From: Deltaproteobacteria bacterium
Lineage (GTDB): Bacteria; Desulfobacterota; DSM-4660; Desulfatiglandales; Desulfatiglandaceae
Reading direction: 5' to 3'
NCBI GenBank assembly: GCA_019308785.1
Contig: JAFDHL010000051.1
Location: 1-32,148 of the forward strand
DNA: 32,148 nucleotides
Shown here in pieces: positions 1 through 32,148 of the stretch (position 1 is the first letter of the stretch; every line of letters begins with the position of its first letter). Made by a program: the position numbers and the translations under genes. The notes beneath the pieces are model-generated. The model searched no databases. It saw only the letters and a list, made by a program, of their open reading frames with translations, and was not told where the DNA came from.

Positions 1-1085
1 GTAAGGATTCTCGGACCGTTCCCCTCAATCACGACCATCTCTTCAAGCCTGACACCCCCCTTTCCAGGGATATAGATCCCCGGTTCCACCGTTACAACCA
101 TGCCTCTTTTAAGCTTCACCGGTTTTTGTGGCCCGAGCCTCGGCCGCTCGTGCGTGGCAAGTCCGACACCATGCCCAAGTGAATGACTAAAGTATTTTCC
201 AAATCCTGCATCACCAATAACCTGTCTTGCGACAGCATCGAGTTGATTACTTTCAACTCCAGGACGGATATTTTCCAGGGCCGCCAACTGTGCCTGCCGG
301 ACAACCGCATAAATTCTCTTAAAATCAGGAATAGGGTTTCCCAAAAAAATCGTTCTGGTCATATCAGAACAATAACCCGCCAGCCTGGCGCCTACGTCAA
401 GAATTAAAGGTTCCTTGGGTTTGAGCTTACGTTCGGTGGGCACTGCATGGGGCAATGCGCTATTGGGACCGGATGCTACAATAGATGGAAAGGCAAGACC
501 TTCAGCCCCCGCCTCACGAGCCAGACCCTCAATCTGCCATGCTATTGCTTTTTCTGTAGTTCCAGCCTTGAGCCCGGCAATAACTTCATCCAAGACTGCC
601 GATATCAAATCTGCGGAGGCCTCCATGGCTTTAATCTCCGCTTTGTCTTTCACCTCCCTCATCTCCTCCAAAACGCCATTTGAAGGTATAAGGCCAATCG
701 GAGGTGAAAAAGCCCCCAACCGCTCCTTCAATTGATGATGGAGACTCCAAGTCAAATAATCTTCTTCAAAGGCCAAATTTCTGATCCCCATCCCATTCAC
801 TAGTTCACAAAAGGGTTCGATTAGACCCTGTTTCAGGGTTTTAACCTCAAAATCGATCGCCTCCTTTTCGGCCTCTATAGTATATCTCGGGTCTGTTACA
901 AGAACGGATCGGTCCTTGTTTATAAGGAGAGAACCTGAAGACTCTGTAAACTGGGTATCATTCGCCCTGAATCCCGAAAGATATCGCCTGTTTTCAGGCC
1001 GGATGATCCATGCTGTATCAGCAGGCATTTCCGCCAATCTTCGCCTCAGGTCAGTTACACGTTTGACAAGTATAGTTCTGTCCAT
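1..1085 (-). CDS. M24 family Xaa-Pro aminopeptidase, 3' end cut by window
   Basis: Cytosolic metallopeptidase that removes N-terminal residues preceding proline (pita-bread fold). Reading from the ATG at 1085 gives 361 uninterrupted residues to the window edge. An N-terminal creatinase-like domain (about 1-140) precedes the catalytic domain. All five dinuclear-metal ligands are visible: D230 in LILDVGA, D241 in SDMTRT, H305 in SLGHGVG, E334 in TVEPGIY and E348 in RLEEM. Only a short C-terminal tail should be missing, since family members are about 355-370 residues. A GGGG run about 4 bases upstream of the ATG may serve as a weak ribosome site. The family is certain; which paralog (PepQ/YpdF type versus another Xaa-Pro dipeptidase) is not. 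Confidence 0.93.
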   Translation of the reverse strand, partial: MDRTILVKRVTDLRRRLAEMPADTAWIIRPENRRYLSGFRANDTQFTESSGSLLINKDRSVLVTDPRYTIEAEKEAIDFEVKTLKQGLIEPFCELVNGMGIRNLAFEEDYLTWSLHHQLKERLGAFSPPIGLIPSNGVLEEMREVKDKAEIKAMEASADLISAVLDEVIAGLKAGTTEKAIAWQIEGLAREAGAEGLAFPSIVASGPNSALPHAVPTERKLKPKEPLILDVGARLAGYCSDMTRTIFLGNPIPDFKRIYAVVRQAQLAALENIRPGVESNQLDAVARQVIGDAGFGKYFSHSLGHGVGLATHERPRLGPQKPVKLKRGMVVTVEPGIYIPGKGGVRLEEMVVIEGNGPRIL

Positions 1086-1151
1086 CTATCCCCAAAGTTA
1101 TTTTAAAATATTCACCGGCCAACTCATGTCAGGCAAACCACTTTTTATAAT

Positions 1152-1180
1152 ATTTTAGCAGAGTCACACGACGATTGCAA
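1152..1180 (-). promoter_or_regulatory. Candidate sigma-70 promoter for the M24 peptidase
   Basis: On the minus strand TTGCAA (1180-1175) and TAAAAT (1157-1152) are separated by exactly 17 bases. They match the consensus at 4/6 and 5/6 positions. The predicted start lies about 60 bases before the ATG at 1085. Seen by eye only. Confidence 0.4.
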
Positions 1181-1246
1181 TTCCATCAGGACAGGCCTTC
1201 ACATGGCTGTTGACAGATCCTGCAATGACCTGTTAGTAAAATTAGA

Positions 1247-1296
1247 CGTAATTACTCAGGTTATTTAGGCTGAAGCCTGCCCGCCGGACGGCAGGC
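1247..1296 (+). repeat. Dispersed spacer repeat, copy 1, with hairpin
   Basis: The segment 1247-1275 has the core ACTCAGGTTATTTAGG followed by CTGAAG. A copy in reverse orientation lies at 27501-27526, where 23 of 26 bases match by eye, and a more diverged one at 11935-11962. The GCCTGCC/GGCAGGC hairpin with an 8-base loop follows directly. Confidence 0.7.
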
Positions 1297-1414
1297 GGGG
1301 CTGAAGACTGTTAGTAAAGGGCTGAAAATGGTACTCATGGGGCTCCTATTATTGTATTACTGTAACTGCTTTATCTCTGAAAAGAACTCTTTCGGTTCTC
1401 TTTCCCCTTCCCGT

Positions 1415-1445
1415 CCTCCGTCCCGCTCAAGCGGGATTACGGAGG
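1415..1445. repeat. Two-tier GC hairpin
   Basis: Outer arms CCTCCGT (1415-1421) and ACGGAGG (1439-1445) enclose inner arms CCCGCT (1422-1427) and AGCGGG (1430-1435). The inner CCCGCT/AGCGGG pair recurs at 11506-11520. No T-run follows, so it is not an obvious intrinsic terminator. Confidence 0.6.
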
Positions 1446-1504
1446 GTGGACAGTCTTCAGTCTAAACACCTTTCGTTCGACCTTGAGGCTCTCGACAGGC
1501 AGCC

Positions 1505-1522
1505 TGACTACGTGAGTAGTCA
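1505..1522. repeat. Short hairpin, TGACTAC arms
   Basis: TGACTAC and GTAGTCA enclose a 4-base loop GTGA. The exact reverse complement of the whole 18-mer occurs at 27485-27502 upstream of gspA. Confidence 0.7.
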
Positions 1523-1567
1523 CAATTAGACAGGAAATCCTGCGGGTCTCGTGTTATAAAAAAATGG

Positions 1568-3565
1568 ATGATTGTCAAAATGAGTCAAGGAAAAATAGTA
1601 GAATATATTAATCAAAGCCGTATTATCTGCTGCATTTGCCTGCAGGATAAGGGAAATAGGCTGCACCTGTTGACACCTTCAAATCGTGAGGTCAATCTTT
1701 CACCAAAAAGAGCCCTTCTCATTTCAGATTCAACCATAGATACATTAAGGCCCAGGGAAGAACTTATAGAATTGCTGAAGCAGACAGACCAGAACAGAGA
1801 CAGATTAAAAGAACAGATTGACGTCAAAGAACTTTGGATGCTCGTCACCAATGAAAAGGAAAGTTTTAGCCACAAATATCTCGCTCAACTGGTTTTCGGA
1901 GACGATGTCGCCGACGACCATCTATCGGCTCTTGTGCGTGCCCTTTTCGAAGATCGTCTTTATTTCAGGATGAAAGACGGCCGCTTTTTGCCAAACTCGG
2001 AGGAAAAGGTTTTTCAAATTATAAAGCAGAAAGAGGAAGAAGCAATAAGAGAACAAAAACTCAAGCAGGCAGGTATCTGGCTCAAGGCTGTACAAGAAGG
2101 CAGTAATGCTGAAGAGCCTTCTTTTAAGGATGAGATCATTGACCTGCTTATTCAAATAGCACTTTACGGCAGTGAAGCACAGGACTTCAAATTTGGGAAG
2201 GAACTGCTCTTGCTGGTCGGCATACCAGATATCCGTGGGAGCAGAGACCTGCTCATAAAGTTAGGCGTGTGGGAAGAAGATGAAAACCTTGATCTTATCA
2301 GGTTAGGAATCGAACCTTCCTTCACTAAAAACCAACTTGAAGAATCAGCTCGCCTTGCAAGGCCAGAATTAAACTTCATCGGGCGTGAGGATCTTAGGGA
2401 CTTGCCCGCCTTGACAATAGATGGTCCCCTTACCCGTGACTACGACGATGCCCTGAGCCTTGAAATGGTGGGAGACGAACTGCAAATCGGGGTACACATT
2501 GCAGACGTATCCGCGGTCATTTCACCAGATAGCGTCCTTGATCGTGAAGCGGCCGCAAGGGCCTCATCCCTTTTCCTGCCCCTCAGGCAGATACCAATGA
2601 TCCCCCAGGAATTATCCCAGGACAACCTGAGCCTGAAACAGGGATGTGACCGTCGGGCCATCTCCCTTTTGACCCGATTCGACAAAACGGGCATGTTGCT
2701 TGACTACCGTTTTGTACCCAGTGTGATTCGCGTTCAGCGTCAGCTCATCTATGAAGAAGTTAATAAGACTTTAGGCGGGGATGTCCTGCTCAAAGAAATG
2801 TATCGGGTAAGTCAGCGCCTTCAGCAGGAGAGAATGAAGCGGGACGCCCTCAGTCTTTCACTTCCCGAACTGCACGTGAAGTTCAATGACGATTCATCCC
2901 TGTCGCTTGAATCAATTGACCAAAACACACCTTCACGAGTGATGGTGGCCGAATTTATGATACTCTATAACTGGCTGGCAGCCAGGTTCTGCAGGGACAA
3001 CCAAATCCCGATTCTTTTCAGGACACAGCCGGAACCCGGCGAGAGGCTTTCCTTGGAGGAAACAGGATACATTTATTATGTTTTCCGGCAACGCCGAAAG
3101 CTCAGTCCCCTTCAGATTAATACATCCCCCGGTCCCCACAGCGGGATTGGCCTGGACCTTTATACCCATGCGACCTCTCCCCTGCGAAGATATCTTGATT
3201 TAGTGATTCAGCGTCAAATCGGGAGTTTCATTGTTGGAGATAAGCCGGTTTACGATGAGAAGAAACTTGAAGAGATCAGAGTATTCGTTGAGCCGGTCAT
3301 AAGAAATCTTGAAATGGCGAAAAGAAACCGCCTGCGCTACTGGGTCCTCAAATTTCTAAGCCAGAATCAAGGGGAGAAATACAGGGCCATTATTCTGGAC
3401 GAACTCAAAAGCAAATATCGTATTGTTTTGAGCGATTTTTTCCTTGTGACGGAAATAAAGCGGCGAAATGGAATATTTTTGGGTCCGGGGCAGGAGATCC
3501 TGGTAGAAGTCAAAAAGTCCGACCCCTGGGATGATGAACTCAAGGTCTCATATTTTGACGGATGA
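1568..3565 (+). CDS. RNase II family (RNB domain) 3'-5' exoribonuclease
   Basis: Processive hydrolytic 3'-to-5' single-strand RNA exonuclease acting in the cytosol. The RNB domain runs from about residue 278 to 600. Its catalytic acidic cluster is intact in TIDGPLTRDYDDAL (D285, D291, D293, D294). The signature YTHATSPLRRYLDL lies at 532-545. The 280-residue N-terminal half is charged and helical, unlike the cold-shock pair of E. coli RNase II, and the C-terminal part after 600 probably forms an S1-like barrel. At 665 aa it is about the size of RNase II (about 645) and shorter than RNase R (about 800). The next in-frame ATG is at 1580; neither start has a clear Shine-Dalgarno. It ends 25 bases from the convergent M99 peptidase gene. 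I assign the family but not rnb versus rnr orthology. Confidence 0.92.
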   Translation: MIVKMSQGKIVEYINQSRIICCICLQDKGNRLHLLTPSNREVNLSPKRALLISDSTIDTLRPREELIELLKQTDQNRDRLKEQIDVKELWMLVTNEKESFSHKYLAQLVFGDDVADDHLSALVRALFEDRLYFRMKDGRFLPNSEEKVFQIIKQKEEEAIREQKLKQAGIWLKAVQEGSNAEEPSFKDEIIDLLIQIALYGSEAQDFKFGKELLLLVGIPDIRGSRDLLIKLGVWEEDENLDLIRLGIEPSFTKNQLEESARLARPELNFIGREDLRDLPALTIDGPLTRDYDDALSLEMVGDELQIGVHIADVSAVISPDSVLDREAAARASSLFLPLRQIPMIPQELSQDNLSLKQGCDRRAISLLTRFDKTGMLLDYRFVPSVIRVQRQLIYEEVNKTLGGDVLLKEMYRVSQRLQQERMKRDALSLSLPELHVKFNDDSSLSLESIDQNTPSRVMVAEFMILYNWLAARFCRDNQIPILFRTQPEPGERLSLEETGYIYYVFRQRRKLSPLQINTSPGPHSGIGLDLYTHATSPLRRYLDLVIQRQIGSFIVGDKPVYDEKKLEEIRVFVEPVIRNLEMAKRNRLRYWVLKFLSQNQGEKYRAIILDELKSKYRIVLSDFFLVTEIKRRNGIFLGPGQEILVEVKKSDPWDDELKVSYFDG

Positions 3566-3590
3566 TCGGGTTGTGGGATCCTAAAGGACG

Positions 3591-5372
3591 CTACTGGAGA
3601 CTAAAATTGATTTTGCCGAGTACAATCCGGTTCTTTTTTACAAGGGCCTCATATTTGTTTTTATCGGCAGGACCTCTAAAGAACCGCCCTATGCTCTGTT
3701 TTTCGCGTGCCCTGAGTTCGTATCCGTCAATGCTCAGGTGAAATCCCTTTTCGCCGTGGAGATTCGTCTTGACATCATCCAGGCATATTTCGTCTCTTGC
3801 CGATATTGGGAGCGTATCACCCGGTCTTAGTACCATGTGTGATCGGTCGTTAACATTCAGGATCAAGTAGTCAAATGAGGCAGGGCTCAGGCTCACATAA
3901 AACCTGGCCAAGATATGTGTGCCCTGAGAAGCCACAATCTCGTATACCTTCCCTTTCTTGTCCAGGGAATATCGCCTCATGAGATTGGTTGCCGTATTGA
4001 TATCATACCCCCTGTCCTCGCCAGTATTGTTTTTCCAGTTGCCCACAAATCCCTTGAAGTTGATTTTTAGTCCTGAAGGGCAAAAGCATGAGGGGAGAAC
4101 GTCCACGACCTTCATGTGATCGCCCTTAACCAGAGGGAGCGTTTCTCCATCGGCCAGAAGAAATCGGTGTCCCCTTGCCTCAACCACGAGATATTCAAGC
4201 TTTAATGTTAGATTCCGTTCGTCGCCTTCTACCCTGCGATTCCCGGATATCTTGATGGGAATTTCAGCGAACGTCTGGTTATCCTTCCTCACGATCAGAC
4301 GAGTGTTTCTGGTAATCACAATATTTTTCCGGAAATCGTTCAGATCGCCGTATCCCAGAATGTCGAGGCTTAGTCCCCGTTCATAGTTGGCCTCAATATG
4401 GGATACATAAATGGAATCTCCTGCCCGGAGGTAAATACTTTGCCTATCTTTAGCCACCGTAGCGGTTTTTCCATTTATGGATAGAACCAGGTATTTTAAA
4501 ATAGGCGGGTCCAGGGCGATTCCCGGATGTTCCGGAATAATGTCGAAGTGTTTCATGAAGGTGTTTATGACCAGATTATGATACCGGACCTTAAGATCAA
4601 TCGATGGCAAGAATTTGGATGTCTCCACTCCAAAGGCGGGAATATGATGTTTTGTAAGGGCATAATAGGTGGCGGATTTCCTTTGTTGCTTGTGAGCACT
4701 ATCCGGATCTCCGGTTTCCGTATTGTTGAAGTGAAATTTGTACAGCTCATTTTTAACATAGAGGTTGACCTTGGCAATGACCTTTCGGGCCATATCTCCC
4801 AGATTTATCAATCGATCAGTTCCGGGGACGGTATAAACGTCACAGTCAGCGATAATGGACTGGCCAAAACGCATTGGATTACGCCATTTGTCAATGTATT
4901 TGGGATAATAGTAGCCTGAACCATCGTGCAGATTTAGAAGATAATCGCTTTGTCCGATCAATTTTTTGAGGATGGAGACAATTTTGTCTTCCATACTATC
5001 GGCTGTGTCTTCATGGGTAAACTTTCTGTTCATATCACCATGAGGGCCTCTTTTGTTCAAGAGTATGGAGTAGAAATTTGCCCTTGGCACGACGATAAGA
5101 TTACCCTTTTCAAGACTCATATCAGCGTAAAGATCCGCAGACAGGAATCCCCCCGGCTCATTACCCTGAATGCCTCCGATCAACATTAGGGTTTTTCCCG
5201 GTTGTTTGCCGTAGATTTTGTACACATTTAACTCATATACGGTATTGGGGAAATAGACTAAGTGCTCTCGTTGTGACAGTGCAGGAGGGGGGGAAAAAAA
5301 GAGGGGAATTTGAATCATGAGGTACAGGACAAGAGAAAGGAAACTCCGGGATGGCGCGGAATTATAAAGCAT
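3591..5372 (-). CDS. M99 family zinc carboxypeptidase, Csd4/Pgp1-like
   Basis: Probable periplasmic peptidoglycan carboxypeptidase. Characterised M99 relatives (Helicobacter Csd4, Campylobacter Pgp1) trim tripeptide stems and are needed for helical cell shape. A hydrophobic N-terminus (about 10-32, ending ALS) looks like a signal peptide. The zinc site has the M99 signature: Q69 and E72 in GGIQGNEPGG and H149 in LLNLHDGSG, with glutamine in place of the usual M14 histidine. MNRKF (114-118) supplies the substrate-binding Asn-Arg pair, and E250 in FGVETSK fits the catalytic glutamate. Residues 290-593 form a long beta-rich C-terminal region, as in Csd4, but this protein is longer (593 versus about 440). 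The ATG overlaps the preceding gene's end by 11 bases, so translation is likely coupled. The family call is strong; substrate and shape role are inferred. Confidence 0.85.
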   Translation of the reverse strand: MLYNSAPSRSFLSLVLYLMIQIPLFFSPPPALSQREHLVYFPNTVYELNVYKIYGKQPGKTLMLIGGIQGNEPGGFLSADLYADMSLEKGNLIVVPRANFYSILLNKRGPHGDMNRKFTHEDTADSMEDKIVSILKKLIGQSDYLLNLHDGSGYYYPKYIDKWRNPMRFGQSIIADCDVYTVPGTDRLINLGDMARKVIAKVNLYVKNELYKFHFNNTETGDPDSAHKQQRKSATYYALTKHHIPAFGVETSKFLPSIDLKVRYHNLVINTFMKHFDIIPEHPGIALDPPILKYLVLSINGKTATVAKDRQSIYLRAGDSIYVSHIEANYERGLSLDILGYGDLNDFRKNIVITRNTRLIVRKDNQTFAEIPIKISGNRRVEGDERNLTLKLEYLVVEARGHRFLLADGETLPLVKGDHMKVVDVLPSCFCPSGLKINFKGFVGNWKNNTGEDRGYDINTATNLMRRYSLDKKGKVYEIVASQGTHILARFYVSLSPASFDYLILNVNDRSHMVLRPGDTLPISARDEICLDDVKTNLHGEKGFHLSIDGYELRAREKQSIGRFFRGPADKNKYEALVKKNRIVLGKINFSLQ

Positions 5373-6186
5373 TCTCCACCTCGAATTCCTTTTGGAGGAT
5401 CACTTTTCCGGATTGATCGTACACAAGGACTTTCATTGAAGATGGAAATTCTTTGCTTGAGCTGAAGAAATATTCCCCTCGAATAGTCTTGAAGCGCTTG
5501 ATTAAAAAAAGCTGACCCCGTCTATAATCAATAGGGATTCCATTCCGCAGCGCAACTTTCGGGTATGTCCACAACTGCGGCGGGTCAGATTCCTTGTTCA
5601 TGGCAATCATGTGCACATATCCTTTCACCGGCTTTTCATCCTCATGCACGTTGACCAGGTTGAAGATAACGCTCAGTTTTGTCCCGTCGAATTTAATTGT
5701 AAGATCTTTGATGTTCACAAGTGTTTCTTGGGATTCTTCCGCAACCCTTTCAACCAAACCGTCCTCCGCTGCAAGTGCAGCCATTTTTTCACTTCCCATT
5801 TTTCCCTCGGCCGGGTCCCCTTCTTTTTCCAAATCAACTTCTTGAGGATAAATATGGCTTTCCAATAGCGCCAGGTGTTGTTTGGCGCTGTAGAGTTCTC
5901 TTTTCGCGCCTTCAATCTCATGTTGAAGGCCATCAAGTTTTTCTATCAAGGCATTATTTGCACGTCGTTTGTCAAAATAGTCATTAATAATTATAACAGA
6001 GGCAAGAATGTAGAATGCAAAAAACAAAGAAGTCCAGATCAGGAAACGGGAAGAGATCTTAAAACTCCGGACTTTCCCCAGCCTTGCGACTATCATGATG
6101 GTTAGATCGGACGATCGAGAGTGCTTTCGCTTTACGGCCCGGTCTTTTCTGACAGGGGGCACCACGTCTCTTTTCTGATTTTCCAA
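5362..6186 (-). CDS. Unknown membrane-anchored coiled-coil protein between csd6-like and csd4-like genes
   Basis: I do not recognise a family. The protein has a basic cytosolic N-terminus (1-45, rich in R and K), one transmembrane segment (about 48-68), a heptad-like coiled coil (about 70-112), an acidic linker (about 115-150) and a compact, probably beta-rich periplasmic domain (about 155-272). The architecture resembles bitopic envelope scaffolds such as MreC or FtsL-type proteins, without sequence evidence for either. The start is TTG at 6186, with AGAGG eight bases upstream. It overlaps the csd6-like gene by 55 bases and the M99 gene by 11. This points to one transcript and to a partner or anchor for the two flanking cell-wall enzymes (inference). 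Confidence 0.8.
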   Translation of the reverse strand: MENQKRDVVPPVRKDRAVKRKHSRSSDLTIMIVARLGKVRSFKISSRFLIWTSLFFAFYILASVIIINDYFDKRRANNALIEKLDGLQHEIEGAKRELYSAKQHLALLESHIYPQEVDLEKEGDPAEGKMGSEKMAALAAEDGLVERVAEESQETLVNIKDLTIKFDGTKLSVIFNLVNVHEDEKPVKGYVHMIAMNKESDPPQLWTYPKVALRNGIPIDYRRGQLFLIKRFKTIRGEYFFSSSKEFPSSMKVLVYDQSGKVILQKEFEVENAL

Positions 6187-7469
6187 TTGTTTGCCTCTTT
6201 TACAAGCAGCAGTTTTTTCATGCCCAAATCATGGTAGGCATCGGCCTTATAACTCTGTCTAAAATGAACCTCTGCGCTTTTACCTGACTGATTAACAACC
6301 TTCATTTGGCTGATCTCGATCTTTATTGCACGGTACTTTTTGTTCAGCGTGGCTTTGTATTTTTCCCAGGCCCTCAAATCCATGCCGCTGGCCCGGAATC
6401 TTTTATCATAAAAGGAGATATAAGTCCTGAGATCTTTGTGTTCCCATGCCTTTTCCCAGGCATCTACGAAATTTTTTACTTCCTGCAAAGGCACCTTCTT
6501 CTTTGCCTTGAACTCCGAAAAGAACTCCCCGACTATTCTCCACCTGTCACTGTTTTTTGCCAGGTAGAGCCTTTTTTCACCCCGGCTCTCAAAGCCGGCA
6601 GTACGATATGTCTGGTCAAATTTGGCAAGGACATTGCCGTTTGCCTTAAAAAGTTGGATGTTGTCAATGTCCACCTCAATCTTTCCATACTTTTTAGCAA
6701 GCCTGGTTTTATAAGCCTTCCAATGATCGCAATCCATTCCTCTCGCAGAAAATTGCTGGCTGTAAATGTTTATATATTGATCAATATCCTTTTTCTCCCA
6801 GGCACGAGCCCATGTTTCAATCAGTTTCTCCAGGTTCGTTGATTCTTCTCTCAGTCTTTTATAGGGAACCAGATCCATCTTGGCATTGATTATGACCGGG
6901 GTTTCGCGCAGCCTGATATAGGAGGCCAAGTCCTCAATGTCTCTATTTTCAAGTACAATACATCCGTTCGTATCCCTGGGTTTCAGGACCTCGTCGGTCC
7001 CGTGGAACCAGATACCATACCCGCGCCTTCCCTGCTTTTTGTCCAGCTGATTCGGGTAATCAAGAGGAAATGCCATGATCCCGTAAGTGGAGGCAAGGTC
7101 CCTCTTCACAAAAGATTTTGTGAAGAAGTAGACTCCTTCAGGTGTTTTTTTGTCATTTTTTCTTGATTTTGGCCCGCTGTTTTCTCCTGTAGAGCACCTG
7201 TACACCTTTACAGGCTTTGATAGATTATCCCTTTGAAACACGAAAACCTTTTGAGCAGATTTATCCACAAGTATTGCGTAATCACTTCCCGTTTCAGGCC
7301 ATTTTAATAAGTGGGCCGGAACGAGGTTTAAAGCGGCATCGGCCGACGGAATATAATAAGCGAAGACCAGAACGAAAAATATGATTATCTTGGTCGTCCC
7401 GATCCTAAGTAATGCCCTGCTTGTCTTGGCAGTTAAGAGTCCAGTCATATTCCTGTCTAAATAGTGCAT
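6132..7469 (-). CDS. YkuD L,D-transpeptidase/carboxypeptidase with two NTF2-like repeats, Csd6-like
   Basis: Exported cell-wall enzyme. A membrane or signal segment spans about 26-46. The YkuD catalytic domain (about 63-197) carries the conserved histidine in WFHGTDE (H156) and the nucleophile cysteine in NGCIVL (C170). Two tandem NTF2-like repeats follow (about 217-330 and 333-440). They are recognisable from the paired segments ARAWEKKDIDQYINIY and EKAWEHKDLRTYISFY. Helicobacter Csd6 and Campylobacter Pgp2 share the YkuD-plus-NTF2 plan and act as L,D-carboxypeptidases, but carry one NTF2 domain. A second ATG at codon 8 (7448) has AGGA close upstream and could be the true start. This is the first gene of the overlapping trio. 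Whether it acts as transpeptidase or carboxypeptidase cannot be told from sequence. Confidence 0.85.
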   Translation of the reverse strand: MHYLDRNMTGLLTAKTSRALLRIGTTKIIIFFVLVFAYYIPSADAALNLVPAHLLKWPETGSDYAILVDKSAQKVFVFQRDNLSKPVKVYRCSTGENSGPKSRKNDKKTPEGVYFFTKSFVKRDLASTYGIMAFPLDYPNQLDKKQGRRGYGIWFHGTDEVLKPRDTNGCIVLENRDIEDLASYIRLRETPVIINAKMDLVPYKRLREESTNLEKLIETWARAWEKKDIDQYINIYSQQFSARGMDCDHWKAYKTRLAKKYGKIEVDIDNIQLFKANGNVLAKFDQTYRTAGFESRGEKRLYLAKNSDRWRIVGEFFSEFKAKKKVPLQEVKNFVDAWEKAWEHKDLRTYISFYDKRFRASGMDLRAWEKYKATLNKKYRAIKIEISQMKVVNQSGKSAEVHFRQSYKADAYHDLGMKKLLLVKEANNWKIRKETWCPLSEKTGP

Positions 7470-7482
7470 TTCTAATTGAATT

Positions 7483-7849
7483 ATACTAATTGAATGGTAA
7501 TGTTCAAAACTGTTCCCGTGGGATATAAATTCATCCGATTCCCGTGCATGGATTACTAAGTCTGGTACCTAAAAATCCTTACCGATCTTGTAAAAATGAA
7601 GGGCATGGGACTCTTTTTTCAGAATCGACTCGGCCAGATCGCTGGACTTGGCAATCCTGCAAACCAAGGCGGGCGGCGGGCTGCCCAGGTTTATGCCATG
7701 TCCTGTGTCCTGGGCGTGAAGCACAGCAGTCTCCCCGCCCGCCTCAGGTAGCAGGGACATGTACAATCCAGCAACCAATTTTTCGATTCCTGAAAAAAGA
7801 GTCCCATGTCCTTCAAAATGCAAACACTTTTAAACGATACTAATTGAAT
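7483..7849. repeat. 13-bp perfect direct repeat bracketing the palindrome
   Basis: ATACTAATTGAAT occurs at 7483-7495 and again at 7837-7849, where it overlaps the purB stop codon. The copies bracket the palindrome, at 99 bases on one side and 16 on the other, so they are not adjacent to its arms as a classical target-site duplication would be. Confidence 0.6.
7595..7820. repeat. Long nested palindrome (about 226 bp), possible MITE or structured RNA
   Basis: Outer arms of about 32 bases (7597-7628 and 7783-7814, core CATGGGACTCTTTTTTCAG) differ by one base and one indel. Inside lie AGGCGGGCGG/CCGCCCGCCT (7667-7676 and 7735-7744) and GCCCAGG/CCTGGGC (7683-7689 and 7709-7715), all concentric. 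The 38-base stretches between outer and middle tiers are equal in length and also pair partly (GCTGGA in both, read outward-in). The whole unit can fold into one rod. It lies between purB and the csd6-like gene. Confidence 0.85.
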
Positions 7850-9132
7850 ACGCGCGCGAATATATCATCCACATGCTGGAGATGATAATCCACGTCAAAA
7901 ACATCCTCGATTTCCTTTTTACTCAAGTACTTGCCAATTTCTTGATCTTCCATGATAAGGACCTTGAATTCCTGTCCGCTCTCCCATACTTTCATAGCAT
8001 TTTTCTGGACCATAACATAGGCCTTCTGCCTTTCAACGCCCTTTTCCGCCAGTTTCATAAGGAACTGCTGGGAAAAAATAAGCCCCTTTGTCTTTTTAAG
8101 GTTCTCGGCCATCTTGTGGGGATGGACCACAAGGCCACTGACGATTCCGGTTAAACGATGCAGCATAAAATCCATAAGGATGGTGCTGTCCGGACCGATT
8201 ATCCTTTCTACGGAGGAATGACTGATGTCCCTCTCATGCCACAGGGCCATGTTTTCGAAGGCAGCCATGCAGTTGGAGCGCACCAGGCGCGCGAGCCCTG
8301 TAATATTTTCACACCCGATTGGATTTTTTTTGTGGGGCATGGCAGATGAACCTTTCTGTCCTTTGGCAAAAGGCTCCTCTGCCTCCAGGACCTCTGTCCT
8401 CTGGAGATGTCTTATTTCAACAGCAATCTTCTCCAGGGTTCCGGCTACAATCGCCAGGCTCGCGAAGTACTCCGCATGACGGTCACGCTGGAGGATCTGG
8501 GTGGAGATTTCCGCTGGATTTAGGCCAAGTTTTTTACATACAAGCGATTCAACCTTCGGGGAGACATTGGCGAATGTCCCCACGGCACCGGACAGCTTCC
8601 CATAGCTGATAACATCATAAGCCGCTTCCAAACGTCTCAGGTTTCGTTTCATTTCGGAATACCAGACAGCCAGCTTAAGCCCAAAGGTTATGGGTTCCGC
8701 ATGGATGCCATGTGACCGACCGATCATCACTGTGAATTTGTGCTCAAATGCCCTTTTCTTTATAACTTCTATAAATTCTCTGACGTCCTGGATGATGAAT
8801 TCCATGGCTTCTTTTAAAAGAAGTGCGAAACTGGTATCCAGGATATCGGATGATGTCAACCCTAAGTGAATATAACGTGAGTCAGGCCCAACATGTTCAG
8901 CTACGTTCGTTAAAAACGCGATAATGTCATGTTTTGTCTCTTCCTCTATCTCCAGGATACGATCAACAGAAAAGGCTGATTTTTTCCTGATGTTTTCAAA
9001 TGCTTTCTGCGGGATGAGACCTTCCTCTGCCATGGCCTCGCAGGCAGCAACTTCAACCTCGAGCCACTTGGCATATCGATTCTCTGACTCCCAGATGCGG
9101 CCCATCTCTGGACGGGTATAACGGCTGATCAT
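7840..9132 (-). CDS. purB: Adenylosuccinate lyase
   Basis: Cytosolic fumarase/aspartase-superfamily enzyme. It makes AMP from adenylosuccinate and AICAR from SAICAR in purine synthesis. Visible motifs are TSSDILDT (93-100), the catalytic histidine in GRSHGIHAEP (H141) and the flexible signature loop GSSAMPHKKNP (261-271) with the catalytic serine. Length (430 aa) is typical of the short bacterial form. The ATG at 9132 has a strong AAGGAG about seven bases upstream. It follows menA by 40 bases, probably as one transcript. The stop codon falls inside one copy of the 13-bp direct repeat. Confidence 0.97.
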   Translation of the reverse strand: MISRYTRPEMGRIWESENRYAKWLEVEVAACEAMAEEGLIPQKAFENIRKKSAFSVDRILEIEEETKHDIIAFLTNVAEHVGPDSRYIHLGLTSSDILDTSFALLLKEAMEFIIQDVREFIEVIKKRAFEHKFTVMIGRSHGIHAEPITFGLKLAVWYSEMKRNLRRLEAAYDVISYGKLSGAVGTFANVSPKVESLVCKKLGLNPAEISTQILQRDRHAEYFASLAIVAGTLEKIAVEIRHLQRTEVLEAEEPFAKGQKGSSAMPHKKNPIGCENITGLARLVRSNCMAAFENMALWHERDISHSSVERIIGPDSTILMDFMLHRLTGIVSGLVVHPHKMAENLKKTKGLIFSQQFLMKLAEKGVERQKAYVMVQKNAMKVWESGQEFKVLIMEDQEIGKYLSKKEIEDVFDVDYHLQHVDDIFARVFN

Positions 9133-9171
9133 TTCACAACTCCTTAGGTAAAAATCAAGATCCCTGTATGT

Positions 9172-10068
9172 TTAAAATACCCTGCTCAAAACGAGACCGA
9201 GAGAGAGAAGAAGTCCATGTCCGATTAATGTCTGAATCGTAAGGGCCTGCGCAGGGATAACTCCTTCATGGGACAGATATTCTTTCCATAAGATCCTCAT
9301 GGCCTTAAAGGCCAGGGGCAAAGCAATAAAGGACAGCATGATCAGATAGGACAAGCCTACGACACTGATCAGTAAAACGACAATGACAAAGGCTAATAAC
9401 ATGATTGCGCAATAAAGATACCTCGAGATCTCCGGACCCCATCTCACCACCAGATTCCTTTTCCCGGATTCACTATCCGCCTTATAGTCGGGGAATTGAT
9501 TAATCCAGATAACCCCTGCGATAAAAAACCCCTGTGGGAACCCGAGGGCGAAGGCAGGCCAGCTAAGTGTTCCGGACATCACATAGTATGTTCCCAAAGT
9601 GACCAGTGGGCCAAAGGCAAGAAATATCAGAACTTCACCCCATCCTCTTGACATGAGCTGTAGGGGAGGCGCTGAATAGGCCCACCCAGCCGAAAGACCC
9701 AAAAGGCCGATAACAAGAACAAGGGGTCTTTTAAGGTAAGCAAGCCATATCCCCGCACATGAGCCCAGCGCAAAAAAGGTTAAAGCCATCAACAGGATAA
9801 GCCATGGGGCGATTTCTCCATCTTGAATCACACGGCTACCGCCACTGAAAGGCGTCAGACGCATATTAATCGGATCGCTTCCTTTGGCATCGTAGTAATC
9901 ATTGAGCAGATTAGCGCCAAGGTGCAGTGCCGACACTCCCAGTGCAGTGATCACAAAAAGAGGAAAAGACATGTTTTTTTCAGTGAAGGCAAAGGCAGCG
10001 CCGATGATGACAGGGATCAGTGACCCGGCCAGAAAAGGTGCTCTGAGGGCTTTTAGGTATACATTCAT
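9172..10068 (-). CDS. menA: MenA-like UbiA-family prenyltransferase
   Basis: Integral membrane enzyme of the UbiA superfamily. MenA attaches a polyprenyl chain to 1,4-dihydroxy-2-naphthoate in menaquinone synthesis. The two Asp-rich prenyl-diphosphate/Mg motifs are present: NDYYDAKGSD (56-65) and NQFPDYKADSESGKR (190-204). Eight or nine hydrophobic helices surround them. LTPFSGGSRV (71-80) is typical of MenA rather than UbiA or heme O synthases. Length of 298 aa fits. No clear Shine-Dalgarno precedes the ATG at 10068. It is followed closely by purB. A related UbiA enzyme of another quinone route cannot be fully excluded because no other men gene is in the window. Confidence 0.85.
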   Translation of the reverse strand: MNVYLKALRAPFLAGSLIPVIIGAAFAFTEKNMSFPLFVITALGVSALHLGANLLNDYYDAKGSDPINMRLTPFSGGSRVIQDGEIAPWLILLMALTFFALGSCAGIWLAYLKRPLVLVIGLLGLSAGWAYSAPPLQLMSRGWGEVLIFLAFGPLVTLGTYYVMSGTLSWPAFALGFPQGFFIAGVIWINQFPDYKADSESGKRNLVVRWGPEISRYLYCAIMLLAFVIVVLLISVVGLSYLIMLSFIALPLAFKAMRILWKEYLSHEGVIPAQALTIQTLIGHGLLLSLGLVLSRVF

Positions 10069-10571
10069 GCTTGCAAAGGTTTTGCTGTTATTTTTATTGA
10101 CAATCTAGTCCCAAAATAAGCGTAATTATGGAATCAGGTTGCCGCTCCATAGCGAGATCGACAATTAATGCCAACCGAATAAACTTCGTAATATCGACTT
10201 GAATCAGGACAAACTCCTTAATTAATGCATCGAGATTCTTCGGCAAGCTCAGGATGACTTGCTCTTACAAGTCAGATTGCTTCGCTTCGCCCCGTCTGCC
10301 GGCCCTGCCCGCAGTACGGCAGGCGGGTGGCGGGCAGGTCGCAATGACATGCATTTTGACTTTTTAAGAATGCACCAAGTAAGGATATTGGATTTCCATT
10401 TATCAAAATAACAATGTTATTTCAACCAATTAAAATAATTAAACCCAGATTTATGTATGTTTTGGGGAGAGGTCCCGTTTATTTGGTTGTTTTGCCAAAG
10501 CTTAGGATGACAGCACCCTGTTGTCAATAATATGTTGTGAATGAGACCTAAAGTCACTTTGGTGCTTTTCT
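10069..10571. other. Intergenic spacer with repeat fragments, no gene seen
   Basis: This spacer lies between menA and the endonuclease III-like gene. It includes a GC-rich palindromic stretch (10304-10338), a short GACTTG/CAAGTC hairpin near 10256, an AT-rich palindrome ATAACA/TGTTAT (10408-10420) and an AT-rich second half. No ORF has coding character. Confidence 0.6.
10304..10338. repeat. GC-rich hairpin in spacer
   Basis: CCTGCCCGC (10304-10312) pairs with GCGGGCAGG (10330-10338) around a 17-base loop. The loop contains CGGCAGGCGGG, also present at 1289-1299. Confidence 0.65.
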
Positions 10572-11300
10572 TCAGTCCAGATTTCCTGGCAAATCAACTG
10601 CATGACATGGCCCCCATTTTTCAAGGGGGCAACGATCGCAGAGGGGCTTTCTCTTGCAGTAGTTTTTGCCTGTCTTTACGATCAAGGCGTGGAATTCGTT
10701 AAAAAGCGAAGCGTCTTCAGGCAGGTGGTCTATAAACAGATCCTGCAAGCCATCGTAGGTCGCCTGGTCCTCAGAAATCATACCGTGTCGGGATAGAATA
10801 CGGTATGTATAGGCATCAATAACAAATACGGTGCGATGGGCCGCATAGAGAAGAATACTGTCAGCGGTTTCAGGCCCCACCCCGTTAACAGAAAGCAGAC
10901 CTTGTCTGAGGGTTTGCGTATCATCCTCCATGAACATAGAAAGATCTGCCTGGTAGCGCTCCGCAATGAAATACATCAGATTCTTTAATCTTTTGGCCTT
11001 GATGTTATAGTACCCGGCCGGCCGGATCAAGTGAGCCAACTCGCTGTTCGGTGTTGCATTAAGGTTAGCCACAGAGAGCAATCCCTTATCCTTCAGGTTC
11101 TCGATAGCCCTTTCCACATTCTTCCAGTTCGTATTTTGGGTTAGGACAGCCCCGACCATTACCTCCAGATCGGTCTCTGCCGGCCACCAGTTTTGAGGAC
11201 CAAAATGATTCAGCATGAGGTCGAACATCTCCATTAGTCTTTGACCTGTCAAGTTAAGCATTCTGGGTTGGGGGTTGCGTGTTCCGGGGTCTGTTTCCAT
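10572..11300 (-). CDS. Endonuclease III family DNA glycosylase with Fe-S cluster (HhH-GPD), catalytic Lys replaced
   Basis: Base-excision repair glycosylase fold. The helix-hairpin-helix is LSVNGVGPETADSILLYA (136-153). The conserved catalytic Asp is D162 in VIDAYTYRI. The position of the E. coli Nth lyase lysine (K120 in GVGRKTA) is glutamate (E144 in GVGPETA). This predicts a monofunctional glycosylase, as in MagIII-type 3-methyladenine glycosylases. Four cysteines near the C-terminus (215, 221, 224, 232) form a 4Fe-4S-like loop with C-X5-C-X2-C-X7-C spacing, versus C-X6-C-X2-C-X5-C in Nth. The first 13 codons of this longest version read as low-complexity spacer DNA. The likelier start is M14 (11261), M23 (11234) or M25 (11228), just before FGPQNWWPAE. 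Substrate unknown. Confidence 0.87.
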   Translation of the reverse strand: METDPGTRNPQPRMLNLTGQRLMEMFDLMLNHFGPQNWWPAETDLEVMVGAVLTQNTNWKNVERAIENLKDKGLLSVANLNATPNSELAHLIRPAGYYNIKAKRLKNLMYFIAERYQADLSMFMEDDTQTLRQGLLSVNGVGPETADSILLYAAHRTVFVIDAYTYRILSRHGMISEDQATYDGLQDLFIDHLPEDASLFNEFHALIVKTGKNYCKRKPLCDRCPLEKWGPCHAVDLPGNLD

Positions 11301-11411
11301 CTTGTGTCACCATGTCGGATTAGTGTGTCATAAGCTCGCTTTTTGCAAGCCTGATAAAATCCACCGTCAAATTTGAATATCTTCACTCACATCAGATATT
11401 TTTTAGGTTCC

Positions 11412-11547
11412 CTGATCACCAGCAAGGTATTAGATGCAAGGCACCGAGGAGCGACGACTGAGGCGTATGAGCAATACGCTGCAAGGAGGAGCGATCGAAG
11501 GTAATCCCGCTAAAAGCGGGACAGATGATGCCTTGATGGTGAATCAG
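11412..11547. repeat. 136-bp folded repeat element (REP/MITE-like)
   Basis: End arms CTGATCACCAGCAAGG (11412-11427) and CCTTGATGGTGAATCAG (11531-11547) pair with one mismatch and one bulge. Two hairpins lie inside: GCGTAT/ATACGC (11463-11479) and CCCGCT/AGCGGG (11506-11520). An imperfect internal direct repeat AGGAGCGA occurs twice. No transposase is near. Confidence 0.7.
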
Positions 11548-11934
11548 CGTCTGCCTCTTGCCTTGACAGGACATGAAAGATACCTTAGATTTAGCCTCCA
11601 TGTCAACGAAGCAAGGCCTATCAAAGCAATATGGCGGGGGTATTTTTTCGGCAGGATCAGCATGAGTTACCGGATTTTTATAAATTTCTGTATCTACTCA
11701 GGTGGATAGACTGAAGGTGGAAGGCTAATAGGGACAAATCATGTGTGATCACAAAAAATTAGGTGTTTAGACTTAAGACTGAAGATGGAGGAAGGCTGTC
11801 AGGGAATTTCAGCGTTTGGGCTTTTTGTCCAACGAGGATTCATCTCTGATTGAACCAAAGGTAGTCGAGACCGAGAAGGTCTTGAATGGCTTGATTCGAG
11901 CGTGGCGAGATGGTTGAAATACTTCAGCCTTCAG

Positions 11935-11962
11935 TCTTCAACCTAAATAGCTGGGTAGTTAC
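11935..11962 (-). repeat. Dispersed spacer repeat, copy 2
   Basis: Read on the minus strand it gives GTAACTACCCAGCTATTTAG followed by GTTGAAG. About 22 of 27 bases match copy 1 at 1247-1275. It lies about 40 bases upstream of the EF-G start codon. Confidence 0.6.
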
Positions 11963-12003
11963 AAATTTCTTATATCCTGTCTAACAATAAGACGAGATTT
12001 TTC

Positions 12004-14034
12004 ATGGCAGCGGCGCACAAACTCACAAAAACCAGGAATATAGGTATTATCGCTCATATTGACGCGGGTAAGACCACCGTCACCGAACGGGTCCTGTTCT
12101 ATACCGGTCGTGTTCACAAGATGGGCGAGGTCCACAATGGCGAAGCCACCATGGACTGGATGTTAGAAGAAAAGGAAAGGGGTATTACCATCACCTCTGC
12201 TGTGACTTCAAGCCAGTGGCGCGGGCACGATATCAATATAATAGATACCCCCGGCCATGTAGATTTCACAATCGAAGTGGAGCGCGCCCTTCGGGTACTT
12301 GATGGGGCAATCGGGATCTTCTGCGCTGTGGGAGGCGTGGAACCGCAATCTGAGACGGTCTGGCACCAGGCAGACCGATACAACGTCCCGAAGATTGCAT
12401 TTATCAATAAACTGGACCGGGTTGGCGCTGATTTTTACAGGGCTGTGGAGATGATCAGGGATCGACTTGGGGCCACACCCCTTGTTCTCCAGTTACCGTG
12501 GGGCATGGAGGACAGCCTCAAAGGTGTTATTGATCTTATCAAGATGAAAGGCATTCTGTGGGAGGAAGAGACACTCGGCGCAGAGTTCAGAGAAGTTCCC
12601 ATTCCTTCGGAACTGATGGAGCATGCCAACAAATACAGAGATCTGCTCCTTGAAACCCTGGCCGATAAGGACGATCAGATAATGGAAAGGTACCTCTCAG
12701 AGGAAGAGATCGAAATCCAGGAATTGAGACAGGCCATACGAACCGCGACCATCAAACTGGAACTTGTTCCAATCTTTTGCGGTGCAGCGTTAAGGAATAA
12801 AGGTATCCAGCCACTTTTGGATGGAATTGTTGATTATCTGCCATCTCCGGTTGATATCCCCCCTGTTGTTGGGCATATCCCCGAATCAGACGAAGAAGTG
12901 TCCCGCCGTGCAGAAGCGAAGGGTCCTTTTTCTGCCCTGGCGTTCAAGGTTACGATGGACCAGGGGAGAAAAATGACCTATGTTCGGGTCTACTCTGGCA
13001 CCGCGAAAACAGGAGCCCTGGTATATAATCCTGGAAAGGGTGTCAAAGAAAAGCTGGCGCGAATCCTGAAAATGCATTCCAATAAAAGAGAAAGGATTGA
13101 TCAAGCATCAGCAGGTGATATCGTTGCTGCAATGGGTCTGAAGCTGACGACCACCGGAGATACGCTCTGCTCGGAAGACAGCCCTGTCCTGTTGGAGGCG
13201 ATTCAATTCAATGAACCTGTCATCAGTGTGGCTGTTGAGCCCAAAAGGGTCCAGGATCACGAGAAACTTCTGGATGCTTTAGGGAAAGTGTCGGACGAAG
13301 ATCCCACTTTCAAATTCAAGATCGACGAGGAAACAGGTCAAACAGTCATTTCCGGAATGGGTGAGCTGCACCTGGAGATCATCATCGGCAGGATCAAGCG
13401 AGAGTTCTTTGTGGAAACGAACCAGGGAAAGCCTCAGGTCGTATACAGGGAGACAGTGACAATACCTGTGGAGCACGAAGAAGTCTTCCAGAGGGAGCTG
13501 GCCGGACAACAGCATTTTGCAGGCGTAAGGATCGAGGTTTCACCCCTTCCGAGAGGTGCGGGTAATCACTTTGTTAGCCGGTGTGACAACCCGGATCTTA
13601 CAGAAGAATTTTTGGACGCCATAAGCCAGGGAGTTTCCGAGGCCGAGGCCAGTGGTGTCCTTATGGGCTACCCGGTCATTGATGTCCAGACAGCGCTTCT
13701 GGATGTTCATATAAAAGAGACATCTGATGTGATGGCATTTAAAATAGCCGTGACCATGGCTTTTAAAAATGCCTGTAAGGAGGCTGATCCCCTTCTCTTG
13801 GAACCGATCATGAAGGCCGAAGTCCTGGTTCCGGAAGAGTTTACCGGTGAGGTCATCAATGATCTGAATTCGCGCCAGGGCAAGATTGGGCAGATCACCA
13901 GCAAAGGACCGGTTAAAGTTCTCACGGCCAGCGTTCCCCTTTCGAAAATGTTCGGCTATTCCACATCTCTTCGATCCGCCTCCCAGGGCCGGGGCACCTT
14001 TACAATGCAATTCAGCCACTATGACAAGGCATAA
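12004..14034 (+). CDS. fusA: Elongation factor G, probably a secondary paralog
   Basis: Ribosome-associated translational GTPase for translocation and/or recycling. G motifs are AHIDAGKTT (17-25), GITIT (60-64), DTPGH (81-85) and NKLD (135-138). Domains II-V follow in usual order, ending with domain IV/V strings [10 protein letters not shown] and FGYSTSLRS. At 676 aa it is slightly shorter than canonical EF-G (about 690-704). The gene stands alone, away from rpsL, rpsG and tuf. Its domain IV reads [10 protein letters not shown] where classical bacterial EF-G has an RRG-type string. Both traits suit a secondary EF-G (EF-G2 or spd-type) rather than the str-operon copy; this is inference. The ATG at 12004 lacks a strong ribosome site. 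Confidence 0.93.
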
Positions 14035-14073
14035 GCGTGCTTTCAGGTCCTAAGCAGATATAAGTGCCCCTAT

Positions 14074-15003
14074 CTAAATACCCCTTTGAGGAAATAACGG
14101 TGTGTATTTGTTAGCCTTTATGTTTACAACCAGAATCCCTGATACAATCAACAACAATGCCAGCAGAATATTAAGAGTGATAGGTTCTCCAAGTACCAGT
14201 CCTCCCAGCAAAACCCCGGCTATGGGCATAAGGAATATAAAGGAATGAAGTGCAACGGCCCCATATTTTTGGAGCAAACTAGTCCAGGCCACAAAACCAA
14301 AAGAGGCTGTTATAAGACTCTGGTATAATAGGGAAGTCACTACCTTTAGATTTACATGTGATATCATTATGCCGTCACACGTAAAGCCTCCGAGAAAGAA
14401 GAATGGGACCGAAAATATCATGGGGTAGAGCACGATTTGAAAGGGGTCAAATGCGTTTATAATCCTTTTTGTGTAAACCGTGTTACAGGCCCATACAAAA
14501 GCAGTCGCAAGGATCATGATATCCCCAATGCGAATATCCGTTGTTACCTCCTTTTTTCCAAGAAAGACTAAAACCATTCCCGTGAACCCCATCAAAAGTC
14601 CAAGGGTTTTCTTTTTCGTAATCCGGTCTCCCGGGATAAAACAGTGAGCCAGAAAAAGGACAAAGAAAGGTTGTAGATTAATAAGCAAGGTTCCTCTGGA
14701 AGCATTGGTTTTGCTGAGTCCCAAATAGAGCAAGGACAGCTGTACAGTATAAAACACAGAGATAATCAACACCTGATGGAATTGTCCTTTTTTGATGGCA
14801 AAAGATCTCCGGGCGATAATGGCCCAGAGAAAAATCGCAAAGGCAGCTATACTGAAACGGAGTCCTGCTGTCGTTAATGCCCCAAAACCGGAGAAGCTGA
14901 TTTTAATGGCTACAGCATTGGCCCCGAAAACAATACATAGAAATGATGTAAAAACGGCAGCTAAAAGAGGAAGTTCCTGATTATTGGGGGTCTGTTCCGT
15001 CAT
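14074..15003 (-). CDS. EamA/DMT family transporter (DUF6 exporter)
   Basis: Inner-membrane protein of the drug/metabolite transporter superfamily. The 309 residues contain about ten hydrophobic helices in two homologous halves (about 15-150 and 160-300), the usual EamA duplication. Conserved-looking elements include NAVAIKISF after the first helix and LGEPIT (about 270-275), the latter typical of the second half. The protein is convergent with EF-G (39 bases between stops). Its ATG at 15003 has no strong Shine-Dalgarno. Substrate cannot be predicted; members export amino acids, nucleosides or drugs. Confidence 0.88.
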   Translation of the reverse strand: MTEQTPNNQELPLLAAVFTSFLCIVFGANAVAIKISFSGFGALTTAGLRFSIAAFAIFLWAIIARRSFAIKKGQFHQVLIISVFYTVQLSLLYLGLSKTNASRGTLLINLQPFFVLFLAHCFIPGDRITKKKTLGLLMGFTGMVLVFLGKKEVTTDIRIGDIMILATAFVWACNTVYTKRIINAFDPFQIVLYPMIFSVPFFFLGGFTCDGIMISHVNLKVVTSLLYQSLITASFGFVAWTSLLQKYGAVALHSFIFLMPIAGVLLGGLVLGEPITLNILLALLLIVSGILVVNIKANKYTPLFPQRGI

Positions 15004-15080
15004 TGCTTTTATTAAAGGAAATTGTTTTTTTGGAAAGGAGAATAGGGAAATTAGAATTGAGTGTCAATAAGGAGATCGGA

Positions 15081-15248
15081 ATGCTCAGGGAAATGGGTCT
15101 TTCAGGGACGGTAAAGAAGGAAATACCAAAAGAGCAATGTGTATTTATTGCCCGGAGAAGAGGGAATGATGAACTGGCTCCATCAGATGAAATTTTCCAT
15201 GAATTAAAGGAATTCGGCTTGTGTGTCAAATTTTGTGAATTGGTTTAA
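15081..15248 (+). CDS. Possible small protein (55 aa), unrecognised
   Basis: A short plus-strand frame starts with ATG at 15081, preceded by AAGGAG seven bases upstream. It encodes a charged peptide (MLREMGLSG to FCELV) without a membrane segment or known motif. The frame also stays open upstream to a TTG at 15003. It lies between the divergent EamA gene and the convergent radical SAM gene, overlapping the latter's last 23 bases. The ribosome site favours a real gene. The short length and lack of family argue for caution, and it may be the remnant of a longer gene. Confidence 0.35.
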   Translation: MLREMGLSGTVKKEIPKEQCVFIARRRGNDELAPSDEIFHELKEFGLCVKFCELV

Positions 15249-16641
15249 GCTCTTTAATCGTGATTGTTAAATTCCTTTTTTTGGCCATTTTTTGCATCTT
15301 TTTTCTTGCTATATGTATTATTATTTTACTGAAACGCCCAATTGTAAGAAATCTGTGTATTATCAATTTCTTTAATATTCTTAGTATCACTTGTATTGTG
15401 AAGAATGAGGAATATATATCCCTCCGTATTTGTTGAAGTTCGTCAATAGACAACATATCAGAGTATACCTTACCTGAGTCTTCTTCAATATGGTAATCAT
15501 CAAGTTGTTTTACTATTTCTTTGATAGGGGAGTATTTGCTGGCCCTTAATATTGATAAGCCAAGCGTATCCATGCCAAGTTCACGTGAGAGTTTTATTAT
15601 ATCAAGTATTTCATCCTTAGTTTCGCCTATATTCCCTAAGATAAAATAACAATGATAGATAAAATTAAATTTTTTCAATACCTCAAAATATTCCCTTATT
15701 TTTGCAACGGTAAACCCCTTATTCATTGATGCTAAGGTCTTATCGTGAGCGGATTCTATGCCTAACAGAAACACCGCGAAACCCGTCTTGTACATCTTTT
15801 TAAGAACATCGGGTCTTTTCGCAACTTCTAATCTCGCATTTATCACATATTTTTTTCTTATGCCTTCTTTAATTAGTAGGTCACATAAATGTTCAACCCA
15901 GTCCATATCCGCAGTAAAAATATCGTCTGCAAAGCCGATCACCTCAGCCTCTATGGTTTTGATTTCTGATATTACTGACTCTGGCGTTCTACATGACCAC
16001 TTTCTCTTCTCCCCTAATGGATTAAACTTAAAATCACAGAACTTGCAGTTGAATGGACAACCTCTCGATCCCAACATAAGGTCTATCTGAATATCTGAGT
16101 TATATTCATCGAATGTAACCATATATTTATAACGACGAAGTTTCCTGTTCGGGAAGTAATTGCTTCGGACAGGCTCAAGCCTTCTATTATTGTTGTGCAC
16201 TATCTTGCCATTTAATCTAAATGACAGCCCATCTATATCACGTGAAATGCCTTTTTGGACAATTTCCCTTGCGGTCTCCTCACCATCCCCTCGCACAATT
16301 CCATCTATTCGGGGAATATTTTCAAAGAGTTCCTCAACATGTTCTGTTGCATGTCTTCCACCTAATATTACTGTTATATTTTTTGGTATGCTATTGATTG
16401 CATACTTTACGAACCTCTCTTCAAAACCCCAATTATAACTTACTAATACCAAATCCGTTTTTTTATCAATAAATGAGGATAGCGGCTTCTTTTCATATCT
16501 CAAGTCAATTATTTTTACACTATCAACAATATCTTCAATAGCACTTGCTATATACTCAATGCCTATGGGCGGAAAAAAACCAAAGGCTTTCAACTCCTGC
16601 TTGTAAGGATATATACACAAGGGGTTTTTATATCTCATCAT
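15226..16641 (-). CDS. B12-binding-type radical SAM protein
   Basis: Radical S-adenosylmethionine enzyme of the BchE/cobalamin-type superfamily. An N-terminal Rossmann-like domain (about 1-140) has GGRHATEH and IVRGDGEET, as in this class, but I see no DxHxxG cobalamin ligand motif. The radical SAM core carries the cluster motif CPFNCKFC (about 195-202) in SRGCPFNCKFCDF. Downstream GFADDIFTAD and FLLGIESAHD match the usual barrel strands. The basic C-terminus (about 400-470) is unusual. The preferred ATG at 16641 has GAAAGG eight bases upstream; a GTG at 16650 is also in frame. The gene is markedly AT-rich compared with neighbours, suggesting transfer. The reaction is unknown. Confidence 0.88.
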   Translation of the reverse strand: MMRYKNPLCIYPYKQELKAFGFFPPIGIEYIASAIEDIVDSVKIIDLRYEKKPLSSFIDKKTDLVLVSYNWGFEERFVKYAINSIPKNITVILGGRHATEHVEELFENIPRIDGIVRGDGEETAREIVQKGISRDIDGLSFRLNGKIVHNNNRRLEPVRSNYFPNRKLRRYKYMVTFDEYNSDIQIDLMLGSRGCPFNCKFCDFKFNPLGEKRKWSCRTPESVISEIKTIEAEVIGFADDIFTADMDWVEHLCDLLIKEGIRKKYVINARLEVAKRPDVLKKMYKTGFAVFLLGIESAHDKTLASMNKGFTVAKIREYFEVLKKFNFIYHCYFILGNIGETKDEILDIIKLSRELGMDTLGLSILRASKYSPIKEIVKQLDDYHIEEDSGKVYSDMLSIDELQQIRRDIYSSFFTIQVILRILKKLIIHRFLTIGRFSKIIIHIARKKMQKMAKKRNLTITIKELKPIHKI

Positions 16642-16705
16642 ATTTGACACCTTTCATTCCCAGACTTGATAACCTCGTAAAAAGTCGGTTTGCGCCTTTT
16701 TACTC

Positions 16706-16767
16706 GGCGGGGAAGGGCTTCCCCTCCCCCGCCATTTGAAGTAAATTCAATCCCGCGTACCGCGGGA
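16706..16767. repeat. Pair of GC-rich hairpins downstream of the sensor kinase
   Basis: GGCGGGG/CCCCGCC (16706-16712 and 16727-16733) encloses GGGGAAG/CTTCCCC. A second hairpin, TCCCGCG-TAC-CGCGGGA, lies at 16751-16767. They lie 3' of the sensor kinase gene and 5' of the radical SAM gene and could limit read-through, though no clear T-run follows on the minus strand. Confidence 0.55.
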
Positions 16768-16809
16768 CCACCCTCGCCCTTCCACGGGATTTTTAGCATT
16801 ATCTATATA

Positions 16810-16843
16810 CCAGGAAGATTACCGGAAGATTACCGGAAGATTA
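16810..16843. repeat. 11-bp tandem repeat, three units
   Basis: CCGGAAGATTA occurs twice in tandem (16822-16832 and 16833-16843), preceded by a unit with one inserted base (CCAGGAAGATTA, 16810-16821). It lies 32 bases beyond the kinase stop codon. Confidence 0.75.
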
Positions 16844-16874
16844 TTGTTTTGTAATGTTGGGGGAAAAAGGAGGG

Positions 16875-18290
16875 TTAAAGGGAATAGGAGGCCCGGGGGA
16901 GGATCACTGTAAATATGCTCCCTTCACCGGGACGGCTTGCGGCGGTAATTTCACCGCCATGTGCGCGGGCAACGGCCATGGCGAGAGTGAGTCCCAGGCC
17001 GAAGCCTGACTGGGATCGACTCGAATCACACCGGTAGAGTCGCTTAAATATATGGGGCAGGTCTTCCTCGGAGATTCCGATCCCTGTATCATGAATGGCA
17101 ATGACAATTTGTTCGTTATCATTATGAAGTGAAATACTCACGGTTCCTCCGGTGTCGGTGTATTTGATCGCATTTTCCAAAATATTGACAATCATTCTTT
17201 GAAGACCATGAATGTCTCCTGAGACATAAGAACTGTTAGGGACTTTAGAGGTGAGTCTAATACCTTTATTCTCGGCTATTGGGCGAAACAGATCACAGGC
17301 ACCCCAGATCACTTTGGCCATATCCACTTCCTTTTTGGCAGGTTCAGCCACACCCGCCTCTGTTTCTGAAATCTCCAGCATGGTGTTAATCAGTTGCATT
17401 ATGTAATCACACTCCTCAATGGTGTCAGCCGCCAGATCCTGACACCTATCACTGGATTTTCCAGTATTTAACTCTGACTCAGCAAGACCGCGAATTCTGG
17501 TGATAGGTGTTTTAAGATCATGGGCTATATTGTCTGTCACCTCTTTCATCCCGGTGACCAGCTCCTGAATACGGTCTAACATCCTGTTGAAGGCACTTGA
17601 AAGTTGCTCGATTTCGTCACCCTTTGCTTTCACCTGTACTCTTTGGTCAAAGGCTCCTTTTGTTATGTCCAGTGCCGTTCGAGTCACTTCACCGACACCC
17701 GATAGGGCACGCCTGGCCATAAACCATCCAGCTAAAGCAGATATAATCATGAGAAGCGCTATCGTTGTCCCGAGTACCTCTCTGAAGAGTTCCGCCAGTA
17801 ACGCATTCTCCTCGAGGGATTCCACTAATTGTAAAATTATTTCCGGTCCGATTAATCCATAAATGATTCGGACTTTATATTTACGTCCGGGGATGGACAG
17901 GGTTTGGAATACGGGACCCTTACCATCATTTATCCGCGCCAATACAGTCCTGCTGATGTCCACATTTTCCCAGGACGACATGTTTGTTGACGCTATCTGC
18001 TCCCCTTTCGTATTTAACAGACGATAAAATGTCTTATCAACGCCCTCAGACTCGGCTTCAAGAACCATCTCACTCTTAACTTCCTCCACACCATTTAGGG
18101 CCAACGAGGAAGTAAATTCTTTCACCTCATTTAGGAGCTGTCGGTCCATGCGGCGTTGTGTTGTTGAAGTAGTAAGCGCATAAAAGATGACAAAAACAGT
18201 TAACGATGAAAGAATAAAAATTCCCGCATACCCGAGGGTTAGCCGGAATGCCAGTGTGTTCCATGTTTTAATGATCTTATTTAAGGGCAT
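16875..18290 (-). CDS. Sensor histidine kinase (HAMP-HisKA-HATPase)
   Basis: Inner-membrane two-component sensor. Two transmembrane helices (about 16-39 and 172-192) flank a periplasmic sensor loop. A HAMP linker follows, then HisKA with the phosphorylatable histidine in NIAHDLKTPITRIRG (H257 from this start) and the ATPase motifs NILENAIKY, DTGIGI and GFGLGL. The preferred ATG at 18290 has GGAG six bases upstream; a GTG at 18302 would add four residues. It overlaps the regulator gene's end by 14 bases, so the pair is translationally coupled. The layout resembles CusS/heavy-metal-type kinases, but nothing in the window shows the signal. Confidence 0.94.
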   Translation of the reverse strand: MPLNKIIKTWNTLAFRLTLGYAGIFILSSLTVFVIFYALTTSTTQRRMDRQLLNEVKEFTSSLALNGVEEVKSEMVLEAESEGVDKTFYRLLNTKGEQIASTNMSSWENVDISRTVLARINDGKGPVFQTLSIPGRKYKVRIIYGLIGPEIILQLVESLEENALLAELFREVLGTTIALLMIISALAGWFMARRALSGVGEVTRTALDITKGAFDQRVQVKAKGDEIEQLSSAFNRMLDRIQELVTGMKEVTDNIAHDLKTPITRIRGLAESELNTGKSSDRCQDLAADTIEECDYIMQLINTMLEISETEAGVAEPAKKEVDMAKVIWGACDLFRPIAENKGIRLTSKVPNSSYVSGDIHGLQRMIVNILENAIKYTDTGGTVSISLHNDNEQIVIAIHDTGIGISEEDLPHIFKRLYRCDSSRSQSGFGLGLTLAMAVARAHGGEITAASRPGEGSIFTVILPRASYSL

Positions 18291-18945
18291 ATCCCGCTCC
18301 ACGGATAGTTTGAATCAATTTTTTCTCAAAATCCTTATCAATTTTATCTCGCAATATGCATATTCGTGCTTCAACCACATTTGTTAGCGGGACAAAATCA
18401 TAATTCCAGACATGTTCCATGATCATAGTTTTGGAAACAACCCTTCCCGCATTGCGTATGAGGTATTCGAGAAGTGCAAACTCTTTGGGCTGAAGATCAA
18501 TGATTTTATCTCCTCTTCTGACCTCTCTTGTAATAAGATTTACTATAAGGTCCTCAAAAGTAAGGCTGGTGGGCTCACTGGCTCCACTGGCCCTTCGGAT
18601 CAGCGCCTGCACCCGCGCCAACAGCTCAGAGAAAGAAAAGGGTTTGGTCAAATAATCGTCGCTTCCAGTCTGGAGTCCTTTGATCCGATCATCCACAGTG
18701 CGTTTGGCGCTCAATATGATTACAGGAGTATTGACCTTGTGCCGTCTTAGTTCTGCAATTAGAGTTAAACCATCCATTTTGGGCAGCATGATATCTATGA
18801 TAACAGCATCATAAGGCTCATTTAGTGCCAGATGGAGACCATCTTCTCCATCAGCCGTATGGTCTACGGCAAAACCAGCCTCTTCCAAACCCTTCTTAAC
18901 AAAGGAGGCAATCTTTAGATCATCTTCAACCAGAAGTAAGCGCAT
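18277..18945 (-). CDS. OmpR/PhoB-type response regulator
   Basis: DNA-binding response regulator paired with the overlapping kinase. The receiver domain begins MRLLLVEDD, holds the phospho-acceptor in VIIDIMLPKMDG (D51 from this start) and the conserved TKPF lysine. The winged-helix Trans_Reg_C output domain spans about 125-220, with LQPKEFALLEYL and TNVVEARICILRDKI. The ATG at 18945 has AAGGTG about seven bases upstream; a GTG at 18954 would add three residues. It starts about 20-30 bases after der on the same strand, an uncommon pairing that suggests shared transcription. Confidence 0.95.
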   Translation of the reverse strand: MRLLLVEDDLKIASFVKKGLEEAGFAVDHTADGEDGLHLALNEPYDAVIIDIMLPKMDGLTLIAELRRHKVNTPVIILSAKRTVDDRIKGLQTGSDDYLTKPFSFSELLARVQALIRRASGASEPTSLTFEDLIVNLITREVRRGDKIIDLQPKEFALLEYLIRNAGRVVSKTMIMEHVWNYDFVPLTNVVEARICILRDKIDKDFEKKLIQTIRGAGYALK

Positions 18946-18974
18946 GATATTCACCTTTCTCTTTATAGAGCCTT

Positions 18975-20300
18975 TTATAACATATTTTTTCTATTTCTTT
19001 TTTTGAATTTCAGCTTTATGGGTGTAAATTCAAGCTGGAAATGTGCCCGCAACTGGTTGACCAAGAAACGTTCATATGAAAAATGGACCATATCGGGACG
19101 GTTTACAAATACCACAAAGGTGGGGGGACGGATGCGGGGCTGCGTGGCGTAAAGGAACTTCAATCTCCCCCGACCGATTCTCGGGGGCGGGTGTTTTTCT
19201 ATCATTTTTTGTATGGCGGTATTGACCGATGATGTGCTGATTCTCCGGGAAAACTGATCATAGACCAGATTAATCTTGTCAAAGAGTTTCATGACACGGT
19301 GGCCTGTGAGGGCTGACAGGTTGATCCTTGGGGCAAAGGAGATAAATTGCAATTGCCTGTCAATAGCATTATCTATGCCTTCACTTTTTCGTGTATCATC
19401 TTTAATCAAGTCCCATTTATTGACAACCAAAACCACACCCCTTCCCCGTTCAAGGGCGTAACCGCAAATGCGGGCATCCTGTTCCGAAACCCCTTCTGCT
19501 GCATCCAAAAGAATTGCAGCAACATGGCACCGATCAAGACTCTTTAGGGCCTTGATCATTGAGAATTTCTCTATCTTTTGCTTAACCCTCGCCTTTCTGC
19601 GTATACCTGCCGTATCAATCAGGAGATAATCTTTATCGCGATAGGAAAAGGGGGTGTCCACCGCATCGCGGGTGGTCCCGGGCAGTTCACTTACCACAAG
19701 CCGGTCTAATCCAAGAATACGGTTTATGAGGGAAGATTTGCCGGCATTGGGTCTCCCGAGAACAGCCACTCTAATATGGGCCGGATCTTGCTTTTCCGTT
19801 TCAGTTTCCGGAAGATTTTCGATCACTTCCTGCATAAGGGATCTGATACCATAACCGTGAGCCGCCGAAACAGGATAGACAGATTCCAGGCCAAGCCTGT
19901 GGAAGTCGTGCATTAAATGGTCAAGTTCCGGACCGTCAATCTTGTTGGCCAACAGAAGCACCCTTTTCCGGCTCCGGCGTAAAACGTCGGCAAGCTCCTC
20001 ATCCCCCGGCATTAGGCCCTGCCGGCCATCCACCATGAAGAGCACCTTGTCGGCTTCCTCTATGGCTATTTGCACCTGATCCTTGACTTTTTCTAAGAGG
20101 GGATCCTGGCCCAAATCCTCAAACCCACCCGTGTCCACAAGGGTCAAGGGAACCCCGTCATGGATTATAGAGGCATAGAGGCGATCCCTGGTGATGCCCG
20201 GGATGTTATCAACCAGAGCATTCCTGGATCTTGAAAGGCGATTGAACAGCGTGGATTTGCCCACATTGGGTCTTCCCACTATAACGATTGTTGCAGTCAT
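18975..20300 (-). CDS. der: Ribosome-associated GTPase Der (EngA)
   Basis: Essential GTPase for 50S subunit assembly, with two consecutive GTPase domains and a C-terminal KH-like domain. The P-loops are GRPNVGKS (9-16) and GRPNAGKS (182-189). DTGG (56-59) and DTAG supply the G3 motifs, and NKID and NKWD the G4 motifs. The C-terminal KH-like domain contains PPRIGRGRLKFLYATQ and FVNRP. Length (441 aa) is standard. The start ATG at 20300 agrees with the MTATIVIVGRPNVGKS beginning, but its ribosome site is weak. It is divergent from pyrG. Confidence 0.97.
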   Translation of the reverse strand: MTATIVIVGRPNVGKSTLFNRLSRSRNALVDNIPGITRDRLYASIIHDGVPLTLVDTGGFEDLGQDPLLEKVKDQVQIAIEEADKVLFMVDGRQGLMPGDEELADVLRRSRKRVLLLANKIDGPELDHLMHDFHRLGLESVYPVSAAHGYGIRSLMQEVIENLPETETEKQDPAHIRVAVLGRPNAGKSSLINRILGLDRLVVSELPGTTRDAVDTPFSYRDKDYLLIDTAGIRRKARVKQKIEKFSMIKALKSLDRCHVAAILLDAAEGVSEQDARICGYALERGRGVVLVVNKWDLIKDDTRKSEGIDNAIDRQLQFISFAPRINLSALTGHRVMKLFDKINLVYDQFSRRISTSSVNTAIQKMIEKHPPPRIGRGRLKFLYATQPRIRPPTFVVFVNRPDMVHFSYERFLVNQLRAHFQLEFTPIKLKFKKRNRKNML

Positions 20301-20475
20301 GGCATCGGTACGGTCACAGATGATTATTTTGCGATATGCAATTTGTGATGTAAGTCCCCCAACTTATGAACGATATTAATGAATCTAATCTAAAATCCCA
20401 TATCCCTGAGAATGGGTCAAGGTGTTTCATTTAGAGGTCCAGAATGAGCCAGATATTTTGATCCGGTTTTATAGC

Positions 20476-20504
20476 TTGACTAACTGTATGAATGAAGATA
20501 ACTT
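20476..20504 (+). promoter_or_regulatory. Candidate sigma-70 promoter for pyrG
   Basis: TTGACT (20476-20481) and TAACTT (20499-20504) are 17 bases apart. They match the consensus at 5/6 and 3/6. They lie about 50 bases upstream of the likely pyrG ATG. No leader structure was apparent. Confidence 0.3.
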
Positions 20505-20554
20505 TTTCCGCGGTCTGTGATTTCAATCCCATTATCGCGTAATATTCATTGGAA

Positions 20555-22135
20555 ATGCCTACCAAATATATCATCGTGACGGGCGGCGTCCTGTCCGGCC
20601 TTGGCAAAGGGATCGCAGCCGCCTCTATCGGCCACCTTCTCTCATCAAGACTTAAAATCATTCCCATCAAGTGCGACGGGTATCTTAACGTGGATCCGGG
20701 TACCATGAACCCGTTCGAGCACGGAGAGGTATTCGTGCTGGACGACGGGGGCGAGGTGGACATGGATTTTGGACACTACGAGCGGTTTTTTGGTGTAACC
20801 TGCAAATCCAAATGGAACCTGACCATGGGCAAGGTATTCGACATGGTCAGAAAAAAGGAGAGGCGGGGAGATTACCTGGGAAAGACCGTGCAATATATTC
20901 CCCATGTAACGGATATCATAAAACATCACATATTTGAGATTGCCAGGGAAGAGAAACCTGATCTGGTATTTATAGAAATTGGCGGAACCGTGGGGGATAT
21001 TGAGAACGAACTTTTTTTGGAGTCCATGCGTCAGATGAGAGAGGATGTGGGCAAACAAAACATTATCTATATCCATCTCACGTATGTGCCTATTCCCTAC
21101 GGTGTGAGCGAACAGAAATCCAAGCCAACCCAGCAAAGCGTGAACCTCCTCAAGCAGCGAGGGATTTTTCCGGATGTTATTATCGGCCGTTGCTCCCAGT
21201 TTTTGACAAAAGAGATCAAGGCGAAAATTTCCAGTTTCTGTGATGTCCATTCCGATGCAGTCATTACCGGACTGGATGTGGAAGACATATACGAGATCCC
21301 GATTATCTTCGAGCAGGAAGGATTACCTGAGATTATTCACAAAAAACTCAATATTTACAGCCCGCCGGACCTAAGGAAATGGAAAAAGCTGGTAGAAAAC
21401 ATCAGGAATCCTAAATCAGAAATTACGGTGGCAATGTGCGGGAAGTACACCAAGCTGGAGGACTCGTATGCTTCTATCATAGAGTCTTTCAATCACTGCT
21501 CTGCACATTTGAGTTGTAAGATCAAACTTGAATGGGTAGAGACCACAGACCTTAAGGACACCTCTTTTCTGGATAATGTAGATGGTGTGGTAGTGCCCGG
21601 CGGATTCGGGTCCCGGGGCACGGAGGGGAAGATTGAGATAATTCGTTTGGCAAGAGAGCGAAATATTCCGTTTCTTGGCCTTTGCTTGGGATTGCAGTTA
21701 GCAGTTATTGAATTCGCAAGAAATGTCTGCAAGTTAGAAGGGGCGAATTCTACGGAAATGGATTCTGATACACCTCATCCGGTTATTGATATTCTTCCAG
21801 AACAAAGAGGGGTCAGCGACAAGGGCGGAACAATGAGGCTCGGGGCCTATACTGCAGTCTTGAAAGAAGGCACCCTTGTTCGTTCCCTTTATGGGACGGA
21901 AGAGGGCTCAGAGCGGCATAGACACCGGTATGAAGTGAACCCTGAATATCATTCCATTATTGCTGACAAGGGAATGGTTTTTTCAGGCACATCGCGCGAT
22001 GGGAGGCTGGTTGAGTTTATCGAATTACCACAATTAAAATTCTTTGCTGCCACCCAGGCACACCCCGAGCTGAAGTCAAGGATGGAAAAGCCCGCACCAC
22101 TCTTCTATGGATTTGTCAAAGCCTGCCTGAGCTAA
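20555..22135 (+). CDS. pyrG: CTP synthase, divergent form
   Basis: Cytosolic enzyme that aminates UTP to CTP with glutamine and ATP. The synthetase domain has the P-loop VTGGVLSGLGKGIAAAS, NVDPGTMNPFEHGEVF, DDGGEVDMDFGHYERF and EIGGTVGDIEN. The glutamine amidotransferase domain has oxyanion PGGFGSRG, nucleophile FLGLCLGLQLA (Cys377 from this start) and the catalytic pair in AHPE (His503, Glu505). It differs from classical PyrG at conserved spots: KCDGYLNVDPG instead of K-x-DPY-x-NVDPG, TMNPFEHGE instead of TMSPxxHGE, and TQAHPE instead of GVQFHPE. The start is unsure: a TTG at 20549 would add two residues, and neither start has a clear Shine-Dalgarno. Confidence 0.95.
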   Translation: MPTKYIIVTGGVLSGLGKGIAAASIGHLLSSRLKIIPIKCDGYLNVDPGTMNPFEHGEVFVLDDGGEVDMDFGHYERFFGVTCKSKWNLTMGKVFDMVRKKERRGDYLGKTVQYIPHVTDIIKHHIFEIAREEKPDLVFIEIGGTVGDIENELFLESMRQMREDVGKQNIIYIHLTYVPIPYGVSEQKSKPTQQSVNLLKQRGIFPDVIIGRCSQFLTKEIKAKISSFCDVHSDAVITGLDVEDIYEIPIIFEQEGLPEIIHKKLNIYSPPDLRKWKKLVENIRNPKSEITVAMCGKYTKLEDSYASIIESFNHCSAHLSCKIKLEWVETTDLKDTSFLDNVDGVVVPGGFGSRGTEGKIEIIRLARERNIPFLGLCLGLQLAVIEFARNVCKLEGANSTEMDSDTPHPVIDILPEQRGVSDKGGTMRLGAYTAVLKEGTLVRSLYGTEEGSERHRHRYEVNPEYHSIIADKGMVFSGTSRDGRLVEFIELPQLKFFAATQAHPELKSRMEKPAPLFYGFVKACLS

Positions 22136-22245
22136 AACTCTTAAAGTGCTAACGGACAGCTGATAGTACAACCCAAAAATTCCTTGAGGTTATGAACTGT
22201 GAGCAATAAACTGTGAGTTATCGAAAAGAAAGACCGGTAAGAATT

Positions 22246-23364
22246 ATGAAAAAAATGTCTTCTTCTGGAAATAATTTTAGTGGTTGGCAGATCTTTTTTG
22301 TTTTAGCTGTATTAGTCAGCGTTGCAGTCCCTCTTCCCGGTGTATTAGGCCTGACTCCCAGGGTTGAGGCCTCGCCGGTAGTGGTGGAAAGAGTCGTCCA
22401 GAAAAGCGTAAGGCCAATTGCTACCCTGATTGGGACGGCTGAGCCGTATAGAAAAAGCATAGTAGCACCAGAGGTTGAAGGCCTGGTAGTAGATTTTTTG
22501 GTCAGTAAGGGGCAATGGATCAAAAAGGGAGAGGTGCTCGTCAGGATAGAAAAGAGGCCGCTTCTACTTGAGCGCAAGTTCGCTGAGGCCAATCTGGCCG
22601 AGGCTAAGGCCAACTATGAGAATGCCCTTTCAGAACTCAGGAGGACCAGAGAGCTTTACGAGAAGAAGTCCATCGCCAGCAGGGCCTATGAAGATGCCCT
22701 CTACGTCGCTGAGGCAATGAAAAAGAAGATCCTGGCGCTGGAGGCCCGGATAGAAACCATCCAGTACCAGATTGAAAAATGTGCTATCTCAGCGCCTTTT
22801 GAGGGATTTGTAGTAGACGAACATACCCAGGTCGGCCAGTGGTTAAAAAAAGGGGGTGAGATCGTCACAATTGTGGAGATGGATCCCATCCTGGTGATGA
22901 TTCCTGTTCCGGATCGCTATATTCACTTTATAAAAGTGGGACAGAAAGTGAATCTGGAATTTGATTTTCTGCCTGGCAGAAAAAAGAGAAAGGGTGTGAT
23001 CCGGGATATCATTCCCGAAGGAAATGAAAAGTCCAGGACTTTTCCTGTGCAGATTAGTGTGGCCAATAAAGATTTTTCAATACTGGCCGGGATGTCATCC
23101 AGGGTACGTTTTCCCGCAGGAAGGTCTTATAAGGCCCTTCTTGTGAATAAAGACGCCGTGGTTACCAGCGGAGGCAGCCATCATTTATTTGTGGTTCGAG
23201 ACGGAAAGGCCATGCTTGTACCCGTAACAAAAGGGCAGGCCTACGGGAGTCTTATTGTGGTGGAAGGCGGGTTGTCTTCCGGCGATATGGTTGTTGTCGA
23301 GGGAAATGAACGGCTCAGATCAGGGCAGAAGGTTGAAGTTATCAGGGGATCCGGGAAAAAATAG
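22246..23364 (+). CDS. RND efflux periplasmic adaptor (membrane fusion protein)
   Basis: Periplasmic adaptor (HlyD/AcrA type) linking the inner-membrane RND pump to an outer-membrane channel. A hydrophobic N-terminal helix (about 10-28) anchors or exports it. It is followed by a beta-barrel/lipoyl half-motif (IVAPEVEGLVVDFLVSKGQW), an alpha-helical hairpin rich in E, A, K (about 95-165), the second lipoyl half (ISAPFEGFVVDEHTQVGQWL) and a C-terminal barrel. The ATG at 22246 has GGTAAG a few bases upstream; a GTG at 22213 would lengthen it by 11 residues. It ends 12 bases before the permease, so both are co-transcribed. No outer-membrane factor is adjacent. Confidence 0.93.
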   Translation: MKKMSSSGNNFSGWQIFFVLAVLVSVAVPLPGVLGLTPRVEASPVVVERVVQKSVRPIATLIGTAEPYRKSIVAPEVEGLVVDFLVSKGQWIKKGEVLVRIEKRPLLLERKFAEANLAEAKANYENALSELRRTRELYEKKSIASRAYEDALYVAEAMKKKILALEARIETIQYQIEKCAISAPFEGFVVDEHTQVGQWLKKGGEIVTIVEMDPILVMIPVPDRYIHFIKVGQKVNLEFDFLPGRKKRKGVIRDIIPEGNEKSRTFPVQISVANKDFSILAGMSSRVRFPAGRSYKALLVNKDAVVTSGGSHHLFVVRDGKAMLVPVTKGQAYGSLIVVEGGLSSGDMVVVEGNERLRSGQKVEVIRGSGKK

Positions 23365-23376
23365 GCGGATATTTCC

Positions 23377-26300
23377 ATGGGTTTGATAGATCGTTCCATC
23401 AAATTGCCGGTTACGGTTACTGTAGGCGCCATCCTTATCATCCTGTTCGGGGTTATCTCCCTCTTCAGGGTTCCGGTACAGCTTACACCTGACGTTGAAA
23501 AGCCAAAAATAAGTGTCAGGACCGTCTGGCCGGGGACCAGTCCTGAGGAGGTGGAGAAGGAGATAATTATCCCCCAGGAAGACAAGCTCAAGGCCCTCGA
23601 GGGTCTTTTGGAGATGAAAAGTGACAGCAGGGACGGGCGCGGGAATATTACCCTTACCTTTGAGATCGGGTCGGATATGGATGCTGCCCTTTTAAGGGTA
23701 TCCAACAAGTTAAACCTTGTACCAAATTATCCGGAAAGAGTGGAGAAGCCGATTATCATCTCTGCCAGTGAACAGAGGCAGGCTATTGCATATATTATTC
23801 TGAGGAAGACGAAAGGTGATACCTCGGACATTGACTTTGAGAAGACCTATGCGGAAGATTTCATAAAACCTCGCCTGGAAAGGGTTTCAGGGGTAGGCCT
23901 TGTTCAGGTCTTTGGCGGTCGGGAAAGGGAACTTCAGGTTATCCTTAAACGGGATGCCCTCGCATTCTACCGTTTGAGCGTTCAGGATGTAATTTCAGCT
24001 ATAAGAAGGGAAAACAGAAATACAAGCGCCGGTGATTTCGATGAGGGAAAGAGAAGATACATACTTCGGGTCTTAGGGGAATACCAGTCTCCAAAAGAGG
24101 TGGAGGACGTTGTTATTAAGAGGGTGGATGATACTTCCGTTACTGTCGCTGATGTAGCCAGTGTCAGCATGGGGTTTGGAGAGGAGACGCTAATTGTCAG
24201 GCAGCATGATTATAAGGCCCTTGTATTCAAGGTTGTTCAAACAGCGGGGGCCAATGCGCTTGTCGTTATGAAGGGATTGAAAAGGGCTATAAAAAACCTT
24301 AATGAAAATTATCTTCCCCATCGGAACCTGGAACTCAAACAGGTCTTTGACTCCACCGATTATATCTATGCAGCTATTACCAAGGTCCGCCATAACATCT
24401 TTTTAGGAGGGACATTGGCTGTTATTGTGCTGCTTGTGTTTCTCAGGAATATTTCCAGCGTTTTAGTGATCACGACTGCCATTCCCATCAGCATCATCGG
24501 CACCTTCCTGATGATCACGCTGTTTGGCCGTAATATCAATGTTATTACACTGGCAGGTATGAGCTTTGCCATTGGTTTGGTTGTGGACAGCTCTATCGTA
24601 GTGCTTGAAAATATTTACAGGCATTATCAATCCGGTGAGTCCAGGCTTGAGGCCGCACTGAATGGGGCACGTGAAGTGATAGGTGCCATTGTGGCTTCAA
24701 CTTTTACAACAATCGCCGTATTTATTCCGGTAATTTTCATGGAAGAAGAGGTAGGACAGCTATTTCGCGATATAGCCATAGCCATTGCCAGCGCAGTTTT
24801 CTTAAGTCTTCTGGTCTCCGTAACCGTCATCCCTTCCATGTCCGCGAAGATGCTGAAAGGGCGTTCCGGCTCCAAGGGGATCAGTCGGATTGTGCAAGGT
24901 ATGGGAACAGGAATCGGAAATGCAATTACCGGGTTTGTCGGATGGTTGCTTAAAAAAATATGGCGCAAGATTTTTACCGTACTGGCACTCACTGCTCTGG
25001 CCGCCGGGACCGCCCTCGTACTGATCCCCGATGCAGAATATCTCCCCCAGGGAAATACAAACTTCATTAGAAGTTTGCTTTTGCCGCCACCAGGATATAA
25101 CAAGGCCCAGTTACTGCAGATTGCGGACAGGATTGCTGCTGATGTCAAACCTTACTGGGAGGCCCGGCAAGGATCAGATGAGGCCGTGAAGTTGAAAGGG
25201 CCACCTGTAAAAAACTTTTTCTTTATTGCCAGGGCAAGAGATATTTTTATTGGCTGCAGCTCCAAGATGCCTGAAAGGGTGAGGGAGCTCATTCCATTGC
25301 TTCGGGATGTTCTGTCAAAGATTCCCGGTTGCTATTCCGTTGTCCAGCAGGGGAACCTGTTTGCACGGGGGATTGGCGAGGGCCGCTCTATGGATGTGGA
25401 GATTACCGGACCGGATCTCAATAGGCTGATCCAATTAGGGGGAGAGGTATTTGATAAAGCAAATCGTCTCATACCGGGATCGCAGATCCGGCCGGTTCCC
25501 AGCCTGGATTTAGGCAATCCGGAGATCCAGGTAATCCCCGACAGGGAACGTGCCTCCAAGGTTGGGCTCAGTGCCTCTGATATAGGAATCACGCTGGATG
25601 TGCTTTTAGACGGGGCCAAGGTGGATGAATATCTCTTTGAAGGGGAAGAGATAGACCTGGTTCTCAAGGGTGAAGAAGACATGCCAAAAAGGACACAGGA
25701 TTTTGATCAAATCATGATACATACCCCCAAGGCCGGTCTGGTCCCCCTCAACTCCGTAAGCCGGTTGAAGCTTGTTTCCGGCCCGAGCCAGATAAACCAT
25801 ATCGAACAGCACAGGGCTATTGTGGTAAGGATAATCCCTCCTGTTGATGTCTCCATGGAAAAGGCCATGAAGGTTGTCAAGACAGAAATTATTGATGCCA
25901 TACTGGAAAGGGGTGAACTGGGAAGGGCATATAATATCATGCTCACCGGAACGGCCGATGACCTTTCAAGGACAAGGAATGCCCTTAAATGGAATTTTAT
26001 CCTGGCGCTCGTTATCACCTTTCTTTTGATGTCCGCACTCTTTGAGAACTTTTTCTATCCCCTTGTGATCATGTTCAGTGTGCCGCTGGCGGCCGCAGGT
26101 GGTTTTTTAGGCCTGTGGCTTGTTAATGTATTCCTGTCAAACCAGCCTTTAGACATACTCACAATGTTGGGGTTTGTTATTCTTGTGGGAATTGTTGTGA
26201 ATAATGCAATACTTATCGTGCACCAGTCCTTGAATTTCATAAGAAAGGAGAACATGGAACTCCACACGGCCATCAAGGAGGCTGTAAGGATCCGGGTGAG

Positions 26301-26505
26301 ACCTATCTATATGAGCACTACCACGAGCATTTTCGGCATGGTCCCGCTCGTGTTTTTCCCGGGTGCAGGATCTGAACTTTACAGAGGTCTGGGTTCCGTG
26401 GTTATCGGGGGTCTGGCCGTGTCAACCATCTTTACACTTTTTTTGGTCCCGGCCCTTTTTTCTCTTGTCTATTCTCTGGGGCAGGCCATTAAGGTTGGCG
26501 ATTGA
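23377..26505 (+). CDS. RND family efflux permease
   Basis: Inner-membrane proton-driven exporter of the hydrophobe/amphiphile efflux type (HAE1/AcrB-like), 1042 residues. Twelve helices are recognisable: TM1 at 9-30, TM2-6 at about 340-480, TM7 at about 528-548 and TM8-12 at about 865-1035. Two periplasmic loops carry porter domains. The TM4 proton-relay segment reads GLVVDSSIVVLEN (D404, S405), where AcrB has two aspartates. In TM10 VVNNAILIV replaces the AcrB K940-containing AKNAILIV. Such single-Asp variants exist among RND proteins, so it is likely active with a different relay. Substrate unknown. The gene overlaps the next one by 4 bases. Confidence 0.95.
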   Translation: MGLIDRSIKLPVTVTVGAILIILFGVISLFRVPVQLTPDVEKPKISVRTVWPGTSPEEVEKEIIIPQEDKLKALEGLLEMKSDSRDGRGNITLTFEIGSDMDAALLRVSNKLNLVPNYPERVEKPIIISASEQRQAIAYIILRKTKGDTSDIDFEKTYAEDFIKPRLERVSGVGLVQVFGGRERELQVILKRDALAFYRLSVQDVISAIRRENRNTSAGDFDEGKRRYILRVLGEYQSPKEVEDVVIKRVDDTSVTVADVASVSMGFGEETLIVRQHDYKALVFKVVQTAGANALVVMKGLKRAIKNLNENYLPHRNLELKQVFDSTDYIYAAITKVRHNIFLGGTLAVIVLLVFLRNISSVLVITTAIPISIIGTFLMITLFGRNINVITLAGMSFAIGLVVDSSIVVLENIYRHYQSGESRLEAALNGAREVIGAIVASTFTTIAVFIPVIFMEEEVGQLFRDIAIAIASAVFLSLLVSVTVIPSMSAKMLKGRSGSKGISRIVQGMGTGIGNAITGFVGWLLKKIWRKIFTVLALTALAAGTALVLIPDAEYLPQGNTNFIRSLLLPPPGYNKAQLLQIADRIAADVKPYWEARQGSDEAVKLKGPPVKNFFFIARARDIFIGCSSKMPERVRELIPLLRDVLSKIPGCYSVVQQGNLFARGIGEGRSMDVEITGPDLNRLIQLGGEVFDKANRLIPGSQIRPVPSLDLGNPEIQVIPDRERASKVGLSASDIGITLDVLLDGAKVDEYLFEGEEIDLVLKGEEDMPKRTQDFDQIMIHTPKAGLVPLNSVSRLKLVSGPSQINHIEQHRAIVVRIIPPVDVSMEKAMKVVKTEIIDAILERGELGRAYNIMLTGTADDLSRTRNALKWNFILALVITFLLMSALFENFFYPLVIMFSVPLAAAGGFLGLWLVNVFLSNQPLDILTMLGFVILVGIVVNNAILIVHQSLNFIRKENMELHTAIKEAVRIRVRPIYMSTTTSIFGMVPLVFFPGAGSELYRGLGSVVIGGLAVSTIFTLFLVPALFSLVYSLGQAIKVGD

Positions 26506-27059
26506 TTCAATCTAATAAGATGTCACGGGTTATTGATTTAGAAGAAGGCCGGTTGCTTGTGGCCGTAAAGAAAGGCTACCGCAACTGGGTAAGCCGATTC
26601 AAGGAGTCGTTCGGCCCGGAGACCAGGCTTTCCCAGATTTCTCCAGCGACCCTTTCCTATCTGGCTCAAGGTAAAGAAAAAGGGACCTTCTATATCTACG
26701 ACTTAATCATGAATCTTCAGCATTTAGGGTCCGGGTTTGAGTTTAACGAACTGCATCCCAAGAAAAAGATGGCCATTATTGACCAGTATCTTTTTGTGCT
26801 GGACCGGATTCGGTTTGAGTGTATGAAAAGGCTGGGATGGCTTAAAAGTTATCCTGGTGAGGAATTCCCGTTAGTGGAGCTCATATTAAAGTTCGATAAG
26901 CTTGCGCCAAGCCTTCAGGCAAAGGTCCCTGTGCTCGATCAGGGCCACCCTAACCATGAGGAGTACGCAGCAATGACCACCTACGATAAAGAGGCTTATG
27001 TCAGAAAACTGATACCAAAGGCCCTGGAAGAGATTCAGAATTACTCCACAACCTTATAG
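26502..27059 (+). CDS. Unknown cytosolic protein coupled to RND permease
   Basis: I do not recognise a family. The 185-residue product is largely helical, mixed-charge, without signal or membrane segments. A tract with KEKGTFYIYDLIMNLQ at about 58-73 and an aromatic, basic segment QYLFVLDRIRFECMKRLGWL (about 95-114) stand out. The start TTG overlaps the permease stop by 4 bases, with AAGG seven bases upstream, so coupling is likely; an ATG at 26520 would also be possible. Its 3' end overlaps the convergent EF-Tu-like gene by 19 bases. It could be an accessory of the pump or just a neighbour. Confidence 0.72.
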   Translation: MIQSNKMSRVIDLEEGRLLVAVKKGYRNWVSRFKESFGPETRLSQISPATLSYLAQGKEKGTFYIYDLIMNLQHLGSGFEFNELHPKKKMAIIDQYLFVLDRIRFECMKRLGWLKSYPGEEFPLVELILKFDKLAPSLQAKVPVLDQGHPNHEEYAAMTTYDKEAYVRKLIPKALEEIQNYSTTL

Positions 27060-27298
27060 ACCTTGTCGTTTTCCCTGACCCTTTCTTTTACCTTCACGCC
27101 TATCAGATCACCCACTTTGGCTTCAACCACAGCTTGATTGTCGATCTCCATGCTGGTGATCTCTTCGGTAAAATCGGTGGTATGCCCCTTGTATTTTAGA
27201 ACATCCCCTATTTTGATGATACCGTTTGTCACTTCTAAGGCAGCGACACTGGGCTTGGCGAAAAATTTGACAATTACAGCGACCTGTTCTTCCGGCAT
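27041..27298 (-). CDS. Stand-alone EF-Tu domain 2-like small protein
   Basis: An 85-residue beta-barrel protein that resembles domain 2 of translation GTPases alone, without a G domain. The pattern VTNGIIKIGDVLKYKG, then ITSMEIDNQAVVEAKVGDLI, matches the EF-Tu/IF2 domain-2 layout (IKxGDxL, SIExxxxxVxxAxxGDxV). Such mini-proteins are annotated as translation elongation factor-like in several bacteria and archaea; their job is not known. The ATG at 27298 has a near-perfect Shine-Dalgarno (GGAGGTG) about six bases upstream, suggesting high expression. A promoter with consensus -35 lies just upstream. Confidence 0.82.
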   Translation of the reverse strand: MPEEQVAVIVKFFAKPSVAALEVTNGIIKIGDVLKYKGHTTDFTEEITSMEIDNQAVVEAKVGDLIGVKVKERVRENDKVYKVVE

Positions 27299-27344
27299 GA
27301 TTACACCTCCTTGTCAAAAATGAGAATAACTGAGGTTAATTTAT

Positions 27345-27373
27345 TAAATATCGCCTTTTAATGCCATTGTCAA
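27345..27373 (-). promoter_or_regulatory. Candidate sigma-70 promoter for the EF-Tu-like gene
   Basis: On the minus strand a perfect TTGACA (27373-27368) and TATTTA (27350-27345) are 17 bases apart. The leader would be about 40 bases, ending in a strong GGAGGTG ribosome site. Confidence 0.45.
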
Positions 27374-27484
27374 GAAATCGTTACTGCCCGCAAAGAGGGT
27401 GATAAGAATTACCTGAGTATTTTCGTTTCCACTTGAAAAGTATGGTATGGGCATAGTAATCTTTATCCTATAGTTGCATAAACG

Positions 27485-27526
27485 TGACTACTCACGTAGT
27501 CAACCTAAATAACCTGAGTGGTTACG
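27485..27526 (-). repeat. Dispersed spacer repeat, copy 3, with TGACTAC hairpin
   Basis: The 18-mer hairpin (27485-27502) is the exact reverse complement of 1505-1522. It runs directly into the spacer-repeat core (27501-27526), which matches 1247-1272 at 23 of 26 bases when read on the minus strand. Confidence 0.75.
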
Positions 27527-27649
27527 CATAAACAACGTGTCAAAAACGGACAAAAGTGAAGGATATCCTGCTAAAGGACATTTGCAAGGTGCGTTGCAGG
27601 ACCCCACTTCGAGTGACATCCAAACCCGGATAGGAGAGGGCCATAACAC

Positions 27650-29368
27650 ATGTATACAAGTTTTTTTGGCTTAAAAGAAAGACCATTCAAGCTTGTTCCA
27701 GACCCCGCGTATCTGTTTTTGAGCAAGAGTCACGAGGAAGCCCTTGCCCATCTTTCTTATGCTATTTCCCAGGGAGATGGTTTTGTGGAAATCACCGGCG
27801 AGGTGGGAACGGGCAAGACAACACTTTGCCGCGTATTTCTCGCCAATCTGGATGAAGACACAGAGGCGGCTTATATCTTTAATCCGATCTTAAATTCAGT
27901 TCAGTTGCTGAAGAGCATTAATGATGAATTCGGGATCAACTCGGAGGCGGATAATACAAAAGACCTTATCGATACCCTGAATGCCTTTCTCATTGAAAAA
28001 AAGGCTCAAGGTAAAAAGGCTATCCTGCTTATCGATGAAGCCCAGAACCTGAGCAAGGAGGTCCTGGAGCAGTTAAGGTTGCTTTCCAATCTGGAAACAA
28101 GCAAATATAAGCTCTTGCAAATTATACTGGTCGGACAACCCGAACTGGCAGAAATGCTTGATTCATACGAGCTCAGGCAGCTGGGACAAAGGATCACGCT
28201 GAGCTGTTACCTGTTCCCCCTGACATACAAGGAAACCAAAGGATATATTCAACATAGGATAAATATTGCCACGAAGAAATCGGGAATCAAATTCAACCGG
28301 GCGGCCTTTCGATCTATTTATAGATATTCCAGTGGAATCCCCCGATTGATTAATATCACCTGCGACCGGGCTCTTCTTACCGCCTTCGGCGTTAATCGAC
28401 ATAAAATCACGGGAAGCATAGCAAGGGCAGCAATCAGGGAACTGGCGGGCCGGGGATATATGAAACGTTATGGCCTGTACGATGGAAAAAGGGTAGTCCT
28501 GCTTTTATTAATATTATGTATAGCATTTTTCATCATCCTTTACCGCCCCCAGATCCTTAATATAAACGGGATGTTTCATGCGTCAAAAGGCGTGGTGACT
28601 GAAACCCCTCTGCCTGGACAGGCAGAGATGAAAGAAGTCTTAAGGCCTGCTCCAGATTCGGAACAGATTAGTGGGCCTGGGCAGGATGACGGCAAACCGG
28701 AACCTGATATCGAAACTGTGATTGATTTAGGAGATGTTCTTAAAGACATGGACACACGGTCCTCAAGACAAGTGGCTGTTAAGGCCGCTATGGACCTGTG
28801 GAACAGTGAAGCAGTAATTAAACAATATCCGGAAACAATTGAAGATGATCAAACCTTTTTCCGGCTTGCCGCAAAACATAATGGCCTCTTGATCCGGCGC
28901 GTTAAAGGCGATTTAGACCTGCTAAGGAGATTAGATCTGCCGGCCATCCTTCAATTTCATCTGCTTGAAGCACAATCTCCCGTGTATCTTACCCTTAGCA
29001 AAATGGACGATAGCAAGATCCTTCTCATAAGCGGAGCGAAAGAACAAATGATTGAGATAAAGCCGGACGAAGTAAAATCTTATTGGTCAGGCGTGGCATA
29101 CATCCCCTGGAAGAATTTCCTCTCGCTGACCGGGAGTATCCCCCTGGATTCCCCAAAGGATTCCATAGTAACACTGAAGATGCTCATGCGTGATATAGGA
29201 TTTAGTGACATTGATATGAGTCCGGTTTATGACGAATTGACCCGAAAAGCCATAACAGAAGTTCAGCAGAAAAGCGGCATTAAAGTTGACGGGGTCGTGG
29301 GCCCCTTGACCAAGATCATTCTTTACAATGAAATAGGATCTTTAAAGATACCTCATATTACGAATTAG
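27650..29368 (+). CDS. gspA: ExeA/GspA-type ATPase with peptidoglycan-binding domain
   Basis: Inner-membrane ATPase of the ExeA/GspA family, which with GspB helps place the type II secretion secretin through the cell wall in Aeromonas. The N-terminal AAA domain carries Walker A GEVGTGKTT (50-58), Walker B AILLIDEAQ (124-132) and GQPEL as sensor region. A transmembrane helix lies at about 281-298. The periplasmic part has a C39-like domain (about 375-490) and a C-terminal peptidoglycan-binding domain (about 505-565, with DELTRKAITEVQQKSGIKVD). The start ATG has AGGAGAGGG nine bases upstream. gspB follows after 28 bases. No other gsp gene is in the window; an MSHA/pilus-linked role is possible. 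Confidence 0.88.
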   Translation: MYTSFFGLKERPFKLVPDPAYLFLSKSHEEALAHLSYAISQGDGFVEITGEVGTGKTTLCRVFLANLDEDTEAAYIFNPILNSVQLLKSINDEFGINSEADNTKDLIDTLNAFLIEKKAQGKKAILLIDEAQNLSKEVLEQLRLLSNLETSKYKLLQIILVGQPELAEMLDSYELRQLGQRITLSCYLFPLTYKETKGYIQHRINIATKKSGIKFNRAAFRSIYRYSSGIPRLINITCDRALLTAFGVNRHKITGSIARAAIRELAGRGYMKRYGLYDGKRVVLLLLILCIAFFIILYRPQILNINGMFHASKGVVTETPLPGQAEMKEVLRPAPDSEQISGPGQDDGKPEPDIETVIDLGDVLKDMDTRSSRQVAVKAAMDLWNSEAVIKQYPETIEDDQTFFRLAAKHNGLLIRRVKGDLDLLRRLDLPAILQFHLLEAQSPVYLTLSKMDDSKILLISGAKEQMIEIKPDEVKSYWSGVAYIPWKNFLSLTGSIPLDSPKDSIVTLKMLMRDIGFSDIDMSPVYDELTRKAITEVQQKSGIKVDGVVGPLTKIILYNEIGSLKIPHITN

Positions 29369-29396
29369 TTTCCATCTTGAAGCGGGGCATTCAAGA

Positions 29397-30230
29397 GTGA
29401 GTTCTATACTAAAGGCCTTAAAGAAGCTTGAAAAGGAATTCCCCCAGCAGGACGAAGCCGTATCCTGGCCGCAGAAGATTTATACGAAGAAGGCAATCAG
29501 TAAACACGCCAAGGGAACATGGCGCTTTAACAAATTTATATCCGTTTTTTTCGTAACCGTTATCTTGGCTGCTGGTGTATGGTTGATCTTAAGCCAGAAG
29601 CCGCTTTGGATGAAAGAATTTTTCCCTGGAACTTCTTTGCTTAATCAAAATGGAGAAGAGGGAAAGACGGCATCGATACCTGTTCGTAAAAAAGTGAAAA
29701 AGGGACCGGTGCCGGTTTCAAGAACAGAAACTGTCCCGGAAAAACAGCCAAGTGGTTCTGTAAGTGAGATCTCGCGTCAGGATTTACCACAAAGAGATAC
29801 CGGCGCAGCAAAAAATAGTGAAAAATATGATCGGGTTAAGAAAGTGGAGAAAAGGACGGCGGCCCCTGTCCGGAGGCCATTGGAAAATACTTTAAAACCT
29901 GTTTCAAGAAGCCTTTCTGAAACGGAAATCTCCAGACCTGGCTTACATAAAAGAGAAACCTTCGCCTTGAAGGAAGTTGAAAAACCCGGTCCGGATAAAA
30001 TAGTAGAGGACACGAAATCCATACCTGCCAGGGTAATGGATGATTCAAGGTTAGAGCTGCAGGCCATAGCCTGGTCCATTGATGCGAAAAAGCGTATTGC
30101 CGTTATTAACGGCCGTGTGGTAAGGGAAGGCGCAACCATTGATGGGGTCTCCATAGCCCGTATTGGAAAGGACGAAGTTGTTGTTCTGGAGGGGAAGGAA
30201 CTCTGGAAGCTGGTATTCACAATAAAATGA
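29397..30230 (+). CDS. gspB: GspB/ExeB-like type II secretion assembly protein
   Basis: Partner of the upstream ExeA-like ATPase. The N-terminus MSSILKALKKLEKE is the typical GspB start. One transmembrane helix lies at about 46-66, a long K/R/P-rich periplasmic linker at about 85-210, and a C-terminal small beta domain at about 217-277 (LQAIAWSIDAKKRIAVINGR). That last domain matches the GspB (T2SSB) domain, including the AVINGRVVREG turn. The start is GTG at 29397. Its stop overlaps the ATG of pyrE (ATGA at 30227-30230), linking secretion assembly and pyrimidine genes in one transcript. Confidence 0.85.
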   Translation: MSSILKALKKLEKEFPQQDEAVSWPQKIYTKKAISKHAKGTWRFNKFISVFFVTVILAAGVWLILSQKPLWMKEFFPGTSLLNQNGEEGKTASIPVRKKVKKGPVPVSRTETVPEKQPSGSVSEISRQDLPQRDTGAAKNSEKYDRVKKVEKRTAAPVRRPLENTLKPVSRSLSETEISRPGLHKRETFALKEVEKPGPDKIVEDTKSIPARVMDDSRLELQAIAWSIDAKKRIAVINGRVVREGATIDGVSIARIGKDEVVVLEGKELWKLVFTIK

Positions 30231-30988
30231 TGGAAGATTACAAGAAACGACTGGCCCTCACACTGGCGGAGACCGGGGCCGTTTTTTTTGATAAGGGTCT
30301 TATCTTGAAGGACGGACGCCCTACGCCATACTTCGTAAATATGGCCATGTTCAAAACCGGTCGTCTGAGCCTGGAGTTGGGATCGTTTTTTGCAGACATG
30401 ATGGTGTCGCGGGATCTTGTTAAGGATACGGACATCATTTTGGGCCCCTCATACAAGGGCAGTTCAATTGCCATGGCAACTACTATTTCCCTGTGGAAGG
30501 ATCATGGGTTTGATTTGGCCTTTGATTATGATCGAAAAGAGGCCAAGACCCATGGAGAGGCCACTGCTTCCAAAAGCGTCTTTGTGAACCAGACATTCTT
30601 TGACGGGTGTCATATCTTTGTCGTGGACGATGTGGCCACCTCCATGGGAACCAAATATGATCTTTTGGAAAAGATTAAGGGAGAGGCCCGGGCTCGGGAG
30701 ATGCAGTTCCACGTGGTTGGTATCGGGATCGCAATAGACAGGGAACAGACGACGGCGGTCTATGACAAAGCGGGGAATGTGATCCTTGGGCAGAAAGGGG
30801 AAAATGCCATCCAGGATTTTGTATTAAAAAGCGGTATTCCGGTTTACTGTGTTGCAGGCATAAGGGAGATCATAGAATATATTTACAGGGAAAAGGTTCC
30901 CGTAATGATTCAGGGGAGGCGGATTCCGATCGATGAGGAAACAAAGGCTGAATTCGATGAATATATTGGGATTTATGGGATTGAGTAG
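30227..30988 (+). CDS. pyrE: Orotate phosphoribosyltransferase
   Basis: Cytosolic enzyme of pyrimidine synthesis that makes OMP from orotate and PRPP. The PRPP-binding loop is IFVVDDVATSMG (130-141). LGPSYKGSSIA (72-82) and DRKEAKTHGE (102-111) match the OPRTase flexible catalytic loop. At 253 residues it exceeds the common length of about 210 because of a C-terminal extension (about 215-253, IIEYIYREKVPVMIQGRR onward). It begins in a 4-base overlap with gspB. A second ATG directly follows the first, so the start is uncertain by one codon. Confidence 0.92.
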   Translation: MMEDYKKRLALTLAETGAVFFDKGLILKDGRPTPYFVNMAMFKTGRLSLELGSFFADMMVSRDLVKDTDIILGPSYKGSSIAMATTISLWKDHGFDLAFDYDRKEAKTHGEATASKSVFVNQTFFDGCHIFVVDDVATSMGTKYDLLEKIKGEARAREMQFHVVGIGIAIDREQTTAVYDKAGNVILGQKGENAIQDFVLKSGIPVYCVAGIREIIEYIYREKVPVMIQGRRIPIDEETKAEFDEYIGIYGIE

Positions 30989-31062
30989 CCTTTGTAAATA
31001 AATAGAGAAATAATAAGACGAATTGGCTTTATTTATAGAATAAAGGAATTCCTTAACTTTAG

Positions 31063-31089
31063 TCACTTTAGATCACTTTAGTCACTTTG
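31063..31089. repeat. Short tandem TCACTTTAG repeat
   Basis: TCACTTTA/G occurs three times at 31063, 31073 and 31082, with 9- and 10-base periods, in the 212-base spacer between pyrE and the Nudix gene. The rest of that spacer shows only a short CCCCTTTAAGGGG palindrome near 31119. Confidence 0.5.
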
Positions 31090-31200
31090 CACTCCTGAGA
31101 TTATCTATGATTACAGCCCCTTTAAGGGGGGAATCAAAGCACCGTCCTTTGGGCCGGGATGCATTACTAAATATTTAATATTAGCAAGCCATGTTTTATC

Positions 31201-31827
31201 ATGAATATTCAGGATAAAGAGAACCTTCCAAATTTAATCAGAGAAGTCCTGAGCGTCAGGGAGCCAAAACGTATCCATGACGGGCAGTCTTCTTACAGAC
31301 ACGCCGGTGTTCTCATTCCCATCTTGGAGGATAATGGGACCCACAAGATCCTTTTTACAAAAAGGACAGACTTGGTGGAACACCACAAAGGCCAGATTTC
31401 TTTTCCCGGCGGTTCTGTTGATGAAGAAGACAGCTCCTCGTTGGAGACTGCATTAAGAGAGTCTGAAGAAGAGATCGGCCTTTCAAGGGAGGATGTGGAT
31501 GTTTTGGGAAGGATCGATGATACCCTGACCCTGGCATCAGATTTTATTATCCACCCGTTTGTTGGTCTTGTGCCCTACCCTTATGATTTTGTCATTAACG
31601 CGGGAGAGGTCGAAAGGCTCATCATAGTGCCGATAGATGTCTTTCAGAATGAAAATCCAGAAACCAGTATCTATGCGGTGGAATTTGAAGGGGAGACTTA
31701 CCATACGCAGGCCTATGAATACAATGGGGACGTGATCTGGGGGGCTACGGCCAGGATGATTGAGAATATTTTATGGGTATTATTGCGCGTAAATTGCCCT
31801 TGCCGCATGATAGAAAATAGGTTATAG
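31201..31827 (+). CDS. Nudix hydrolase, CoA pyrophosphatase (NudL)-like
   Basis: Cytosolic Nudix hydrolase. The box GGSVDEEDSSSLETALRESE and EEIGL (70-94) has the required G, E, RE and EE residues. The upstream motif HHKGQISFPGG (61-71) is characteristic of the NudL/UPF0035 family, whose members split CoA and acyl-CoA into 3',5'-ADP and phosphopantetheine species. Length (208 aa) is normal. The ATG at 31201 lacks an evident Shine-Dalgarno. The gene is followed 11 bases later by tRNA-Pro. Substrate specificity is inferred from family only. Confidence 0.88.
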   Translation: MNIQDKENLPNLIREVLSVREPKRIHDGQSSYRHAGVLIPILEDNGTHKILFTKRTDLVEHHKGQISFPGGSVDEEDSSSLETALRESEEEIGLSREDVDVLGRIDDTLTLASDFIIHPFVGLVPYPYDFVINAGEVERLIIVPIDVFQNENPETSIYAVEFEGETYHTQAYEYNGDVIWGATARMIENILWVLLRVNCPCRMIENRL

Positions 31828-31838
31828 GTAAATGCAGT

Positions 31839-31915
31839 CGGGACGTGGCTCAGTCTGGTAGAGCACCGCGTTCGGGACGCGGGAGTCGCTGGTTCAAATC
31901 CAGTCGTCCCGACCA
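31839..31915 (+). tRNA. tRNA-Pro (anticodon CGG), CCA encoded
   Basis: A 77-base cloverleaf: acceptor CGGGACG pairs with CGTCCCG, anticodon stem CCGCG/CGCGG encloses loop TTCGGGA with anticodon CGG, and the T loop reads GGTTCAAATCC. The discriminator A is followed by genomic CCA. It reads proline codon CCG. Confidence 0.97.
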
Positions 31916-31932
31916 TGTAAATTCAATAGGTT

Positions 31933-31960
31933 AGCCCCGCTTGTAAGGCGGGGCTTTTTT
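31933..31960 (+). terminator. Intrinsic terminator after tRNA-Pro
   Basis: AGCCCCGC (31933-31940) pairs with GCGGGGCT (31948-31955) around a 7-base loop, followed by TTTTT. It begins 18 bases after the tRNA and probably ends the Nudix/tRNA transcript. Confidence 0.9.
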
Positions 31961-32059
31961 GTGGTTTTGGTAAATATGTACCAAGCCATCGTTAGTGTAT
32001 TATTTTAAAAACAATAATTCCGAGTCGTAAAGCAACTCGTGAGTATTTGGGAGGGTGAA

Positions 32060-32148
32060 ATGGCTAAGATAAAGCTTGATAAAGAAGAAAGAGATCTTCT
32101 TGATAGTTATGAACGAGGTGAATGGAAGTCTGTTAAAAATCTTAACCA
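32060..32148 (+). CDS. Probable type II antitoxin, N-terminal fragment cut by window
   Basis: The ATG at 32060 has a GGGAGGGTG ribosome site just upstream. The visible 29 codons begin MAKIKLDKEERDLLDSYERG and then EWKSVKN. This matches the start of small CopG-like (ribbon-helix-helix) antitoxins that are usually paired with a short toxin gene. The DNA-binding part would lie beyond the window, so the call depends on resemblance of the first residues. Position next to tRNA-Pro and its terminator suits an accessory insertion. Confidence 0.6.
   Translation, partial: MAKIKLDKEERDLLDSYERGEWKSVKNLN

Follow-up and report, generated by a model that had tools for sequence, protein, structure and literature searches.

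Three genes on the minus strand of the window, positions 1 to 32,148 of the desulfobacterotal contig JAFDHL010000051.1, form a conserved operon. They code for a predicted LD-carboxypeptidase of the Csd6/Pgp2/Bd1075 type, an unnamed membrane protein, called MID here, and a predicted DL-carboxypeptidase of the Csd4/Pgp1 type (Table 1). Because the gene order is kept across many families, the locus is far beyond chance. The operon is probably a bactofilin-linked two-step peptidoglycan-trimming module in which MID docks both carboxypeptidases on bactofilin filaments for the control of cell shape. This reading addresses how LD- and DL-carboxypeptidases reach one part of the wall; according to a study of Bd1075 (PMC8938487), no mechanism is known by which proteins are directed to a single side wall.

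Table 1. Features of the three-gene locus, with positions in the window.
Feature	Position	Strand	Length or basis
YkuD + two NTF2-like domains, predicted LD-carboxypeptidase (Csd6/Pgp2/Bd1075 type)	6132..7469	-	445 aa
YkuD catalytic domain, residues 63-194 (H156, C170)	6888..7283	-	PF03734, E 7.8e-23
First Cds6_C NTF2-like domain	6525..6833	-	E 1.5e-22
Second Cds6_C NTF2-like domain	6168..6479	-	E 1.4e-21
MID, bitopic membrane protein, likely adaptor; family without Pfam model	5362..6186	-	274 aa, TTG start
N-terminal beta-hairpin of MID, residues 27-45; proposed to bind bactofilin	6052..6108	-	AlphaFold2; hhalign
MID transmembrane helix + coiled coil, residues 46-112	5851..6051	-	AlphaFold2; alignment
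MID C-terminal periplasmic beta-sandwich, residues 157-269	5380..5718	-	AlphaFold2; YkuD-NTF2 fusions
M99 metallocarboxypeptidase (Csd4/Pgp1 type), predicted DL-carboxypeptidase	3591..5372	-	593 aa
M99 catalytic domain (Q69, E72, H149, E250)	4539..5201	-	profile + alignment
M99 accessory beta-domain 1, residues 292-382	4227..4499	-	AlphaFold2
M99 accessory beta-domain 2, residues 394-496	3885..4193	-	AlphaFold2; weak M99_C match
M99 accessory beta-domain 3, residues 500-592	3597..3875	-	AlphaFold2

The open reading frames of the sequence agree with an earlier note on this DNA, which had described three minus-strand genes overlapping by 55 and 11 nt. The TTG start codon of MID is preceded by the sequence AGAGG 7 nt upstream; with one of the alternative in-frame GTG codons at residues 8-9 the overlap would still be about 31-34 nt. 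The note had concluded from the overlaps that the proteins are produced stoichiometrically. As evidence of a fixed stoichiometry the overlap was rejected; it supports coupled translation only, and the spacing varies between relatives in the locus survey. The genes had also been described as fused in one operon: the operon stands, and the proteins are separate here, with no fusion.

The assignments of both enzymes are well supported. The first gene product, previously read as a YkuD-NTF2 enzyme, indeed matches the Pfam profiles YkuD and Cds6_C (E 5.5e-43, in two stretches for the latter), and the separate Cds6_C matches confirm two NTF2-like repeats where Csd6 has one. The proposed active-site residues H156 and C170 are both invariant in 16 of 16 YkuD sequences. 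Csd6, Pgp2 and Bd1075 have the YkuD plus Cds6_C NTF2 architecture and the His/Cys pair in common with the window enzyme, and they provide its best PDB matches (7o21, 4xzz and 6xj6). Unlike these enzymes it has two NTF2 domains, and in some of its relatives the MID beta-sandwich takes the place of the second.

The YkuD domain also gives a weak match to the DpaA model NF040599 (E 8e-8, 31.7 bits, far under the cut-off of 365). This match would favour a reading in which the operon serves general peptidoglycan turnover, stress adaptation or a DpaA-like removal of covalently attached envelope proteins and not local shape, and in which the successive action of the two enzymes is reason enough for the grouping of the genes. 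We regard this explanation as quite improbable, since the NTF2 architecture and the best structural matches point to shape enzymes, the M99 protein is of the Csd4 type and linkage to bactofilin recurs (see below).

The M99 assignment of the third gene product is borne out by a match to PF17033 (E 4.6e-40, 138 bits versus a cut-off of 27). The Gln-Glu-His zinc site named in the earlier note (Q69, E72, H149) and the catalytic Glu E250 are found in 60 of 60 M99 sequences, the residues of Csd4 serving for comparison (PMC4220969). Csd4 is the top fold match, and Csd4 and Pgp1 share with the window protein the M99 profile, the zinc site, the general-base Glu and the key Arg/Asn. The C-terminal region is longer, as noted before (593 aa versus 437-439 aa in the PDB chains of Csd4). 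In Csd4 two accessory domains follow the catalytic domain (CPase, beta-barrel, Ig-like; PMC4220969), whereas the AlphaFold2 model of the window protein has three beta-domains in this position, with a weak Peptidase_M99_C match. The protein thus differs from Csd4/Pgp1 by one extra C-terminal beta-domain, and beta-domain 3 is missing in shorter relatives. It also differs in that its gene adjoins that of the partner enzyme.

The survey of gene order covers 90 unique M99 loci that have sufficient flanking sequence; almost all come from Desulfobacterota. The YkuD gene is adjacent in 78 and MID is present in 74 of these loci; 68 hold all three genes, which are therefore regularly found together in relatives. 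Across 297 genomes, a Cds6_C gene lies immediately upstream for 39 of 59 M99 matches. Eight loci (L033, L038, L041, L047, L151, L156, L158 and L167) have adjacent YkuD and M99 genes and no MID.

The survey also brought out a link to bactofilin, which the earlier note had missed and which is located outside the window, in relatives. Of the 90 M99 loci, 44 adjoin a same-strand bactofilin gene, and Pfam confirms representative bactofilin genes of the linked loci. In the family of the window genome, one member (G231) has bactofilin immediately upstream of YkuD-M99; elsewhere the order YkuD-MID-M99-M23-bactofilin occurs (L035). All five MID loci of Nitrospirota have the order M23-bactofilin-bactofilin-MID-M99 and no YkuD gene next to it. 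One family has six loci (L177-L181, L189) at which MID is directly followed by bactofilin, with neither enzyme gene. Of 59 genomes with MID, 57 encode bactofilin; for the 238 genomes without MID the count is 134 (Fisher p 1.9e-10, kinship ignored). There is no local bactofilin gene in the window or at the nearest named relatives (L091-L108); the window genome carries two, on other contigs. Because bactofilin is linked in relatives, the specific role of MID is likely to be that of a bactofilin-docking adaptor.

MID itself is a real protein family. It had been called unrecognised, and accordingly Pfam and PDB sequence searches gave nothing above noise. The AlphaFold2 model places the two hairpin strands (residues 27-33 and 39-45) directly ahead of the transmembrane helix, and in 59 of 63 alignment rows the charge distribution agrees with a cytoplasmic N-terminus. 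Foldseek matched the model to nothing more specific than generic Ig/FN3-like beta-sandwiches, at low TM-scores, and no function was drawn from these matches.

MID and LmdC-type M23 peptidases have homologous N-termini: hhalign gave 95.6% and E 4.4e-9 against the N-termini of LmdC-like M23 proteins of the same phylum, picked from weak MID matches, and 0.1% for controls. The comparison needed a 47-residue profile of hairpin plus transmembrane helix; an HMM of the hairpin only (about 25 residues) was underpowered on its own. LmdC is a bitopic M23 endopeptidase whose cytoplasmic beta-hairpin binds the bactofilin BacA; hairpin and cytoplasmic tail both take part in bactofilin binding (PMC10945521). 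MID is predicted to have the same layout of cytoplasmic hairpin, transmembrane helix, coiled coil and periplasmic domain, and both families are found adjoining bactofilin. In contrast to LmdC, MID has no M23 peptidase domain (no Pfam match) but a beta-sandwich, and it adjoins separate carboxypeptidases. MID is thus not LmdC, but it may dock like LmdC. In layout and proposed role MID further resembles the transmembrane protein Csd5 of H. pylori, by which the bactofilin CcmA is recruited: both are bitopic, neither is an enzyme, and each has been proposed as a link between bactofilin and wall modification (for Csd5, PMC9507126). The C-terminal domain of Csd5 is an SH3 domain and its partner is MurF, whereas MID stands beside carboxypeptidases.

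The earlier idea of a middle protein in the service of the two enzymes is supported by the regular co-occurrence of the three genes and by gene fusions, as the C-terminal domain of MID is fused to YkuD-NTF2 in several lineages (L032/L142, L044, L054, L126, L131, L155). In L032/L142 and L054 it replaces the second NTF2 domain as the C-terminal part of the YkuD enzyme; L044, L126, L131 and L155 have the fused domain alongside a separate MID. In the genome of L032/L142 (G016) the fusion protein alone was found, without hairpin or transmembrane helix.

We considered two other roles for MID. First, it could do no more than anchor the carboxypeptidases in the membrane or scaffold them, without itself binding bactofilin; bactofilin genes would then be nearby because cell-shape genes cluster. 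The fusions would fit this, as they link MID to the YkuD enzyme and not to bactofilin and in L032/L142 dispense with the hairpin, and so would the lack of a local bactofilin in the window and its nearest relatives. Nevertheless we consider it unlikely, given the family with MID beside bactofilin and neither enzyme gene, the Nitrospirota MID within M23-bactofilin operons, and the hairpin region common to MID and M23 proteins. Second, MID could be a periplasmic activator or inhibitor of the enzymes, with the NTF2 domains alone localising the YkuD enzyme, just as the NTF2 domain directs Bd1075 to the convex face (PMC8938487); YkuD-M99 pairs retained without MID at some loci agree with this. This role appears rather doubtful, as the MID domain replaces the second NTF2 in fusions and a purely periplasmic regulator would need neither hairpin nor helix.

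For the bactofilin-docked module we infer bactofilin binding, enzyme binding, the substrates and the effect on shape as follows. The cytoplasmic hairpin of MID would bind the bactofilin filament, its helix would span the inner membrane, and coiled coil and flexible linker would carry the beta-sandwich in the periplasm, where it would hold the YkuD-NTF2 enzyme and perhaps the M99 enzyme too. The YkuD-NTF2 enzyme would turn tetrapeptides into tripeptides by taking off D-Ala; the M99 enzyme would then take off meso-DAP and leave dipeptides, an order established with Pgp2, which supplies the substrate of Pgp1 (PMC3961634). With the enzymes held on the filament, trimming would therefore stay limited to the envelope zone marked by it and, by lowering cross-linking locally, would produce curvature or another shape. 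The window genome would have to supply the bactofilin from a locus elsewhere.

Two published results count against docking: no binding of H. pylori Csd6 to CcmA, Csd5 or Csd7 was found (PMC9507126), and binding between Pgp1 and Pgp2 could not be shown (PMC3961634). The loci without MID, the hairpin-less L032/L142 fusion, the Nitrospirota loci without YkuD and the bactofilin-less window were counted on the same side. The cell shape of the cultured carriers Desulfocarbo, Dethiosulfatarculus and Desulfosudis was not found in the open literature.

MID is a candidate for annotation as a new protein family. The chances seem evenly balanced that it is a new family of bactofilin-client adaptors and that the LmdC-type hairpin is a general docking element for different periplasmic modules. 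If so, the hairpin would be shared by an M23 endopeptidase (LmdC) and a beta-sandwich holding LD- and DL-carboxypeptidases (MID), and trimming enzymes of the Csd6 and Csd4 types would be placed directly by bactofilin filaments. One operon in Desulfobacterota often unites both enzymes, the transmembrane adaptor with its homologue of the bactofilin-binding hairpin, and bactofilin. This offers a concrete, testable molecular link between the filament and the chemistry of the wall and suggests how some bacteria may trim their wall in chosen places and so set their shape.

The operonic M99 proteins also differ from Csd4 in single residues. Met203 of Csd4, which contacts mDAP, is Gln in 60 of 60 operonic relatives, and Trp148 of Csd4 is Phe or Tyr in nearly all; the Csd4-like paralogues of this phylum have Met at the position of Met203 in 11 of 11 cases. 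N147, at the position of Csd4 His126, was rejected as a mark of the operonic group, as Asn also occurs in most Csd4-like paralogues of the phylum. The group is set apart from these paralogues by Q230 and F/Y169.

The three minus-strand genes running from 7469 to 3591 encode, in this order, a YkuD enzyme with two NTF2-like domains, a membrane protein of 274 aa here called MID, and an M99 carboxypeptidase. The earlier note had described them as overlapping, and overlaps of 55 nt (YkuD/MID) and 11 nt (MID/M99) were confirmed. Its assignment of the two enzymes also stood: the window proteins scored 138 bits with the M99 profile (cut-off 27) and 82 bits with the YkuD profile (cut-off 23), and all residues it had named are present (H156 and C170 in YkuD; Q69, E72 and H149 in M99). 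The Pfam NTF2-like domain Cds6_C matches two stretches of the YkuD protein. The nearest solved structures are Bd1075 (PDB 7o21; PMC8938487), Csd6 and Pgp2 for the YkuD protein and Csd4 for the M99 protein. The trio is flanked by purB on its upstream side and, downstream, by an RNase II-family gene in convergent orientation.

The MITE-like repeat upstream of the YkuD gene has 26-nt inverted arms (7597-7622 / 7790-7815) and about 40 scored copies in the same genome, 83-100% identical across long stretches. Several copies sit at contig ends, and a further one adjoins a bactofilin of this genome (L194 5473-5727). The open reading frames within the repeat, 7544-7843 (+) and 7569-7823 (-), are probably not genes.

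Features of the locus (window positions) and of the MID protein (residues)
Feature	Position	Place or basis
YkuD-NTF2-NTF2 gene	6132-7469 (-)	
MID gene	5362-6186 (-)	
M99 gene	3591-5372 (-)	
MITE-like dispersed repeat, ~315 bp	7530-7850	between purB and YkuD gene
MID beta-hairpin	27-33/39-45	AlphaFold2
MID single helix, transmembrane + coiled coil	46-112	AlphaFold2
MID disordered linker	between helix 46-112 and beta-sandwich	AlphaFold2
MID beta-sandwich, confident	157-269	AlphaFold2

M99 is present in 57 of 297 genomes of the phylum, 54 of which also have a Cds6_C protein, and at 39 of the 59 M99 matches in this set a Cds6_C gene lies directly upstream on the same strand. The group closest to Csd4 (205-305 bits) is found among the unlinked matches. 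When 84,980 species genomes were scanned, 80 named loci were obtained. Almost all come from Desulfobacterota MAGs; isolates (for example Desulfocarbo indianensis and Dethiosulfatarculus sandiegensis) and two MAGs of Nitrospirae are also represented. The sets were pooled, duplicates removed and full flanks required. Among the resulting 90 loci, which were collected via M99 so that the proportions are valid for M99 loci, the YkuD gene occurs in 78, MID in 74 and all three genes in 68. The earlier note had named a trio commonly separated in relatives as the result that would speak against it, and this result was not obtained. Enzyme assignments and conserved operon are in our view very probably right. 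Both enzymes add new members to known families; no description of the operon was found in the open-licence literature searched, subscription papers being outside the search. Two genomes (G030, G130) have three to six Cds6_C matches on several contigs and no M99, which suggests expanded YkuD-NTF2 or other NTF2 proteins.

MID is a real protein family. An HMM built from 27 separate sequences places it between both enzymes in most loci. Its members have a fixed layout but diverge in sequence (15-53% identical to the window protein), and no match was found in Pfam or, by sequence, in the PDB. The window protein was modelled with a pLDDT of 85; across the family, the stretch matching residues 105-157 is between 31 and 102 residues long. 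Net charge averages +3.8 before and +0.6 after the transmembrane helix, a pattern seen in 59 of 63 rows, which indicates that the hairpin is cytoplasmic. In L032/L142, L054, L044, L126, L131 and L155 the YkuD-NTF2 enzyme carries the MID beta-sandwich as a C-terminal fusion that takes the place of the second NTF2 domain; a separate MID is also present in the last four, and the L032/L142 fusion protein has no hairpin. Of all the evidence for joint action of MID and the YkuD enzyme, these fusions are the strongest. Some lineages have lost MID. Across several families, solitary copies with neither enzyme beside them (L185:2655-3470, L184:288-1091, L174, L175, L183) keep a purB, UbiA-family or RNase II-family neighbour, as though MID were retained better than the rest of the locus.

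Bactofilins came to light through MID copies distant from M99; in one family each of the six MID loci examined (L177-L181, L189) pairs MID with a bactofilin and lacks the enzyme genes. Of the 90 loci, 44 have a neighbouring bactofilin gene on the same strand. It lies downstream of M99 in 35 of them, frequently with an overlap of a few bases, and upstream in 9; representatives exceed the Pfam cut-off. Since a typical genome of 2-5 Mb has one or two bactofilins, we estimate chance adjacency at well below 1%. Clear MID was found in just 4 of 148 Nitrospirota genomes, and these four loci and L160 all show the order M23-bactofilin-bactofilin-MID-M99; L035 reads YkuD-MID-M99-M23-bactofilin. In G231, from the family of the window's genome, a bactofilin lies just upstream of YkuD-M99, and a solitary MID lies at the site that it has in the window, with purB on one side and the RNase gene on the other. 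No bactofilin is present at the locus in the window itself; the two bactofilins of the window's genome are on other contigs. By raw counts that ignore kinship, bactofilins occur in 57 of 59 genomes with clear MID versus 134 of the 238 that lack it; the two MID genomes with no bactofilin (G115, G042) are both incomplete (completeness of 67% and 78%).

Weak MID matches in other genomes cover chiefly the N-terminal part. At 20 such loci, chosen by open-frame size, the match was an M23 peptidase in every case (Pfam confirmed 7 of 7 submitted). An hhalign profile of hairpin and transmembrane helix, coiled coil excluded, aligned with the M23 N-termini at 95.6% (E 4.4e-9, 49 columns) versus 0.1% for signal-peptide controls; the hairpins are homologous. 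LmdC is an M23 protein of just this layout; its N-terminal tail binds the bactofilin BacA (KD about 15 uM), and in R. rubrum recruitment is lost when the LmdC hairpin is mutated (PMC10945521). The link from MID to the tested LmdC hairpin (H. neptunium, R. rubrum) is one of architecture and family. Docking of bactofilin by MID is, on balance, somewhat probable.

We propose that a bactofilin filament would engage the MID hairpin and, through the periplasmic beta-sandwich, the YkuD-NTF2 enzyme, which would cut tetra to tri; M99 would then act from tri to di, and such local trimming would lower cross-linking and let the wall bend. In C. jejuni the substrate of the M99 relative Pgp1 is made by the YkuD relative Pgp2 (PMC3961634); in H. 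pylori, contact of Csd6 with CcmA complexes is not known (PMC9507126). Structures were predicted as monomers only. The analysis shows the protein families, catalytic sites, operon, fusions, gene linkage and hairpin homology; we infer binding, localisation and a role in shape, and the mechanism as a whole seems moderately likely. Modules of bactofilin plus hydrolase are already known from LmdC-BacA; the version with a carboxypeptidase and a separate adaptor appears to be new.

The metal ligands, the general base (E250) and R108/N115/R116 do not vary across 60 aligned M99 sequences (Csd4 numbering for comparison from PMC4220969). In the M99 model (pLDDT 88.6) three beta-domains follow the catalytic domain, one more than in Csd4, which ranks first in Foldseek (E 3.5e-29). 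Met203 of Csd4, a pocket residue contacting mDAP, is replaced by Gln in 60/60 operonic enzymes, whereas 11/11 Csd4-like paralogues of the same phylum keep Met. This points to a distinct operonic subgroup, possibly with altered recognition. A change at the equivalent of Csd4 His126 was rejected as a mark of this subgroup, being not diagnostic. Both subgroups coexist in the phylum, and two genomes (G209, G294) carry both; the Csd4-like one (L002-L012) combines Met203 with Trp148 and is unlinked to YkuD, the operonic one has Gln with Phe/Tyr. At L039:5126-6660 (G072) the M99 frame is broken into two open reading frames by a frameshift or an assembly error.
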